Source: Candidatus Methylomirabilis sp. (GTDB taxonomy: Bacteria; Methylomirabilota; Methylomirabilia; Methylomirabilales; Methylomirabilaceae). Taken from it: a DNA stretch of 64,000 bases. Both the position numbers and the translations under genes were made by a program. Position 1 is the stretch's first letter, and the number at the start of each line of letters is the position of its first letter. The notes under the pieces were generated by a model that saw nothing but the letters and a program-made list of their open reading frames with translations, did not search any database and was not told the origin of the DNA. The DNA lies in assembly GCF_028716865.1 (NCBI RefSeq), contig NZ_JAQUOY010000001.1:62001-126000 (forward strand), in the 5' to 3' direction. Positions 1 through 64,000 of the stretch are shown one piece after another.

Positions 1-965
1 CCTAAACCCGCCTCTCCGATCTTTCCAACCGCTGTGACAGTTGTCCCGTCAGGAAACATGGCGGCAATATCGGCAGGATCCCACGAAGAGGTAAAGAGCA
101 GCTCGAAGTCTTCTCCTCCTTGAAGCGCCATGGCCAGCGGATCTTGACCGAAGCGCTGCGCGACGACTGATGCCGCCTGATCGATCGGGATCTGATCCTC
201 TCTGATCTTCGCCGAGACCTCGCTTTCGCGGCATAGATGTGCCAGGTCAGAAGCCAACCCATCACTCAGGTCAATCATGGCTGACGCGACTCCAGCCTGC
301 GCAAGGGCCCTTCCCTCCCGGATTCTTGGGATGGGGCAGAGATGTCGTTCGATGGTCTGTGTGAGAGCCTCCCGGAGAGAGATGGAGACGTCAAACGAGG
401 TCTCAATCTGATCATCCCGGAGGCGGCAGCCGGCCCTGAGCGCCACGAGACCTGCTGCCGCCGCACCCAACCGGCCCGTGGTCCAAATCCGTTCCCCTGG
501 TTTTGCCCCGGAACGTGTGACAGCCCTCCCTGCCTCCACTTCTCCTACCAGGGTCACGCCGATCGTGAGGGTGGCAGAGGCGGAAAGATCGCCGCCGATG
601 ACCTCGACCGCGAATTGCGCGCCTTCCTCCCGGAGGCCACGATAGAGCTCGTCGATGAACTCGATCTCTTCCTCCGGTGGGATGGCCAGTGCGACAAGCG
701 CGGCACGCGGCAGACCCCCCATTGCGGCAATGTCGCTCAGATTTACTGCCATCGCCTTGCGCCCGAGACGAAAAGGCGTGGTGGTCTGCCGTGTGAAATC
801 GACTCCATCAACAAGCAGATCGGTCGTGAGCAGAAGATCTCTGCCTGCTGTAGGCCGTAACACGGCGCAGTCGTCACCGATTCCAAGCAGGGCATCGTGT
901 GGCCGGGGCAGCATGCTCCTGATCCGTTCGATCAGCGCAAACTCCCCAATAGCCGATACCCTCAT
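1..965 (-). CDS. thiL: Thiamine-monophosphate kinase, 3' end cut by window edge
   Basis: ThiL phosphorylates thiamine monophosphate to thiamine diphosphate with ATP, the last step of cofactor synthesis. I translated this frame directly; it stays open from an ATG at 965 to the window edge, about 321 codons. AIR-synthase-like kinase motifs are in order: GDDCAV near the N-terminus, TTDLLVDGVDF, GGDLSAS, MIDLSDGLASDL and GGEDFELLF. These are the metal and nucleotide binding signatures of ThiL. The start lies about 30 bases after the rsmA stop on the same strand, so the two are probably co-transcribed. The extreme C-terminus is outside the window. Confidence 0.93.
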   Translation of the reverse strand, partial: MRVSAIGEFALIERIRSMLPRPHDALLGIGDDCAVLRPTAGRDLLLTTDLLVDGVDFTRQTTTPFRLGRKAMAVNLSDIAAMGGLPRAALVALAIPPEEEIEFIDELYRGLREEGAQFAVEVIGGDLSASATLTIGVTLVGEVEAGRAVTRSGAKPGERIWTTGRLGAAAAGLVALRAGCRLRDDQIETSFDVSISLREALTQTIERHLCPIPRIREGRALAQAGVASAMIDLSDGLASDLAHLCRESEVSAKIREDQIPIDQAASVVAQRFGQDPLAMALQGGEDFELLFTSSWDPADIAAMFPDGTTVTAVGKIGEAGL

Positions 966-995
966 CGAAGGCCCACCCGCGTGATCTCTTCATGC

Positions 996-1979
996 TTAGT
1001 TGTGCGCAACATCTCCTTCCTCAGAAAGAGCTTGTTGAGGTGAGATAACGTGCATCGCATACAGACGATCGGCCAGCCTGGCGAATTCATCGAGGCTCAG
1101 GGTCTCGCCGCGGCGCTTCGGATCGATGTCCGCATCCACCAGGGTCCGCTCCAGGGCAGTGGGCTCCGCTATGATGTCGGCGTGCATTAAGGCATTGCGC
1201 AGCATCTTCCTGCGCTGTCCGAAAGCAGCCCGCACGATGCGAAACAGCAGATCAGGGGATTGTACCGACACCCTGGGTCCGGGGAGCAGGTCGAGACGAA
1301 CGAGGGTAGAATCAACTGCGGGCCTCGGGTAGAAGGCTGTCCTTGAGACCTGTGCCACCGCTGACACATCTGCCTCGTAGCGGCAACGGAGCGTCAAGGC
1401 ACTATACCCCTCTTCATTGGGGGTGGCCAAAAGCCGTTGCGCCACCTCTCGTTGCACCATCACCAGGAGAAAGGAAAAGCACTGCCGTAGCGGGATCAAC
1501 TGAAGGATGAGAGGAGTAGCCACCGAATAGGGAAGGTTTGAAACCAGCTTGGCCCGTTTATACGCTGGCAACATGTTACCGATTACGTCTATGAAATCGA
1601 ATTCGAGGGCGTCATCACAGATCAATGAAACCTTAGGATGATTGCTGAGGCGATCCGCCAGCAGTCGATGGAGTCCCGGATCCCGTTCAATGGCGATCAG
1701 CCTACCCGCCCGTTCAGCAAGACCATCGGTCAGGACACCCGTACCGGGACCGATCTCCACCACGAGGTCCTGCGGCCCCACCTCTGCGGCGCGAAGAATC
1801 AGATCGCGGATCGCAGGGGAAATGAGAAAGCTTTGCCCGAGGCCTCGTTTCGGCAGCAGATGGTATTGACGGAGTAGTGTACGGGTCTCGTGCCCAAGAG
1901 AAGGCGGCCGATTCGAGTGGCTGGTCCCGCTTGCAAGGTAGGGGCGGGGTGTATCCCCGCCCGATAAACGGGAGGGCAT
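996..1979 (-). CDS. rsmA: 16S rRNA (adenine(1518)-N6/adenine(1519)-N6)-dimethyltransferase
   Basis: RsmA (KsgA) dimethylates two adjacent adenines near the 3' end of 16S rRNA during small-subunit assembly. Visible motifs are GLGQSFL, the SAM-binding VVEIGPGTGVL, the acidic IAIERDP, and the catalytic NLPYSVATPL. At 327 residues it is about 50 longer than usual. The extra N-terminus is encoded partly by a GTAGGGG-type repeat (1938-1994), and I found no in-frame ATG, GTG or TTG between that repeat and the conserved core. Either the repeat supplies the start codon or a rare start is used. thiL follows closely downstream and bamD precedes it. Confidence 0.93.
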   Translation of the reverse strand: MPSRLSGGDTPRPYLASGTSHSNRPPSLGHETRTLLRQYHLLPKRGLGQSFLISPAIRDLILRAAEVGPQDLVVEIGPGTGVLTDGLAERAGRLIAIERDPGLHRLLADRLSNHPKVSLICDDALEFDFIDVIGNMLPAYKRAKLVSNLPYSVATPLILQLIPLRQCFSFLLVMVQREVAQRLLATPNEEGYSALTLRCRYEADVSAVAQVSRTAFYPRPAVDSTLVRLDLLPGPRVSVQSPDLLFRIVRAAFGQRRKMLRNALMHADIIAEPTALERTLVDADIDPKRRGETLSLDEFARLADRLYAMHVISPQQALSEEGDVAHN

Positions 1980-1994
1980 TCAGCCCTCCCCTAC
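1938..1994. repeat. GTAGGGG/CCCCTAC double-hairpin repeat overlapping rsmA start
   Basis: The 57-base element starts with GTAGGGG and ends with its complement CCCCTAC. Inside are two smaller perfect stems, GGCGGGG/CCCCGCC and GGGAGGGC/GCCCTCCC. It contains the ATG used for the longest rsmA reading frame. A simpler relative is the palindrome at 21851-21878. It looks like a dispersed intergenic element that has landed at a gene boundary. Confidence 0.7.
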
Positions 1995-2010
1995 GAACGC
2001 ATCGCCATGG

Positions 2011-2919
2011 CTAGGGCGTCCCGGGTTGCCAGATCGAATTATCCAAGATCGCGTCCGTCAACTCTGACATGGTATCAGACATCGTGGAGAGCGTGGTGCT
2101 CAGGAAGCTCGCGGAGGGCTTAGGGTTACGCGGATTCTGGACAAAGGTCATGCCGATCCGTGTCGCGGCGAGTGGTGTCATCTCAGAATCCGGAAACTTC
2201 GCAATGAGACGATGAAAAGCAGCCTTAGCTGGCTCCTTCTGCTCGAGTTCCCAGAGCGACTCCCCAAGATAGTACAGGGCCTGATCCTCGTACTCGGAGC
2301 CTGAGTACTCCTTCAGAACCGACTCGAACCGCGGGATAGCCGCGCCATACGCTTGACGGTTAAAGTAAAACTTACCGACGTACAGCTCCCTCTCGGCGAG
2401 TCGCCGCTGACATTCTACTAATATGGCCTGCGCGTCCGACGCGAACTGGGAGTTACGGAATTCGCTGACCAGGGTTTGAAACTCTCTCGCCGCCTTTTTG
2501 GTCATCGTCTGATCACGATCTACCTTCTCCATCTGGCGGAAGTAAGACAGTCCCGTGTAATACTGAGCTTCATCAAGCTGCTCATGTTGGGGGAACAGTT
2601 CGATAAACCGTTGGTATTCGGCGCGTGCCTCATCGTATCTCTTCTCATCAAAGTAGGCGCGACCTACACTCAGGCGAGCCGTCGGAACCAATTCGCTTTC
2701 AGGAAATTGGTTAATCAGGCGCTGCAAGTGTTTGCGCCCATCATCGTACTTCTTCAGGGCGATGGCCGCATCAGCCAGACTCATCAGCTCCCGGTCCGAG
2801 CCGCCTTGCGGCTCGACTTGTTTCGGTGAAAGGAAGTCGAGAGTCGCGCACCCCGAGATCGAGAGAAGGAGAATCAGGCAACCCGTTACGAAGAATTGGC
2901 ACCGCAAATAGGACCTCAT
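2011..2919 (-). CDS. bamD: Outer membrane assembly lipoprotein BamD (YfiO family)
   Basis: BamD is a lipoprotein of the BAM machine that inserts beta-barrel proteins into the outer membrane. The chosen ATG (2919) gives 302 residues with a signal peptide ending in the lipobox LSISGC, so the mature protein starts at a lipidated Cys. The body consists of TPR-like repeats with the typical Tol-Pal/YbgF flavour (KKYDDGRKHLQRLINQFPES, then FIELFPQHEQLDEAQYY). The frame stays open further upstream to 3279, but that stretch runs antisense-like across clpX and precedes the signal peptide, so it is excluded. It indicates a double-membrane cell. Confidence 0.85.
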   Translation of the reverse strand: MRSYLRCQFFVTGCLILLLSISGCATLDFLSPKQVEPQGGSDRELMSLADAAIALKKYDDGRKHLQRLINQFPESELVPTARLSVGRAYFDEKRYDEARAEYQRFIELFPQHEQLDEAQYYTGLSYFRQMEKVDRDQTMTKKAAREFQTLVSEFRNSQFASDAQAILVECQRRLAERELYVGKFYFNRQAYGAAIPRFESVLKEYSGSEYEDQALYYLGESLWELEQKEPAKAAFHRLIAKFPDSEMTPLAATRIGMTFVQNPRNPKPSASFLSTTLSTMSDTMSELTDAILDNSIWQPGTP

Positions 2920-3073
2920 ATTGAACACCTCTGGCAGTGTGAGAAAAACCCGCCACCATCCTACTGAAGCAGACAAAAGGCTGCCGAAGAGCGATCGGAT
3001 TGCAGATGTCGGATTGCTGAGTGGGCAAACAAGAGCAGAGGGGGGCGCCGTCAATCCGCAATTGATTTGGCGA

Positions 3074-4321
3074 TCAGGCTGACTCGGCCTTCTTCTTATA
3101 GAGGATGATAGGCGGTTTCCGCTCGACCACGGTCTCGCGGTTGACAATACACTCCGCAATCCCCGACTGTGAGGGGACCTCATACATGATATCGAGCATG
3201 ATCTCTTCAAGGATCGCCCGAAGGCCACGAGCGCCGGTCTGCCGCTTCGCCGCCTCCTGAGCCACAGCGCTGATCGCATCGTCGGTCAGAGTCAATTTCA
3301 CATGCTCAAAATCGAAGAACCGCTGATACTGCCGCAAAAGGGCGTTCTTCGGTTCGACAAGGATCCGCACCAGCGCCTTCTCGTCAAGCTCGTGCACGAC
3401 CGCCATGACCGGCAGTCGCCCCACCAACTCTGGGATAAGGCCATACCGGAGCAGGTCTTCCGGTTGGACATCGGCCAGCAGTTCACTGATCCGCCTTCCC
3501 CGTCTTGCCTGGATCTCGGCGCCGAATCCCATCGATTTCTGGCCGGTCCGATGTTCAATGGTCTTCTCCAGCCCAACGAATGCCCCGCCGCAGATAAACA
3601 GGATATTTGTCGTGTCGACCTGCAGGTACTCCTGCTGGGGATGTTTCCGTCCACCCTGAGGTGGGACATTGGCGACGGTTCCCTCCAGGATCTTTAAGAG
3701 GGCCTGTTGAACACCCTCTCCGGAGACGTCCCGCGTGATAGATGGATTTTCGGACTTACGCGCGATCTTGTCGATCTCGTCGATATAGATGATCCCTCGC
3801 TCTGCGCGCTCCACATCGTAGTCTGCAACCTGTAGCAGCCGAAGGATGATGTTTTCCACATCCTCCCCGACATATCCCGCTTCCGTGAGGGTGGTGGCAT
3901 CGGCGATGGTGAACGGTACGTCCAGGATCTTGGCCAGGGTTTGAGCGAGCAGGGTCTTGCCGCATCCGGTTGGACCGATGAGGAGGATATTTGACTTGGT
4001 CAGTTCGACGTCGTCGAAGGTCATCCTGGCGTTAACGCGCTTATAGTGGTTATGAACGGCGACCGCCAGGCTCTTCTTGGCCCGGTCCTGACCGATGACA
4101 TACTGGTCCAGGATCGACTTGATCTCAGACGGCTTGGGGAGCTCGCCGAGACCCTTGCTCTTTTCCTCCTCCCATTCCTCTGCGATGATATCGTTGCAGA
4201 GTTCAATACACTCATCGCAGATATAGACTGTGGGACCGGCGATCAGCTTTCGTACGTCGTCTTGACTTTTTCCGCAAAAGGAGCAGGTGAGCTTCCCCCC
4301 GCCTTTTACCGCCTTGGCCAT
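3074..4321 (-). CDS. clpX: ATP-dependent protease ATP-binding subunit ClpX
   Basis: ClpX is the AAA+ unfoldase that feeds tagged proteins into ClpP in the cytosol. The 415-residue protein has the N-terminal C4 zinc finger (C13, C16, C35, C38), Walker A GPTGCGKT, the pore loop GYVGEDV, Walker B YIDEIDKI, and the sensor region [12 protein letters not shown]. Length and motif order match the family fully. It lies downstream of clpP on the same strand, separated by about 340 bases that carry an inverted-repeat element, so it may have partly independent expression. Confidence 0.98.
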
Positions 4322-4530
4322 CTACCCCTCCCCCTCGCGTTCCAGGTTTTGATCTCGAAGTGCCGGGCGAACGATCCGCCATATGCGGGTCTTCGCTTGC
4401 GCCACGCTTCCTGGAACACAATACTGTCCATGTACCCTCGATCGTGCAACGATGTTGCTCACAATGGCTACAGGGTCAACTGTAATTGGCGCAATTCTAG
4501 TGTAGTGCATCCAACGGTTCTTTACAAATC

Positions 4531-4610
4531 CCGTTCGCCCTGAGCCTGTCGAAGGGTGAAGTATTTTAATGGGTTCCGTTCATGGGTTCGACAAGCTCAC
4601 CGCGAACGGG
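4531..4610. repeat. Dispersed inverted-repeat pair (CCGTTCGCCCTGAGC family)
   Basis: Two roughly 26-base copies in opposite orientation (4531-4556 and 4585-4610) flank an AT-rich spacer between clpP and clpX. Related copies occur at 8030-8055, 12893-12973 and 44811-44891. The rest of the 4322-4664 gap shows no gene. Confidence 0.75.
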
Positions 4611-4664
4611 TTGTAAGGTATTGGTGAGTCACTATGCTAGACGAGTTAGTATAGCGTTGGCCAT

Positions 4665-5285
4665 CTATAGCGCAGGGGCTGCGGCCGACAATGGAAGGCC
4701 CTCGCGCGAGTGGATCACCTCGTCAATCAGGCCATATTCTTTGGCCTCCTCAGGCGACATAAAAAAGTCGCGGTCGCTGTCTTTCTCAATCCGCTCCAAC
4801 GGCTGGCCCGTGTGATTGGCGATAATTCGGTCCAACTCCTGTCGCATCCGAAGGATCTCTTTTGCCTGGATCTGGATGTCGGACGCCTGCCCCTGGGCTC
4901 CCCCGTAGGGTTGGTGGATCATGATCCGTGCGTGGGGAAGGGCATAGCGTTTCTTCTTGGCGCCGGCCGCCAACAGGAGCGCAGCGCCACTGGCCGCTTG
5001 ACCCATACAGATCGTCTCGATGGCCGGCTTGATATACTGCATCGTATCATAGATCGCCAGTGAGGCAGTGACCGACCCGCCCGGTGAGTTGATGTAGAGG
5101 TGGATATCTTTGTCAGGGTCTTCGGCTTCCAGGAAGAGGAGCTGGGCGATCACCAGATTTGACTCGGCATCATCGATCGGGGTCCCGATGAACAGGATCC
5201 GGTCCTTCAGGAGGCGGGAGAAGATATCGTAAGCTCGCTCACCTCGGCTGGTCTGCTCAACCACCATTGGAATCAGTTGCATCAC
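4665..5285 (-). CDS. clpP: ATP-dependent Clp protease proteolytic subunit
   Basis: ClpP forms the tetradecameric serine protease chamber used with ClpX. The 206-residue protein has the complete catalytic triad by position and motif: S99 in GQAASGAA, H124 in ARIMIHQP, and D173 in the DRDFFM context. The oligomerisation segment and [12 protein letters not shown] are present. It starts 24 bases downstream of the tig stop, giving the conserved tig-clpP-clpX order seen in many bacteria. Confidence 0.97.
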
Positions 5286-5309
5286 GTACGTACTCCCTTT
5301 ATGTGGTGC

Positions 5310-6605
5310 TCAGGCGAGGGTCACGAGGTTGACCCCATCCACAACATTGGCCCGCTCATACAGAAGATCGAGCGCTTTCCGCTCCAGTAATTGCATTCGA
5401 ATGGTTTCAATCCGCCCCTCCCGCTCTAGCAGCTTGCGGAAGGCTTCCGGTTTCTGGTTCAAGGCGACGGCGGTCGATTCGACCTCTTCGTGCAATTCCT
5501 CATCCGACACAACAATCCCTTCCTGCTTCGCCACCGCCTCCAGCAAGAGAGAATTTCGCACCCGTTTTAAGGCAAGCTCTCCCGCCTTGGTCCGCATCGC
5601 CTCTTCTTCACTCTGAGCGGAGGTTGCCTTGTGTCCGCCAACGCTCCGCCTCAAGTCAGTAAGGATCGCCTCGAGCTCCGCATCAACCAGCGACTCTGGA
5701 GGATCAAAGGGGTGGGCGGCACGCAATTTCTCAAGGATCTGGCTCTTCAGACGCCCCACCTGTTCCCGCTCCTTGTGCGCCAGCAGGTCTTGCTTTACCT
5801 TTTCCTTGAGTTCAGGGACATCCTTGCACTCACCCGCTGATTGCGCGAACGCATTATCCAGTGGCGGTACCCGTTTCTTCTTGACCTCTTTGAGGGTGAC
5901 TCTGAAGAGTACCCGCTTTCCTGCCAGCTCCCGTCGTCCGTAATCGGTCGGGAATTCCAGGGAGAACTCCTTGACCTCTCCTTTCTTCAGACCATGGAGT
6001 TGGGTCTCAAACTCGGGGATGAACTGGTGGGCACCGAGAAGGATCGAGGCATTCCGGCCGCTTACGCCCTTGAGCGGTTTACCACCGGCAAAGCCTTCGT
6101 AGTCGACTACCAGGAGGTCTTCCTGCAAGCCGGGCCAGCCATCCATCGGCACGTACTCTGCCGCTTGCTCCCGAAGGTGCTCCAGAGCTCGATCTACCTC
6201 CGCATCCGTTGTCTCGACCTTCTCCTTGGTGATCTCAATCCCGGTGTAACCCGAGAGTTGGAGATCGGGTTTTACTTCGAAGGTAGCCCGGTAGCTGAAA
6301 GGCTTCCCCTCCTCACAGACTATCTCATCCAGTCTGGGCTCGTTCACCGGATCCAGATTGGCCTCCTTGAGCGCCTGACTATAGCTTTCCGGGACGAGTT
6401 CCTGGAGGGCCTCCTGCTTCGCCTCTTCCTTGAAGCGCGAACGCAAAACATCTCGCGGAACCTTACCGGGGCGGAAACCAGGCAGGCGGGCATTTTTGGC
6501 GAGGTGCAGATAGGCCGCCTCCAGCTTGTCCAGGAGGCTTTGGGGGGGCAATTCGATTCGAAGCGCGCGTTTGGTGCTGCTGATCTCTTCGATGTCTACT
6601 TTCAT
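5310..6605 (-). CDS. tig: Trigger factor, ribosome-associated chaperone and prolyl isomerase
   Basis: Trigger factor binds nascent chains at the ribosomal exit tunnel. From the ATG at 6605 it is 431 residues, the usual length. The N-terminal ribosome-binding domain ends in the signature GFRPGKVPRDVL. The FKBP-like domain follows (LLVVDYEGFAGG, LGAHQFIPEFETQL), then a long helical C-terminal domain. The frame is open upstream through the tRNA-Leu gene, but that extension is not plausible protein. A promoter upstream of the tRNA probably serves tRNA, tig and clpP together. Confidence 0.96.
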   Translation of the reverse strand: MKVDIEEISSTKRALRIELPPQSLLDKLEAAYLHLAKNARLPGFRPGKVPRDVLRSRFKEEAKQEALQELVPESYSQALKEANLDPVNEPRLDEIVCEEGKPFSYRATFEVKPDLQLSGYTGIEITKEKVETTDAEVDRALEHLREQAAEYVPMDGWPGLQEDLLVVDYEGFAGGKPLKGVSGRNASILLGAHQFIPEFETQLHGLKKGEVKEFSLEFPTDYGRRELAGKRVLFRVTLKEVKKKRVPPLDNAFAQSAGECKDVPELKEKVKQDLLAHKEREQVGRLKSQILEKLRAAHPFDPPESLVDAELEAILTDLRRSVGGHKATSAQSEEEAMRTKAGELALKRVRNSLLLEAVAKQEGIVVSDEELHEEVESTAVALNQKPEAFRKLLEREGRIETIRMQLLERKALDLLYERANVVDGVNLVTLA

Positions 6606-6634
6606 ATGTATCTCGGAATTAGATGCCGGATTCA

Positions 6635-6721
6635 TGGTGCGAGAGGGGGGACTTGAACCCCCATCCGCCAAAGGCGGACTGGATCCTAAGTCCAGCGCGT
6701 CTGCCATTCCGCCACTCTCGC
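6635..6721 (-). tRNA. tRNA-Leu (anticodon UAG)
   Basis: On the minus strand an 87-base cloverleaf starts with GCGAGAG and ends with CTCTCGC, discriminator A and an encoded CCA. The anticodon stem-loop is CTGGA-CTTAGGA-TCCAG, giving UAG. A long variable arm built on CCGCC/GGCGG marks it as class II, and the T arm contains GGTTCAAGTCC. It lies only about 30 bases upstream of tig. Confidence 0.96.
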
Positions 6722-6748
6722 GTGAGCCGCCGAGCAGGAACGAGAAAA

Positions 6749-6777
6749 ACTATATCATACGGTGAAGCCTCTGTCTA
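6749..6777 (-). promoter_or_regulatory. Sigma-70-type promoter for tRNA-Leu and tig
   Basis: On the minus strand TAGACA (6772-6777) and TATAGT (6749-6754) are separated by 17 bases. Each hexamer is one base off consensus. The predicted transcript starts roughly 20 bases before the tRNA 5' end. Confidence 0.55.
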
Positions 6778-6810
6778 GAAATCTACTTTCTCTGGACAGA
6801 GCTGGTCAGG

Positions 6811-7968
6811 TCAGTCCTGACAGAAAAGCCTCGGCAGGCGCGGGGAGAGGGCAGTGAGGATCTCGTACGGGATGGTCCCCAGTTGCGCTGCCCATTCTGC
6901 GATTGAGATATGTTCCTCCCCGTCGTGCCCAAGGAGCGTAACGATATCCCCATCGGACGCCTCCGGCACATCGGTGATATCGATCAGGCATTGGTCCATC
7001 GTGATCGTGCCCACCTGTCGAGCCCGCCGACCCTGAACGAGAAAGTCGATCCTGTTTGAGAGGGCGCGGGAGATTCCATCGCCATAGCCGATAGATACGG
7101 TAGCTAGACGCGTCCGGCGCGCTGTCCGAAAGGTATGACCGTAACTGACACCGGTCTCCGGTGGAACGGTTTTGACGAAGACGATCTTTGCTTTGAGCGC
7201 AAGGGCAGGGCGAAGAGCAACGACGGCCTGTAAGTGAGAGCTTGGGTATAGGCCATACTGAGCCAACCCGATCCGGACCAGGTCGAAATGGGTGTCGGGG
7301 AACGTCAGGGTAGCGGCAGAATTGGCCAGATGTACCAATGGAGGCCGAAGCCCCTGCCGCTGCAGCATATCCACTAACTTTGCGAACCGTGTGAACTGCT
7401 CCCTGGCTGTTGTGGGATCGACCGCGTCAGCCGTAGCGAGGTGGCTGTACAGGCTGACAACCGACACGCCCGGCAGGACCCTTATCGCGCTCAACAGCTC
7501 CTGAGCCTCCTGCCATGAGACTCCCAGGCGGGACATACCGGTATCGACCTTCAGGTGAATTGGGATCGGCCCCAGACCCGCCTCGGACAAGCGACGGGCC
7601 TGGTCGAGGCTGCAGACGGTCGGTTGCAGCCGATACTCGATAAGTGCGTCGATCTCCTCTTTGCAGATAACGGGGCCGAAGAGGAGAATCGGCGCGTCGA
7701 TCCCCGCCATTCTTAGAGAGATTCCTTCTTCAACTGTGGCGACCGCAAGCCATGAGGCGCCGGCTGACAGCGCAGTCCGAGCGACCGCAACAGCGCCATG
7801 ACCGTAGCCATCAGCCTTGACGACCGACATGAGCTGGGTTGACGGTTGTAGGAGCTGTCGGATAGCTGCTATATTGTGGCGGATCGCCTCGAGATCGACC
7901 TCCACCCAGGCACGGCGGGTCGAGGGAACCCGCTCGGCTGTCCAGCCGAGATCTTGATTAATGCCCAT
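6811..7968 (-). CDS. alr: Alanine racemase
   Basis: This PLP enzyme interconverts L- and D-alanine for peptidoglycan synthesis. The 385-residue protein has the PLP-lysine motif VVKADGYGHGA near the N-terminus, the barrel motif KVDTGMSRLG, and the second catalytic tyrosine in GVSYGHTF. MDQCLIDIT belongs to the C-terminal domain. Length and motifs are typical. It is on the same strand as tig but lies upstream of the tRNA promoter, so it forms a separate unit. Confidence 0.96.
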   Translation of the reverse strand: MGINQDLGWTAERVPSTRRAWVEVDLEAIRHNIAAIRQLLQPSTQLMSVVKADGYGHGAVAVARTALSAGASWLAVATVEEGISLRMAGIDAPILLFGPVICKEEIDALIEYRLQPTVCSLDQARRLSEAGLGPIPIHLKVDTGMSRLGVSWQEAQELLSAIRVLPGVSVVSLYSHLATADAVDPTTAREQFTRFAKLVDMLQRQGLRPPLVHLANSAATLTFPDTHFDLVRIGLAQYGLYPSSHLQAVVALRPALALKAKIVFVKTVPPETGVSYGHTFRTARRTRLATVSIGYGDGISRALSNRIDFLVQGRRARQVGTITMDQCLIDITDVPEASDGDIVTLLGHDGEEHISIAEWAAQLGTIPYEILTALSPRLPRLFCQD

Positions 7969-8029
7969 ACATTCTGATCCTCAGGTACAACCGATGAGCT
8001 GTTGAACCTGTCCTGCGAACTCCCGTTCT

Positions 8030-8055
8030 CCCTTCGACACGCTTAGGGCGAACGG
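8030..8055. repeat. Single copy of CCGTTCGCCCTGAGC-family repeat
   Basis: One copy, in the orientation CCCTTCGACACGC...GCGAACGG, lies between alr and the PEP carboxylase gene. Unlike the other three loci, I see no second inverted partner here. Confidence 0.65.
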
Positions 8056-8064
8056 AATGGGCGT

Positions 8065-9561
8065 TCAGCCCAAAAACTTTCGTATCCAGGCCGCCCGGAG
8101 GATGAGATCGCTGAGGTCCTTGACATTTTCCTTTTCAACCCGTCTGATAATCGTTGCGGTGATTTCCCGGTGGGCGTGATCCTGGGAGAGAGTGGGACGG
8201 AGGAGTCGGACAGTCCTCCGGATCTCCTCCGCCTCAGTGAGGGGGAGGAGGGTGTACACCTCTTCGTTCAGATACTGCAGCGCATCCCCCAGGTCGACTT
8301 CGAACCCAGGGTCGATCTCCCGAAGCAGGGCCAGATCTTCCTGACCAAGGCAGGAAATGCCGAGGATCTCAGGAGGAAGACCTAAGGAGTAGAGGGCGGC
8401 ACAGAAGGAGATGGCCCGGGGAAGCGAGACCCCGCCGATGCTCCGGCTGTAGCCGAACAGACCGATATGCAGTTTCCGCATTCGCCGCCTGGGAACGGTG
8501 GGGGCTATGTGATTCATCAGGGGAGCGATCGCTCGCACCTGGCGCTGATAACAAGCGGAGATCCGCTCAATCAGATCGACGATCCTCCCCTCCGGCTCCA
8601 CCGGCTGGGCGCTCTTTCTGGGTGCGCGCTTCAAGGTCTCGATGGCCTGGATGATGGCGGGAGCCGGATAGTCGTACTTGAAGGCCGATTGGATCGTGAA
8701 CGTCTGAATGCTCGGGTGCTCGGCAAGGTGTCGCTCTACGGTATCGGGTCGGAAGTTGCCCCGAAACGGGGCGCTTCCGGCCCCCAGGATCGGATAGATC
8801 GGAATTCCCAACTCCTCTTCCAGCCTGTCCAGGCGACTTAAGGCCGCCTTTACCAGGAGCCTGGCCGCCAGGCTTCCGTAGTTCAAGGCGGGATCGGATC
8901 GGGCTAAAAAGACGCGCTGGTACGAGAGGTCTTTGTCCTGAAGGTACGCGCGAATGATGGTATCGGCCTGAAGCAACGACTCCTTATCCTCGATCAAGGG
9001 GATGATCTGGATCGCGGTAGGGTGGAACTCGCCAATCCATTCTTTCAGAGGGATATCACCGGGGGTCAGAACCGCCTCCCCCTTCCCCGTGACGAAGACC
9101 TGATAGTACCGGCGCACACGGTTCAGCTCCTCCGCCGAGGTGGTCATGGGGAAGATGATTTCGAAGATGGGGGCGACATCCTCTCCGTAGAAGAAGCGGG
9201 CTACGTCGTTGGCTCTGGGGATTCCCTGGAGAACCTCAAGGAGGATCTTCCCCTGCGACTTTTCTACAGCAGGGTTTGGGACTCGTAAGGTCAGGAACAT
9301 CTCCCGTCCCAGGGGAAACGCCCTGAAGAAGCCTTCGTAGGTCGTCAAGAGCTTCTCAACGACGAACTCATCGACCTCCTTCCCTTCGAAGTCCCACATC
9401 TGCTCATCACAGCCTAAATGGGAGAAGGCATAGTAGGCCTCACGGATCTCGTCCATTCCCTCCATGACAGGTCCCTGGGCGAAGAAGGGGACAGTGACGT
9501 TGTCCGGGTGCTGGGTGCTCATGCAGCGGGGGATGCGGGGGCGGGTCGCGATATCGATCAC
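8065..9561 (-). CDS. ppcA: Phosphoenolpyruvate carboxylase, archaeal type
   Basis: The enzyme carboxylates PEP to oxaloacetate, an anaplerotic CO2-fixing step. The N-terminal IPRCMSTQHPDN is the hallmark of the short archaeal-type PEP carboxylases (about 490 residues), quite unlike the 900-residue bacterial form. YYQVFVTGKGEAVLTPGDIP and GNFRPDTVERHL fit the same family. I chose the GTG at 9561 (498 residues) because it sits 4 bases after the cbbX stop. An ATG at 9645 would give 526 residues but overlaps cbbX by 80 bases. Placement behind cbbX suggests translation coupled to the Calvin-cycle operon. Confidence 0.88.
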   Translation of the reverse strand: MIDIATRPRIPRCMSTQHPDNVTVPFFAQGPVMEGMDEIREAYYAFSHLGCDEQMWDFEGKEVDEFVVEKLLTTYEGFFRAFPLGREMFLTLRVPNPAVEKSQGKILLEVLQGIPRANDVARFFYGEDVAPIFEIIFPMTTSAEELNRVRRYYQVFVTGKGEAVLTPGDIPLKEWIGEFHPTAIQIIPLIEDKESLLQADTIIRAYLQDKDLSYQRVFLARSDPALNYGSLAARLLVKAALSRLDRLEEELGIPIYPILGAGSAPFRGNFRPDTVERHLAEHPSIQTFTIQSAFKYDYPAPAIIQAIETLKRAPRKSAQPVEPEGRIVDLIERISACYQRQVRAIAPLMNHIAPTVPRRRMRKLHIGLFGYSRSIGGVSLPRAISFCAALYSLGLPPEILGISCLGQEDLALLREIDPGFEVDLGDALQYLNEEVYTLLPLTEAEEIRRTVRLLRPTLSQDHAHREITATIIRRVEKENVKDLSDLILRAAWIRKFLG

Positions 9562-9565
9562 TGCG

Positions 9566-10528
9566 CTACTCTCGATCTGTATGCTGACTGGAATCCGGCT
9601 GATTATCCCTGAATACACGACTGACGAGAATATCTTCGGCCTCAATCGTGACCAGATCCTTTTTCGTCAGCGTATCTTTGTGCTGAGCGAACAGGCGGTT
9701 GGCCTGGCGCAGGCGAGCCCGATCAAGGGCATTCCGCACACTACGGGCATTGGCGAAGTTGGGCATCTGCATGCGCTTGAGGAGGTATTGATAAAAGACC
9801 TTCTCGGCCTCAGGGCTGAAACGGTATTGCTGCTTTTCCAACATCAGCTTGGCGATTGCGATCAGTTCTTCCGCCGTGTAGTTCGGAAAATCCAGGTGAT
9901 GTGCGATACGGGAGGACATCCCCGGATTGCCCTGGAAGAACGTTTCCATACGGTCCTTGTAACCGGCCAGGATGACCACGAGGTCCTCCCGCTGATTCTC
10001 CATAACCTGAAGCAGGATCTCGATCGACTCCTGGCCGTAATCGCGCTCATTCTCCGAACGGTAGAGATAATAGGCTTCGTCGATAAACAACACGCCGCCC
10101 ATCGCTCTTTTCAAGACCTCTTTGGTCTTCGGCGCAGTATGCCCGATGTACTGGCCCACGAGATCGTCCCGCGTGACCGCCGCCAAGGTGCATTTACGGA
10201 TGTAACCCAGGCGGTGCAGAATCTCGGCCATCCGCATCGCGACGGTGGTCTTCCCGGTACCGGGATTGCCGGTAAAGCACATATGGAGGCTGGGCGGGCC
10301 TGACATCAGCCCCAGGCTTTTCCGCACCCTGTCGACCAGCAGTAAGGCTGCGATTTCCCGAATCCGCGTCTTAATCGGCTTCAGGCCGACCAGTTCCCGG
10401 TTAAGCTTATCAAGGATCTCCTGAATCTGAGAATCGCGAAAGACAGTATCAAGATCTACCGGCGTATCGTCAGAGAGTTGAGACGGGGTATGCTCTTCGG
10501 GGATCTGTTCGACGTTCGCGTCACTCAT
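9566..10528 (-). CDS. cbbX: Red-type RuBisCO activase CbbX (AAA+)
   Basis: CbbX is a hexameric ATPase that pulls on the C-terminal tail of red-type RuBisCO large subunits to eject inhibitory sugar phosphates. The 320-residue protein has Walker [12 protein letters not shown], a pore-loop region around [14 protein letters not shown], Walker [12 protein letters not shown], and the arginine-finger region [15 protein letters not shown]. It follows cbbS on the same strand after a gap holding two strong hairpins, and ppcA begins just after its stop. Confidence 0.96.
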
Positions 10529-10545
10529 CGACTTCCTCGTTCAAT

Positions 10546-10573
10546 CCCCCTCGCCCCCTTTTGGGGGAGAGGG
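10546..10573. repeat. Hairpin of C-rich/G-rich intergenic repeat
   Basis: C-rich arm 10546-10558 and G-rich arm 10563-10573 face each other across a four-T loop, followed by GGCTGGGGTGAGGGGAG. It lies between cbbS and cbbX. The sequence resembles a common dispersed intergenic element; on the minus strand its RNA would form a GC-rich stem. Confidence 0.5.
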
Positions 10574-10599
10574 CTGGGGTGAGGGGAGCTGTACAGTGT

Positions 10600-10633
10600 G
10601 GGAAGGGAAGGGGTCGAATCCCCTTCCCTTCCC
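10600..10633. promoter_or_regulatory. Perfect 14-bp GC-rich hairpin after cbbS
   Basis: The arms GGGAAGGGAAGGGG (10600-10613) and its exact complement (10620-10633) enclose a 6-base loop. It starts about 19 bases after the cbbS stop. There is no clear T-tract, so it may stabilise the cbbLS message or reduce read-through into cbbX rather than act as a true terminator. Confidence 0.5.
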
Positions 10634-10651
10634 ATGATTGCCGATCGGTGC

Positions 10652-11074
10652 TCAGTCCGTATATCGCTGGCCTTCCGGTTTATCGGTAGCATAGCTGTGC
10701 ACGACATAGTTGACAGTGCGGCCTTTGACTTCCTGGCGCACAAGGCCAAAGCCCGGCTCATGCGGCGGCCGGTGGACAATGAACGACAGCCGGATAGTTT
10801 CCCAGCCTTTGTTATGGTCGAAGGCGTTCACCTTGATATAGTGGTTGGGATAGGCCTTACGGCAGGCATCGATCTCATACATGATCCCCGCCGGGTCTTC
10901 CAGGTCGAACATCGGCAAGCCCCACATCTCCCAGAACGTATTGCGGGGGTGCGGGTCATCCGTAAACTCGACACTGACGGCCCATTTATTGTGTAACGCA
11001 TACTCCACCTGTTTTCTGATCTGGTCGTCGGTCAGATCAGCCAGGAACGAGAACGTGCCTTGGGTAATTCGCAT
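10652..11074 (-). CDS. cbbS: RuBisCO small subunit
   Basis: The small subunit caps the L8 core of form I RuBisCO. The ATG at 11074 has GGGAGGAAG upstream and gives 140 residues. [19 protein letters not shown] is the typical red-type N-terminus. The C-terminus extends past the core ([14 protein letters not shown]), as in form IC/ID small subunits, where it forms an extra beta hairpin. The frame is open upstream into cbbL, but that region belongs to the large-subunit gene. It is 20 bases downstream of cbbL. Confidence 0.96.
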
Positions 11075-11094
11075 ATTGCTTCCTCCCTTCTCAC

Positions 11095-12576
<1,482 letters not shown>

Positions 12577-12717
12577 TCAGTCTGCGTGTTGACTTTGTGT
12601 TACCGTCCTGATGTTTCGTTCCCTGGAACTCTCGGATGGTTTACTTCTGACCTTTATGCCTCGATGGGTCTGGTTGTTCAAACCCAACCCTGGGATGGCA
12701 TTACTTTGCCACCCCTA

Positions 12718-12768
12718 ATTATAAAGTCAAATAGAAAATCTTTGAGTCTGTCATAAAGTTTAGTTTAT
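12718..12768 (-). promoter_or_regulatory. Candidate cbbL promoter region with AT-rich dyad
   Basis: On the minus strand a TATAAT box lies at 12718-12723 with no good -35 hexamer. About 30 bases upstream is the dyad ATAAA-N6-TTTAT (12753-12768), placed roughly at -50 from the predicted start. A weak -35 with an upstream dyad suits an activator of the LysR/CbbR kind. No cbbR gene is in the window. The predicted leader is about 145 bases. Confidence 0.3.
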
Positions 12769-12892
12769 AGTATGTCATGTCTTTAGCGATTCCGTCCGGT
12801 CTATCAGTCTCAGGGCCTGAGGCGCTGCTTGACATCTCAACGGCCGACATAGTATAAGCTGTAAAGTGAGCCCGTCCCGTAGACTATTTGTT

Positions 12893-12973
12893 GTGCTTCG
12901 ACGGGCTCAGCACGAACGGGAAAACATCAATTATTTCAATACACTTACCGTTCGCCCTGAGCATGTCGAAGGG
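12893..12973. repeat. Dispersed inverted-repeat pair (CCGTTCGCCCTGAGC family)
   Basis: Copies at 12893-12920 and 12948-12973 are inverted relative to each other around a short AT-rich spacer. They could form a long stem between cbbL and rpiA. Apart from this and the candidate cbbL promoter, I see nothing else in 12565-13001. Confidence 0.75.
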
Positions 12974-13001
12974 TGAACGTGGGTTTACAGGACAGGCTTA
13001 G

Positions 13002-13736
13002 ATGATCCAGCAACCGCATCCCAACAATCAACAGTTGTCCCCCAATGCCCCCGGCACGCCGAGGGCTCAGTCGTCCATGGAGAGCATAGCCCTCGAGTTC
13101 ATCAAGGACGGCGATGTGGTCGGTCTGGGTACCGGACGGGCGGCGACCGCATTCGTCCGCGCCTTGGGTGATGCGGTGAAGACAGGTCTTCGGGTCACGG
13201 CGGTTTCGACTTCGCAGGTAACGGCCGCGTTAGCGGCGCAGCTTGGGATACCGCTGGCGACGCTCGACGAGGTGTCAAGTATCGACGTTACCTTTGATGG
13301 CGCGGATGAGGTTGACCCTCGACTCGATCTGATCAAGGGGTATGGCGGCGCGTTGATTCGGGAAAAGATCGTGGCCGCCTCATCACGACGGCTGGTTATC
13401 CTGGTAGGCGCCGAAAAGCTGGTACCGGTCCTGGGGAGCCGTGGCATCCTTCCAGTAGAAGTCGTGCCGTTCGGGCTGCCCCTCTGCAGGCGCCGTCTTG
13501 CAGAACTCGGATGCCGGCCGGCGATCCGCGAGCAGAATGGACAGCCGTTTGTAACCGACAACGGTAATCATATTCTTGACTGCAGTATCTCGCCGCTTCC
13601 CGACCCGGCCTCTTTCGAGCAAACGATTCTTGGAATTCCTGGAGTGGTCGGAACGGGGCTCTTTATCGGGATGGCTGACACGGTCCTGGTGCAGGACAGT
13701 GATACCGTCAGCGTGCAACACCGCGGAGACCGATGA
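13002..13736 (+). CDS. rpiA: Ribose-5-phosphate isomerase A
   Basis: RpiA interconverts ribose 5-phosphate and ribulose 5-phosphate, feeding the Calvin cycle's regeneration arm. The 244-residue protein carries VGLGTGRAATAFV, the phosphate-binding VSTSQVTAALA, catalytic FDGADEVDPRLDLIKGYGG, and GALIREKIVA. The first 20 or so residues (polar, Gln/Pro-rich) are not part of the fold. The stop overlaps the first possible fbp start, so the two are translationally linked. Confidence 0.95.
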   Translation: MIQQPHPNNQQLSPNAPGTPRAQSSMESIALEFIKDGDVVGLGTGRAATAFVRALGDAVKTGLRVTAVSTSQVTAALAAQLGIPLATLDEVSSIDVTFDGADEVDPRLDLIKGYGGALIREKIVAASSRRLVILVGAEKLVPVLGSRGILPVEVVPFGLPLCRRRLAELGCRPAIREQNGQPFVTDNGNHILDCSISPLPDPASFEQTILGIPGVVGTGLFIGMADTVLVQDSDTVSVQHRGDR

Positions 13737-13747
13737 TGGGAGATCCC

Positions 13748-14752
13748 ATGATCAATAGAGGCATCACCCTTACCCGTCATCTGCTGGACGACCGGACGCC
13801 GCTGGAGGGCGCTCTGGGCGCGCTGCTCATCAAGATCGGCTCCGCCTCGAAGCAGGTGGCGCGGGAGGTCAACCGGGCAGCGCTGCACGGCAGATTGGGC
13901 TATACCGGAGAGATCAACGTTCAGGGGGAGCAGATCGCCCAGCTCGATCTCTGGTCGAATGATATGCTCGTGGATGCGCTGAAGGAGACCGGCCTCGTCT
14001 GTACGATAGTCTCAGAGGAGATGGAGGCGCCGCTGCATGTCGATCGTAACTGCCATCCCGGAAGCTATGTGGTCTGCTTCGACCCGGTTGATGGCTCGTC
14101 GAACATCGACATCAACGGGACAGTGGGGACGATCTTTTCGGTGCGGCATCGGCGTGGTCATGGGCCGGAGCATATGGCGGCGGATATCCTGCGAAAGGGC
14201 ACCGAACAGGTGGCGGCCGGCTATGTGATGTATGGTCCCAGCACCATGTTTATCTATGCCGCGGGCGATGCCGTGCACGGTTTTACATGGGATCATACGG
14301 CGGACGATTACCTGCTGTCGCATCCTGATATTCGGATTCCGCGACGGGGAAAAACGTACAGTGTGAACTGCGGGAACTACCATCGCTGGTTAGAGCCAAC
14401 TCGCCGCGCGGTCGATTATCTGAGCACGCCGGACAAAGCGACAGGTCGCCCGTATTCGCTCCGCTATGTCGGGTCGATGGTGGCTGACCTGCACCGCACG
14501 CTGCTCGAGGGCGGAATCTTCATGTATCCGGGTGAAGCCGGCGGGGGCAAGAATGCCAACGGGAAGCTCCGACTGCTCTATGAGGTCGCGCCGATGGCCT
14601 ACATCGTGGAGCAGGCTGGGGGACGGGCCAGTACCGGCGATGAGCGGATCCTGGATATTGAACCGTCGGCGTATCACCAGCGTGCGCCGATCATCATCGG
14701 CAGTCCCGATGACGTGGCTCTAGTCGAGGAGTTCTACCAGGGGAAGCGGTAG
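13748..14752 (+). CDS. fbp: Fructose-1,6-bisphosphatase, class I
   Basis: FBPase dephosphorylates fructose 1,6-bisphosphate for gluconeogenesis and RuBP regeneration. The class I metal site CFDPVDGSSNIDING is plain, together with SEEMEAP, YVMYGPSTMFIYAAG, RYVGSMVADLHRTLLEGG and GGRASTG. I chose the ATG at 13748 (334 residues) because GGGAG lies 5 bases upstream; ATGs at 13733 or 13736 add up to five residues and overlap the rpiA stop. It pairs with rpiA as a small Calvin-cycle operon divergent from cbbLS. Confidence 0.95.
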   Translation: MINRGITLTRHLLDDRTPLEGALGALLIKIGSASKQVAREVNRAALHGRLGYTGEINVQGEQIAQLDLWSNDMLVDALKETGLVCTIVSEEMEAPLHVDRNCHPGSYVVCFDPVDGSSNIDINGTVGTIFSVRHRRGHGPEHMAADILRKGTEQVAAGYVMYGPSTMFIYAAGDAVHGFTWDHTADDYLLSHPDIRIPRRGKTYSVNCGNYHRWLEPTRRAVDYLSTPDKATGRPYSLRYVGSMVADLHRTLLEGGIFMYPGEAGGGKNANGKLRLLYEVAPMAYIVEQAGGRASTGDERILDIEPSAYHQRAPIIIGSPDDVALVEEFYQGKR

Positions 14753-14801
14753 GACGCTTACTCCGCGATTAGTGTCCCCTCCGGGGGATGGTGGAAACCC
14801 C

Positions 14802-14815
14802 TCGCCTTCAGGCGA
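14802..14815. repeat. Left-end hairpin of IS200/IS605 remnant
   Basis: TCGCC-TTCA-GGCGA forms a small stem-loop just inside the left side of the decayed transposase, where IS200-type elements carry their subterminal recognition hairpin. Confidence 0.5.
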
Positions 14816-15290
14816 AACGAAGAGTGTGGGCGTATGGGCGTGCGCCAACATATCGCCTGGGCGCGCACACGACATGCGATCTCCAGGTCCACGTGATCTG
14901 GATCCCCAAGTATCGGAAGCCGCTGCTCGTGGGACCGGTCGCCATTCGTGTGCGCGATCTCATCCGCCAGATCGCCATCGAGCATGAGCTGTAGATCATC
15001 TCGGGCAAGGTGGCACGCGACCAGCTCCACCTGTTCCTCGTCTACCGTCCCCATCAGGATATCAGCACCATGATGCTGCAGTGGCTTGAAGGGATCAGCT
15101 CCCGGATCCTCCTTCAGGAGTCGCGCACCTTCGCAAGCTGTGCTGAGGCCGACATCTCTGGACGCGGGGCTATCTCGCCGTGCGCTCCGGGACGATTACC
15201 GATCAGATGGTTACCCAGTATATCGTCGAGCAGGAAAGGGAACCGGTCCAGGACGACAGTCGATGTCAAATCGACGACGGTCCGAAGCTC

Positions 15291-15305
15291 CCGCCTTCCA
15301 GGCGG
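15291..15305. repeat. Right-end hairpin of IS200/IS605 remnant
   Basis: CCGCCT-TCC-AGGCGG overlaps the end of the transposase frame. The stem resembles the left-end hairpin and sits where IS200-type right-end hairpins lie. Confidence 0.5.
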
Positions 15306-15308
15306 TAG

Positions 15309-16014
15309 CTGTTCAGTTCCAATGCCGTCTCAAGCAGTTTTGCAGTCATAGTTACCTCTCGTGCTGGTCAGAGGGAGTATGGCGCCTCATTATACTCACA
15401 CAAAATTTAAAAGAGGCACAATTTCCGATGATCTCTTTGAACACGGTCTAGCCGACCATTGATGCGCCGGTAGATCTGAAGGTATTGTCGCCTCTCGGCT
15501 ATGTCCTGGAGGCGGTGCGGCATGAGACCGACTCAACTCCTCCTCATCATGCTGTCTGTCTCGCGTGTAAGTGTATTATTAGCGTGTTCGACGCTGCGTT
15601 AGGACGCATGCAGCCACCACAGACGGTGAATGAGCAGTTTCAGGTTCTGGGGTATTGAGTAGATTTGAGTATTACACTGAGTGCCAACTGGTAGGAAGGG
15701 CTGATTACTAAAGGGATAGTACGAGCTGCGGTGGGGGCGCACCCCCTATGGGCGCCCTTATATGCTAGGCACGGTGGAGACTGGTTGAGGACTTGACGGG
15801 TAGTGTGCTCACATGAGGTTTGATGAAGCCCTTCGGGCTGCTCCTTTTTCGCCTTTTTCATCTTGACAGGTATCCGATGCTATAATATGGATACCGCGTT
15901 TGGGGTTGAAGGAGATGGGGTTTGTGGGGAGATAGCCCTGCGAGAGCTGTCGCTGAAGGCGGGCCCAGTGATTTAGTGGCGTCGCGAAATCTGTTGTCAC
16001 AGTAGAGGTAGGCG
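15309..16014. other. Gene-poor interval with a decayed plus-strand frame
   Basis: No intact gene is visible. At 15451-15658 on the plus strand a frame is open for about 68 codons (LGYVLEAVRHETDSTPPHHA, CLACKCIISVFDAALG) and ends in TGA. An in-frame TAG lies at its upstream end, so it looks like the tail of a broken gene I do not recognise. A GC-rich inverted stretch near 15730-15760 and the promoter-like dyad at 15863-15895 follow. Confidence 0.4.
15863..15895 (+). promoter_or_regulatory. Promoter-like site with 7-bp dyad upstream of Rieske operon
   Basis: TTGACA (15863-15868) is followed by GGTATCC (15869-15875), TATAAT (15881-15886) and the inverted partner GGATACC (15889-15895). The two hexamers are only 12 bases apart, too short for an ordinary promoter, so either another -35 is used or a regulator remodels it. 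The dyad brackets the -10 box as an operator would. Confidence 0.35.
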
Positions 16015-16575
16015 TTGGCCGATCAGAGTACCACCGGAGGGGATCGAGAAGATCAGTTGATCGTGACGCCGGAGGAGAGCAATGCGACCCTCTGGTCACG
16101 GCGGGATTTCTGTTCTCTCGCAGGGTGGTGTGGGATAGCGGCTTCGCTCGGTGTCGGCGGTGTGGCGTTCGGGCGCTTTATGTTCCCCAGAGTGCTCTTC
16201 GAGCCGGTAGCGGTCTTCAAGGCCGGCCTGCCGGAGGAGTACCCGGTCGGAACCGTGAGCGAACGGTGGAAGCAGGAAGAGCGCGTCTGGATCGTCCATG
16301 AGCCTGACGGATTTTATGCGCTTCTTGCGATCTGCACGCATCTTGGCTGTACCCCAAACTGGTTAAATGCGGAGAGCAAGTTCAAATGCCCCTGCCACGG
16401 CAGCGGTTTCCGCAAGACCGGAATCAACTTTGAGGGTCCCGCCCCTCGGCCGCTTGAGCGCGTCAAGATCACTCTGGGTGACGACGGGCAGCTTGTGATC
16501 GATAAGAGCGTACAGTTCCGCTTCGAGAGAGGCGACTGGACGAAGCCTGGGGCGTTTCTCAAGCTTAAGGTCTAG
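16015..16575 (+). CDS. Rieske iron-sulfur protein of a cytochrome b complex
   Basis: The Rieske subunit takes electrons from quinol and passes them to a c-type cytochrome. The 186-residue protein begins at a TTG with GAGG upstream. A twin-arginine-like anchor ([19 protein letters not shown]) gives one membrane helix. The 2Fe-2S ligands are in CTHLGC and CPCHGSGF. Cytochrome b6, subunit IV and an octaheme cytochrome follow on the same strand, forming one operon. Confidence 0.92.
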
Positions 16576-16597
16576 TGGTGAAAGGGTTCGATCCCGG

Positions 16598-17368
16598 ATG
16601 CCCAACCTGAGCGAGTTAAAGAAAAAGATCGTCGAGTCCCAGCTATGGCGCTCGATGTTTCGCCATGATTATCTGGATACCCCGCGCAACCGGGTGCTGC
16701 AGATTATGGCGAATGTCTGGCTCCACCTGCACCCTCCCAAGATTCGACGTCACGCTATCAAGCTTCGCTTTACCTGGTGCATGGGCGGCATCACCTTCCT
16801 GATGTTTCTCGTGACGGTAGTGACCGGTGTTATCCTGATGTTCTACTATCGTCCGGTGGCCGAGTACGCCTATGCCGACATGAAATACCTGCAGTACGAT
16901 GTCCCGTTTGGTATGATCATGCGCAACATGCATCGGTGGGCGGCCCATGGCATGGTTATCACGGTCTGGCTGCACATGTTCCGCGTCTTCATGACCGGTT
17001 CGTACAAAGCACCGAGGGAGTTCAACTGGGTCGTCGGGGTCATACTGCTGACCATCACGCTGCTGCTGAGCTTTACCGGCTACCTCCTGCCATGGGACCA
17101 GCTTTCGATCTGGGCTGTAACGGTTGGGACCAATATGGCCCGCGCCACCCCACTTCTTGGGAGTGAGGGCCCATTTGGTGAAGTGGTCGGCGTCACTCCG
17201 CGATATGACGCCAGGGCCTTCTTGCTCGGGGGCACCCTCGTTGGACCTCCTGCGCTCCTCAGGTTCTACGTGCTGCATTGTATCTTCTTACCGATCCTGA
17301 TCAGCCTCCTCATGATCGTACATTTCTGGAGGATTAGGAAAGACGGAGGGATCTCGGGCCCTCTGTAG
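16598..17368 (+). CDS. petB: Cytochrome b6-type subunit
   Basis: This 256-residue membrane protein is the di-heme core of a split (b6f-like) quinol oxidising complex. Heme ligands are H112/H126 (13 residues between) and H227/H242 (14 residues between); the 14-residue spacing is the b6 type rather than the mitochondrial b type. C61 in [10 protein letters not shown] aligns with the Cys that binds the extra heme ci/cn in b6f and Firmicutes complexes. [16 protein letters not shown] is the conserved cd-loop region. Subunit IV follows as a separate gene. Confidence 0.93.
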
Positions 17369-17452
17369 CTGTCTCGTAGATCGTTGCTGGCGCGGCGTGT
17401 TGCGCGGTCATGGTACGACAGATGCTGTGCGTGAAAGGACTGAACGAGAGCG

Positions 17453-18262
17453 ATGGTTGAAGCAAAAGAGAACCCGGAAGCGAAACCGGCCGTACAATCT
17501 GAGGGGGCGAGTCAACCCGCAGTGCCCGATAGAGTCCATGTCTGGCCCTACCTTGTCCGCAACGAGTTCATCTGCGCGATCATTGTAATGGTGATTCTGA
17601 CCGTCTGGTCGATCATGATCGATGCCCCTCTGGAGGAGTCTGCTAATCCCACCCAGACCCCCAATCCAAGCAAGGCTCCATGGTATTTCCTGGGGCTTCA
17701 GGAAATGCTGGTCTACTTCGATCCTTGGTTTGCCGGCGTCGTCCTGCCCAGCTTGATCATTGTTGGACTGATGGTCATCCCGTACATCGATATTAACCCC
17801 AAGGGTAACGGGTATTACACCTTCAGAGAACGGCCGTTCGCTATTGCGACGTTTCTCTTTGGCTTTTTCTTCCTGTGGGTCTCGCTGATCATCACGGGTG
17901 TCTTCTTCAGGGGCCCCGGGTGGAATCTATTCTGGCCGTGGGAGACCTGGGATCCCCACTTGGTCGTTGCGCTCACAAATGTCGATCTTCCCGCCTGGGG
18001 TCCGTTCAAGTGGATGGGCAACCCCAAGGTCTTTGGGGTTGAGGTGATCGGGTTTGCGTTGATCGTTCTCTACTTCAGCACGGCGGTCGTGTTTTACTAC
18101 TTAAGACGGGATATGAGCGACGCTATCCGTCAATTGGGCCCCGTGCGCTACGGAATCGTTGCGTTCCTTTTCCTGACGATGATGAGCCTTCCGATCAAGG
18201 CGTTCCTCCGTCTGGCATTCAATATCAAGTATGTCTGGATGACGCCCTGGTTCAATATTTAA
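17453..18262 (+). CDS. petD: Cytochrome b subunit IV-like protein (C-terminal half of cytochrome b)
   Basis: The 269-residue protein supplies the C-terminal half of the cytochrome b fold. NPSKAPWYFLGLQEMLVYFDPW contains the PEWY-like quinol-site region, here with PWYF. Several hydrophobic helices follow (AGVVLPSLIIVGLMVIPY; FAIATFLFGFFFLWVSLII), more than the three of plant subunit IV. The N-terminal 25 residues are charged and soluble. The 84-base gap from petB shows no other gene. Confidence 0.88.
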   Translation: MVEAKENPEAKPAVQSEGASQPAVPDRVHVWPYLVRNEFICAIIVMVILTVWSIMIDAPLEESANPTQTPNPSKAPWYFLGLQEMLVYFDPWFAGVVLPSLIIVGLMVIPYIDINPKGNGYYTFRERPFAIATFLFGFFFLWVSLIITGVFFRGPGWNLFWPWETWDPHLVVALTNVDLPAWGPFKWMGNPKVFGVEVIGFALIVLYFSTAVVFYYLRRDMSDAIRQLGPVRYGIVAFLFLTMMSLPIKAFLRLAFNIKYVWMTPWFNI

Positions 18263-18283
18263 CGCCACAGTCGAGGATGCCTG

Positions 18284-21010
18284 GTGCAGTCGTGGAGAGG
18301 GTGGCGCACGAGTAAGCTGGCAGAGCAGCGATCCTTACGGGTCGTGTTCTTTATTTCGAGTCTGCTCTTTGTCCTGGTTACCGGCTGGGCAGTATGGAAC
18401 GAAGCGAAGACCAGGCGCCCGTGGAAAGCATACCAGCAAGAGTTCAACCGGCTGGAACATGATCGGGTCGTTCGTGAACTCGCTGTGGAACGATCGAGGT
18501 TTGATGCGCCGGAAGTTCGGACTACCCTCGCCAAGTTGCAGAAGGACCTGAAGGCGGCGCAGGCGAGGTTGGCCGGACCCGAGTCCGCTAAAGCGCAGCA
18601 ACTCCTTGCGCAACGTGAGGCCGAGTACGCAGAGATAAATATGAAGGCCCAGTTTATCAAGAGCGAGCTGGATGAAGCGCTCTATTGGGTGGAGCATGCC
18701 ATCCAGAGCAAACAGGACAGCACAAAGCCCCGAGCGAAGGCGGCAGCGATTGAAAAGCAGTTGCAAGGACTCACCGCGCAGGTGAATATGGCGAATACGC
18801 GGATGGAGGAAGCGCGGGAGGCCGTCAAGCGGTTTCAGGCCGATGTGGATGCCATTCAGGCCAGGATTGACGAGCTGTCTGCCCCGGTGATGACGCTTGA
18901 GCGACGATTGGAGTCAATCAGGGCTCGTCCCCTCGAGGTCAAGCAGATTGTGGTGGAGGGCTTGGCGACCAACGAGTTCAAAGAGCCTATCCTGACCGTA
19001 GATCGCTGCACCACATGCCATCTTGCGATCGATCGGCCCGGGTTTGAGCAGGCCAGGCAGCCCTTTCGTACCCATCCGTATCGGGAGGTCCTGTTTGGCC
19101 AGCATCTGATCACCCGATTCGGTTGCACATCGTGCCACCAGGGACAGGGGCCGACCCTCGATGTTGAGGCGGCGCACGGCGAGGTCCTTCACTGGGCGCG
19201 TCCGCTGCTGCGGGGCGACTTCGTACAGACGAGTTGCAGAAAGTGCCATGCTGAAAAGAAGGAGTTCGCCCTGGCGCCCATCTATTCGCGCGGCAGACAG
19301 ATGGTGGAGGAGCTTGGCTGTTTCGGGTGTCACATGATGGCGGGATTCGAGAAGGTTCAGAAAGTGGGACCGGATCTGACGCGGATCGCCAACAAGGTCG
19401 ATCCGAGCTGGCTGGTTCGGTGGATTAACAAGCCGAGAGGGTACCTTCCTAAGACGAAGATGCCTAATTTTGGCCTGTCTGATGAGGACGCATTGAGCAT
19501 CGCCGCCTATCTTCTCAATACGTCCCAGCCTATTCCGGAGCTTCATGGCGAGTTCAAGGCTCCCGCTTCAGTGGAACGTGGAAGGGAGATCGTAAGCACG
19601 GTTGGCTGCCTCGGCTGTCATCGGGTCCCTGGTTTGGAGGCGAAGATCCCGCCAGCCGGCGCTTCGCCCGCTGTGCCGTCGGTCCATACCCTCGCAGTGC
19701 CGCCGGATAGCGAAAAAGAAGCACCGGGGGGAGCCGCCAAGACCGCGTCTGAACCGAAACCGATGAAAGCCTGGTTGGTCGCGCCTCCTCCCTCGCCGGA
19801 GAATCAGGATTTCGCGCCGGATCTCTCAAAGATAGCCAGCAAGGTGAACGCGGATTGGCTGTTCGCCTGGGTCAAGAATCCGAAACAGTTTCGGCCAACC
19901 ACCCGGATGCCCAATCTGCGCCTCTCCGACGACGATGCTCGGGCAGTGACCGCCTTCCTGATGACGCTAGGGCAGAAACAAAGGGTTGGCGGTCTGGAGC
20001 AGGAGGTGAGGAAGGCCGAGCGGATCGCGGCGGGTGAGCGCCTGATTCGCAAGCGGGGCTGTTTTGGCTGTCACGACATCAAAGGGTTTGAGACGTCGGA
20101 GAAGATTGCGCCGGATCTCAGCAACTTCAGCCAGAAGCGATTGCAGGAGCTGTTCTTCGGTGAGGCAGTCCAGGTGAAGCAGACCTGGCAGGATTACACC
20201 TTCTGGAAGCTGAAGAATCCCAGGATTTATGCCACCGAACGGGTAGAGCAGTTGATGCCGAACTTCGGCTTCACCGACGAAGAAGCGAAGACGCTGAGGG
20301 TCTTTCTCAAGAGCCTCAGCACCGAGCGTGTTCAGCCGCAGTTCCAGCGAAGCCCTTCCGATGAGGAGCTGGCTATTCAGAACGGGCGAACCCTTGTGAA
20401 ACGCTACAACTGTAACGGGTGTCACGTCATCGAGGGGCAGGGTGGCGCAATTGCTCCGTTCTACGCCAACGAGACCAGGATTCCGCCTCCCCTTGAGGTG
20501 GGGATGATGCATGAGGGGGAGAAAGTTCAGGCCACCTGGCTGTACCAATTCCTTGGACGACCTGTACCACTCAGGCCGTGGCTTGACGTCCGGATGCCGA
20601 CATTCGGCCTCAGCATCGAGGAAGCCACCACCCTGACGAAGTATTTCGCGGTGATGGGCAAGCAGCAGGTTCCCTATGAGTACGTCTCGGTGGGGGAGCC
20701 GGCCCCTGAGCTGATGAAGGCCGGTCGATTGCTGATGTCGAAGGACTACTTTGACTGTTTCACCTGCCACCAGCAGGGTGAGAAGAAGCCCGAGGGCCCG
20801 TCGGAGGGCTGGGCGCCGGATCTCAGCCTGGCCAAGCGCCGATTGCGGCCGATCTGGATCGGCAAGTGGCTGAAGGATCCGCAGAAGATCCAGCCCGGAA
20901 CCAAGATGCCCAGCTACTATCCGGACGGTCCGGACGATATTCTTGGGGGGAAGGAAGACCGACAGATTCAGGCGATCACTGAATACCTGATGCACCTGGG
21001 AGAGAACTGA
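18284..21010 (+). CDS. Membrane-anchored octaheme cytochrome c with coiled coil
   Basis: From a GTG with GAGGA upstream, the 908-residue protein has one N-terminal helix (VVFFISSLLFVLVTGW), a long charged coiled-coil segment (about residues 45-215), then eight CXXCH motifs: CTTCH, CTSCH, CRKCH, CFGCH, CLGCH, CFGCH, CNGCH and CFTCH. Several modules carry the axial-Met signature of monoheme cytochrome c folds (KTKMPNFG, TTRMPNLR, VRMPTFG, GTKMPSYY). It sits last in the Rieske-b6-IV operon and probably is the complex's electron-accepting cytochrome. No catalytic family is evident. Confidence 0.88.
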   Translation: MQSWRGWRTSKLAEQRSLRVVFFISSLLFVLVTGWAVWNEAKTRRPWKAYQQEFNRLEHDRVVRELAVERSRFDAPEVRTTLAKLQKDLKAAQARLAGPESAKAQQLLAQREAEYAEINMKAQFIKSELDEALYWVEHAIQSKQDSTKPRAKAAAIEKQLQGLTAQVNMANTRMEEAREAVKRFQADVDAIQARIDELSAPVMTLERRLESIRARPLEVKQIVVEGLATNEFKEPILTVDRCTTCHLAIDRPGFEQARQPFRTHPYREVLFGQHLITRFGCTSCHQGQGPTLDVEAAHGEVLHWARPLLRGDFVQTSCRKCHAEKKEFALAPIYSRGRQMVEELGCFGCHMMAGFEKVQKVGPDLTRIANKVDPSWLVRWINKPRGYLPKTKMPNFGLSDEDALSIAAYLLNTSQPIPELHGEFKAPASVERGREIVSTVGCLGCHRVPGLEAKIPPAGASPAVPSVHTLAVPPDSEKEAPGGAAKTASEPKPMKAWLVAPPPSPENQDFAPDLSKIASKVNADWLFAWVKNPKQFRPTTRMPNLRLSDDDARAVTAFLMTLGQKQRVGGLEQEVRKAERIAAGERLIRKRGCFGCHDIKGFETSEKIAPDLSNFSQKRLQELFFGEAVQVKQTWQDYTFWKLKNPRIYATERVEQLMPNFGFTDEEAKTLRVFLKSLSTERVQPQFQRSPSDEELAIQNGRTLVKRYNCNGCHVIEGQGGAIAPFYANETRIPPPLEVGMMHEGEKVQATWLYQFLGRPVPLRPWLDVRMPTFGLSIEEATTLTKYFAVMGKQQVPYEYVSVGEPAPELMKAGRLLMSKDYFDCFTCHQQGEKKPEGPSEGWAPDLSLAKRRLRPIWIGKWLKDPQKIQPGTKMPSYYPDGPDDILGGKEDRQIQAITEYLMHLGEN

Positions 21011-21082
21011 TTCGTCTTGTCGGCTTAATGAGAGAAGTCCAACGAAACTGAGTTACACACCAGAAGAAGGAGGCGATGCTCC

Positions 21083-21805
21083 ATGCGCAGGAAGCGCGAA
21101 CTGATTGCAGCGACCGTAATGGCGGGATTCTTCCTTGGGACCGTTGCTCAGGCCCTGGCTTATGAGGGCGGCGAGGTGAAAGACGGCGGGACGATCACCG
21201 GTACGATTAAATTTGCCGGGACCCCACCAGTCAGGAAAGAGCTCCAAGTGACCAAAGATAAGGAGGTCTGCGGCAAGGATAAGCACCTGAGCTGGGATCT
21301 CATTGTCGGTCCTCAGAAAGGCATTGAGAATGCTGTAGTGCGATTGATTGATGTGAACAAAGGGGAGAAGTGGGCGACCACGAAGGCAACAGTGGATCAG
21401 CATGGGTGTGTGTATGTGCCCCATGTCGTCGTGCTTCCGGCTGGTGGCACGCTGGATATCCTGAACAGCGATGGGATCCTCCACAACATCCATACCTATA
21501 GCTCGGTGAACGCATCGATCAATAAGGCCCAGCCGAAGTTCAAGAAGGTACTGACTGAGAAGTTCGAGAAACCAGAGATTGTCAAGGTGACCTGTGATGC
21601 CCACAGTTGGATGCTTGGCTGGCTCATTGTCTCCGACCATCCGTACGTGGCTGTTACCAACGACAAGGGTGAGTTCACCCTCAAAAATGTTCCACCGGGA
21701 AACTATAAGCTCGAGGTCTGGCAGGAGACACTCGGTAAGAAGGTGCAGAACATTACCGTCAAGCCGAAGCAGGAGACCAAGCTCGCTATCGAACTGGCAA
21801 AATAG
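21083..21805 (+). CDS. Secreted cupredoxin-like protein with carboxypeptidase-regulatory-like fold
   Basis: The 240-residue protein starts after AAGGAGG and has a Sec signal peptide ending at AQALA. A first beta domain begins GGTITGTIKFAGTPP. A plastocyanin-like stretch offers type 1 copper ligands: His in ILHNIH, Cys and His in VTCDAHSWM, and a nearby Met. The C-terminal FTLKNVPPGNYKLEVWQE is a carboxypeptidase-regulatory-like repeat. It follows the octaheme cytochrome gene. A paralog lies at 28473-29198. Copper binding is inferred from motifs only. Confidence 0.8.
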   Translation: MRRKRELIAATVMAGFFLGTVAQALAYEGGEVKDGGTITGTIKFAGTPPVRKELQVTKDKEVCGKDKHLSWDLIVGPQKGIENAVVRLIDVNKGEKWATTKATVDQHGCVYVPHVVVLPAGGTLDILNSDGILHNIHTYSSVNASINKAQPKFKKVLTEKFEKPEIVKVTCDAHSWMLGWLIVSDHPYVAVTNDKGEFTLKNVPPGNYKLEVWQETLGKKVQNITVKPKQETKLAIELAK

Positions 21806-21850
21806 AAGACATTATCCTGCTATGGTTGCAGGACCGACATATAGAAAACC

Positions 21851-21878
21851 GTAGGGGCGACTCGCGAGTCGCCCCTAC
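21851..21878. repeat. Perfect 28-base palindrome (GTAGGGG/CCCCTAC family)
   Basis: Two 14-base arms with no loop, beginning GTAGGGGCGACTCG, lie 15 bases before the ppdK start. The outer GTAGGGG/CCCCTAC sequences match the ends of the element at 1938-1994. Confidence 0.75.
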
Positions 21879-21892
21879 TCATGGGGGAGAAT

Positions 21893-24556
21893 ATGGCGAT
21901 CGCAAAGAAATACGCGTACTTTTTCGGAAAGGGTCGGGCTGAAGGAAGGGCCGAGCAGAAGAATCTTCTCGGAGGAAAGGGGGCGAACCTCCATGAGATG
22001 ACTACCCTCAAGATTCCCGTGCCGCCTGGCTTTACCATCTCTACGGAAGCCTGTATCGAGTACGTGCAGCGCGGCAGGCGTTTCCCTCCCAAGCTATGGG
22101 CGGAGGTCGAGGCGGATATCGCCAAGCTGGAACGGGCTATGGGAAAGCGATTCGGCGATTCGAAGGATCCCCTTCTGGTCTCCGTCCGCTCTGGAGCCAG
22201 GATCTCTATGCCGGGGATGATGGATACGGTGTTGAACCTGGGATTAAATGACGTAACGGTCCAAGGCCTCATTCAGCGTTCACAAAATCCTCGCTTTGCT
22301 TACGATAGTTACCGGCGACTTCTCCAGATGTTCGGAGATGTGGTGCTTGGTATCAAGAAAATAGCCTTTGAGGGGCTCCTCAGCGAAAAGAAGCGGCAGA
22401 AGGGGGTCGAGGCCGACACGGCACTCAGCGCCGAAGATCTCCAGGACCTCGTTGAGCAGTTCAAAGGGGTCATTCAGCGCGAGACGGGGCAGGCGTTTCC
22501 GCGGGATCCGAAGGAGCAGCTTCGAATGGCCATCGGCGCCGTATTCGAGTCCTGGGACAACAAACGGGCCGTTGAGTACCGACGGATCTATAAGGTTCCG
22601 GATAACTGGGGTACTGCCGTGAATATCCAGGCTATGGTCTTCGGCAACCTGGGGGAGAATTCCGGGACCGGGGTGGCCTTTACCCGTGATCCGTCTACGG
22701 GGGAGAAACGCCTCTACGGCGAATTTCTTCCTAATGCCCAGGGGGAGGACGTGGTGGCGGGGATCAGGACCCCGCGTCCCATCGTGGCCATGAAGGAGAC
22801 CTGGCCTCAGGTCTATCGGCAGTTTGAGCGGATCTGCCGAACCCTCGAGCACCACTATCGGGACATGATGGACATTGAGTTTACCATTGAGGATGGAAAG
22901 CTCTATATGCTGCAGTGCCGCGTCGGCAAAAGGACTGCCCACGCCGCCATTAAGATCGCCGTTGATATGGCCAAGGAGCGGTTGATCGATCGGAAGGTAG
23001 CTGTCCTGCGAGTGGAGCCCTGGCAACTCGAACAGCTTCTGCATCCCGCGATCGATCCGAAGGTCAAGGTCCAGAAGATCGCGAGTGGTCTCCCAGCCTC
23101 GCCGGGAGCGGCGGTTGGAAAGGCTGTCTTCACTGCGGAGGAGGCGGTCGAAGGAGCGGAACGGCACGAGAAGGTGATCCTGGTCAGGCCTGAGACCTCC
23201 CCGGAGGACATCGCGGGCATGGTTGCCGCGCAGGGGATCCTCACCGCCAGGGGAGGGCTTACCAGCCATGCCGCGGTGGTCGCCAGAGGTATGGGAAAAG
23301 CCTGCGTCGTCGGTTGCACCGACATCTTCGTCAACGAGGAAGAGGGATACTTCCAGACAGCGAATCTGACCGTCCGACGAGGAGATCCGATTACCATCGA
23401 TGGCAGCACAGGTAATCTCATCCTTGGGGAGGTCGCGTTGACCCAGCCTGAAAAACTGACCGGTGAGTTCGGAACCTTAATCTCGTGGGCGGATCGCTTC
23501 CGAACAATCGGTGTCAGGACCAACGCGGACACTCCGAGAGACGCGCAGGTCACGCGACAGTTCGGGGCCGAGGGAATCGGCCTCTGCCGGACCGAACACA
23601 TGTTTTTCGAGGGGGATCGAGTCGTCGCCGTGCGAGAGATGATTCTGGCCAAGGATGCTGATGAGCGGCGGAAGGCCCTGGCCAAGCTGCTGCCCATGCA
23701 GAAGCGGGACTTCAAGGCGATCTTCGAACTCATGGATGGCCTTCCTGTTATCATCAGGACGCTCGATCCTCCCCTGCATGAGTTCCTGCCGAGGAAGGAC
23801 GAGGAGATTCGAAGGGTGGCGGAAAGCATGGGGGTGTCGGAAGAGATCCTCAAAGAAAAGGTCCGCACCCTGCAGGAATTCAACCCGATGCTTGGCCACC
23901 GTGGCTGCCGCCTCGGAATCAGCCACCCCGAGATTACTGAGATGCAGGCTCGGGCGATCTTCGAGGCGGCCTGTGAACTGAAAAAGAAAGGGAAGCGTCC
24001 ATTCCCGGAGATCATGATCCCTCTCGTTGGCCACGTGAAGGAGTTTCAAATCCAGCGAGAGATCGTCATCCGTGTAGCTTCCGAGGTGATGAAAGCGTAC
24101 GGCGTGAAGGTCCGCTACCTGGTTGGAACGATGATCGAGCTGCCCAGGGCCTGTATTGTGGCTGATCAGATTGGAGCGGCGGCCGACTTTTTCTCCTTCG
24201 GGACAAACGATCTGACCCAGACCGCTTTTGGGTTTTCGCGGGATGACGCCGGCCGGTTCCTCCCTCTGTATTTAGAGGAGGGGATTCTCCAGACGGATCC
24301 CTTCGCTGTACTCGACGAAGAAGGGGTGGGAGCGCTGATGCGGATAGCGATCGAGAAGGGGCGAAAGGCCAAGCCAAGCCTGGAAATCGGCCTCTGTGGC
24401 GAGCACGGGGGGGAGCCCACGTCCGTTGATCTCTGTCATCGGCTGGGCTTGGATTACGTGAGCTGCTCCCCCTACCGGGTCCCCATCGCGAAGCTGGCGG
24501 CGGCCCATGCCGTTCTGAAACGACAGGTCAAAGTCAAAGAGATGGGGGAAAAGTAG
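21893..24556 (+). CDS. ppdK: Pyruvate, phosphate dikinase
   Basis: PPDK converts pyruvate, ATP and phosphate to PEP, AMP and diphosphate. The start at 21893 has GGGGGAG four bases upstream and gives 887 residues, the usual length. The N-terminal ATP-grasp domain (GGKGANLHEMTTL; VSVRSGARISMPGMMDTVLN) is followed by the phosphohistidine domain with the catalytic His in GGLTSHAAVVARGMGKACV and the PEP-binding barrel (GTNDLTQTAFGFSRDDAGRF; IGLCGEHGG). With the PEP carboxylase at 8065 it provides pyruvate-to-oxaloacetate conversion. Confidence 0.97.
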   Translation: MAIAKKYAYFFGKGRAEGRAEQKNLLGGKGANLHEMTTLKIPVPPGFTISTEACIEYVQRGRRFPPKLWAEVEADIAKLERAMGKRFGDSKDPLLVSVRSGARISMPGMMDTVLNLGLNDVTVQGLIQRSQNPRFAYDSYRRLLQMFGDVVLGIKKIAFEGLLSEKKRQKGVEADTALSAEDLQDLVEQFKGVIQRETGQAFPRDPKEQLRMAIGAVFESWDNKRAVEYRRIYKVPDNWGTAVNIQAMVFGNLGENSGTGVAFTRDPSTGEKRLYGEFLPNAQGEDVVAGIRTPRPIVAMKETWPQVYRQFERICRTLEHHYRDMMDIEFTIEDGKLYMLQCRVGKRTAHAAIKIAVDMAKERLIDRKVAVLRVEPWQLEQLLHPAIDPKVKVQKIASGLPASPGAAVGKAVFTAEEAVEGAERHEKVILVRPETSPEDIAGMVAAQGILTARGGLTSHAAVVARGMGKACVVGCTDIFVNEEEGYFQTANLTVRRGDPITIDGSTGNLILGEVALTQPEKLTGEFGTLISWADRFRTIGVRTNADTPRDAQVTRQFGAEGIGLCRTEHMFFEGDRVVAVREMILAKDADERRKALAKLLPMQKRDFKAIFELMDGLPVIIRTLDPPLHEFLPRKDEEIRRVAESMGVSEEILKEKVRTLQEFNPMLGHRGCRLGISHPEITEMQARAIFEAACELKKKGKRPFPEIMIPLVGHVKEFQIQREIVIRVASEVMKAYGVKVRYLVGTMIELPRACIVADQIGAAADFFSFGTNDLTQTAFGFSRDDAGRFLPLYLEEGILQTDPFAVLDEEGVGALMRIAIEKGRKAKPSLEIGLCGEHGGEPTSVDLCHRLGLDYVSCSPYRVPIAKLAAAHAVLKRQVKVKEMGEK

Positions 24557-24570
24557 GTCGAGGAAAGACA

Positions 24571-24659
24571 GGTAGATAGGCTGAAGGCTGAAGACCGAAG
24601 ACTGAAGACTGAAAGGAACAGAGGTTCTTACCTAACAGCCTTCAGCCTTCGGTCTAAAC
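24571..24659. repeat. TAGGCTGAAGGCTGAA inverted-repeat element, copy 1
   Basis: An arm with TAGGCTGAAGGCTGAAG and a facing arm with CAGCCTTCAGCCTTC enclose GAGGTTCTTACC. It contains extra short GACTGAA tandem units. The element and its flanks, including the end of the adjacent MauG-like gene, match the copy at 30314-30379. Confidence 0.7.
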
Positions 24660-24665
24660 CCCTCG

Positions 24666-25691
24666 TTACTTCGGTAGCGCTGGGGCGGCCATCTGTAGCG
24701 TGGGACAGCTCAGCGACTTCAGGAACGCCACCAAATCTGCCTTTTCTGTGGCCGTAAGGTTGAGCGGCTTGATCTCGTTCGACAGATTCGGGTTCTTGAT
24801 GCCGCCCTTATCGTAGAACTCGATCACGTCCTCCAGGGTCTTGACGCTGCCGTCGTGGAGATAAGGGGCGCTGGCAGCGATGTTGCGCAGGGTCGGCGTT
24901 TTGAACGTACCTTTGTCGGACTCTTTCTTGGTGATGGTATATCGTCCCAGATCAGGATTCGGCTTGTCGAAGCCGACGCCGATATTGTGGTATCGTTCAT
25001 CCGTGAACGCGAAACCGGTATGGCACCGTACGCAATTCGCCTTCTCTCGAAAGAGATGAAGCCCTCGCTGCTCACTCTCTGAGAGCGCCGTATCGTCACC
25101 ATCCTCATATCGGTCGAACGCTGAATTTCCACACACGAGTGAGCGCTCGAATGCCGCAATGGCCTTTGCCACACTTGATGCGGTAACGTCTGTCCCAAAT
25201 ACTTGTCTGAACTGCTCCCGGTACCCTCGAGTAGCGCTCAGCGTAGCAACCATTTTTTCCAAGGTGTTGCCCATCTCGATCGGGTTCTTGATAGGACCGA
25301 GGGCTTGGTCCTCAAGGGAGGCCGCTCGTCCATCCCAGAACTGCTCCTGGCTGAAGAGACGATTGATCGCCACGGGGGCGTTGCGCCCTCCGACCTGCCC
25401 TTTAATCCCTGTAGAGGTAGGACGACCGTCGGAGAACCCTTTATCCGGTGCGTGACAGGTGGCGCAGGAAACGGTTCCATCGGCCGAAAGGCGACCGTCA
25501 AAGTAGAGCTGTCGCCCGAGTTCGATCTTCTCGGCTGTCAGCGGATTGTCCGGAGGAATGTAGGCGGCTTCTTCCTGCAGTCCCAGGGGTAATGTGAGCT
25601 TGTAAGGCCCTTGTGCTCCGCTCTGGCTGAGAAAGCCGCCGACAACAATCAGGGCGGCAATGATCGATACGCCTTTTGCCCATCGCCCCAT
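24666..25691 (-). CDS. MauG/cytochrome c peroxidase-like di-heme protein, paralog 1
   Basis: The 341-residue periplasmic protein has a signal peptide ending near LSQSGAQG and two c-heme motifs, CATCH (76-80) and CVRCH (220-224). GKGFSDGRPTST-type loops, NRLFSQEQFWDGRAASLEDQ, NPIEMG and FKTPTLRNIAASAPYLHDGS are typical of the bacterial di-heme peroxidase/MauG family. Whether it reduces peroxide or modifies a protein cofactor cannot be told from sequence. A close paralog is at 30382-31401. Confidence 0.88.
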   Translation of the reverse strand: MGRWAKGVSIIAALIVVGGFLSQSGAQGPYKLTLPLGLQEEAAYIPPDNPLTAEKIELGRQLYFDGRLSADGTVSCATCHAPDKGFSDGRPTSTGIKGQVGGRNAPVAINRLFSQEQFWDGRAASLEDQALGPIKNPIEMGNTLEKMVATLSATRGYREQFRQVFGTDVTASSVAKAIAAFERSLVCGNSAFDRYEDGDDTALSESEQRGLHLFREKANCVRCHTGFAFTDERYHNIGVGFDKPNPDLGRYTITKKESDKGTFKTPTLRNIAASAPYLHDGSVKTLEDVIEFYDKGGIKNPNLSNEIKPLNLTATEKADLVAFLKSLSCPTLQMAAPALPK

Positions 25692-25772
25692 GTTTCTTTC
25701 CCTCCCGGTTTTCAGGGGATTACTGTATCAATATCCCTGCGGTAATTTACAGCCGAATAATCTCTATAACGG

Positions 25773-26627
25773 TCAAGAAAATATAATCTCTTGTGAAGCC
25801 TGAAACTGCTGACCGCGACTATTGGTCACAATAATCCGGATGGTCGACTCCTTCATCGCTCTCAGTTTAAACGTAATGAATGGATTATCGCTGATGGCGG
25901 GAGTCATCTCGTAACGACTTACCGGGTCATCCCCATAAAAGACCTTCATCTCTTTCACGTAAAAGGGCTCGGCGGTTTGGAGAAACTTCTCGCCTTGGAA
26001 CACTAAGCCGGTCCGACTCGGATGCTTGAGCTTTATCTGTACCTGGATAATTTCGCCTCGCCTGATTTTCCCCCGCTCGACCAGCTCGGGAATTCGGATG
26101 ACCGGCGGATGAATGGTGTCATCGTGTAGTGCGTCGTCCCCCCCTTCCGCAGCGGTTGCGCACCCTCCCCCTCCCTCAGGAATCGTAATCGATTGGCTCG
26201 TTGTCCAACGCCCGTGGCGGGTGCACTCGGCAATGACCCGCACAGCGGAGGTACCGCTGTGTATGCGGGCTTGAACCGAGAGATAGGCATGCCCATTGGC
26301 TGGGCTCAAGTAGAAGATTCCCTTTGAGGGGATCGGATCGCTTTCATTCAGGATCTGGAGACTCTTGATATAATGATCCGGTTCCATCGGGTGGCGTATC
26401 TCGGCTACGATCGGGACATGAGCGCCATTACGCGTAACGGACGGAACCCTGAGGATAGGCAGATAAGACTGGTCGGCAGGGGGCGGAGTGCTCGAATCAT
26501 TGGGGTGTTGCACCTCAGAGGCGAAGGCATCGGCCAGCCGGCCGGTCTCTTGTGCAGTGTATCCTACAGTTGCCAGGATCGAAGCGAGACGGAGAAAGCC
26601 CCGTCTCGACATTGCGCGTTCCCCCAT
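25773..26627 (-). CDS. SoxYZ-like fused carrier protein, Tat-exported
   Basis: A twin-arginine signal (SRRGFLRLASILATVGY) leads into a SoxY-like domain (VPSVTRNGAHVPIVAEIRHPM; KGIFYLSPANG), a linker GGGGCATAAEGG resembling the SoxY GGCGG swinging arm, and a SoxZ-like domain (IRRGEIIQVQIKLKHPSRTGL; FKLRAMKESTIRI). SoxYZ carries sulfur intermediates on the arm Cys; the fused form is known as a carrier associated with quinoprotein dehydrogenases. I use the ATG at 26627; starts at 26669 and 26612 are also possible. The arm Cys sits mid-protein instead of at a free C-terminus. Confidence 0.82.
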   Translation of the reverse strand: MGERAMSRRGFLRLASILATVGYTAQETGRLADAFASEVQHPNDSSTPPPADQSYLPILRVPSVTRNGAHVPIVAEIRHPMEPDHYIKSLQILNESDPIPSKGIFYLSPANGHAYLSVQARIHSGTSAVRVIAECTRHGRWTTSQSITIPEGGGGCATAAEGGDDALHDDTIHPPVIRIPELVERGKIRRGEIIQVQIKLKHPSRTGLVFQGEKFLQTAEPFYVKEMKVFYGDDPVSRYEMTPAISDNPFITFKLRAMKESTIRIIVTNSRGQQFQASQEIIFS

Positions 26628-26698
26628 TGAGGTACGCCCTCCGTCTCTGTTCCCGTCCATATCTGGCATCGAACGCCGATCTATCAGAGTGCTCCGAA

Positions 26699-27157
26699 TC
26701 AGTGCCGTCCAGGGTCAAGCTTCGAACCACGGGTAGACCAGTAGATATACGTCTCGAGAGCCTTCATGGCGTCTGAATCGGTCTCGATCTTTTCCCCTTC
26801 GGCTGCCTTCTCGATACACCAGTTGATCATATCTCGGAGCGGCGCAAACTTATTGACCTGTTCCTGGAACTTTGGAAATGTGTACGGGTGAGTATCCGAC
26901 GCGAAGGGGTGACACATCGCGCATGCCATCCCGGTGTTGGAAAGGGTTACGCCAAGCCGTTTCTGTGTGGCCTCATCGCCGTGAAAGAGCAGGTCGCCAA
27001 CCTTGACCTGCTCCATGAAGACCTGCTCGAATGCCTTGAGTTGCTCAGGCGTGTGCTTAGCCTTATGGGCGAATGCCGGATTCGGTCCGGATGTGACGAC
27101 GAGGAGCAGGCATAGGGAGGCACCCAGTATGGTTTTCATCTTACGTGGACGCTTCAT
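26699..27157 (-). CDS. Periplasmic monoheme cytochrome c
   Basis: The 152-residue protein starts after AGGAGGACC, has a signal peptide (LGASLCLLLVVTSGPNPAFA) and one heme motif, CAMCH. The surrounding NTGMACAMCHPFASDTHPYTFP and the C-terminal helices resemble small sulfur-oxidation-associated cytochromes. The partner is not identified. It lies between the Tat-exported metallophosphoesterase and the SoxYZ-like carrier on the same strand, so an electron-acceptor role for that set is a reasonable inference. Confidence 0.8.
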   Translation of the reverse strand: MKRPRKMKTILGASLCLLLVVTSGPNPAFAHKAKHTPEQLKAFEQVFMEQVKVGDLLFHGDEATQKRLGVTLSNTGMACAMCHPFASDTHPYTFPKFQEQVNKFAPLRDMINWCIEKAAEGEKIETDSDAMKALETYIYWSTRGSKLDPGRH

Positions 27158-27193
27158 CGTGGTCCTCCTCTTGGATGTGCGACCAACCAGTGG

Positions 27194-28426
27194 TCACTTG
27201 TACGCGCCGTAGTACGGCCACTCACGGTCGGCGAGTCGTGGGCTCAGAATCTGATTGGCGTTATCCGCGCACCCCGAGTCCCATGGCGTCTCCCCAAGGA
27301 TGTCCTTTCGCCACATCACGTAATCATTTTCGATCTTCTCCGCGGCGCTCACGGTGAGTTTCGACCAACCCACCCCATCGAAGGGATCGCCAGGATCCAC
27401 TCGGACCACACACTTGGTTAAGGCCGGTACCCCTTCAGGCGCATACGGCCAAGTCCAGGAGGTGGCCAGCATCCCGATCGAACGCACCTTACCGATCTCG
27501 TTGTACAGGACTTGATGAGTGTGACCGTGGATATTAGTGACGTTGGTGAACGGCGCGAGAACCTCGTGAACCTCGCGCCAGTCCCGTACCCAGAAGTTCC
27601 AAGGCGGGTAGTATTCGTACAGCGGGTTATGGCTGAAGATCACGACCGGCTTATTCTTTGGCCAGGTGGAAAGGGTCGTGGAAAGCCATGCGAGCTGATC
27701 GCGGCCGACACCGGCCCACGCGCCGGCCACACTCCCATCCAGGGTCGCCATATGGCCCATCCGCTCTTTGGGAGTCATCTTCTTGGCCGTCCAGTAGTCC
27801 GGACCGCGACTGACTGTATCGAGCCCGATAAAGCGGACCCCTTTGTGGTCGAAGGTCCAGGAGGATTTACCGAAGAGTTTCTCCCACTTCACGCCCATAT
27901 CGAGGTACCAGTCGTGCTCCCCGGGGATGAAGACCTTTTTGATGGTGACCTCTTTCAGGATCTCGGCCCCGAGGTCCAACTCGACCGGATCCCCAAGTTG
28001 CGCCAGGTCACCTCCATAGATCAGAAAATCAGCAGGTGGCGACATGGCCTGGACATCTTTCACCGCACGGGTCACCTTATCGATGAAACGCGTGTTGAGC
28101 GTTTTTGGGTACAGGTGCGAGTCGGAGATCCAGACAAACTTAAAGGCCTCGGCGCCAAAGGCCAAATCGAGGGTATTCAACCACGGGAACCATCCGGCGG
28201 TGGCCGCGCCGGCCGCTGCGCCGGCCAGTAACGATTTATGGATGAACATGCGCCGGGTGATCTCCATGGTCCTGTCAGGATGTTCACCGGGCTGCCTTAA
28301 TACTCTGTCCATCTCACGGCGCTGGCTCTCGGTCTCTGCGGAAGCGCCGATCTTCCGCCACCACGCGAGTCTTGCCTTTGATCTCAGGAGTCTGAGTCGG
28401 TCACGATCACGGCCGTAATCATCCAT
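27194..28426 (-). CDS. Tat-exported calcineurin-like metallophosphoesterase
   Basis: From the ATG at 28426 (AAGGAGG upstream) it is 410 residues. A charged 60-residue N-terminus precedes the Tat signal ITRRMFIHKSLLAGAAAG. Metallophosphoesterase motifs follow: WISDSHLY, YGGDLAQ, GEHDWY (GNHD with Glu for Asn), FSHNPLYEYYPPW and IHGHTHQ. These bind two metals. Substrate unknown. Its position beside SoxYZ-like and cytochrome genes recalls SoxB, which is also a metallophosphoesterase-fold enzyme, but the sequence is not SoxB by the motifs I can see. Confidence 0.85.
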   Translation of the reverse strand: MDDYGRDRDRLRLLRSKARLAWWRKIGASAETESQRREMDRVLRQPGEHPDRTMEITRRMFIHKSLLAGAAAGAATAGWFPWLNTLDLAFGAEAFKFVWISDSHLYPKTLNTRFIDKVTRAVKDVQAMSPPADFLIYGGDLAQLGDPVELDLGAEILKEVTIKKVFIPGEHDWYLDMGVKWEKLFGKSSWTFDHKGVRFIGLDTVSRGPDYWTAKKMTPKERMGHMATLDGSVAGAWAGVGRDQLAWLSTTLSTWPKNKPVVIFSHNPLYEYYPPWNFWVRDWREVHEVLAPFTNVTNIHGHTHQVLYNEIGKVRSIGMLATSWTWPYAPEGVPALTKCVVRVDPGDPFDGVGWSKLTVSAAEKIENDYVMWRKDILGETPWDSGCADNANQILSPRLADREWPYYGAYK

Positions 28427-28472
28427 TGCGCGAACCTCCTTCATGCGTGAGACGCATAGGTTCCGATGCCGC

Positions 28473-29198
28473 CTATTTCTTCAACTCGATCTGAACCGAA
28501 ACCACCTCCTTTGCCTTTACGACTACTGGGGTTTCAGTGAGTCCAGTGTACTCTTGCCAGACAACGAGCGTGTAGGTTCCTGGCGGAACATCCGTAATCA
28601 CGAATGTGCCGTCTTTAGCAGTGAGCGCATAGTAGGGATTATCGGCCGCATAGATCCACCCCAGCATCCAGCCATGCGCATCGCACTCCACCCGGACAAT
28701 TCCGGATTTCTTGAGGGGTCGTTTGACGCGATCGCCCTGGTTCGGCAATGTGACGCTGAAGACGGTCCGTTTCCCGAGGAACCCGTGCGTGGCATGCAGG
28801 ACCGGATCAGCACTAATGATCTCGAGGTCCGATCCGGCCGGTACCACCTGAACATGCGGCACGAAGTTACATTTCCGATTGGTCAGTTCGGGTGTTTTCG
28901 CGGACTGTTCCCAGGCCTTACCGCTCTCGACTTCTTTCAGGAACACGACCGCATCCTGAAGACCCCGATCCTCGTTGAGGATGATCTGAGGTTCCTCGCG
29001 GATACCTCCACAGACCTCCTGGTCTTTCGTAGGAATAATCGTCTTCATTGGCGGGGGCGATCCCTGAAACACAACCTTCCCCTTGATCGTTCCGCCGTCG
29101 CCGACTGTGACTTCCTGGTAGGAATAGGCTAGGGGTGTGAGAACGGTGAGTACAACAACAGGAGCAACACAACAGAGCAACATTTTAAAGCATCGCAT
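28473..29198 (-). CDS. Secreted cupredoxin-like protein, paralog of 21083 product
   Basis: The 241-residue protein begins after AAGGAGGG and has a signal peptide (VVVLTVLTPLAYS). The layout matches its paralog: GGTIKGKVVFQGSPPP, an invariant EVCGG, VPHVQVVPAGSDLEI, VLHATHGF, VECDAHGWMLGW, then FVITDVPPGTYTLVVWQEY. The H...C..H...M set is again compatible with a type 1 copper site. It opens the minus-strand cluster that continues with the metallophosphoesterase, cytochrome and SoxYZ-like genes. Confidence 0.8.
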   Translation of the reverse strand: MRCFKMLLCCVAPVVVLTVLTPLAYSYQEVTVGDGGTIKGKVVFQGSPPPMKTIIPTKDQEVCGGIREEPQIILNEDRGLQDAVVFLKEVESGKAWEQSAKTPELTNRKCNFVPHVQVVPAGSDLEIISADPVLHATHGFLGKRTVFSVTLPNQGDRVKRPLKKSGIVRVECDAHGWMLGWIYAADNPYYALTAKDGTFVITDVPPGTYTLVVWQEYTGLTETPVVVKAKEVVSVQIELKK

Positions 29199-29309
29199 CT
29201 ATCGCCCTCCTTGTTGGTGCAATAAAAATTAAAGATTCAAACAGTGTTTGTCAAGATATTTCAGAATATCGCTTTAGAGTATCGACAGGAGTGAGGAACG
29301 CTTTGAGGG

Positions 29310-30266
29310 CTACGGACGAAAGGCGATGCCATGAGGGGCGCTCCCAACCGAAATGATGGCCATGATTTGCGCCGAGACGATATCGATTGCCGAGATCGTA
29401 TCATCACCTCGGTTCGTCACATACATCCGCCGGCCAGTAGGGGAGAGGGTCAACATATCCGGACTCTTCCCGGTGGGGATGGAACGGGTTATCGTATTCG
29501 TCTTGGTGTCGATCACAGAAAGGGTATTAGAGCCCCTGTTGGCCACGTAGACATACCGGCCATCTGGTGAGACCGCCAGTCCATGGGTATCGAATCCGGT
29601 CTCGATTGATCTGACCTCTTTTAAGGAGGTCGTATCGATGACGACGACTCGACTTTCCCCTCCTGTTGTCACGTACAGATAACGCCCATCGCTGCTGAGG
29701 CCGAGACCCATTGCGTCTTTGCCGGTGGGAATTGTGGCAATGGTCTTGTGCGTGGCCGCATCGAGGACCCGTACCTCTTCATCCCCGCTGAGCGAGACAA
29801 AGACCTGCGTTCCGTCCCGGGAGAAGACGACCATTTGTGGGGCCTTTCCAACTGAAATCCGTTCGACCACCTTTTTGGTGAGTACGTCGATGATCCAGAG
29901 ATCGTTAGAACCAGGGTTGGTGATGTAGGCCAGTGTGCCGTTTGGACTGAAGGTTACGGCATGGGCCCGGGTCCCCGCAGGAAGTATGGTTGTGACCTCC
30001 CGCGTTGCTGAATCAATGATGCTGATTGTATTGGAGCCTACGTGGGTCACCCACGCCGCTTTTCCATCAGGACTGAAGGTGATGTTGTGGGGCGCCTTGC
30101 CACCAGAGGGGATTGTGGTGAGAACCGCAAGCGTCTCAGTATCAATGATGCTGATGGTATCCGACAACTGATTGGCGACCCAGACCTCGGCCGCGGAAGC
30201 TGTCTTCACCCAGAGTAAACCGATGAGGAGGGTGAGGAAGATCCTGCCGACTATCCACCGGTTCAT
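29310..30266 (-). CDS. Secreted YVTN-type beta-propeller protein
   Basis: From the ATG at 30266 (318 residues) a signal peptide ending TASA precedes seven repeats of about 42 residues, each with the pattern SxDGRYxYVxNxGSNTLSVIDT followed by a strand and IPTG. This makes a seven-bladed propeller. Such proteins often sit next to quinoprotein or MauG systems. No catalytic residues are identifiable. Upstream frame extension to 30344 would bury the signal peptide, so I reject it. Confidence 0.85.
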   Translation of the reverse strand: MNRWIVGRIFLTLLIGLLWVKTASAAEVWVANQLSDTISIIDTETLAVLTTIPSGGKAPHNITFSPDGKAAWVTHVGSNTISIIDSATREVTTILPAGTRAHAVTFSPNGTLAYITNPGSNDLWIIDVLTKKVVERISVGKAPQMVVFSRDGTQVFVSLSGDEEVRVLDAATHKTIATIPTGKDAMGLGLSSDGRYLYVTTGGESRVVVIDTTSLKEVRSIETGFDTHGLAVSPDGRYVYVANRGSNTLSVIDTKTNTITRSIPTGKSPDMLTLSPTGRRMYVTNRGDDTISAIDIVSAQIMAIISVGSAPHGIAFRP

Positions 30267-30313
30267 CTGGCTGTGACCATCAGGAGGAGAGGTTCGAGAC
30301 GATGAGGAAAGAC

Positions 30314-30379
30314 AGGTAAATAGGCTGAAGGCTGAAGGGAACAATGGTTCTTACCTAACAGCCTTCAGCCTAAACCCCT
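30314..30379. repeat. TAGGCTGAAGGCTGAA inverted-repeat element, copy 2
   Basis: Shares GAGGAAAGACAGGTA, TAGGCTGAAGGCTGAA, GGTTCTTACCTAACAGCC and CTAAACCCCT with copy 1, but lacks the extra GACTGAA units. It lies immediately after the second MauG-like gene, exactly as copy 1 lies after the first. Confidence 0.7.
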
Positions 30380-30381
30380 AG

Positions 30382-31401
30382 TTACTTCGGTAACGCCGGA
30401 GCGGCCACCTGCAAGTTGGGGCAGCTCAGTGATTCCAGGAAAGCCACCAGATCGGCCTTCTCTTTGGCTGTGAGGTTGAGCGGCCTGATCTCGTTCGACA
30501 AATTAGGGTTCTTGACGCCGCCCTTATTGTAGAGCTCAATCACGTCGTCCAGGGTCTTGGCGCTGCCGTCATGCAGATAGGGCGCGCTGGCCGCGATATT
30601 GCGGAGGGTCGGCGTCTTGAAGGTTCCTTTATCAGACTCTTTCTTTGTTACCTTAAAGCGGCCAAGATCCGGGTCCGTCTTGTCGATACCTACGCCGAGG
30701 TTGTGGTAGCCTTCGTCGGTGAAGTTGAAGCCGGTGTGACACGCGACACAGTTGGCCTTGCCATTGAAGAGGGTCAGGCCATGTTGGGCGCTCTTCGTGA
30801 GCGCGTGTTGATCGCCGGCTTTAAACTTGTCGAAGGCGGAGTTGCCGCAGAGGAGGGTCCGCTCGAACGACGCGATGGCCTGGGCGACGCCTTCTTTCGT
30901 TACCTTGGTGCCGAAGACTTTCTTGAACTGCGCCCGGTATCCCTGCACCTTATCCACCGTCGCGACCATCCCTTCCAGAGTATGGCCCATCTCAATCGGA
31001 TTCTGGACCGGGCCAAGGGCTTGGTCCTCCAGCGAGGGGGACCGCCCATCCCAGAACTGCTCCTGGCTGAAAAGGCGATTGATCGTCACGGGGGCGTTAC
31101 GCCCACCGACCTGTCCTTTGATCCCTGTGGAGGTGGGGCGACCGTCGGAGAACCCTTTATCCGGAGCGTGACAAGTGGCGCAAGCCACGGTTCCATCGGC
31201 TGAGAGCCGCTTGTCAAAATAGAGTTGTTTGCCCAGATTGATTTTTTCGATTGTCAGCGGGTTGTCCGGAGGGATGTAGCTGGCTTCTTCCTGCAGTCCA
31301 AGCGGCATCTTCAGTTTGTACGGTCCTTCAGCCTCGCTCTCCCTGATGGACAGACCCGAAACGCTAACCAGTATGCTGAGAATCCAGATCCCCCGTCTCA
31401 T
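30382..31401 (-). CDS. MauG/cytochrome c peroxidase-like di-heme protein, paralog 2
   Basis: From the ATG at 31401 (GGGGGGGATCAG upstream) it is 339 residues with a signal peptide and two CXXCH motifs, CATCH and CVACH. It aligns end to end by eye with the product of 24666-25691 (GPYKLxxPLGLQEEAxYIPP; QFWDGRxxSLEDQALGPxxN; TFKTPTLRNIAASAPYLHDG), differing mainly in charged surface positions and signal peptide. The C-termini are nearly identical (AAPALPK). The pair is a recent duplication. Confidence 0.88.
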   Translation of the reverse strand: MRRGIWILSILVSVSGLSIRESEAEGPYKLKMPLGLQEEASYIPPDNPLTIEKINLGKQLYFDKRLSADGTVACATCHAPDKGFSDGRPTSTGIKGQVGGRNAPVTINRLFSQEQFWDGRSPSLEDQALGPVQNPIEMGHTLEGMVATVDKVQGYRAQFKKVFGTKVTKEGVAQAIASFERTLLCGNSAFDKFKAGDQHALTKSAQHGLTLFNGKANCVACHTGFNFTDEGYHNLGVGIDKTDPDLGRFKVTKKESDKGTFKTPTLRNIAASAPYLHDGSAKTLDDVIELYNKGGVKNPNLSNEIRPLNLTAKEKADLVAFLESLSCPNLQVAAPALPK

Positions 31402-31637
31402 CTGATCCCCCCCGGTCCTCTGTAGATCACCTTTTACCTCGGCAACTGTCATCAGCAACAGGGCCGTCTGGCTTCATCACGGCGCTCTTTATAGCACATC
31501 TGAAGACGTGATACAATTGGGAAAGCCGTACTTATTGCACAGAATGGGTTGTGGGTGGCTGCAGCCTGGAGAGACTCAATGCGATGTAGAGTTTTGTAGT
31601 TGACTTCGCGTCGTAGCTCGACTAGAAAACGTAGTCT

Positions 31638-32609
31638 ATGCCGGATCATAGCAAGAGATTAATGCCCGATACCCGTGCGCGAGGCTATAGCCCGTGGCCC
31701 CATCGATTCGCCCTGGCGACCGCGGCATCAACGTTGGTGTTGATCTTCGTCGGCGGTCTGGTCACGAATACTGGAGCGGGGCTGGCGGTACCGGACTGGC
31801 CAACCACATTTGGGTATAACATGTTCCTTTTCCCGTGGTCGCAAATGGTAGGGGGCGTTTTCTACGAACACAGTCATCGGCTGATCGGTTCCATCGTGGG
31901 CCTGCTCACCCTGGCATTGGCCTTTGTGCTCTGGGTGAGGGAGCCGGCGCGAGCGCTTCGATGGTTGGGCGTTGCTGCCGTCGGCGCGGTAATCATCCAG
32001 GGAGTGCTCGGCGGCCTTCGCGTGATCCTGATATCGACCGGAAGCGAACTCGCCGTCATCCATGGCCTGCTCGCCCAAGCCTTCTTTGCCCTCACGGTGA
32101 GCTTGGTGGTATGTACTTCCCAGGAGTGGAAGTACACGCCTCGACAGGTCCTCGTTGCTGATGCCGGAGCGATCAAGCGTCTTTGCCTCCAGACAACCGG
32201 TGTTGTGTACCTTCAGATCTTCCTTGGAGGTATGCTGACACATATCGGTGACTGGTTCCTGGTCCATCTATTCTGCGCTGCGCTTATTACCTTCCATGCT
32301 TGGCGTCTGGCGCAACGGCTCCTGTGGCTTCAAATGAATCAGGCGAAACTCGTGTGGCCCGTCACGCTACTCGTCGGCCTGTTGGTGTTGCAGCTTCTGT
32401 TGGGCCTCGGGTCGTATGTAAATCGCTTTACGTCCGTCGAAATCCCCTACGCGGTCTTTAGTCGGTTGGCGCTTCCAACTACTCACAGGATCACAGGTGC
32501 GCTGATGCTGGCGGCCTGTATTGTGCTGACGCTTCGAGTCTATCGGTTGCTGGCGTCGCGGCAGACCCTGGGCAGTCAGGAATTGCTTGCCGAGCAGGTG
32601 CGCGCATGA
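31638..32609 (+). CDS. ctaA: Heme A synthase (COX15/CtaA)
   Basis: CtaA oxidises the C8 methyl of heme O to make heme A for cytochrome oxidase. The 323-residue membrane protein has about eight hydrophobic helices and the heme-ligand histidines in FYEHSHRLIGS, VIHGLLAQ, VHLFCALIT and THRITGALM. TNTGAGLAVPDWP is the conserved first loop. It overlaps ctaB by 4 bases (ATGA). Confidence 0.93.
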   Translation: MPDHSKRLMPDTRARGYSPWPHRFALATAASTLVLIFVGGLVTNTGAGLAVPDWPTTFGYNMFLFPWSQMVGGVFYEHSHRLIGSIVGLLTLALAFVLWVREPARALRWLGVAAVGAVIIQGVLGGLRVILISTGSELAVIHGLLAQAFFALTVSLVVCTSQEWKYTPRQVLVADAGAIKRLCLQTTGVVYLQIFLGGMLTHIGDWFLVHLFCAALITFHAWRLAQRLLWLQMNQAKLVWPVTLLVGLLVLQLLLGLGSYVNRFTSVEIPYAVFSRLALPTTHRITGALMLAACIVLTLRVYRLLASRQTLGSQELLAEQVRA

Positions 32610-33511
32610 TGCTCACATCTGCAACAGTAGGCGCCGAGTTCACGCGCGCATACAGACGAGCAGCAGATTTCGTATTGCTGATGAAGCCGCGTATCGTGAT
32701 GATGGTGCTGTTGACTACATTCGTGGGCTTTTATCTTGGTGTGAGCGGCACGCCGGACTACGCGGTACTGTTGCAGGTGCTTGCCGGGACAGCACTGGCG
32801 GCGGGTGGAACACTTGCGCTCAATCAGTTCCTCGAGCGGGACACAGACGCGCGGATGGTGCGGACACGGCTTCGCCCATTGCCGGCTGGGCGACTGCAGC
32901 CTGCGGAGGCGCTCCTGTTCGGGGTGTCGATCGCAGTTGCAGGCCTGCTGTACCTGGCTATCTCAGTCAATCCCCTGAGTAGTGTGGTGGCGACGGTGAT
33001 TGTGGGAAGCTATCTCTTCCTTTACACGCCGCTGAAGCGCAGGACCGTTTTCTGTACGGTGGTAGGAGCGATCCCCGGAGCGCTGCCGCCGGTTATCGGC
33101 TGGGCAGCGGCCACAGGAAGGCTCGGAATTGAGGCATGGGTGCTGTTCGCCATCATGTTTCTCTGGCAACTTCCTCATACGCGAGCAATCGCCGTGCTGT
33201 ACAAGGACGATTATGAGCGGGCAGGCATTCGACTCCTGCCCGCAGTCGATCCGGATGATAAGATTACAGGACGTCAGATTGTCTGCGACTGTCTGGTCTT
33301 GTTTGTCGTCAGTCTGCTGCCGACCCTCATCGGATTCGCCGGCCCAGTCTATTTTACAGGCGCGCTTATGCTGGGTATTGGCCTGCTCGGGTGCGCGTAC
33401 GCCTTTAGCCTCTGGCGATCGACGACAGACGTGAGGCGACTGCTGTTTGTATCGCTCGTGCACCTTCCAGCCCTGCTGTTACTGATGGTGCTGGATCGGG
33501 TGCCATTCTAA
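32606..33511 (+). CDS. ctaB: Protoheme IX farnesyltransferase (heme O synthase)
   Basis: CtaB adds a farnesyl group to heme B. The 301-residue UbiA-family protein has nine or so membrane helices. The prenyl-diphosphate site is NQFLERDTDARMVRTRLRPL, and the second loop is FLWQLPHTRAIAVLYKDDYERAG. Its start overlaps the ctaA stop, so both are made together, implying an aa3-type or related oxidase elsewhere in the genome. Confidence 0.95.
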   Translation: MMLTSATVGAEFTRAYRRAADFVLLMKPRIVMMVLLTTFVGFYLGVSGTPDYAVLLQVLAGTALAAGGTLALNQFLERDTDARMVRTRLRPLPAGRLQPAEALLFGVSIAVAGLLYLAISVNPLSSVVATVIVGSYLFLYTPLKRRTVFCTVVGAIPGALPPVIGWAAATGRLGIEAWVLFAIMFLWQLPHTRAIAVLYKDDYERAGIRLLPAVDPDDKITGRQIVCDCLVLFVVSLLPTLIGFAGPVYFTGALMLGIGLLGCAYAFSLWRSTTDVRRLLFVSLVHLPALLLLMVLDRVPF

Positions 33512-33547
33512 CCAAGATGAGCGTGGGCGGGAGAACACGTTGCATGA

Positions 33548-33658
33548 CTACAGCTTTCGAAAGACTCCGATGACCTTACCCAGGATCTGGAACCGTTGCT
33601 CTTGCGTGATCCTGATCGGCGCGAACGCCTCGTTCTCTGGTGTGAGGATCAGCTCTTC
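33548..33658 (-). pseudogene. lexA: LexA C-terminal fragment
   Basis: On the minus strand, directly behind the NtrC-type regulator and overlapping its stop in another frame, I read [16 protein letters not shown] then QRFQILGKVIGVFRKL and a TAG stop. This is the C-terminal end of a LexA/S24 repressor (LxPENxAFxPI...ILGKVxGVxRxL), including the stretch around but not including the catalytic Ser and Lys. The rest of lexA is missing, so it is a scar. Confidence 0.7.
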
Positions 33659-35016
33659 TCGCGTATCTGTAATTCCTTGATCAGGCGGGCAAGGTAGGTC
33701 CGCTGCAGACCGAGGGCGCTCGCAGCCTTTGATTGATTGCCGCCCGAACGGTGCAGGGTCTCACGGATGACCTGTCGTTTGTACGCCGCTACAGCCTCGT
33801 GGAAGTCGCGAGGTGTATCTGACGCGGACGACTCCGGTGCGCCGGCAAGGACAGTCAGCGGAAGGTCTTCAGAGGTGATCCGATCGCGGGTACTGAGGAC
33901 AACGGCCCGCTCGATAAAGTTCGCCAGCTCCCTCACATTGCCTGGCCAGTGGTAGTGTTGCAGTAACTCCCATGCATCCGGTGTGATCTCTTTAATTCGC
34001 TTGCCCAGACGGGCGCAGTATTGGGCCAGGAAGTAATTGGTGAGGGGGACGATGTCCTCGGGGCGATCTCGAAGCGGGGGGAGCGAGACGGTAATGACAT
34101 TGAGACGGTAGTAAAGATCCTCGCGGAACAATCCCTCGCGGATCGCCTTGTCCAGGCGTCGATTCGTGGCGGCGACGAAGCGGAGATCGACTCGTATCGG
34201 CTTCGTCCCGCCGACCCGCTCAAACTCATGCTCTTGAAGGACGCGCAGCAGCTTCGCCTGCAGGTGCGGCTTCAGATCGCCGATCTCATCAAGGAACGCG
34301 GTCCCGCCGTCGGCCAGCTCCAGCTTCCCGCGCTTGCGCTGGTGCGCGCCCGTAAAGGCCCCCCGCTCATGCCCGAATAGCTCACTTTCGAGCAGCTCTT
34401 CCGACAACGCCACGCAGTTTACCACCACAAAGGGCTGATCCCGCCTCGGGCTCCAGCGGTGAATCGAGTTCGCGAACACCTCCTTACCGGTGCCGCTTTC
34501 CCCCTGCAAGAGAATCGTCGAACTGCTGGCCGCCGCGCGCTTGGTGAACTCGATAGTATTCAGGATCGACGGACTATGGCCGATGATCGGCAGATCTTTT
34601 TCCCTGACCTCCCCCGATAGTAGGAGGTTTTGCCGCTTCAACGCCTCCCGTTCCAGCGCCTTGCCGATGACCACTTCCAGATGACCCGAACTGAACGGTT
34701 TGGTCAGGAAGTCATACGCGCCTGCCTGCATCGCCTCCACAGCCTTGTCAATGGTGCCATACGCGGTCATCGCGATGGTTGTCGTCTCGAGTCCCTCATC
34801 TTGGATCGCCTTCAGCACCTCCAGGCCGCTTTTCTTCGACATCATAAGATCGAGGAAGGTGATCGCTGGTGAGTCGTCTCTCAGTCGTATCAGGGCCTGC
34901 TCACCATCGGTCGCCTCTACGACCTCGAACCCCATGGCCTTCAGGCGATCATGCATCACCTCTCGGATGTCCTGGTCGTCGTCCGCGATCAGGATCTTGC
35001 TGTGGCTGGGGATCAT
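33649..35016 (-). CDS. NtrC-family sigma-54-dependent response regulator
   Basis: The 455-residue protein has a receiver domain with DDD acidic cluster and phospho-acceptor D56 (ITFLDLMM), a central AAA+ domain with Walker A GESGTGKE, the sigma-54 contact loop GAFTGA and the GNVREL motif, and a C-terminal Fis-type helix-turn-helix ([25 protein letters not shown]). It activates sigma-54 promoters when phosphorylated. No histidine kinase is next to it; recA diverges upstream. The 260-base gap to recA holds the recA promoter. Confidence 0.92.
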
Positions 35017-35192
35017 TGTGCTTGCTCCGCGTCAACGAGGGTTGTCGTTTCATGAATCTGCGCCAAGGGCCGTCGGGGCAGGGTGAAGGCAATGGTTGGC
35101 GGTCTCAACTCGTAGTGAACCCTATAATGACGCTGGTCTGCTGTCAAGCAGCAAGTAGGGATGTCAGCAGCAACTGCAAGCCGCTGCGGTGC

Positions 35193-35221
35193 TTGACAAC
35201 CTGGCTGAAATCGCATACGGT
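35193..35221 (+). promoter_or_regulatory. Candidate recA promoter
   Basis: TTGACA (35193-35198) and TACGGT (35216-35221) are separated by 17 bases, about 55 bases before the recA start. I saw no clear LexA box of the CTGT-N8-ACAG or GAAC-N4-GTTC type in the 35017-35276 gap. Confidence 0.42.
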
Positions 35222-35276
35222 TGTCCGGGATGTTTGGGCGAAAGCGGTGCGGCCTTCTGGGCCAAGGAGGGTTGTT

Positions 35277-36332
35277 ATGGCGGAGAAGACAGCAGAACGG
35301 GGGGAACGGAAAGAGCGGGAGCGAGCGCTGGATCTGGCAATCGCCCAGATTGAAAAATTATACGGCAAAGGCGCCATCATGAAGCTGGGCAGTTCCGGCG
35401 CGCTCCTACCCATTGCGGCCATTTCCACCGGCTCGCTGGAGTTGGACGCTGCGCTTGGGGTGGGGGGAGTCCCGCGGGGCCGCGTCATCGAGATCTTCGG
35501 CCCGGAATCTTCAGGAAAGACGACACTGGCCCTGCACATCATTGCCGAGGCGCAGAGGGTAGGCGGCTCCGCCGCTTTCGTGGATGCCGAGCATGCGCTG
35601 GATCCCGCCTATGCCCGGGCTTTAGGGGTGAATATCGATGACGTGCTGATCTCCCAGCCGGACACGGGGGAACAGGCCCTCGAGATCACCGAGGTCCTGG
35701 TTCGGAGCGGGGCCATCGATGTCATTGTGATCGACTCGGTTGCCGCCCTCGTGCCTCGGGCTGAGATCGATGGCGAGATGGGCGAGCCCACGATGGGTCT
35801 TCAGGCCAGACTGATGTCGCAGGCGCTCCGAAAGCTTACGGCGGCCATCAGCAAGTCCAAGACCTGCGTCATTTTCATCAATCAGCTCCGGGAAAAGATC
35901 GGGGTCATGTTCGGCAATCCCGAGACCACCACCGGCGGCCGGGCCCTGAAGTTTTACTCATCAGTCCGGCTTGATATCAGGAGGATCTCGAGCATCAAAG
36001 AGGGGGAGGATGTGGTGGGGGCGCGCGTGAAGGTCAAAGTAGTCAAGAACAAGGTCGCCCCTCCCTTCAAAGAGGCAGAGTTCGACATCATCTACGGCGA
36101 GGGGATCTCGCGAATCGGGGGTCTGCTGGATCTTGGCGCTGAGCACAAGGTCATTGAAAAGAGCGGGTCCTGGTTCTCCTATGCCGGAGAGCGGATTGGC
36201 CAGGGACGGGAGAACGCCAAGCGCTTCTTGGCGGACAACCCTGCCCTATGCAACGAGATTGAAGGGAAGGTGCGCGCCGCTCTGGGGTTGACCGGCTCCG
36301 TCGAGGCGGAGGTGGCGCAGCAGGCGCGTTAA
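35277..36332 (+). CDS. recA: Recombinase RecA
   Basis: RecA forms filaments on single-stranded DNA for strand exchange and SOS signalling. The ATG at 35277 is preceded by a full AAGGAGG, giving 351 residues. Walker [12 protein letters not shown], the [28 protein letters not shown] region (loop 2 and sensor) and [17 protein letters not shown] are intact. The open frame upstream to 34869 is spurious. pilT and recX follow on the same strand. Confidence 0.98.
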
Positions 36333-36360
36333 CGCCTCGCGGGCTGAATGGTATCGCATT

Positions 36361-37524
36361 ATGAGTGGAGAGCTGTCTGCAGCGACGCCTTTTGACCTTG
36401 ATGGTCTGCTGAGGCTGGCCATTGAGCGAGGCGCCTCGGACCTCCACCTGAAGGTCGGCGTCCCACCGGTTCTTCGAATCGACCATCAGCTCGTCCCTGC
36501 ACAGGACCGACCTTGCCTCACCCAAGCCGATCTGGAAGCGACGGTCCGTCTCGTTACGACGGAGCCACAGCGACAGCGGTTTGCGCAACGCCTGGAAATG
36601 GACGTCAGCTACGGCGTTGCCGGGTTGGGACGGTTCCGGACCAACCTCTTTCAGCAGCGGGGGATGATGGGGGCCGCCTTTCGGGTCATCCCGCTCAAGG
36701 TTGAGACAATTGAAGAGCTCAATCTGCCGCCGGTCATCGAAAAGCTGGCAATGGAACCCAGGGGGATGGTATTAGTCACCGGCACCGCAGGAAGCGGAAA
36801 ATCGACAACCCTGGCAGCCATGATCGGTCATATCAACAGCAATAGAACCGGTCATATCGTGACCATCGAGGACCCGATCGAGTTCTTCCATCCGGATGAT
36901 CGGTGCCTGATCAACCAGCGGGAAGTCGGAATTGATACTGAGTCGTTTGCCGACGCATTACGCAGCGCGCTTCGCCAAGATCCGGATGTGATCATGGTGG
37001 GAGAGATGCGTGACCTCGATACCATCAGCACGGCGATCGTGGCGGCCGAGACGGGCCATCTGGTTTTGAGCACCCTGCACACCGTCGATGCGGCCGAGAC
37101 GGTCAATCGCATCATCACGATCTTTCCGCCCTACCAGCAGAAGCAGATCCGGTTGCAACTCGCCTCGCTGCTTCGGGGGGTCATCTCGATGCGATTGATC
37201 CCGCGGGCGGATGGGAAAGGACGCGTACCGGCGGTCGAGGTCATGGTTGCAACCTCCACCATTCGGGAGTGCATCGCTGACCCTGACAAGACCAGAAAGA
37301 TTTCGGAGGTCATCGCGGCCGGGATGTCGGAGTACGGGATGCAGACCTTCGATCAGTCGCTCATGAGCCTCTATCAGCGTGGCCTGGTGAGTTATGAGGA
37401 GGCGCTCCAGTGGAGCAGCAATCCTAATGACTTCGCCCTCAAGGTTCGAGGGATCGAGAGCGGGGTAGATCAACCGTGGACCGCGGAACGGAAGGGAGGC
37501 TTTCGCGAACGAAAGCTTCACTGA
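36361..37524 (+). CDS. pilT: Type IV pilus retraction ATPase PilT
   Basis: PilT is the hexameric motor that retracts type IV pili. The 387-residue protein has the N-terminal PAS-like domain (SDLHLKVGVPPVLRI), Walker A GTAGSGKSTT, the Asp box TIEDPIEFFH, Walker B DPDVIMVGEMRD, and the His box GHLVLSTLHTVDA. VEVMVATSTIRECI occupies the AIRNLIRE-like C-terminal position. No other pilus genes are in the window. The gene lies between recA and recX, overlapping recX by about 49 bases. Confidence 0.93.
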   Translation: MSGELSAATPFDLDGLLRLAIERGASDLHLKVGVPPVLRIDHQLVPAQDRPCLTQADLEATVRLVTTEPQRQRFAQRLEMDVSYGVAGLGRFRTNLFQQRGMMGAAFRVIPLKVETIEELNLPPVIEKLAMEPRGMVLVTGTAGSGKSTTLAAMIGHINSNRTGHIVTIEDPIEFFHPDDRCLINQREVGIDTESFADALRSALRQDPDVIMVGEMRDLDTISTAIVAAETGHLVLSTLHTVDAAETVNRIITIFPPYQQKQIRLQLASLLRGVISMRLIPRADGKGRVPAVEVMVATSTIRECIADPDKTRKISEVIAAGMSEYGMQTFDQSLMSLYQRGLVSYEEALQWSSNPNDFALKVRGIESGVDQPWTAERKGGFRERKLH

Positions 37525-37988
37525 GGCCGAAATCCACTGAGGCGGCTTACCGGGCCGGCGTGCGCCTCCTGATCATTCGAGACAGAACGTGTGCCGAGCT
37601 TGCTCGCCTGCTTGCGGCCAGGGGATATACCCAGGCCGATACGCAGGCGGCGCTCGATCGGTTGAAAGAGCAGGGGTACCTGAACGATCAACGATTCGCG
37701 ACAGCCTGGGCCACGGGTCGCCTCCGCACAAAGCCGATGGGACAGTATCGTCTGAGTAAGGAGCTTGAGGCCAAGGGGGTTGAGGTGCAACTCGTACATG
37801 AGGTTCTGGAGGAGATCTACGAAGAGGGAGAAGAGCCGGTAGCTCGTCGCGCCATGGCAGGCAAGCTGTCGGTACTTGGGCGTCTTCCGGCTTCCTCCAG
37901 GACTCTCCGGGTGGCGCGGTTTCTTCAGCGGAGAGGGTTTTCAAACGAAGTCATCTGGCGGCTGCTTCATGAGGAGCAGCGAGGGTAG
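37476..37988 (+). CDS. recX: Regulatory protein RecX
   Basis: RecX binds and modulates RecA filaments. The 170-residue protein has the three-helix-repeat pattern of the family: LLIIRDRTCAELARLLAARGY, LKEQGYLNDQRFA, GQYRLSKELEAKGVE, and a C-terminal FLQRRGFSNEVIWRLL. The GTG start lies inside the pilT end; an internal start would shorten the basic N-terminal tail. It completes a recA-pilT-recX arrangement. Confidence 0.88.
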   Translation: MDRGTEGRLSRTKASLRPKSTEAAYRAGVRLLIIRDRTCAELARLLAARGYTQADTQAALDRLKEQGYLNDQRFATAWATGRLRTKPMGQYRLSKELEAKGVEVQLVHEVLEEIYEEGEEPVARRAMAGKLSVLGRLPASSRTLRVARFLQRRGFSNEVIWRLLHEEQRG

Positions 37989-37999
37989 CGGAACACATT

Positions 38000-40660
38000 A
38001 TGGGGCGGTTGACAGGCGGAGAGATCCGCGAGCGGTTCTTACGGTTTTTTGAGCGAAACGACCATACGGTGGTTGCCAGTTCCTCACTGGTTCCAGCCGA
38101 CGATCCGACGCTGCTCTTTACCAATGCCGGGATGGTGCCGTTCAAAGGGGTCTTCCTGGGGACCGATCCGCGTCCCTATCGGCGGGCCGTCTCGATCCAG
38201 AAGTGTCTGCGCGTCAGCGGAAAACACAACGATCTGGAGAATGTCGGTCGAACCGCCCGCCACCACACCTTTTTCGAGATGCTCGGCAATTTCTCCTTTG
38301 GCGATTATTTTAAGGAAGGCGCCATCGAATATGGATGGACGTTCCTGACGCAGGAGCTCAAGCTGCCGGCGGATCGGCTCTGGGCCACCGTGTACAAGGA
38401 TGATGATACGGCATTCGACCTGTGGCAAAGGCTTGCCGGCTTGCCGCCCAATCGAGTCGTTCGCCTGGGAGAAAAAGATAATTTTTGGTCCATGGGCGAG
38501 ACAGGTCCTTGTGGGCCCTGCTCTGAACTGATCTTCGACCAGGGTCCGATGGTGGGCTGCGGGCGGCCGACCTGCAGCATTGAGTGTGGGTGTGATCGCT
38601 ATCTGGAACTCTGGAACCTGGTGTTCATGCAGTATAACCGTGACGCCTCCGGGACCCTCACGCCACTGCCGAAGCCGAGTATCGACACTGGCGCTGGGCT
38701 GGAGCGAATGGCTGCGGTATGCCAGGGGGTTAAAAGTAATTTTGAGAACGACCTGATCCGGCCGCTGATCGCGACGGTGGAGGAACTCTCGCAGAAGCGC
38801 TACGGGGCCGACGAGAACGATGATGTGTCGATGCGGGTGATCGCCGATCACGCGAGAGCGGTCGCTTTTGCGTTGGCCGATGGTGTGCTGCCCAGCAATG
38901 AGGGTCGGGGCTATGTGCTGCGCCGGATCCTCCGGCGCGCGCTCCGACATGGCCGCCTCCTTGGGCTGGATGAGCCATTCCTAGCCGCTGCGACCGACAA
39001 GGTAATCGACCTGATGACGGATGCGTATCCGGAACTCCCGACGAGTCGGGCGCATGTCGCGCGCCTCGCCTGGATCGAGGAGGACCGGTTCGGCATCGTG
39101 CTGCGCGAGGCGCTGCCCCGACTGCATGACCTGATTCAGAAGGTCAAAGATCAGACGGCGGAGGAGCAGGCTATCCTCTCGGGACCGAAACTCTTTGAGC
39201 TGTATGACACATACGGAGTGCCTCGGGATCTGATGGACGAGATCGCCGCTGAGCAGTCGGTTGTATGCGATTGGAACGGGTTCGAGACGGAGTTGAGACG
39301 TCAGCGGGAAAAGTCGAGGGCGCACCTGAAAGCGTTTGCGGATGTCCAGGGGGTTGCCGAGGCCTTCCACGATCTTGCGAAGGCGAGACGGACGGTATTC
39401 CTGGGCTACGAACGCCTCGAGTTGCAGGCGTCGGTCGTCGCGGTCTTGGCTGACGGCAAACAGGTCGAGCGGATCGGCGCGGGGCAGGAGGGCGAGGTCG
39501 TCCTCGACCAGACCCCCTTCTATGCGGAATCGGGTGGTCAGGTGGGTGATACCGGGTACCTTCGTGGTGAGGCGCTCCTCGCAGAGGTTCTGGATACGAA
39601 ACGGCCGCTCGCAGGATTGATCGTTCACCGAGTTGCCGTGAAGCGGGGCGAACTCAGAAGTGGTCAGCGACTCCTGGCTTCGGTTGATATGAGTCGGCGC
39701 GGCACGACGGTCAAAAACCACACAGCAACCCACTTGGTCCATGCGGCTCTCCGGCAGATCCTCGGCGATCATGTGCGACAGGAAGGTTCGCTGGTTGCGC
39801 CGGATCGCTTACGCTTTGATTTCCGGCACTACGGACCCATGAGTCCCGCCGAGATCGCTCAGGTCGAGGAGACGGTCAATACGCGACTATGGGCCAACCT
39901 GCCGGTCGTGGTCGAAGAGATGCGGCTGGACGAGGCGCTGGCGAAAGGCGCTCTGGCCTTCTTTGGCGACAAGTACGGGGAAGAGGTGCGGGTGGTCGGC
40001 ATCGCCGACTTCAGCATCGAGCTGTGCGGAGGAACCCACACCGAGGCTACGGGGGAGATCGGCCTGTTCAAGATCTCGCATGAGACCGGCGTCGCTGCGG
40101 GCATACGGCGAATCGAGGCCTTGACCGGCCCTGGCGCTTTTCAGCACCTGAAGCGTGAGGGGGAGGTCCTGCGTGAATCGGCTGATCGGCTGAAGAGCAA
40201 GCTTCTTGAAGTTCCTGAAAAGGTTGACCGCCTCTTCGACTCGACCCGCGCTCTTGAGCGAGAGGTCTTGCAACTTCGGGCCAAACTGGGCGCGGAGGTG
40301 GCGGAGGAGTTGCTGAAGAAGGCGATCCAAGTCTCCGGTGTCACGGTGGTGGTGGGTCTCGTCGAGCGGTGCGATCAGCGCACCCTACGGGAGCTCGCGG
40401 ATCGACTGAGGGTCAAGGTCGGCAGCGGGGTGATCGTTCTGGCGACGTCCTCGGATGGACGGGTAGGCTGGGTAGCGGCCGTGACATCCGATCTTACGTC
40501 GCGGCTGCATGCCGGCAAGCTCGTGAAGGAGGTGGCGCACATCACCGGTGGGAGTGGGGGCGGCCGGGCCGATCTCGCCGAAGCCGGCGGGAAGGATCCT
40601 GATACGCTGGATCGGGCGCTCCAGCTTATCCCGGAGCTGGTCAAGCGGTTTCTCGCATGA
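38000..40660 (+). CDS. alaS: Alanyl-tRNA synthetase
   Basis: AlaRS charges tRNA-Ala and edits misacylated Ser or Gly. The 886-residue protein begins with the class II core (GEIRERFLRFFERNDHT; FTNAGMVPFK). The editing domain carries the zinc-binding HTATHLVHAAL and CGGTHTEATGEIGLF, and the C-Ala domain has GGSGGGRADLAEAGG. Length is normal. It starts 12 bases after recX, in the recA-pilT-recX-alaS order. Confidence 0.98.
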   Translation: MGRLTGGEIRERFLRFFERNDHTVVASSSLVPADDPTLLFTNAGMVPFKGVFLGTDPRPYRRAVSIQKCLRVSGKHNDLENVGRTARHHTFFEMLGNFSFGDYFKEGAIEYGWTFLTQELKLPADRLWATVYKDDDTAFDLWQRLAGLPPNRVVRLGEKDNFWSMGETGPCGPCSELIFDQGPMVGCGRPTCSIECGCDRYLELWNLVFMQYNRDASGTLTPLPKPSIDTGAGLERMAAVCQGVKSNFENDLIRPLIATVEELSQKRYGADENDDVSMRVIADHARAVAFALADGVLPSNEGRGYVLRRILRRALRHGRLLGLDEPFLAAATDKVIDLMTDAYPELPTSRAHVARLAWIEEDRFGIVLREALPRLHDLIQKVKDQTAEEQAILSGPKLFELYDTYGVPRDLMDEIAAEQSVVCDWNGFETELRRQREKSRAHLKAFADVQGVAEAFHDLAKARRTVFLGYERLELQASVVAVLADGKQVERIGAGQEGEVVLDQTPFYAESGGQVGDTGYLRGEALLAEVLDTKRPLAGLIVHRVAVKRGELRSGQRLLASVDMSRRGTTVKNHTATHLVHAALRQILGDHVRQEGSLVAPDRLRFDFRHYGPMSPAEIAQVEETVNTRLWANLPVVVEEMRLDEALAKGALAFFGDKYGEEVRVVGIADFSIELCGGTHTEATGEIGLFKISHETGVAAGIRRIEALTGPGAFQHLKREGEVLRESADRLKSKLLEVPEKVDRLFDSTRALEREVLQLRAKLGAEVAEELLKKAIQVSGVTVVVGLVERCDQRTLRELADRLRVKVGSGVIVLATSSDGRVGWVAAVTSDLTSRLHAGKLVKEVAHITGGSGGGRADLAEAGGKDPDTLDRALQLIPELVKRFLA

Positions 40661-40749
40661 GCCTATTGTAGACCCCATTTCCCTTGCAGGTCACAACCAG
40701 CCATGGTATAAATGAGTAAAATCACTGAACAAAAACCTTTCTGTGCGCA

Positions 40750-41385
40750 GTGTGGATGATGATACCGATTGCGCGGGAAGGGTGGCCATTTATCCTCATA
40801 CCGCTGAGTCTGGCTGTCATCCTCTGGATTGCAGGATGGCAGGTCAGTAGCGCTATCGCTCTTGTTTTGGCCGTGTCGGTGGCGTTGTTTTTCCGTGACC
40901 CACCACGCGATATTCCGAAAGGCGAGGGACTGATTCTTTCTCCGGCCGATGGGACGATCGTCCATGTGGGTCCGTATCTCGGCCGTGAGTTACAAGAACC
41001 GGCTACTCAGATCAGCATCTTCCTGTCGGTTTTCAATGTGCATATTAACCGCGCTCCGTTTCCCGCGGTGGTCGAAGAGGTGACGTACAGGCCAGGGACG
41101 TTTCGAATCGCGTGGCAGCCTGAGGCGTCGGCAGACAATGAACAGAACCTCATCATGCTGAAGGCGCCGGAAGGTCAGCTATTGGTGAAGCAGATCGCAG
41201 GCTTGATCGCAAGACGCATTGTCTGTCGGGTCGTTCCCGGGCAAAAACTTGAGGCCGGAGAGCGGATCGGGCTGATTCGATTCGGATCGCGCGTAGATCT
41301 GATCGTCCCGGCGCGAGCGGAGCTGTTCGTAAAACGCGGAGATCGTGTCAAGGGAGGGATCAGTGTGATGGGAGCGCTTCGATGA
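40750..41385 (+). CDS. psd: Phosphatidylserine decarboxylase proenzyme
   Basis: Psd makes phosphatidylethanolamine. The 211-residue protein is the short form with two N-terminal membrane helices, then LSPADGTIVHV, FLSVFNVHINRAPF and FGSRVDLIV. The GS pair in the last motif is the self-cleavage site where Ser becomes the pyruvoyl group. The start is uncertain: the GTG at 40750 or ATGs at 40756/40759, none with a clear ribosome site. pssA overlaps its end by 4 bases. Confidence 0.92.
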   Translation: MWMMIPIAREGWPFILIPLSLAVILWIAGWQVSSAIALVLAVSVALFFRDPPRDIPKGEGLILSPADGTIVHVGPYLGRELQEPATQISIFLSVFNVHINRAPFPAVVEEVTYRPGTFRIAWQPEASADNEQNLIMLKAPEGQLLVKQIAGLIARRIVCRVVPGQKLEAGERIGLIRFGSRVDLIVPARAELFVKRGDRVKGGISVMGALR

Positions 41386-42182
41386 GAAGGGGTCGTCGCC
41401 GGCGCGGGGTGTACCTCTTACCCAGTCTGCTGACCATCAGCAGCTTGCTGTGCGGGGTCTATGCGATCGTCGCCGTACATAATGATGATTACACTCGCGC
41501 GGCCATCGCAATCCTTATTGCGCTGATTCTGGACGGCCTCGACGGGGCTGTCGCTCGTCTGACAAATACTCAGAGCGACTTCGGCGTACAACTCGATTCG
41601 TTGGCGGACCTAGTTGCATTCGGCGTCGCGCCCGCTATCCTTTCCTATGCGTGGGCGATCAAACCCTATACCAAGATGGGATGGCTGTTCGGATCGATTA
41701 TCCCCACGGCGCTGTTCGTCTCGAGCGGCGCTTTCAGATTGGCGCGCTTCAACGTGCAGACGCAGACGCTCGATAAGCGCTATTTTGTCGGCCTCCCGAT
41801 CCCGGCGGCCGCAGCGGTTGTTGCCTCCTTTGTGCTCTTCATGCGGGAGTCGCCTTCGCTGGTCCTCTTCCAGCATGAGTTGCTCTCAGAGCGGGTGATG
41901 TCGGCGCTTATGGTGGTCATGGTCTATGCGCTGTCGTTCTTGATGGTTAGCCGGCTCCGGTACCGCAGCCTGAAGGGAATCGAGTTCAAGAAGCGTCAGC
42001 CCTTCGCCCTCCTCATCGGCCTGACGCTCGTGGTCCTGGTCATCGCTTCAGAGCCCAGCCTGGTGGCCTTTTTGTTCTTTTCCCTCTTTGCGCTGTCCGG
42101 CGTTATTCGCTTGATTCCCGCGATTAGAAGACACGTGACAGAGCCGGTGGAGCATCTGATCGGTGGGGAAGGTGGACCGTAG
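41382..42182 (+). CDS. pssA: CDP-diacylglycerol-serine O-phosphatidyltransferase
   Basis: PssA makes phosphatidylserine, the substrate of the neighbouring Psd. The 266-residue membrane protein has the CDP-alcohol phosphotransferase signature DGLDGAVARLTNTQSDFG followed by LDSLADLVAFGVAP. About eight helices follow. The 4-base overlap with psd makes a tight two-gene unit for phosphatidylethanolamine synthesis. Confidence 0.94.
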   Translation: MRRGRRRRGVYLLPSLLTISSLLCGVYAIVAVHNDDYTRAAIAILIALILDGLDGAVARLTNTQSDFGVQLDSLADLVAFGVAPAILSYAWAIKPYTKMGWLFGSIIPTALFVSSGAFRLARFNVQTQTLDKRYFVGLPIPAAAAVVASFVLFMRESPSLVLFQHELLSERVMSALMVVMVYALSFLMVSRLRYRSLKGIEFKKRQPFALLIGLTLVVLVIASEPSLVAFLFFSLFALSGVIRLIPAIRRHVTEPVEHLIGGEGGP

Positions 42183-42183
42183 A

Positions 42184-43731
42184 ATGGGCAACCAAATCCT
42201 GATCTTCGATACCACGCTCCGGGATGGCGAGCAGGCGCCCGGCTGCAGCATGAATACCAGAGAGAAGCTGGAGATGGCCCGGCAACTGGCGCGCCTGAAG
42301 GTTGACGTGATCGAGGCCGGTTTCGCCATCGCGTCCGAAGACGACTTTGAGGCGGTCAAAACGATCGCCCAGAACGTAAAGGGCGGGCCGATCATTGCTA
42401 GCCTTTGCCGGACTCGCGATCTCGACATCGACCGCTCCTGGGAAGCGTTACAGTATGCTGATCGCTCACGGATCCATATCTTCATCGCCACCTCCGAGAT
42501 TCATATCACGTACAAGCTGAAATCGACCCAGGAGGAGGTCCTGCAGGCCGCCATTGCGGCGGTGAAGCATGCCAGACGCTATACCGACGATGTCGAGTTC
42601 TCGCCGGAGGATGCGCATCGGAGTGAGCAGGATTTTCTCTGCAAGGTTGTTGAGGAGGTAATCAAGGCGGGGGCCACCACGATCAACATCCCAGATACGG
42701 TCGGCTATGGCCTCCCCTGGGAGTTTGGAGCCCGGATCAAGAATCTGTTTGATCGGGTACCCAACATCGATAAGGCGGTGATTAGTTGCCACTGCCATAA
42801 CGACCTTGGGCTGGCGGTGGCGAACTCGCTGGAGGCGGTCAGAAACGGAGCCAGACAGGTCGAATGCACCATTAACGGAATCGGCGAGCGGGCAGGAAAC
42901 GCCTCCCTCGAAGAGATTGTGATGGCGCTGCGGACACGAAAAGACCTGCTTGACTTCGAAACCGGCATCAATACGGAGGAGATCTACCGATCCAGCAAGC
43001 TGCTCACCAGCATCATCGGGATCCCTGTCCAGCCGAACAAGGCCATCGTCGGCGCCAACGCCTTCGCGCACGAGGCCGGTGTACACCAACACGGCATGCT
43101 GCAGAAGCCTCTGACCTATGAGATCATGACCCCGGAATCGGTGGGGGTTCCTCAGAGTCGACTGGTTCTGGGCAAGCACTCCGGGCGGCACGCCTTCAAG
43201 AAGCGACTGGAAGAGCTTGGCGCGATACTGCCTGAGGAGGCTGTCAATAGGGCCTTTACCCGGTTCAAGATCGTGGCCGATAAGAAGAAAGAGGTATTCG
43301 ACGACGACCTGCTGGCCATCGTCGAGGAAGAAGCCCTGGCCGCCGGCGAGACCTATACCCTTGATTATCTGCAGTTCACCAGCGGCATGAATATCGTTCC
43401 CACTGCGACCGTGCGGCTCAAGCGCGACAACGAGATCTTCCAGGAATCAGGCTGGGGGGATGGCCCGGTGGATGCGGCCTACAAAGCGATCGACCAGATC
43501 ACGAAGGTCCAGGGGCGCCTGGCCGACTATTCGATCAGGGCGATCACGGCAGGGAAGGACGCATTAGGCGAGGTGGTCCTGAAACTGGAGGTCAATGGCC
43601 ATACCGTGATCGGCAGAGGAACCTCGACCGATGTTATTGAGGCCAGCGTGAGAGCCTACCTGAACGCAGTCAATAAGATTGTCGGTGCGGCGCGGCCGCC
43701 AAAAGATGTAGCCGCGCCAAAGGGACTGTAA
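42184..43731 (+). CDS. leuA: 2-Isopropylmalate synthase
   Basis: LeuA condenses acetyl-CoA with 2-oxoisovalerate, the committed step to leucine. From the ATG at 42184 it is 515 residues. The catalytic barrel shows FDTTLRDGEQAPG and the metal-binding HCHNDLGLAVANS, and the linker has VGANAFAHEAGVHQHGML. The C-terminal dimeric regulatory domain (feedback by leucine) is present. It begins one base after the pssA stop. Confidence 0.94.
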   Translation: MGNQILIFDTTLRDGEQAPGCSMNTREKLEMARQLARLKVDVIEAGFAIASEDDFEAVKTIAQNVKGGPIIASLCRTRDLDIDRSWEALQYADRSRIHIFIATSEIHITYKLKSTQEEVLQAAIAAVKHARRYTDDVEFSPEDAHRSEQDFLCKVVEEVIKAGATTINIPDTVGYGLPWEFGARIKNLFDRVPNIDKAVISCHCHNDLGLAVANSLEAVRNGARQVECTINGIGERAGNASLEEIVMALRTRKDLLDFETGINTEEIYRSSKLLTSIIGIPVQPNKAIVGANAFAHEAGVHQHGMLQKPLTYEIMTPESVGVPQSRLVLGKHSGRHAFKKRLEELGAILPEEAVNRAFTRFKIVADKKKEVFDDDLLAIVEEEALAAGETYTLDYLQFTSGMNIVPTATVRLKRDNEIFQESGWGDGPVDAAYKAIDQITKVQGRLADYSIRAITAGKDALGEVVLKLEVNGHTVIGRGTSTDVIEASVRAYLNAVNKIVGAARPPKDVAAPKGL

Positions 43732-43746
43732 GCGCGAGGGCGTGAC

Positions 43747-44769
43747 ATGGCGAACAGAACGTACACGGTAGCGGTCGCCGGGGCCACCGGCGCGGTCGGA
43801 GAGACGATGCTTCGACTGCTGGAAGAGCGAGGCTTTCCCGTCCGACGCCTGAAGCTCTTGGCCTCCGATCGCTCAGCCGGAAAGAGCCTTACCTTTAGGG
43901 GGGAGGAGATCAAGGTCGAGAGTCTAAGCGACGGTTCATTCCATGGGATTGAGATCGCCCTCTTTTCGGCCGGCGCTACCCGCAGTCATGAGTTTGCCCC
44001 AGCGGCCGTCAAGGCCGGCGCTGTCGTTATCGATAACAGCTCCGCGTTCCGGATGCAGTCCGATGTCCCGCTCGTCGTTCCGGAGATCAACCCGAACGCG
44101 CTTGCCGGGTATCAGACCCGCGGCATCATCGCCAACCCCAACTGCACCACGATCGTCATGCTCATGCCGCTGAAGCCGCTGCACGACTATGGCCGGGTCA
44201 GGCGCGTCATCGCCTCGAGCTACCAGGCGGTGTCCGGCGCGGGGGCGAAGGGGATCGAGGAGTTGAGACGGCAGACGTTAGCCTGGGCCAAAGGCGAACC
44301 GATTGAGGTTGGGGCGTTCCCCAAACAGATTGCATTCAACGTCATTCCTCATATCGACACGTTCCAGCCGAACGGCTATACGAAAGAGGAACTCAAACTT
44401 GTCTTCGAGACTCGGAAGATTCTGGGAGACGATTCGATCGGGGTCTCTCCCACGACCGTGCGCGTCCCCGTCTTTACCGCTCATTCAGTCTCCATGAACG
44501 TCGAGACGGAGCGGAAGATCGGAGTAAAGAAAGCGAAGGAGTTGCTCTCAAAGATGCCGGGGCTTGTCGTGATGGATGAACCGGAAGCGGGCCGTTACCC
44601 GATGCCGATCCTCGCGGCCGGCAAGGACGACTGCTTTGTGGGGAGGATCAGGGAAGATCTTACGAACGATCATGCCCTCAACCTCTGGGTGGTGGGAGAC
44701 CAGCTTCGAAAGGGGGCGGCCCTGAATGCCATTCAGATCGCTGAGCTGTTAGTTGACCGATATCTCTAA
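43747..44769 (+). CDS. asd: Aspartate-semialdehyde dehydrogenase
   Basis: Asd reduces aspartyl phosphate to the semialdehyde, precursor of lysine, threonine, methionine and diaminopimelate. The 340-residue protein has the NADP-binding VAVAGATGAVGETML, DNSSAFRM, the catalytic Cys in ANPNCTTIVM, and the active-site His region RVPVFTAHSVSMNVE. It follows leuA by 15 bases, in a run of amino-acid synthesis genes. Confidence 0.95.
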   Translation: MANRTYTVAVAGATGAVGETMLRLLEERGFPVRRLKLLASDRSAGKSLTFRGEEIKVESLSDGSFHGIEIALFSAGATRSHEFAPAAVKAGAVVIDNSSAFRMQSDVPLVVPEINPNALAGYQTRGIIANPNCTTIVMLMPLKPLHDYGRVRRVIASSYQAVSGAGAKGIEELRRQTLAWAKGEPIEVGAFPKQIAFNVIPHIDTFQPNGYTKEELKLVFETRKILGDDSIGVSPTTVRVPVFTAHSVSMNVETERKIGVKKAKELLSKMPGLVVMDEPEAGRYPMPILAAGKDDCFVGRIREDLTNDHALNLWVVGDQLRKGAALNAIQIAELLVDRYL

Positions 44770-44810
44770 TCAGCCGAGAGTCTTGAACTCGTCCCGCAAA
44801 CTCCCGTTCA

Positions 44811-44891
44811 CCCTTCGACACGCTCAGGGCGAACGGCATGGACATTGAAGAAGTTGACGTTTACCCGTTCGTGCTGAGCCCGTCGAAGCAC
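44811..44891. repeat. Dispersed inverted-repeat pair (CCGTTCGCCCTGAGC family)
   Basis: Copies at 44811-44836 and 44865-44891 face each other across an AT-rich spacer between asd and truA. The layout closely matches the locus at 12893-12973. Confidence 0.75.
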
Positions 44892-44962
44892 AACAGAGGA
44901 TTGGCAGGACTTGGACCAATCGCTCACCCTCAACACCTCACCCCCCACGCTCTTTCGAAACA

Positions 44963-45742
44963 ATGATGTCTACTTTCAAATTGACGATTGAGTACGATGG
45001 GACCGACTATCATGGCTGGCAAGTCCAGCCGGGAATGACGACCATTCAAGGAACGCTGGAGGAAGCGGTCGCGCGGATTGTCGGGCAGCGTATCCATGTC
45101 ATGGGGGCGGGTCGAACCGATGCCGGTGTTCATGCCTTCGGACAAGTTGCCAGTCTTCGAGCGCCGTTCAGTCATCCTCCAGATACCCTCCGGCGAGCCC
45201 TGACCAGCGTTCTACCCTCCGATATCGTTGTAAGTCGAGTAGAGGAGGTCGATGAGGACTTTCACGCCCAGCGATGCGCCAGATGGAAGCGGTACCGGTA
45301 TACCCTCCTAACGCGCCCATACCCCTCCGCTATCGAGCGCCGTTACACCTTATTTGTCCCTCACCCCATAAAGATAGATGCTATGGCTGAGGCCGCGAGG
45401 ACGCTGATCGGGACACATGATTTCAGCGCCTTTCAAGCGGCCCACAGCTCCGCCGAATCCTCGGTCCGAACGGTCTTAGTGGCCGAGTTTCGACAGGAGG
45501 GGGATCATCTGGCCTTTGATATCGTGGCGGACGGGTTTCTCCGCCATATGATTCGAATCATCATGGGGACTTTGCTGGACGTTGGACGGGGAAGATTACG
45601 GCCAGAAGATCTTAAAGTGATACTTGAAGGAAAAGATCGTAGTCATGCATCTAAAACGATTTCCCCGCATGCCCTTTGCATGCTCGAAGTGGGCTACCAG
45701 CCATTTCAGATGCATCCGGAGCAGGAGGTGTGCTTCCTATGA
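44963..45742 (+). CDS. truA: tRNA pseudouridine(38-40) synthase
   Basis: TruA makes pseudouridines in the tRNA anticodon arm. The 259-residue protein has the catalytic Asp in GAGRTDAGVHAFGQVAS, IEYDGTDYHGWQ at the start, and LRHMIRIIMGTLLDVGRG near the end. Two in-frame ATGs (44963, 44966) are possible. Its stop overlaps the next gene's ATG. Confidence 0.95.
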   Translation: MMSTFKLTIEYDGTDYHGWQVQPGMTTIQGTLEEAVARIVGQRIHVMGAGRTDAGVHAFGQVASLRAPFSHPPDTLRRALTSVLPSDIVVSRVEEVDEDFHAQRCARWKRYRYTLLTRPYPSAIERRYTLFVPHPIKIDAMAEAARTLIGTHDFSAFQAAHSSAESSVRTVLVAEFRQEGDHLAFDIVADGFLRHMIRIIMGTLLDVGRGRLRPEDLKVILEGKDRSHASKTISPHALCMLEVGYQPFQMHPEQEVCFL

Positions 45743-47340
45743 GTGAAGCGACTGATCTTTCCCGGAGAAGGCTATTGCAGTGTCTCGGTCTTGGCGCGGT
45801 AGCTGTGGCAGGGGTTCCGGAGTGGTTGTTTGCGGCAGGCGAACAGAGTTCTCAGGATCACCAAGGTCAATCCGAGCCGGATGTCGAGATCGGGATCACC
45901 GCGCAGCCAACCGAGGTTCCGATTCTCTCCGGTCGACCGACGAAGGTCTGGAAATTCTCAGGGGAGCTGATCAAGGGGCCGCCTGGCACCGTGAAGGATA
46001 TTCCGGATAGCTATCTCGGCCCCATACTACGGTTGCGCCAAGGGCAAAAGGTTCGCATCCGTTTCCACAACAAGCTGCCTGAACCCTGCGTAATCCATCA
46101 GCATGGTCTGCATGTACCCGAGAAGGCAGACGGTCACCCAAGGCATCAGATAGGCAGCGGTGAGACCTCTGCCTACGAATTTACAGTCCTCGATCGTGCC
46201 GGCGCCTATTGGTTTCACCCGCACACAAACCACCGGACGGCTGAGCAGGCCTACTATGGTCTGGCGGGCTTGATTCTCGTAACAGATACTGAGGAGCAGT
46301 TGCTGGATCTGCCGCGCGACGAGTATGATATTCCACTGGTCATTCAGGATCGCAGCTTCGATGACCGCAACCAGTTGCGTTATATCGCGCATATGCATGA
46401 TCGATGGAGGGGGTTCTTGGGTGATCGGATACTGGTCAACGGGAAACCTGATTTTGTTCTCCCGCTGGCTACCCGAGTGTATCGCCTTCGATTCCTCAAC
46501 GGGTCTAATTCACGCATCTACAAGTTGGTGTGGAGTGATGGGAGTCCGCTGACCGTAATCGGTACCGATGGAGGACTGTTGGAGAGCCCGGAGATCCGCA
46601 ACTACGTCATGCTGGCACCCGGTGAGCGGGTAGACCTTTGGGCAGACTTCCGCGGCCGAAAGGTCGGTGAGGAAATCACGCTGCGCAGTACCGTCTTCTC
46701 TGGTGTGATGCCCATGATGGGCATGGGTGGTGGCATGATGGGGATGGGGCGCGGCATGAGAGGCGGGATGATGGGCATGATGGGCGCCTCTTTGCCTCAA
46801 GGGACGGAGTACCCTATCCTGACGGCTCGCATGGTACGAGAGGAACCTGATCAGCGTGTCCTCCCGCGCCGTTTATCGCAGATTCAGCGCTACCGGCCGC
46901 AAGACGCTGCCAATGCCCAGAAACCCAGGTCCATTCACCTGTCGATGAGGGGTATGTCGCCACGACTCAACGGCCGCTCGTTTGAACTGACACGGGTTGC
47001 CGAAGACGAGATCATCCCGCTGAATACCTTGCAGCTACTGGAATTCGTGAATCGGGATCACCGCGCCCGCGGGATGATGATGGCCCACCCGATGCACATC
47101 CATGGTCAGCAGTTTCAGGTGCTCAAGCGGGAGATGGCCCCCGGATTCGAACGACAGTACGCTTCGGTCAGTCAAGGATTTTTGGATAACGGCTGGAAGG
47201 ATACGGTGCTGGTGATGCCTGGCGAAAAGGTGACGATCCTCAAGCGCTTTGACCATTTCACGGGTCTGTATCTGTATCACTGCCACAATCTCGAACACGA
47301 GGACCTGGACATGATGCGAAACTTTCTGGTACAGGCCTAG
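45739..47340 (+). CDS. Multicopper oxidase, CueO/SufI-like, Tat-exported
   Basis: From the ATG overlapping the truA stop it is 533 residues. A twin-arginine signal (SRRRLLQCLGLGAVAVAG) leads into three cupredoxin domains. Copper ligands are in HQHGLHV, WFHPHTNH, HPMHIHGQQF and YHCHNLEHEDLDMM, a complete type 1/2/3 set. A methionine-rich insert (about residues 324-348, MPMMGMGGGMMG) resembles the CueO substrate-gating segment. Likely role: periplasmic copper or metal oxidation. Confidence 0.9.
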   Translation: MSEATDLSRRRLLQCLGLGAVAVAGVPEWLFAAGEQSSQDHQGQSEPDVEIGITAQPTEVPILSGRPTKVWKFSGELIKGPPGTVKDIPDSYLGPILRLRQGQKVRIRFHNKLPEPCVIHQHGLHVPEKADGHPRHQIGSGETSAYEFTVLDRAGAYWFHPHTNHRTAEQAYYGLAGLILVTDTEEQLLDLPRDEYDIPLVIQDRSFDDRNQLRYIAHMHDRWRGFLGDRILVNGKPDFVLPLATRVYRLRFLNGSNSRIYKLVWSDGSPLTVIGTDGGLLESPEIRNYVMLAPGERVDLWADFRGRKVGEEITLRSTVFSGVMPMMGMGGGMMGMGRGMRGGMMGMMGASLPQGTEYPILTARMVREEPDQRVLPRRLSQIQRYRPQDAANAQKPRSIHLSMRGMSPRLNGRSFELTRVAEDEIIPLNTLQLLEFVNRDHRARGMMMAHPMHIHGQQFQVLKREMAPGFERQYASVSQGFLDNGWKDTVLVMPGEKVTILKRFDHFTGLYLYHCHNLEHEDLDMMRNFLVQA

Positions 47341-47383
47341 CGCAATCTGGTTTCTGAAATCAATAAGTAAGGAGGCTATTATT

Positions 47384-48451
47384 ATGCTGTTCATGGGAAA
47401 GAGCGGATCAGCGCGTCGGGCTGCAGCGATTGGTGCGGCCTTCCTCTTATGGGTAGTTGTGGGGCAGCGGTCTGCATTCGGCGGCGAACCGGCGGCTAAA
47501 CCGGTGGAACCGGGAATGGCCGCAAGGGTGGATGGCCAGGTAGTGACGCTTGATGAACTTGAGAAGGCTCTGGCCCCGCAGCTCGCCAAGCTGCAAGAGC
47601 AGAAGTTTCAACTTATGGAGTCGAAGCTGGAGGAACTGATCACGGAGCGCCTTCTGGCGATCGAGGCCAAGCGGCGCGGGATTACGGTTGAGGAGCTATT
47701 GAAGGCCGAGGTTACTTCGAAGGCCCCTGAGGTCACTGATACAGAGATCAAGGCATTCATGACACAGAATAAGGCGCGCCTGCAGGGACAGGAAGCTGAG
47801 CTTCGCCCTAAGGTTCGCGAGTACCTGGTGGGTCAGAAACTGCAGGAGGCGCGGCATGCCTATCTGACCGGCCTTCAGCAACGCGCCAAGGTCGAGCGCT
47901 TTCTGGAAGAGCCGGAGCCGGTCCGGATCCCGGTGAGCGCGGAAGGAGCCTTTGCTCAAGGTCCCAAGGATGCGCCGGTCACTATCGTTGAGTTCTCCGA
48001 CTTTCAGTGCCCCTTCTGCAGTAGAGTCGTTGCGACACTGAAAGAGGTGGTGCGGCTTTACCCCAAGCAGGTACGGTTAGCGTTCCGGGACTTCCCGATC
48101 GCCGGCCTTCACCCCAAAGCGGCGAAGGCGGCCGAGGCGGCGCGATGCGCTGGGGAGCAGGGGAAGTTCTGGGAATATCACGACCTCCTCTTTGGGTCTC
48201 AGGCTCAGGCGACGCCCGCAGACTTCAAACGATTTGCCGAGCAGTTGAAGCTCGATGCCAACAACTTCGCGACATGTCTGGATAGTGGAAAGCACGCAGC
48301 AGCGGTCGCTTCTGATGTACAGGAGGGGACGCGCCTCGGCATCACCGGGACCCCGACCTTTTTTATCAACGGGCGGCTTGTCGTGGGTGCCCTGCCATTG
48401 GAGGCTTTCCAGAGGATCATCGATCGCGAGCTTCGTCGTTCTTCGAAATAA
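47384..48451 (+). CDS. SurA-N-like / DsbA-type thioredoxin fusion protein
   Basis: The 355-residue secreted protein has a signal peptide (AAAIGAAFLLWVVVGQRSAFG). Next comes a helical SurA/PpiC N-domain-like segment (VDGQVVTLDELEKAL; ELITERLLAIEAKRRGI) to about residue 165. The C-terminal DsbA/BdbD-like domain has FSDFQCPFCSRV with active-site CPFC and GITGTPTFFINGRLV with the cis-Pro. It probably oxidises or isomerises disulfides in exported proteins. A strong AAGGAGG precedes the start. Confidence 0.87.
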   Translation: MLFMGKSGSARRAAAIGAAFLLWVVVGQRSAFGGEPAAKPVEPGMAARVDGQVVTLDELEKALAPQLAKLQEQKFQLMESKLEELITERLLAIEAKRRGITVEELLKAEVTSKAPEVTDTEIKAFMTQNKARLQGQEAELRPKVREYLVGQKLQEARHAYLTGLQQRAKVERFLEEPEPVRIPVSAEGAFAQGPKDAPVTIVEFSDFQCPFCSRVVATLKEVVRLYPKQVRLAFRDFPIAGLHPKAAKAAEAARCAGEQGKFWEYHDLLFGSQAQATPADFKRFAEQLKLDANNFATCLDSGKHAAAVASDVQEGTRLGITGTPTFFINGRLVVGALPLEAFQRIIDRELRRSSK

Positions 48452-48503
48452 CCGACCCTGAGTCCACACTGGGAATGTAGCACTCGTATTTAGGAGGGAT
48501 GAC

Positions 48504-48953
48504 ATGTCGACCGAAGACAACAAACGTCTGGTGCGTCGCCTCTACGAGGAGACCGATAAGCAGAATTTCGCGGCGCTGGATGAGTTCTTCTCCGTCGATC
48601 TTATCGACCACGATCCGCCGCCAATCCCTGATCTCAAACCCGGCCTTGAAGGGATCAAGCAGGCATTCAAGGTGTTTGCGACTGCGTTTCCCGACGGCAC
48701 CCATGTCATCCATGATCTGATTGCCGAGGGGGACCGGGTGGTGGTCCGAGTAAGCGGAACCGGAACGCATAAAGGCGAGTTCAAGGGTATCCCGCCGACC
48801 GGGAAGCTGGTAGAGATGGCTGGTATTGTCATCTACCGGATCGAGAGGGGGAAGATCGTGGAGCGATGGGCGCAACACAACTTCCTTGGATTCGTCATGC
48901 AGCAGCTTGGGGTGATATCCACGCATAGGCCGGAGTCCTCACCCCCATCCTGA
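48504..48953 (+). CDS. SnoaL-like ester cyclase/NTF2-fold protein
   Basis: The 149-residue protein starts after TAGGAGGG and has a SnoaL-type pattern: LVRRLYEETDKQN, DLIDHDPPP, GLEGIKQAFKVFATAFPDGTH, VVRVSGTGTHKGEFKGIPPTG, and KIVERWAQHNFLGFVMQQLG. These form the alpha-beta barrel with His/Asp pocket residues. Substrate unknown. Confidence 0.82.
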   Translation: MSTEDNKRLVRRLYEETDKQNFAALDEFFSVDLIDHDPPPIPDLKPGLEGIKQAFKVFATAFPDGTHVIHDLIAEGDRVVVRVSGTGTHKGEFKGIPPTGKLVEMAGIVIYRIERGKIVERWAQHNFLGFVMQQLGVISTHRPESSPPS

Positions 48954-48964
48954 CCAACTGAGTT

Positions 48965-48990
48965 GTCGGGTTACGCTGCGCTAACCCGAC
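48965..48990. repeat. REP-like hairpin between convergent genes
   Basis: GTCGGGTTACGC faces GCTAACCCGAC across a 3-base loop, ending against the stop of the minus-strand gene at 48991. It may terminate transcription from both sides. The sequence resembles a very common GTAGGTCGGGTTAGC repeat. Confidence 0.55.
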
Positions 48991-49953
48991 CTACGAAAGA
49001 AGCCGCTCGCGGATTGCCGAGACCACGGCCCCTGTCGGATCTGGTGGAGTATACGTCCAGGGTTGGAACGTATCGCTCAGCGGCTTGGCTGCGCCATACG
49101 CGATGAGTTTGCCGATGATATGGCGATGGTAGATCTCGGTCGCGCAGTCATTTATGTCCACCAGCAGCGGCTTGCCTGTGTAACTGGCTTCGGAACACAT
49201 GGAGACCGAATCTCCGGTGGCGATAAACAGATCGCCATGGGCGAGGAGCGCGGGATACAAATAGGAGTCGGCTTGTTGCCAGTCGAAAAAGCGGCAATTC
49301 AGACTCGCAATCTCGTTCAGTAAGGCGGCCAGAGCTTCATTCGGGGTTCGGCGGCTATTGGTGACCACCAGGCTCCCCTGGAGCGATGTGATGATGCTTG
49401 TGACCCGTCTACCTAAGCACCGAGCATGGTCTTCGTGGAAGCCGAAGCAATAGCGGGTGTTGCCGCCAACCAGCAAGCCCACCAGGGGCCGAGTCAAGCC
49501 GGCGAACACATCTCGGTGTCGGTGGAACGCTTGGTCCAGCAGGCGGTCCGTCATCCTGTGCACCACGCCCACGGTGGTGACGACATTGGCGCCGCTCAAC
49601 TGGGGGGAGGCGACCAAATCGTACTCCTGAAGCCGCAGATCGAGTTCGTCCGGAAGGATGGAAGCCAGGTACACGTTCAGCAGCCGCCCATGGAACATAC
49701 CCTTGAGATCCGCAATAGGACCGATCGTATCCTCACCGGTGCCGCTCAACAGGATCACAGGTCTGGGTTCGCCGTCCCGGCAGGCATGATCGTAGCGGTC
49801 TTCCAACAGCCTGGCGTAAGTCCCGGCGTCGTCGTTGGGCAAAGGAATGATCGCGTGGCCGTAGCCCAACTGCTCGGCCACGCCGAGGCGGGCGTGTAAC
49901 TCGCCGGTGTAGGCGCTGTCCACGATCCAGACCAGCGGCGTATCAACGCCCAT
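48991..49953 (-). CDS. ELM1/GtrOC1 family protein (mitochondrial fission ELM1-like)
   Basis: The 320-residue protein has the glycosyltransferase-B-like pattern of the ELM1 family: SAYTGELHARLGVAEQLGY, PVILLSGTGEDTIGP, ANVVTTVGVVHRM, GLLVGGNTRYC, TNSRRTPNEALAAL, and GDSVSMCSEASYTGKPLLV. Bacterial members are of unknown function; a nucleotide-sugar or envelope role is often assumed. The FAD oxidoreductase gene lies just upstream (2-base gap). Confidence 0.78.
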   Translation of the reverse strand: MGVDTPLVWIVDSAYTGELHARLGVAEQLGYGHAIIPLPNDDAGTYARLLEDRYDHACRDGEPRPVILLSGTGEDTIGPIADLKGMFHGRLLNVYLASILPDELDLRLQEYDLVASPQLSGANVVTTVGVVHRMTDRLLDQAFHRHRDVFAGLTRPLVGLLVGGNTRYCFGFHEDHARCLGRRVTSIITSLQGSLVVTNSRRTPNEALAALLNEIASLNCRFFDWQQADSYLYPALLAHGDLFIATGDSVSMCSEASYTGKPLLVDINDCATEIYHRHIIGKLIAYGAAKPLSDTFQPWTYTPPDPTGAVVSAIRERLLS

Positions 49954-49955
49954 GC

Positions 49956-50951
49956 TTATGCTCCCACGTCTTGGACGATGGCCTGCGCCGCTACCGCGCC
50001 GTCGGCAATGGCGGTGACGACGGAGGGATGATCGGGGCTGGCGACGTCGCCGACGGCGTACACGAACGGCAGCGACGCGCGCTTCCAGGCATCGACCCGC
50101 ACATAGCCGTCGCTATTCCTTTCCAGCCCGGCCAAGGGACCGAGCCCGACGAGGAATTCCGTATTCGGGGCGAAGCCGGTGCGGGCAAAAACCCGGTCAA
50201 CCTCGATGCGTTCAGCCTTGGAATCGTTTCGGGCCAACGCAATGGCAATAGCGTCGGATCCCTGATAAAAGCCGGTGATGAGTGCGCCTCCGTGTTCCTG
50301 GACGCGCCCCTGCTGGATGAGCGCTTCCACCTCTTGACGCACCATGGGCTGCGCCCTGGGCCGCGAGCGGATGATCAAATGGGTGAGGGCGGTTCTGGGG
50401 GCGAGATCCTTGACGGTAAAATGGGCGTTGTCGCCGCCGCCTATCACAGCCACCCGCTTGCCCTCAAGGGCTTCCATTGGTTCGAGATGGTCCAGGGGGA
50501 AAAACGACAAGAGGCCGGATTCATATAGCGGAAGGGCGCCCGGGATTGGATGGAGGATGTCTGAGGAGTTGACCCGCAACCCTGTTGCGATGACGAGTGC
50601 TCGTGCAAGCAGCGATGCCGTGCAGTGATGTTTGCCTTCCCGCACAACCAGGCTAAACCCGGAATCTTCCGTCATTACGGAGTCAAGCCTGGCATCAAGG
50701 CGGACGTCGATGGCTTCATCGAACACGTGCCTGCCGTACAGCTCAGCGAGCGCCGACCCCGTTCGTCCCGGGATGCCCAATATCCAACGGTTGATCCGAT
50801 GAATCCCTAACAATTGCCCGCCCAGCGCCGTGCCTGGCTCGATGAGGACAGGCGAAAAACCCAGATGCTTCAACCACAGCGCGCAGGACATGCCCGCTGC
50901 TCCGCCTCCCAGGATGGCGATATTTCGAGAGGAAGAAAGGACGCTAGGCAT
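49956..50951 (-). CDS. Thioredoxin-reductase-like FAD/NAD(P) oxidoreductase lacking CXXC
   Basis: From the ATG at 50951 (331 residues; ATG 50990 also possible) the protein has FAD-binding ILGGGAAGMSCALWL, NAD(P)-binding VAVIGGGDNAHFTV, and the second FAD motif YAVGDVASPDH. The redox CXXC of thioredoxin reductase is absent between the two nucleotide domains, so it is more like ferredoxin/flavodoxin-NADP reductases of this fold. It is probably in one unit with the ABC-F gene upstream (49-base gap) and the ELM1-like gene downstream. Confidence 0.82.
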   Translation of the reverse strand: MPSVLSSSRNIAILGGGAAGMSCALWLKHLGFSPVLIEPGTALGGQLLGIHRINRWILGIPGRTGSALAELYGRHVFDEAIDVRLDARLDSVMTEDSGFSLVVREGKHHCTASLLARALVIATGLRVNSSDILHPIPGALPLYESGLLSFFPLDHLEPMEALEGKRVAVIGGGDNAHFTVKDLAPRTALTHLIIRSRPRAQPMVRQEVEALIQQGRVQEHGGALITGFYQGSDAIAIALARNDSKAERIEVDRVFARTGFAPNTEFLVGLGPLAGLERNSDGYVRVDAWKRASLPFVYAVGDVASPDHPSVVTAIADGAVAAQAIVQDVGA

Positions 50952-50999
50952 ATGCCGTCCGGGCCGCTGGTCGGCGTGCCATGTCGCCAAAGACGCGCG

Positions 51000-52598
51000 T
51001 CAGACCAGCGACGAAGCGTATTCCTCGTAGCTCCCTTTGAAATCCACAATCTTGCCGTGCTCGAAGTGCCATATCCTCGTACCCACTTCTTCGAGCAGGT
51101 CCTGGTCGTGCGTGACCAGCAGCACGGTGCCCTCGAACTTTTGAAGCGCCACGTTCAGCGCGTTGATAGATTCCAGATCGAGATGGTTGGTGGGCTCGTC
51201 CAGGACGAGCATGTTCGGTTTCAACAGCATGATGCGGCAGAACAGCAACCGGGCGGTTTCGCCTCCCGAAAGTGCTTCGGTCGGCTTGTGGCCTTCTTCG
51301 CCGCTGAACAGCATCTGCCCCAGCAGTCCGTGAATATCCTGCCGTGACGCATCCGGATCGAAGCGGTGCAGCCAGTCCGCCGCAGTGAGCCCCTTCTCGA
51401 TCTCTCCGGTGTGGTCCTGTGGAAAGTAGCCGATCGACACTCCGTGCCCCCACGTCGACTTGCCGCTGTCCACATCGGAAGGGGAGGCCGGCAAGCCTGG
51501 CGCATCGGCCAGCAGCGCCTTTAGCAGGGTAGTTTTGCCGGCCCCGTTGCGGCCGACAAGCACGATCTTCTCACCCCGATGGACGATGGCGCTGAAGCCG
51601 GAAATGACAGGATTATTCGTGAAGCTCTTCGATAGGTTCTCGAACTCCAGCGCAACTTTTCCGGACGGCCGCTTCATCAGAAACTTGATGTACGGACGCT
51701 GAATGTTCGAGCGGGCCAGATCGGTCGTCCGCAGCCGTTCGACTTCCTTGCGTCGCGATGTGGCCTGGCTCGCGCGCGTGCCCGCCCCGAAACGCTGGAT
51801 GAAGTCCTGCAATTGCGCGATCTTCTTTGCCCGTTGCGCGTTCTCGGACTCGATCTTCGACCGTATCTGCGTCTTGGCGACTACCATGTCGTCGTAGCCG
51901 CCGGTGTAGGTGATGATCGTCTGATAGTCGATGTCGGCGATGTGCGTGCAGACGTTATTCAAGAAATGGCGGTCGTGTGAGATAACGATGAGCGTGCCGT
52001 CGTACCGGCCAAGGAGTTCCTCCAGCCAATGAATCGAATCCAGGTCCAGGTGGTTTGTCGGCTCGTCGAGTAGCAGCGCTTCCGGGTGGCCGAACAGGGC
52101 CTGCGCCAGCAGCACACGCACCTTCTGCCCGCCCTGTAATTCCGACATCTTCCAGTCGTGGATGTCGTCGGGAATGTCGAGCCCCTGCAGCAGCAGGGCC
52201 GCGTCGTTTTCCGCCGAGTAACCGTCTTCGTCGCCGACAATGCCCTCGAGCTCACCGAGGCGCATGCCGGCCTCGTGGGTCATCTCCGGCTGTGCGTAGA
52301 GCTCGTCGCGCTCCTGAAGGGCCGCCCACAGGCGTGCGTTGCCCATGATGACGGTATCGATGACGCGGAACCGGTCGAAGGCGTATTGGTCCTGGCTGAG
52401 GACGCCGAGCTTACGCGGCCCGGACACCGTACCCACCTGCGGATCGATCTCGCCGGTAAGCAGTTTCATAAACGTCGACTTGCCGGCCCCGTTGGGGCCC
52501 GTCAGGCCGTAGCGCCGCCCTGCGGAAAACGTCGTCGTGACGTCTTCGAACAGGATTTTCGAGCCGAACCGCATGCACACGCCGTTCACTGAAATCAT
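51000..52598 (-). CDS. ABC-F family ATPase (YbiT-like)
   Basis: The 532-residue soluble protein has two ABC domains: Walker A GPNGAGKST and GRNGAGKTT, ABC signatures ELQGGQK and ALSGGETARL, and Walker B LLLDEPTNHLDLDS and LVLDEPTNHLDLES. The inter-domain linker (QDFIQRFGAGTRASQATSRRKEVERL) is the P-site tRNA interaction motif of ABC-F proteins, which act on stalled or initiating ribosomes. There is no membrane domain. Confidence 0.92.
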   Translation of the reverse strand: MISVNGVCMRFGSKILFEDVTTTFSAGRRYGLTGPNGAGKSTFMKLLTGEIDPQVGTVSGPRKLGVLSQDQYAFDRFRVIDTVIMGNARLWAALQERDELYAQPEMTHEAGMRLGELEGIVGDEDGYSAENDAALLLQGLDIPDDIHDWKMSELQGGQKVRVLLAQALFGHPEALLLDEPTNHLDLDSIHWLEELLGRYDGTLIVISHDRHFLNNVCTHIADIDYQTIITYTGGYDDMVVAKTQIRSKIESENAQRAKKIAQLQDFIQRFGAGTRASQATSRRKEVERLRTTDLARSNIQRPYIKFLMKRPSGKVALEFENLSKSFTNNPVISGFSAIVHRGEKIVLVGRNGAGKTTLLKALLADAPGLPASPSDVDSGKSTWGHGVSIGYFPQDHTGEIEKGLTAADWLHRFDPDASRQDIHGLLGQMLFSGEEGHKPTEALSGGETARLLFCRIMLLKPNMLVLDEPTNHLDLESINALNVALQKFEGTVLLVTHDQDLLEEVGTRIWHFEHGKIVDFKGSYEEYASSLV

Positions 52599-52629
52599 AG
52601 CGGTGTATTATAGCAGGAAGGCAACTACT

Positions 52630-52693
52630 TAGGTAGATAGACTGTAGTCTTTTAGACTGTAGGAACACGCACGGACTTCAGCCTACAGCCTAA
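52630..52693. repeat. TAGGCTGAAGGCTGAA-type inverted-repeat element, copy 3
   Basis: AGGTAGATAGACTGTAGTC and a facing TTCAGCCTACAGCCTAAAC lie between the two ABC-F genes. It shares the AGGTAGATAG and CAGCCTAAAC ends with the copies at 24571 and 30314 but is more diverged inside. Confidence 0.55.
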
Positions 52694-52706
52694 ACACCTG
52701 AGTCCG

Positions 52707-54614
52707 TTACGCGCGTCCGCGTGCGATGCGGGAATCGAGCTCATCCCAGCGGGCGTAGGCGTCGTGAAGCTCGTGTGCCAATGCCTCGAGGCGCGCGAGC
52801 GCTTGTGTGATGGAATCGGCCGACTGCCGGTAAAAGAGGGGGTCGGTGATCGAGGCGGTCAATTGCGCGTGCTCGCGTTCCAGGGCTTCGATCTGCGCCG
52901 GAAGCTGCTCGAGTTCCCTTTGCTCGCGATAGGTCGGTTTCTTTCGGGTCGCCACCGTCACGGGTGGTTCCGCAGAGCGTGCCGTCCTCTCCGGCTGTGC
53001 CTTAGCTGCTATCTCCCGGGTGTCGCGCTGCCGCAGCCAATCCTCGTATCCACCGACATACTCCTGCACGTGTCCGCCGCCTTCGAAGGCGAGCGTACTT
53101 GTAACGACGTGATCGATGAACGCGCGATCGTGGCTGACAAGCAGCAGCGTTCCCGGCCACTCGATGAGATACGATTCGAGCAATTCCAGCGTCTCGATAT
53201 CGAGATCGTTTGTGGGCTCATCGAGGACGAGGACGTTGGCGGGTTGCGTGAACAGGCGTGCCAGCATCAAGCGATTTCGCTCACCGCCCGACAGCGTCTG
53301 TACCCGGGCATACGCACGCTCAGGTGGAAATAGAAAATCGCGGAGGTATCCGTGGACGTGCTGCGTACGGCCGTTTACCGTGACCGTGTCGTTTCCGTCG
53401 CCGACCGTGTCAAACACCGTGCGCTGGGAATCGAGTTGCTCGCGTTGCTGGTCGTAATACGCCACCTGGACGTTGGCGCCGCGCTTCACATCGCCCGTGT
53501 CGGGCGTGAGTTCGCCGATCAACAGTCGAAGCAGGGTCGTCTTGCCCGAACCGTTCGGACCGATCAACCCCACACGATCGCCGCGCATCACGCGTAACGA
53601 CAGATCACGGACGACGGCCTTGTCGCCGAACGATTTCGTGATGCCGGTGGCCTCGAACACAAGCCGACCCGAGCGCTCGCTGATCTCGGCCTGCAGACGC
53701 ACATTACCGACCTGCGCGCGCCGTGCGGCCCGCTCTTGTCGCATGGCCAACAGCGCACGAACCCGGCCTTCATCCCGCGTACGCCGCGCCTTGATGCCCT
53801 GGCGAAGCCACACCTCTTCCTCGGCGAGCCGCTTGTCGAACGTGTTGTTTTGCGCGGCTTCACTCGCAAGCCATTCTTCCTTCCTACAGAGGAAGGTCGC
53901 GTAGTCGCCGGGCCACGACGTCAGTATGCCGCGATCCAGCTCCACGATCCGCGTTGCCAGATTCTGGAGAAACACCCGGTCGTGGGTGACAAACACCACC
54001 GCACCTGCGTACGTCTTGAGAAACTCTTCGAGCCAGATCATCGCGTCGATGTCGAGATGGTTGGTGGGCTCATCGAGCAGGAGGAGTTGTGGTTGGGCCA
54101 CCAGCGCCCGCGCCAGCAGCACACGCCGCCGCCAGCCTCCTGACAAGCTATCGACGATGGCCTCGGCCGGGAGGTCCAGACGCTTGATAACGGTTTCTAC
54201 GCGCTGTTCGAGGCGCCAACCGTCCCGCTCTTCGAGTTCGCGCTGCAGCCTGCCCAGCTTGTCGAGCGAGATATCGGTGCCTCGCTCGGCTACCTCCACC
54301 GCCGCGTGATGGTAGGCGGCCACCAACTCGCCGAGGTTACCGAGTCCTTCCGCAACGACGTCGAACACAGGGCGGTTGGACGACAGGGGAACATCCTGCA
54401 CGAGCCGCGCAACCCCAATCTCAGGCTGTCGCCACACCGAGCCGCTGTCAGGGGTCTGATCTCCACTGAGGATCTGGAGCAATGTGGATTTGCCGGTGCC
54501 GTTCCGGCCGATCACGCATACACGTTCGCCGGCTTCGATCTGCAGGCTTGCGTCGTCGAGCAGCGGGACATGTCCATACGCGATGGAGACGTGATCGAGT
54601 GTAATAAGAGCCAT
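52707..54614 (-). CDS. uup: ABC-F family ATPase Uup
   Basis: The 635-residue protein has two ABC domains (Walker A GRNGTGKST and GPNGSGKTT; signatures DSLSGGWRRR and TLSGGERNRL; Walker B LLLDEPTNHLDID and LVLDEPTNDLDIE). A charged C-terminal coiled coil (about residues 555-630) is the Uup-type DNA/RNA-binding tail. It acts on ribosomes or nucleic acid in the cytosol. A separate ABC-F gene follows after the repeat at 52630. Confidence 0.92.
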   Translation of the reverse strand: MALITLDHVSIAYGHVPLLDDASLQIEAGERVCVIGRNGTGKSTLLQILSGDQTPDSGSVWRQPEIGVARLVQDVPLSSNRPVFDVVAEGLGNLGELVAAYHHAAVEVAERGTDISLDKLGRLQRELEERDGWRLEQRVETVIKRLDLPAEAIVDSLSGGWRRRVLLARALVAQPQLLLLDEPTNHLDIDAMIWLEEFLKTYAGAVVFVTHDRVFLQNLATRIVELDRGILTSWPGDYATFLCRKEEWLASEAAQNNTFDKRLAEEEVWLRQGIKARRTRDEGRVRALLAMRQERAARRAQVGNVRLQAEISERSGRLVFEATGITKSFGDKAVVRDLSLRVMRGDRVGLIGPNGSGKTTLLRLLIGELTPDTGDVKRGANVQVAYYDQQREQLDSQRTVFDTVGDGNDTVTVNGRTQHVHGYLRDFLFPPERAYARVQTLSGGERNRLMLARLFTQPANVLVLDEPTNDLDIETLELLESYLIEWPGTLLLVSHDRAFIDHVVTSTLAFEGGGHVQEYVGGYEDWLRQRDTREIAAKAQPERTARSAEPPVTVATRKKPTYREQRELEQLPAQIEALEREHAQLTASITDPLFYRQSADSITQALARLEALAHELHDAYARWDELDSRIARGRA

Positions 54615-54659
54615 CCGTGAACCTACTATTTCAGATTGAGAGAGTGAATGATTATAGAC

Positions 54660-55910
54660 CTATTGCGTGTGTGATGCGCCAAGGCCGGCCGCACGCCCCG
54701 TCGCCCACGCCCAGAGGAAGTTGTAGCCGCCGATCGGTCCGAAGGCGTCGAGCATCTCGCCGCACAGAAACAGCCCCTTATGAATCTTGCTTTCCATCGT
54801 CTTCGGATCGATCTCCGACAGACGCACGCCACCGCCGGTAACTTCGGCGTTCCTGTACCCCCCGTCTCCTGACCACGGCAGTTCGCAGCGCACGAGAATG
54901 TCGATGAGGCGGAGCCGCTCATCGCGGGTCAGTTGCGAGAGCGTTCGGCGGAGATCAATCCCTGCGAATTCGATTAGCGCTTCAGCGAGTCGACGCGGCA
55001 ACTGAGCCGCCACAGCGTTCAACACCGTTCGAGAGCCGCGCGGTGCGAGAGCCGATTCCCAATCCTTATCGTTCAACGACGTCCAGCTCACAACGAGACG
55101 TGCGGGAGCGCTCATCTCGGCGCGTGAGCGTACGGCGACATGAGACACATCGAGCACGGCAGGTCCGCTGTAGCCGTGGTGGGTGAACAGAAATCCTCCT
55201 GTCGATGTGGACTCCAAAATTCCTGCGCGGGCGGTCAGTGTGACCGGCAGCGAGATTCCTGAAAGCGCGGCGAACGGCGCGCCACCCATCGTGCCCGGTT
55301 TTCGCCGGACCGTCGCCGTCAGCGAGGTCAGCGCCGGGTAGGTTCGGTTGATCGTGTGGCCCAGCGTCTCGACGATGCGAAGCCCAAGACCGTCGCTTCC
55401 CGTACCGGGAAAGGAGAGGCCGCCCGTGGCGACAACGACGGCATCGGCCCGTAGAGAGGGTCCTCCGCGTCGTTCGATCTGCCAGCCGTTGCTGACCGGC
55501 GTGAATCCGGTGACCAACGCGCCGGCCTCGATCACGACGCCTCTGGCGCGTGCGAGCACCAGCAGCCGGTCGCGAACATCGCGCGCACTCTCGGATTGTG
55601 GAAACAGCTTCGCCGACTCCGTTTCTTCCATCAGGGGGATCCCGGCTTCGCCTTCGAAGAACGCGATCTGTTCGCCGAGCGGCCAGGAGCGGAGCATCTT
55701 TCGAAGGGTGTGGGGTGAAGAATCGGTGACGAAGCGCGACTCATGAACGACGGCGGGCAGGATGTTGCACCGGCCGCCCCCGCTCATGAGGATTTTGCGT
55801 CCGCCGTCCTTCGTGCGTTCGAGGAGCAGTGTCTCGGCGCCGCCGGAGGCCGCAAAGATCGCGGCCATAGTCCCCGCTGCCCCCGCTCCAATGACGACAA
55901 CGCATTTCAT
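54660..55910 (-). CDS. HI0933-family FAD-dependent oxidoreductase
   Basis: The 416-residue flavoprotein has VIGAGAAGTMAAIFAAS, the family signature KILMSGGGRCN, VVVATGGLSFPGTGSDGLG, and the C-terminal EVTGGGVRLSEIDPKTMES and GLFLCGEMLDAFGPIGGYN. Related proteins (YhiN, BaiN) reduce or bind small molecules; the physiological reaction here is unknown. It is on the same strand as uup. Confidence 0.88.
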   Translation of the reverse strand: MKCVVVIGAGAAGTMAAIFAASGGAETLLLERTKDGGRKILMSGGGRCNILPAVVHESRFVTDSSPHTLRKMLRSWPLGEQIAFFEGEAGIPLMEETESAKLFPQSESARDVRDRLLVLARARGVVIEAGALVTGFTPVSNGWQIERRGGPSLRADAVVVATGGLSFPGTGSDGLGLRIVETLGHTINRTYPALTSLTATVRRKPGTMGGAPFAALSGISLPVTLTARAGILESTSTGGFLFTHHGYSGPAVLDVSHVAVRSRAEMSAPARLVVSWTSLNDKDWESALAPRGSRTVLNAVAAQLPRRLAEALIEFAGIDLRRTLSQLTRDERLRLIDILVRCELPWSGDGGYRNAEVTGGGVRLSEIDPKTMESKIHKGLFLCGEMLDAFGPIGGYNFLWAWATGRAAGLGASHTQ

Positions 55911-55971
55911 CGGGCCGGGTCGAGCGTCACGTCAGACCGACGAAGCGTCAGCTTCCTGGCGTGATTGAAGG

Positions 55972-56100
55972 TCACTTGGAAGAGATGGAGCTGGACTTAT
56001 GCTTCTTTTCTTGTTTCAACTTTCGTTTTGCCTTTGGATCAAGCTGGGCCTTTTTCTGCGTTTCCCTTTTGCCTTTATCCTTTTTTCCACTGTCACCCAT
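55972..56100 (-). CDS. Small lysine-rich protein, 42 residues
   Basis: An ATG at 56100 with AAGGAG eight bases upstream opens a 42-residue frame: MGDSGKKDKGKRETQKKAQ, then LDPKAKRKLKQEKKHK and a Ser-rich tail. Sixteen of the residues are Lys or Arg-type basic, with periodic spacing typical of a single charged helix. The MGDxGKKDKGKRExQKKAQ start recalls small conserved proteins seen in many bacteria, function unknown. RNA binding is a guess from charge. Confidence 0.65.
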   Translation of the reverse strand: MGDSGKKDKGKRETQKKAQLDPKAKRKLKQEKKHKSSSISSK

Positions 56101-56217
56101 TGCTGTGTCTCCTTTCGTGAAAATAAGTTGCGCCGACAACCGTTGTGACTCCGCGCCCCGACTGAAGATGCGCGGCGTCTGGGGTGCGTGCCCGAGTGAA
56201 CACAGGGTCAGGCCTGG

Positions 56218-56601
56218 TCACTTGGCAGCCTCATCTGCCATCGTGTCTTGACTGAATATGTTGACCCAGTCAGCACCGCGTTGTTTCCAGACTGACGATA
56301 CGTACATGGTGTGGACCACCTGTAGATCGGCCTTGCCGGCCGGTGTAAAGGTTGCTCGATAGGCAAGAAGCACGGTGTCCGGTGCGAACACCAGGAGTCG
56401 AGGATCCTCGATGGCGAAGCTTTTAACAATAGGGCCGTTGCGCAGTTGCGCCACATGGTTATCTCTTGAACTGAAGCCCGTTGCATAGACGCCGACAAAC
56501 TGGGGATCGAGGAGACTGGAATCGGCGCCGGCATCGCCATCTGCCAGCGCCTGCCAGACGCGGCGCTCAAGCGCGATGAACAGGTCTATGTCTGGTAACA
56601 T
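56218..56601 (-). CDS. DUF4440/NTF2-like small protein
   Basis: The 127-residue protein has an NTF2-like pattern: LFIALERRVWQALADGDAG, LLDPQFVGVYATGFSSRDNHV, IEDPRLLVFAPDTVLLAYRA, and a final VHTMYVSSVWKQRGADWVNIF. This matches SnoaL/DUF4440 stand-alone domains that bind small ligands. It sits at the border of the accessory island; role unknown. Confidence 0.75.
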   Translation of the reverse strand: MLPDIDLFIALERRVWQALADGDAGADSSLLDPQFVGVYATGFSSRDNHVAQLRNGPIVKSFAIEDPRLLVFAPDTVLLAYRATFTPAGKADLQVVHTMYVSSVWKQRGADWVNIFSQDTMADEAAK

Positions 56602-56677
56602 TTCAGGACACTCCTCCGATTGTACGGCTACGATGCCTAACGCTCACCCCTATTGGTCGCTCATTGGTTATTGTTTG

Positions 56678-56920
56678 TCACGCGGCCGCCTGTTGCTGAT
56701 ACAGGTACTTCTGGAAGCCTGCGAAGACACGCCCAATCTCATCCGGCCTGCCCAGATCGGCCACGGCGTCGGCGATGGAGTTGTGATACTTCAGCCGCAA
56801 TAGGGGAGTGAGCTTGTCCTGATCAAGTTCTTCCACCCCGACGCTGACGTAGTGTGACAGCACAAAATCGAGAAACACCTGCTGCTTACTGTTGAAACGC
56901 GTGCTGATAACGACCTTGGC
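56678..56920 (-). pseudogene. HsdR C-terminal fragment (EcoEI R domain)
   Basis: The minus strand reads FNSKQQVFLDFVLSHYVSVG, EELDQDKLTPLLRLKYHNSI, ADAVADLGRPDEIGRVFAGF and QKYLY, ending at 56678. This is the C-terminal domain of type I restriction R subunits of the EcoEI class. The helicase and nuclease parts are missing. It abuts a methyltransferase fragment in another frame. Confidence 0.72.
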
Positions 56921-57221
56921 CCTTGCGGCCCGTTCTTCAGCGATGAGGAACCAGTTTGTTCGTCCAGCCCTTGCGCTGGCGGCCGCGCTCAGCAAAAAAC
57001 AATCCTTGTGGCGAGGTGCCATCTGGCCTTTCGGTGCGCGGCTCATCCACCTGTTCGATGACCTGGAAGGGCAGGACGATACTGCAGACCTCGCTGGACT
57101 TACCGTTCCAGACAAGTTCCACCTCGCGCTTGTCCTCGAAGAGCAGGAAACGAAACTTGTCCGGCAGCGGCTTGTCGGCCTCGATGTATCGGATGATCTC
57201 TTGTTGCTCTTGTTCAGCCAG
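56921..57221 (-). pseudogene. DNA methyltransferase N-terminal fragment
   Basis: The minus-strand frame reads LPDKFRFLLFEDKREVELVW, NGKSSEVCSIVLPFQVIEQV and DEPR, then RQRKGWTNKLV, after which the frame breaks. SSLKNGP is found in another frame just beyond. From memory this matches the N-terminus of a site-specific (type III-like) adenine methyltransferase, where NKL-IWGD-NKL-VLSSLKNGP is expected. The missing piece between two NKL copies suggests a deletion. No start codon is visible; the frame begins after a TGA at 57222-57224. Confidence 0.6.
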
Positions 57222-57301
57222 TCATGGCATGAAACTTCTCTTTTCCCGACGTCCTACCTAGTGTCAAACTGAGGGGTGTGATGGAAAATGTAACGTTAAG
57301 C

Positions 57302-58045
57302 TCAGCGGGAAGGAGCTTTATCCGCATCCGCTGGAACACCTTGTGATACAGCACCTTTCTCGTTTTGTTGTTGCTGTTCAATTTCTCGCTTTTTCTTATT
57401 TGCATCGTCTACGGAGCGAATGTGATTGATGACGCCATGAAAATGAGAAACATCTTGAGAATAGAGTAAGCCAGGGAGAGTATCACCAGCGGCTCGGTTT
57501 GCCTTATATGCGGAAACAATACCAACAACCTTAACCCCATCGGTGCTGTGAAGAAATGTAACCGGACCTCCGCTGACTCCATTAATAGCGACACCGTCAA
57601 TGAGGTAGGCTTTCCTGAAGTCTTGCCACGCACTGATGTTACCGGAAAAGAAACAAAGGGTATAGGGCTCGATAGCGGGAAAGCCGAGCCAACTGACCTC
57701 ATTGCCGATGCTGAGAGGCGTGCCGAGTGGGAGAAGTTCTATAAGCTCACTTGGGAGTTCAAAGTCAGGCTTTTGAAAAAGTATTACAGCGGAATCAGTT
57801 TTCCAATCGGTGATGATGATATATTCCGAATCTTTTAAAAATAATTCCCTAGAGGAACTATGATGAGTCAAGCGAATTGGCTGTTTCCATGTATTAGCAT
57901 ACTCAACAACGTGAAGAGCGGTTGCAACGCCGCACCATGTCTTGGCATCATTATAAAGGAAATGGAATCCAGTTCCGTGGCCTGTTGGAGTTTCGATTTT
58001 AAAGATGTAAGGCGTAACTTTTTGAACTACCTGCTCCCAATTCAC
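57302..58045 (-). CDS. Trypsin-like serine protease
   Basis: The 247-residue protein has a full chymotrypsin-fold triad by motif: H45 in GVATALHVVEY, D84 in WKTDSAVILF, and S158 in INGVSGGPV. There is no signal peptide or PDZ domain, so it is likely cytoplasmic. The last 35 residues are charged and Gln-rich (KKKREIEQQQQNEKG). It lies 72 bases downstream of the FRG-domain gene on the same strand, in DNA more A+T-rich than its neighbours. This small-protease-plus-partner layout is common in defence islands; function unknown. Confidence 0.82.
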   Translation of the reverse strand: MNWEQVVQKVTPYIFKIETPTGHGTGFHFLYNDAKTWCGVATALHVVEYANTWKQPIRLTHHSSSRELFLKDSEYIIITDWKTDSAVILFQKPDFELPSELIELLPLGTPLSIGNEVSWLGFPAIEPYTLCFFSGNISAWQDFRKAYLIDGVAINGVSGGPVTFLHSTDGVKVVGIVSAYKANRAAGDTLPGLLYSQDVSHFHGVINHIRSVDDANKKKREIEQQQQNEKGAVSQGVPADADKAPSR

Positions 58046-58117
58046 GTTTATCGCCTCCTGCTATACTGCCGCATAACAGAGTCGTACCTTCCTTTAGCGT
58101 TGGCCTCCAGTGCCTGA

Positions 58118-59233
58118 TTAGATTTCAAAATTGCGCTCCTTCAGTTCCTCGCAAGCTCCGTCCAACCCCGGAAACAACGAACCTGCTGTGATGCCCATGT
58201 AGCCGAGTTCGCGAACCACCTGCTTACGGTCGCGAACAGGTAAATCAATTGCCGAGAGGTAGTTCTTGCCATTGGATTCCTTGGACTTAATGTACGACTC
58301 AATATCGTCAATATTCGTAAGCGTGGAGGCCGCCTGCTGTGGAATCATTCGCTCGTTTTCGATTGCCATGAACTCTCCAATCGACAAATGAGGCTCGGCG
58401 GCAAGCAACTGCAGCAACTGATTCCAGTCGGTCCTCCACTGTGCTTGATCGAATACCAAAATCCTCACTTTGTCATTGGGATCGGCTTCGGCAGCTTGCT
58501 CATTTGAGATGCCACGATATGCAAAGAAGGCGGCTACATAGGGAGAGTATGTCCAGTCCAAGAGCGGGGTAGGATACCCATGGTGTTGGACCAAGTTGAA
58601 GAAGGCCCCATTCTCATTTGGGATTTCTAAATTGAAGACATGCTTTGTCCTCGCGCTGAGATGCTTATATAGGACTTGAATATCTTCACTCAGAAATCTT
58701 GTCAGGTCAGCCCGCCCGGCGCGATGGAATGACGTGCGCAAGCGCCACGGTTTATTCTGTCCCCGAAATAAGTACCGCCTTCTTTCCAGGCCAGCGACGT
58801 ACTCTTGATAAGCTCTCCATTCTTTGTTTAGCGCCACAAGCCCAGAAGGCTTATCTGCCATAGACCGCGGCAACACGGAGGTGCCTGTCGCCTCGATGTC
58901 CGTCGTCCATGACAGCGTCAAGGAATCATTTCCCCAGAAGCCGGCTACATCGGCATACTTGGAGACAGCCATACTGTCCGAGTAGTGATGCTTAACGCCA
59001 TCCCACAGGGCGGTTGTTCCGGAAAGCGGATCAATCGGTAGTATAAGGTTGGTGCGAAATTGGAAGGCATTCTCCTTGTTTTCAGTCTTGAAGAACGCAG
59101 CGGTGCTGGGGACCGCCTTGTCGCTCTCATTGAGGTAGGCAACGCCTTGATAGTGCGAGGAGCGCTCGTCGATATTGACGATGATCGTACCAGCAGTTGA
59201 GCCGGTGTAGCTACCTATCCACTGCCCCTTCAT
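58118..59233 (-). CDS. FRG-domain protein with unassigned N-terminal domain
   Basis: The 371-residue protein has a beta-rich N-terminal region (residues 1-125; GQWIGSYTGSTAGTIIVNID; DSLTLSWTTDIEATGTS) I do not recognise. The FRG domain follows, with the namesake at 156-158 in YLFRGQNKPWRLRTS and the second conserved block LVQHHGYPTPLLDWTYSP followed by VAAFFAY. FRG domains occur in defence-associated and prophage proteins; their activity is not settled. It is upstream of the protease gene and likely co-transcribed with it. Confidence 0.8.
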   Translation of the reverse strand: MKGQWIGSYTGSTAGTIIVNIDERSSHYQGVAYLNESDKAVPSTAAFFKTENKENAFQFRTNLILPIDPLSGTTALWDGVKHHYSDSMAVSKYADVAGFWGNDSLTLSWTTDIEATGTSVLPRSMADKPSGLVALNKEWRAYQEYVAGLERRRYLFRGQNKPWRLRTSFHRAGRADLTRFLSEDIQVLYKHLSARTKHVFNLEIPNENGAFFNLVQHHGYPTPLLDWTYSPYVAAFFAYRGISNEQAAEADPNDKVRILVFDQAQWRTDWNQLLQLLAAEPHLSIGEFMAIENERMIPQQAASTLTNIDDIESYIKSKESNGKNYLSAIDLPVRDRKQVVRELGYMGITAGSLFPGLDGACEELKERNFEI

Positions 59234-59451
59234 TCCTTAAGCCTTTCTATCACTTGAAATCGAATCACTGCGTATACTGACTGGCATAGTATGCGGCTAC
59301 AGCGCGAACACGTCCATGTGATTCTCGTTTCGATTCACACACTTGTCAACCATATCCCCAACGCTGGTGTGGGGAGAACGGTCTTTCTATACCCGGTACA
59401 CGCCTTCTACGGGGTGAGTCACATGCAGGAGATGAATGCTAGCGGACACCG

Positions 59452-59806
59452 TCAGGAACCACTGTTGGTTCGATCCGCTTCTTCAATCAATCTTTCTACA
59501 TCTTCGAGCAGTTTGTCCAAGTCTTCTTCGATGATGCCCCATACGATCGTGTGGTCGATGCTGTCGTAGCCATGTACGAGGATATTCCTGAACGATGCGA
59601 TGTTGCGATGCTCCCGTATTTTGCCGAGTAGAGCGGGATTGTCCTTCCTGATTCTATTCAGTGCTTCTCCAAGAATCTCGAACTTCCGCTCAACACCACT
59701 CCGGAGTAATTCATCCTACTCATATTCGTCAAATGTCTTTCCACGGACGAACCGGAGAATGGCCGAAGCAGCTTCTCTGATATCGTAGAGGTATTGAGGA
59801 GTTCAT
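59452..59806 (-). pseudogene. hepT: HepT-like (DUF86) toxin, broken
   Basis: The minus strand reads PQYLYDIREAASAILRFVRG, KTFDEYE then an in-frame TAG, then DELLRSGVERKFEILGEALN, and HRNIASFRNILVHGYDSID with the HEPN RxxxxH motif RNILVH, ending at TGA 59452-59454. At the 5' end, ATGA-ACTCCTCAA would be the expected overlap start ATG-ACT-CCT with one extra A, so the start is also out of frame. Both defects indicate inactivation while the catalytic core sequence is kept. Confidence 0.78.
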
Positions 59807-60099
59807 CCTCCATAGATGTTCATCCTCTCCTTGAGAACCCTGCGGCGGAAATAGGGATTTCTGAGACCCCTGACCGTGAGTAGGTCAATCTTGCACCCCA
59901 AGGTATCTTCGAGATAATGGAGCAGTCCAAAGAATCTCTTGGATGGGTGCAGATAGGGCTCCTCGAACTCAACGAGGAGATCAACATCGCTTCCAGCAGT
60001 TCCCGCGCTGCGCGCGAGCGACCCGAAAAGGTCCAGCCTCTTTACTTTGAATTCCCTGCAAGCCGGCACTGCAACACTCTTAATGTCTTGCAAAGTCAT
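59803..60099 (-). CDS. mntA: MntA-like minimal nucleotidyltransferase antitoxin
   Basis: From the ATG at 60099 it is 98 residues (a longer frame to 60201 adds a non-homologous N-terminus). The nucleotidyltransferase site is LFGSLARSAGTAGSDVDLLV, with GS and the DxD metal pair. MntA antitoxins AMPylate HepT toxins. It overlaps the broken hepT downstream, so it is now an antitoxin without a working toxin. Confidence 0.85.
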   Translation of the reverse strand: MTLQDIKSVAVPACREFKVKRLDLFGSLARSAGTAGSDVDLLVEFEEPYLHPSKRFFGLLHYLEDTLGCKIDLLTVRGLRNPYFRRRVLKERMNIYGG

Positions 60100-60200
60100 C
60101 AATGCATCCTCCGAATCGACCCAGGCGCCCTGTAATCGAACTGTGTGGGCTGCTTTAGAGAACGATACAGGCCGATGGCCTATCTTCAAAGGCGGTACCA

Positions 60201-60398
60201 CTATTCACCGGCGAATTTATTCGCAATATCGCACTCGTACCCCAATCGGTCAAGACTCTTCTGGCCGACAATCGCTGGTGGCTTCGGTGACCTTATCTCG
60301 GCCGCCCTATAGACGATCAGCGCGGCTATTGACCCCCAAGTCCACCCCGATTCAGGACTTGCGTAGAGATCATGGTCGTGCTGACATCTTTGCCCCAA
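60201..60398 (-). CDS. Small hypothetical ORF
   Basis: A 65-residue frame (DLYASPESGWTWGSIAALIV; AIVGQKSLDRLGYECDIANK) upstream of mntA. I do not recognise it and cannot exclude that it is a fragment or non-coding. No clear ribosome site is seen. It is on the same strand as its island neighbours. Confidence 0.25.
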   Translation of the reverse strand: MGQRCQHDHDLYASPESGWTWGSIAALIVYRAAEIRSPKPPAIVGQKSLDRLGYECDIANKFAGE

Positions 60399-60422
60399 TC
60401 ATTCCTGCCGGTCAAAGCGCAT

Positions 60423-60755
60423 TCAGGCTGTTCCGTCCAGGCGGTTCACGCTCTCTCGCTTTGTGACACTTTTCTTGGCTTTCCCTGAAGGTACGTGCTT
60501 CAGCTTTCGGCGTGTCTGGCCTGGCAGCTTCATGTCTAGGAGCGGCAAAAGTAATTCTCGCCAGTTATCGACCGACCCCATGACACCGTTAATTTCAAGG
60601 CTGTCTTCTCCGTAATATACCTGGAGCTTTTCGTTGCAGCAGCCGCATTTAAATAGAAACCTGGGGTCTCGCTTCCCCTGTTTAGTCCTATGAAATACTC
60701 GGATATCCCAATAACCATCAGAGCGGGTTTGGGCAATCTTGCGATTCGTTCCCAT
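60423..60755 (-). CDS. Hypothetical protein with CxCC motif
   Basis: From the ATG at 60755 (110 residues; 60767 also possible) the protein reads RSDGYWDIRVFHRTKQGKRD, FLFKCGCCNEKLQVYYGEDS, LEINGVMGSVDNWRELLLPL, then a basic tail. The CGCC cluster could bind a metal, but there are too few other Cys or His to be sure. No family recognised. Confidence 0.5.
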   Translation of the reverse strand: MGTNRKIAQTRSDGYWDIRVFHRTKQGKRDPRFLFKCGCCNEKLQVYYGEDSLEINGVMGSVDNWRELLLPLLDMKLPGQTRRKLKHVPSGKAKKSVTKRESVNRLDGTA

Positions 60756-60898
60756 CGGTTTCCTCAAGATCTTACCCCCTTCTATCTTCCCCCACCCACG
60801 CTTTCACGCGGCGCCCTGTCGCCATCGCTGTCCAGGCCGCTTACGGACTATAGCGGAGGTATGGCTCATCACTGGGGTATCTGTTCCCGCCGGCAGTC

Positions 60899-61102
60899 TT
60901 ACGCCGCTGTCAGTCGGATATCGAGAGAGCTCCCGAGGACTCGCGGGACCTTCAGCAGCGTCTCGATAGTGACATTGCCTGCATTGTGTTCGATCCGGAC
61001 GATCGCTACCGCGATCCGGGTCTGGCTGAGCTTTCGTTGCCGACGGAGCGCAGCGAAGCGGCGTCGAGTTCGATGTCCTCGGCCCCAGTGCCTCAAGGCC
61101 AT
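60899..61102 (-). pseudogene. XRE-family regulator missing part of its helix-turn-helix
   Basis: The frame reads LRRQRKLSQTRIAVAIVRIE, then HNAGNVTIETLLKVPRVLG and SSLDIRLTAA. HipB/HigA-type regulators normally have about seven more residues (the turn and recognition helix) between the LSQxxxA and xRIE segments. The deletion keeps the frame. The start may be 61102 or 61144. It sits 3 bases after the winged-helix ORF. Confidence 0.5.
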
Positions 61103-61147
61103 GTCGCAAAGCCTGTCGTGAACATGTCGTAAACATTGTCGCAAAAA

Positions 61148-61423
61148 TCAACCCGGCTCCGCCAGGCGGTAGAGCAGGTGGTGCGTTTCACCTTCGGTGA
61201 CCAGCAGTCCGACATCGACCATGATTTTCAGGTCCCGCTGCAGAGACCGACGGTTGACCTCGGGACACAGACGTTCGAAGCTCTGGATAGTCAGGCTGCC
61301 GTGCTCAAGAATGTGTCCGAGGGCCTTGGCCTGGCGCCCCGAAAGATCATGCTGCTTGATGAGCACATCCCATCGGATGGCCTGCTCTCCGTGCTCTCTC
61401 GCCTCGGTGAGTTGGATGGTCAA
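61148..61423 (-). CDS. Winged-helix domain ORF, possibly a fragment
   Basis: A TTG-initiated 91-residue frame: [40 protein letters not shown] and [19 protein letters not shown]. This is a winged helix like those at the C-terminus of Fic or AlbA-type transcription regulators, where NRRTLQRDLKxLVxxGLL is typical. It may be the tail of a larger lost gene. Sequence upstream (61424-61669) shows no matching N-terminal part. Confidence 0.5.
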
Positions 61424-61669
61424 TTGCCCCAGTTACAGTATGATTGGCAATGCTGTCCTCCCCACCTGATCTGCCTGTGGCAGACAGGCGGCAGACAGAC
61501 CCCTCCAAGGAAAAAAGGTGACTGACGATCTATTACGCCAAATCTGGGAGACGGTCAAGCGCTTTTCGTGGCTTTTTGTGGCGAAGCAGGCGTCGGGACT
61601 GGCTTTTCGAGGGAAAGCGTAAAGGCACCCAGCAATCCATCACGGTCGAGTAGTCGCCTGGTTGGGCCG

Positions 61670-62005
61670 TTAATAAATACATGCATCAAGGATCGATAAC
61701 ACCTCTTCAAACACGGCATCAGAAGCGGTGCCTATACGCCTGACCTTACGCGTACGATAATCTATCGACTTGACCTGCTCAACCATGACAAAGCCGGCCA
61801 CATTCGGATCGTTGGGAACAGCCACATGAAATGGGAATCCTCGATCTGTCTTCGTGACAGGACAGACGATCGCAAGGCCGGTATGTTGGTTAAACAGCGT
61901 ATTGCTGACCACTAAGGCCGGCCGTCTGCCCCTCTGCTCGTGGCCGGACTGGGGATCGAACGTCACAGTAACGAAGTCGCCTTTTTTTGGTATGTAGTCG
62001 GCCAT
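61670..62005 (-). CDS. mazF: MazF/PemK-family endoribonuclease toxin
   Basis: The 111-residue protein has the PemK/MazF barrel: IPKKGDFVTVTFDPQSGHEQ, RGRRPALVVSN (catalytic Arg region), GLAIVCPVTKT (catalytic Thr) and VMVEQVKSIDY. MazF cleaves mRNA at short sequences unless bound by MazE. The start directly follows the mazE stop, so translation is coupled. All motif positions are intact. Confidence 0.92.
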   Translation of the reverse strand: MADYIPKKGDFVTVTFDPQSGHEQRGRRPALVVSNTLFNQHTGLAIVCPVTKTDRGFPFHVAVPNDPNVAGFVMVEQVKSIDYRTRKVRRIGTASDAVFEEVLSILDACIY

Positions 62006-62254
62006 TTACCACGATTCTCTGCCGACTGGTTGTCCCCAATCAATTTCTTCTGTTTCATAGTCGCTAGGGATGCGAGAGACCAGTTTCTGAAGGCTATGTT
62101 TTCCACGCACACGCCGCACAGGAGCAATGACGATGACACCATCTCTTGCGCGTACATCAACATCGTCACCAAGCGAGATGTGCGCTTCCTCAAGAACATG
62201 CTTGGCTAGGCGAAGTCCTTGGCTATTACCCCATCTTTGGATCTTGGTCACCAT
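62006..62254 (-). CDS. mazE: MazE-family antitoxin
   Basis: The 82-residue protein has the swapped-hairpin AbrB-like DNA-binding domain (TKIQRWGNSQGLRLAKHVL; EAHISLGDDVDVRARDG) and an acidic C-terminal tail that binds MazF (SDYETEEIDWGQP). AAGGAGGGTCGATT precedes the ATG. Its promoter at 62280-62308 carries a short palindrome, as expected for autorepression by MazE-MazF. Confidence 0.92.
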   Translation of the reverse strand: MVTKIQRWGNSQGLRLAKHVLEEAHISLGDDVDVRARDGVIVIAPVRRVRGKHSLQKLVSRIPSDYETEEIDWGQPVGRESW

Positions 62255-62279
62255 AATCGACCCTCCTTAGGATATACGC

Positions 62280-62308
62280 AGTATAGCCATTGACTTCAAT
62301 CGTGTCAA
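62280..62308 (-). promoter_or_regulatory. mazEF promoter
   Basis: On the minus strand TTGACA (62303-62308) and TATACT (62280-62285) are 17 bases apart. The spacer holds ATTGA-AG-TCAAT, an inverted repeat placed where a repressor would block polymerase. It lies about 30 bases before the mazE start codon. Confidence 0.7.
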
Positions 62309-62473
62309 GTCTTGTTAGGGTCCAGCTTGCTTGACAAGAACGAGGTTGGTTACTACATTCAATATGAAGGCGGCGATGTGTGAGTTGTGCCCCATGGAGA
62401 AGAGGTAGTCCATGGGGGTACGGGAAGTAGAAATGCCTGAACGTTCGAATTCGCAAGAGGTCGAGGTACAGGT

Positions 62474-62513
62474 TACAGCCCTTCAGGTCCTGCCGCCTAC
62501 CTGAGGGGCTGTA
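62474..62513. terminator. Hairpin between mazEF promoter and CBS-domain gene
   Basis: TACAGCCCTTCAGG pairs with CCTGAGGGGCTGTA (13 Watson-Crick pairs and one wobble) around a 12-base loop, followed by CTGTTTC. It could act as a weak terminator in either direction. The rest of 62309-62592 shows no gene. Confidence 0.5.
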
Positions 62514-62592
62514 CTGTTTCTGAGGCGGGGTGGTCGGAGGGGAGGAGATCGCCCTTTTCATGTTATCCGGTAGTTGCAAGGAGGGATAGAAG

Positions 62593-63054
62593 ATGAAAGT
62601 GCGAGAGGGTATGATGACCGAGTTGGTGACGGCTTCACCGTGGGAAACCGCCGCCGAGGTAGCGCGCAAAATGCGCGACCAGAAAGTGGGATGCGTGCTG
62701 ATTTCTAACGAGGGTAAACTTCTCGGCCTCATTACCGACCGAGAGATCACGATCAAGTGCGTTGCCGAAGGATGGAACCCGCAAAATACACGGATCGAGG
62801 AGATCATGACCCGGAATCCTTACACGATCGCTCCCGATTTTGAGATGGCTGAGGCCGCGCGGCTCTTTGGCCAGCGCAAAGTCAGGCGCTTCCCTGTTGT
62901 CGAGGACGGCCAGAAGCTGCTTGGTATCCTCTCCATCGCCGATGTGGCCCCCGACTTTAAGACGTACTTTGACGGGATCTTCCACGAGCTCGTCGAATGG
63001 CGGCATGAGCCAAAGGGCCAGCACAGTGGATGGGAGAGCACCTGCACCCACTAG
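62593..63054 (+). CDS. Paired CBS-domain protein
   Basis: The 153-residue protein starts after AAGGAGGG and has two CBS domains: residues about 1-60 (REGMMTELVTASPWETAAEV; GCVLISNEGKLLGLITDREI) and 66-125 (IEEIMTRNPYTIAPDFEMAE; RRFPVVEDGQKLLGILSIAD). Stand-alone CBS pairs usually sense adenine nucleotides. The C-terminal tail has His and Cys residues. A strong terminator follows. Confidence 0.88.
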   Translation: MKVREGMMTELVTASPWETAAEVARKMRDQKVGCVLISNEGKLLGLITDREITIKCVAEGWNPQNTRIEEIMTRNPYTIAPDFEMAEAARLFGQRKVRRFPVVEDGQKLLGILSIADVAPDFKTYFDGIFHELVEWRHEPKGQHSGWESTCTH

Positions 63055-63120
63055 GAGGTCTTAGGTCAAACCGAAGTATCTCTGTTCGAAGAGGGACCAC
63101 TACCGGCCCCAAGGGGTTGG

Positions 63121-63176
63121 AAAAGCAGCTATCGGCCATAAGCTGTCAGCTCAGCTTATGGCTGGTAGCTGCTTTT
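63121..63176. terminator. Bidirectional Rho-independent terminator
   Basis: A-tract and arm AAAAGCAGCTATCGGCCAT face the arm ATGGCTGGTAGCTGCTTTT, with AAGCTG/CAGCTT extending the stem. The stem is nearly perfect and has T-tracts on both strands. It ends convergent transcription from the CBS-domain gene and the flavin reductase gene. Confidence 0.85.
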
Positions 63177-63727
63177 TAGAGGAGTCCAAGATTACACTGG
63201 GCGTCATGTTCGAGGAGCCGCCGCATGGTGGCGAAATCCTCCGGGGGTAACACTTCCGGCAAGTGGTGGAGGCAGAGCGGGTTTCGGTCGGCCACGATCT
63301 TCCCATCAATGACGTCAGCCAGGTAAAAGAGATGAGCGCCAGCCCCGGCATCGAGCACTGTCCTGACTTCGCACTCCAGGTAGCCGACAGTTCCCTGTAG
63401 GATGGGGCTGCCGGTCACCCCGCGCTCAAAGGGAACGGTCGCAAATTTGTTCATCTCTCGGCCGGACCGGAAGCCGAAGTGGGCCACCAATGGCCATTGA
63501 TCCTTCCCGAGCAGGTTCAGTGCGAACTTTCTGCTAACCTCAATAAGTTCGCGGGTAAAGGTCGTCCGGCCAATCCCGACCAGAATACGAGGGACCTGTG
63601 GGACGATCGTCGCCGGCACTACCCAGCATACAATCTGGCCGCTGGATCGGTCCTGATGGGCTGCCGTCAGGACAAAGATCTCATAATCCAGCTTACCGAG
63701 TACCGCCGCAATACTGTTTTCGTCCAT
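63176..63727 (-). CDS. Flavin reductase-like FMN-binding protein
   Basis: From the ATG at 63727 (AGGAGGTGCCC upstream) it is 183 residues of the flavin-reductase split-barrel fold: MDENSIAAVLGKLDYEIFVL, VCWVVPATIVPQVPRILVGI, FALNLLGKDQWPLVAHFGFR, GYLECEVRTVLDAGAGAHLF and DVIDGKIVADRNPLCLHHLP. Such proteins bind FMN and reduce flavins or act in diflavin systems. The longer frame to 63820 lacks a good start. Confidence 0.83.
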   Translation of the reverse strand: MDENSIAAVLGKLDYEIFVLTAAHQDRSSGQIVCWVVPATIVPQVPRILVGIGRTTFTRELIEVSRKFALNLLGKDQWPLVAHFGFRSGREMNKFATVPFERGVTGSPILQGTVGYLECEVRTVLDAGAGAHLFYLADVIDGKIVADRNPLCLHHLPEVLPPEDFATMRRLLEHDAQCNLGLL

Positions 63728-63931
63728 GGGCACCTCCTTGCTCGAAGGCGTCAAGTCAGCCAACTCTAACACACGTCCTGTTAGAGCCCAAGCCTGAGGA
63801 TGGATATTACCAGCGACCACCCACCACCTCCCTGTCCGTCTGGAAAAGGAAAGCGAGAAGGGTTTGCTCCCCCTCCCGCTTCGTCAACGAAAGTTTCGTT
63901 AAATCCGCATTCCACGAAAATCAGCCCAAAC

Positions 63932-63964
63932 GCCTCCGCGAGAGAACTCATCTCTCGCGGAGGC
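63932..63964. repeat. Perfect 14-bp inverted repeat near window end
   Basis: GCCTCCGCGAGAGA and its exact complement flank the loop ACTCA. There is no T-tract right after it on the plus strand. Nothing else is visible in 63728-64000. Confidence 0.5.
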
Positions 63965-64000
63965 TTCAGGACACACTGAAACTTGTGTCTTTCAGTCGTC

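What the first reader, a model, noticed from the sequence alone, without database searches (positions are those of the whole stretch)
57302..59233. Protease-FRG two-gene cassette in a decayed defence island
The sequence shows an intact trypsin-like protease (triad H45/D84/S158, no signal peptide) 72 bases behind an FRG-domain protein with a 125-residue N-terminal domain I cannot place. Both are on the same strand in visibly A+T-richer DNA. Neighbours are a restriction-modification scar on one side and toxin-antitoxin genes on the other. Established knowledge: FRG domains and small cytoplasmic proteases both occur in anti-phage loci. Inference: the pair is a defence module where one protein may sense and the other may kill or cleave.
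Basis: partly seen in the sequence, partly recalled or inferred. Interest (0 to 1): 0.72.

Follow-up and report, generated by a model that had tools for sequence, protein, structure and literature searches.

The report
Two integron cassettes, not one module
The two neighbouring genes, a predicted NAD-acting toxin-type protein (FRG) and a small protease, are real and intact, but they most likely lie side by side because each arrived as a separate mobile gene cassette in a now-frozen bacterial integron, so they are two plausible stored phage-defence genes rather than a two-part weapon.

Summary
In detail: an intact FRG-domain gene (58118-59233, -) and, 72 bases behind it, an intact trypsin-like protease gene (57302-58045, -) in A+T-richer DNA. 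The inferred two-protein module is not supported. Nineteen FRG relatives with the same N-terminal domain (4 bacterial, 15 on phage contigs) have no protease beside them, five protease loci have no FRG, and 46 FRG-bearing genomes hold no protease relative. What recurs is an integron. In same-genus genomes the flanks are conserved but break at window 57295|57296 and near 59265, with other cargo between (HEPN/AbiU2, HNH, DUF5677) that ends in attC-type sites. An attI/promoter-like element precedes FRG, an integrase scrap lies upstream, and a sister genome has the intact integrase. Decisively, relatives of the FRG gene (L022, L023) and of the protease gene (L167, L168) are each, separately, followed by attC hairpins starting at the stop codon. 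The window's own attC sites have decayed, so the array is probably frozen. FRG relatives also occupy the P2-phage gpA-gpQ anti-phage hotspot, so FRG alone is a credible defence gene. Function remains inferred.

The parts
58118..59233 (-). FRG-domain protein, 371 aa: N-terminal beta-barrel (1-123) plus FRG domain (153-244) and C-terminal part
   Evidence: PF08867 4.5e-20; PDC-S15 2.9e-39; 16-sequence alignment; AF2 pLDDT 86.5; barrel matches nitrobindin and designed beta-barrels
57302..58045 (-). Stand-alone trypsin-like serine protease, 247 aa, GTG start behind AGGAGG; triad H45/D84/S158
   Evidence: relatives 62-63% identical in L166 and L167
59267..59395 (-). attI/Pc-like element: TTGACA (59349-59344), 17-nt spacer, GAGAAT (59326-59321); repeated in sister genomes, ending at GTTRRRY-type cores
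   Evidence: positions
59259..59265 (-). Insertion-point core ATTCGAT (imperfect GTTRRRY); start of the FRG cassette
   Evidence: sister copies read GTTGGGC, GTTAGAT, GTTGAGC, GTTCGGC at this place
58071..58126 (-). Decayed attC of the FRG cassette (inferred): ATCTAAT overlapping the FRG stop, GTTATGC ahead of the protease; no hairpin
   Evidence: L022 and L023 have ATCTAAC plus a hairpin (z -3.9, -4.2) at the same place; window z +1.0
57289..57301 (-). Collapsed attC of the protease cassette (inferred): GCTTAAC directly abutting GTTACAT; end of the cassette slot at 57295|57296
   Evidence: breakpoint shared by sister arrays, which have RYYYAAC-type starts and then GTTATAT here
60335..60391 (-). 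Integron-integrase C-terminal remnant KDVSTTMISTQVLNRGGLG
   Evidence: 79% identity to intact IntI of G013 over 19 aa, E 0.002
60145..60354 (-). First attI-like region behind the integrase remnant
   Evidence: 66% identical to the DNA behind intact intI in L125, E 2.7e-23
59803..60201 (-). MNT-type nucleotidyltransferase (toxin-antitoxin type) in the same array
   Evidence: NTP_transf_2 1.4e-11; DNA shared with L095, L100, L102
56678..57115 (-). Conserved chromosomal flank with a type I restriction C-terminal fragment
   Evidence: EcoEI_R_C 1.3e-11; 91-96% identical DNA in sister genomes

Best explanation
The segment 59264-57296 is the cassette content of a decayed chromosomal integron in a genome that looks like a member of Candidatus Methylomirabilis. 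It holds two separately acquired gene cassettes on the minus strand: first the FRG cassette, next to an attI/Pc-like element, then the protease cassette ending at 57295. Their attC sites have decayed and no intact integrase was found in this genome, so the array is probably frozen. How each gene works is inferred. FRG: a stand-alone abortive-infection-type enzyme; its beta-barrel N-terminus senses a ligand or phage cue, and the FRG domain, assigned in the literature to the ADP-ribosyltransferase superfamily, then consumes or transfers from NAD+. Protease: a stand-alone cytosolic endopeptidase of the type fused to Lamassu, Hachiman and DRT proteins, with an unknown target. Shown: the boundaries shared with sister arrays, the independent cassette status of relatives, the lack of pairing. 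Inferred: defence role, NAD chemistry, sensing. The confidence below is for the two-cassette origin; for the FRG mechanism as stated I would give about 0.45.
For: Same-genus DNA is conserved on both flanks but breaks at 57294-57296 in five arrays and at 59267-59275; an alignment shows unrelated sequence before, and conserved sequence from, the G of GTTAYATTTTCCATC in seven arrays. Six sister arrays show RYYYAAC-type starts before that point; the fold is significant for G010 (z -4.5) and weak for some others. G010 has a further canonical attC inside the slot. Intact integrase (TIGR02249 469.5 bits, cut-off 265) in G013, remnants beside attI-like elements in several genomes and the window. FRG relatives L022 and L023 are followed by attC hairpins starting at the stop codon (z -3.9, -4.2), and L022 is also preceded by one ending GTTAGAT (z -3.4); protease relatives L167 (z -5.5, attC-like sites on both sides) and L168 (z -4.4) likewise. 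Control: 1 hit of the scan in 54 kb of the rest of the window. No pairing. Defence: with PMC9122126 and PMC12409362.
Against: The window's own attC sites lack any significant hairpin (z -0.8 to +1.3), so cassette status here rests on comparison. The attI core is imperfect. R'' at 57301-57295 touches R' directly. The integrase remnant is 19 residues with a weak E-value. A single two-gene cassette is not excluded. No phage-defence activity has been tested, and the protease model was too poor to use (pLDDT 37).
Confidence: 0.8

Rival explanations
1. The pair is one functional defence module: the protease cleaves the FRG protein, for example in the linker after the N-terminal barrel, and so releases the FRG enzyme on infection, as in the trypsin-gated nuclease systems.
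For: Same strand, 72-base gap, shared promoter position; the protease is related to LmuA/HamA/DRT proteases, which activate partner pro-nucleases (PMC12799240); FRG has a separable N-terminal domain.
Against: No recurrent adjacency; 46 FRG-bearing genomes have no protease relative; the same N-terminal barrel is present in FRG proteins with no protease nearby; each gene is an independent cassette elsewhere.
Confidence: 0.06
2. The segment is a single two-gene integron cassette (one mobile unit), whose genes may or may not cooperate.
For: No recognisable attC hairpin between the genes (z +1.0 to +1.3); two-gene content without a detected internal attC also appears in some sister slots.
Against: The FRG stop sits in ATCTAAT, one base from the ATCTAAC attC start of L022/L023, and a GTTATRC core lies at about the same distance ahead of the protease as in L167; relatives of each gene are single-gene cassettes.
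Confidence: 0.14
3. The genes came by another route (prophage or transposon) and the breakpoints are coincidental.
For: FRG relatives are common on phage contigs and one lies beside insertion sequences; a protease scrap lies in a phage-labelled contig.
Against: Breakpoints coincide to the base with the attC ends of sister arrays; no phage or transposase gene was recognised in the segment.
Confidence: 0.04

Closest known systems
Chromosomal integrons as stores of anti-phage cassettes (Darracq et al. 2025; Kieffer et al. 2025, as reviewed in PMC12409362)
   Same: Small genes between recombination sites behind attI; sister slots carry HEPN/AbiU2, HNH and DUF5677 genes typical of defence
   Different: In the sister genome the integrase gene points the same way as the cassettes; here the array is decayed, and no activity has been tested
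FRG-domain proteins, PADLOC candidate PDC-S15 (PF08867; Frg clade of the ART superfamily in PMC9503650)
   Same: FRG domain with conserved FRGQ, QHHGYPTPLLDW and PQQ motifs
   Different: This subgroup carries a conserved N-terminal beta-barrel that none of the libraries searched names
Trypsin-like proteases of nuclease-protease defence systems (LmuA, HamA, Avs, DRT; PMC12799240)
   Same: Trypsin_2 fold; profile matches to LmuA, DRT-XI and, in relatives, HamA
   Different: Stand-alone, not fused, no MBL-type pro-nuclease beside it
P2 gpA-gpQ anti-phage hotspot genes (PMC9122126)
   Same: FRG-barrel relatives in L141 and L144 lie between gpA and the portal gene
   Different: The window copy is in an integron, not a phage; FRG is not named in the main text of that paper

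Membership tests
Integron gene cassette | Bounded by recombination points G|TTRRRY shared with other arrays | tested here: met
   Breakpoint 57295|57296 identical in sister arrays; the other end at ~59265 has an imperfect core ATTCGAT
Integron gene cassette | attC hairpin at the 3' end of the gene | tested here: not met
   Not in the window (z -0.8 to +1.3); met in relatives L022, L023, L167, L168. So the window units are at most decayed cassettes
Integron platform | attI with an integron integrase | tested here: inconclusive
   The window holds a 19-residue remnant and attI-like DNA; intact IntI in sister genome G013; none over the cut-off in the window's genome
FRG family (PF08867) | Profile match above cut-off with conserved motifs | tested here: met
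   72.8 bits against 25; motifs invariant in 16 sequences
ADP-ribosyltransferase superfamily | ART fold and NAD+ use | tested here: inconclusive
   Structure-search hits were dominated by the N-terminal barrel; the assignment is from PMC9503650; NAD+ use is not testable here
Trypsin-like serine protease | Profile match and intact His-Asp-Ser triad | tested here: met
   24.8 bits, just below the 27.6 cut-off; close relatives 28.5-30.8 bits; triad conserved
Nuclease-protease defence pair (PMC12799240) | Protease fused to a defence protein, with an upstream MBL-type nuclease gene | tested here: not met
   Stand-alone ORF; the upstream gene is FRG
Two-gene FRG-protease defence module | Recurrent adjacency in unrelated genomes | tested here: not met

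The most novel reading that the evidence does not exclude
Integron shuffling has assembled a new two-part defence system: the protease cassette, dropped behind an FRG cassette and read from the same promoter, has become the activator that cuts the barrel off the FRG enzyme, a gain of function by cassette order alone.
Probability: 0.05. Interest if true: 0.75.

Novelty: new member of a known kind. Interest (0 to 1): 0.5.

Why it matters
It replaces a speculative module by a testable picture: an integron in a little-studied lineage that stores FRG, protease, HEPN and HNH genes, extending the integron-as-defence-store idea beyond the well-studied hosts. It also warns that neighbouring genes in an integron array are not evidence of joint function, which matters for guilt-by-association searches for defence systems. 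The barrel-FRG family, found in integrons, a plasmid and the P2 hotspot, is a good stand-alone candidate for a phage test.

Tried and rejected
Pairing by operon: looked for the protease near about 30 FRG loci and in 46 FRG-bearing genomes, none, and for FRG near protease relatives, none. Protease in plasmids and phages by tblastn: no match. Protease in viral contigs: only a C-terminal scrap; the alignment query found nothing. Rfam scan of the region: nothing credible. A strict attC scan found no site in the window and the relaxed scan found only one inside the FRG coding region on the other strand, judged chance. Structure of the protease from a single sequence: useless. Solved-structure sequence searches: nothing. 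Viral structure library: no match below E 0.001. Literature: no paper in the library links FRG to a protease, or integron integrases to Methylomirabilis-type names.

Full report
1. The observation. The window carries an intact 371-aa FRG-domain gene (58118-59233, minus) and an intact 247-aa trypsin-like protease gene (57302-58045, minus), 72 bases apart. FRG matches PF08867 with 72.8 bits and PADLOC candidate family PDC-S15 with 133 bits; the protease matches Trypsin_2 slightly below the cut-off and the protease domains of DRT-XI (5.7e-8) and LmuA (6.7e-8). H45, D84 and S158 are conserved in relatives. The DNA is A+T-richer than the rest.

2. Do the two genes travel together? No. Close FRG relatives with the same N-terminal domain lie in L022 (66%), L023 (67-70%), L024 (53%) and L025 (35%); none has a protease gene beside it. 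Fifteen further full-length relatives on phage contigs (L133-L147) and other FRG loci show no protease nearby by tblastn. The whole genomes behind L022-L024, and 43 other FRG-bearing genomes, hold no protease relative; the same query does find the protease elsewhere, at up to 286 bits, so it works. In 369 genomes of one class, FRG was found in 27, a weak protease match in 2, and both in none. Protease relatives: L029 (35%), L166 and L167 (62-63%), L168 (truncated, 68% over 93 residues) and a scrap in L030; none has FRG beside it. Some of these contigs are short, so absence next door is weaker for those.

3. What does recur. A DNA search in related genomes showed that the flanks are conserved (86-96%) but the two-gene segment is not. 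Homology ends at 57294-57296 in five arrays and at 59267-59275 on the other side. On the minus strand the right-hand element reads TTGACA-17-GAGAAT and then, in sister copies, a GTTRRRY-type core (GTTGGGC, GTTAGAT, GTTGAGC): the layout of an integron promoter and attI. At the left-hand end seven arrays share GTTAYATTTTCCATC onward and nothing before it. Before it, six sister arrays show RYYYAAC-type starts (GCCTAAC, CCCTAAC, GTCTAAC); G010 has strong hairpins there and inside the slot (z -4.5 each), while the fold signal is weak in some others. The window has GCTTAAC directly joined to GTTACAT right after the protease stop codon.

4. The platform. An intact integron integrase (TIGR02249, 469.5 bits against a cut-off of 265) is present in sister genome G013; one other genome passes the cut-off with a broken copy, the rest hold fragments, and the window's genome has none above the cut-off. 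In G013 the integrase is co-directional with the genes that follow it and lies behind imuB and dnaE2. The window has a 19-residue integrase scrap (60391-60335) followed by DNA resembling the G013 attI region (E 2.7e-23).

5. The decisive point. Both gene families are integron cassettes elsewhere, and separately. Behind the FRG stop codon, L022 and L023 read ATCTAAC plus a hairpin (z -3.9 and -4.2), and L022 also has an attC-like hairpin ending in GTTAGAT shortly before the start codon (z -3.4). Behind the protease stop codon, L167 and L168 read GCCTAAC plus a hairpin (z -5.5 and -4.4), and L167 has another attC-like site upstream. The scan gave one hit in 54 kb of control sequence. The window's FRG stop codon lies in ATCTAAT, one base from ATCTAAC, with GTTATGC a little over 30 bases ahead of the protease start, much as GTTATAC lies ahead of it in L167; the hairpin is gone. 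Two cassettes with decayed sites is therefore the most likely history; one two-gene cassette remains possible.

6. What the slot holds in sister genomes. HEPN_AbiU2 (L089), two HNH proteins with matches to PDC-M68A and CBASS endonuclease effectors (L091), HEPN (L090), DUF5677 with a PDC-S52 match (L097). This is the sort of content reported for defence-storing integrons (PMC12409362, citing Darracq 2025 and Kieffer 2025).

7. Function. FRG: the AF2 model is good (mean pLDDT 86.5, pTM 0.83). The N-terminal domain is a beta-barrel; its best solved matches are a designed beta-barrel and nitrobindin (E 3e-4 to 8e-4), which suggests ligand binding but does not prove it. The FRG domain is placed in the ADP-ribosyltransferase superfamily, as a possible NADase effector, by PMC9503650; I could not test this. 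Two phage relatives (L141, L144) lie between the gpA replication gene and the portal gene, the P2 hotspot of validated defence systems (PMC9122126): independent support for a defence role of FRG alone. The protease is of the type fused to Lamassu, Hachiman and DRT proteins, where it activates a pro-nuclease (PMC12799240), but it is unfused and no such nuclease lies beside it; its target is unknown.

8. Organism. Inferred, not shown: a small phylum, 2-3 Mb same-genus genomes, and a same-genus single-contig genome of 2,752,854 bases, which I recall as the size of Candidatus Methylomirabilis oxyfera. The L022 record is titled Roizmanbacteria; a 3.5-kb contig in such a MAG may be misbinned.

9. 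Verdict. Observation confirmed; module interpretation not supported, defence flavour partly supported; an ordinary reason for the adjacency (an integron array) found. Interest is moderate.

Noticed in passing
L125 (5079-11131) and L127 (about 3364-8936): An integron integrase lies directly behind imuB and dnaE2 in the same direction, its start codon overlapping the dnaE2 stop in L125; attI-like DNA and cassette-like genes follow the integrase. An SOS-mutagenesis gene run carrying an integron integrase.
   Followed up: partly
window 59452-59802, minus: The HEPN partner of the MNT gene is broken by an internal TAG at 59718-59716.
   Followed up: partly
L141 and L144, 5001-6143: FRG-barrel genes lie between phage gpA and the portal gene of P2-like phages, a known anti-phage hotspot.
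   Followed up: yes
L166, 7091-9451, minus: A 786-aa protein with a nucleoside deoxyribosyltransferase/TIR-effector-like start and a P-loop-like motif follows a protease relative; possibly a separate defence gene.
   Followed up: partly
L030, about 5001-5190: C-terminal scrap of the protease in a contig classed as viral.
   Followed up: partly
window 61670-62254, minus: MazE/MazF (PemK) toxin-antitoxin pair.
   Followed up: no
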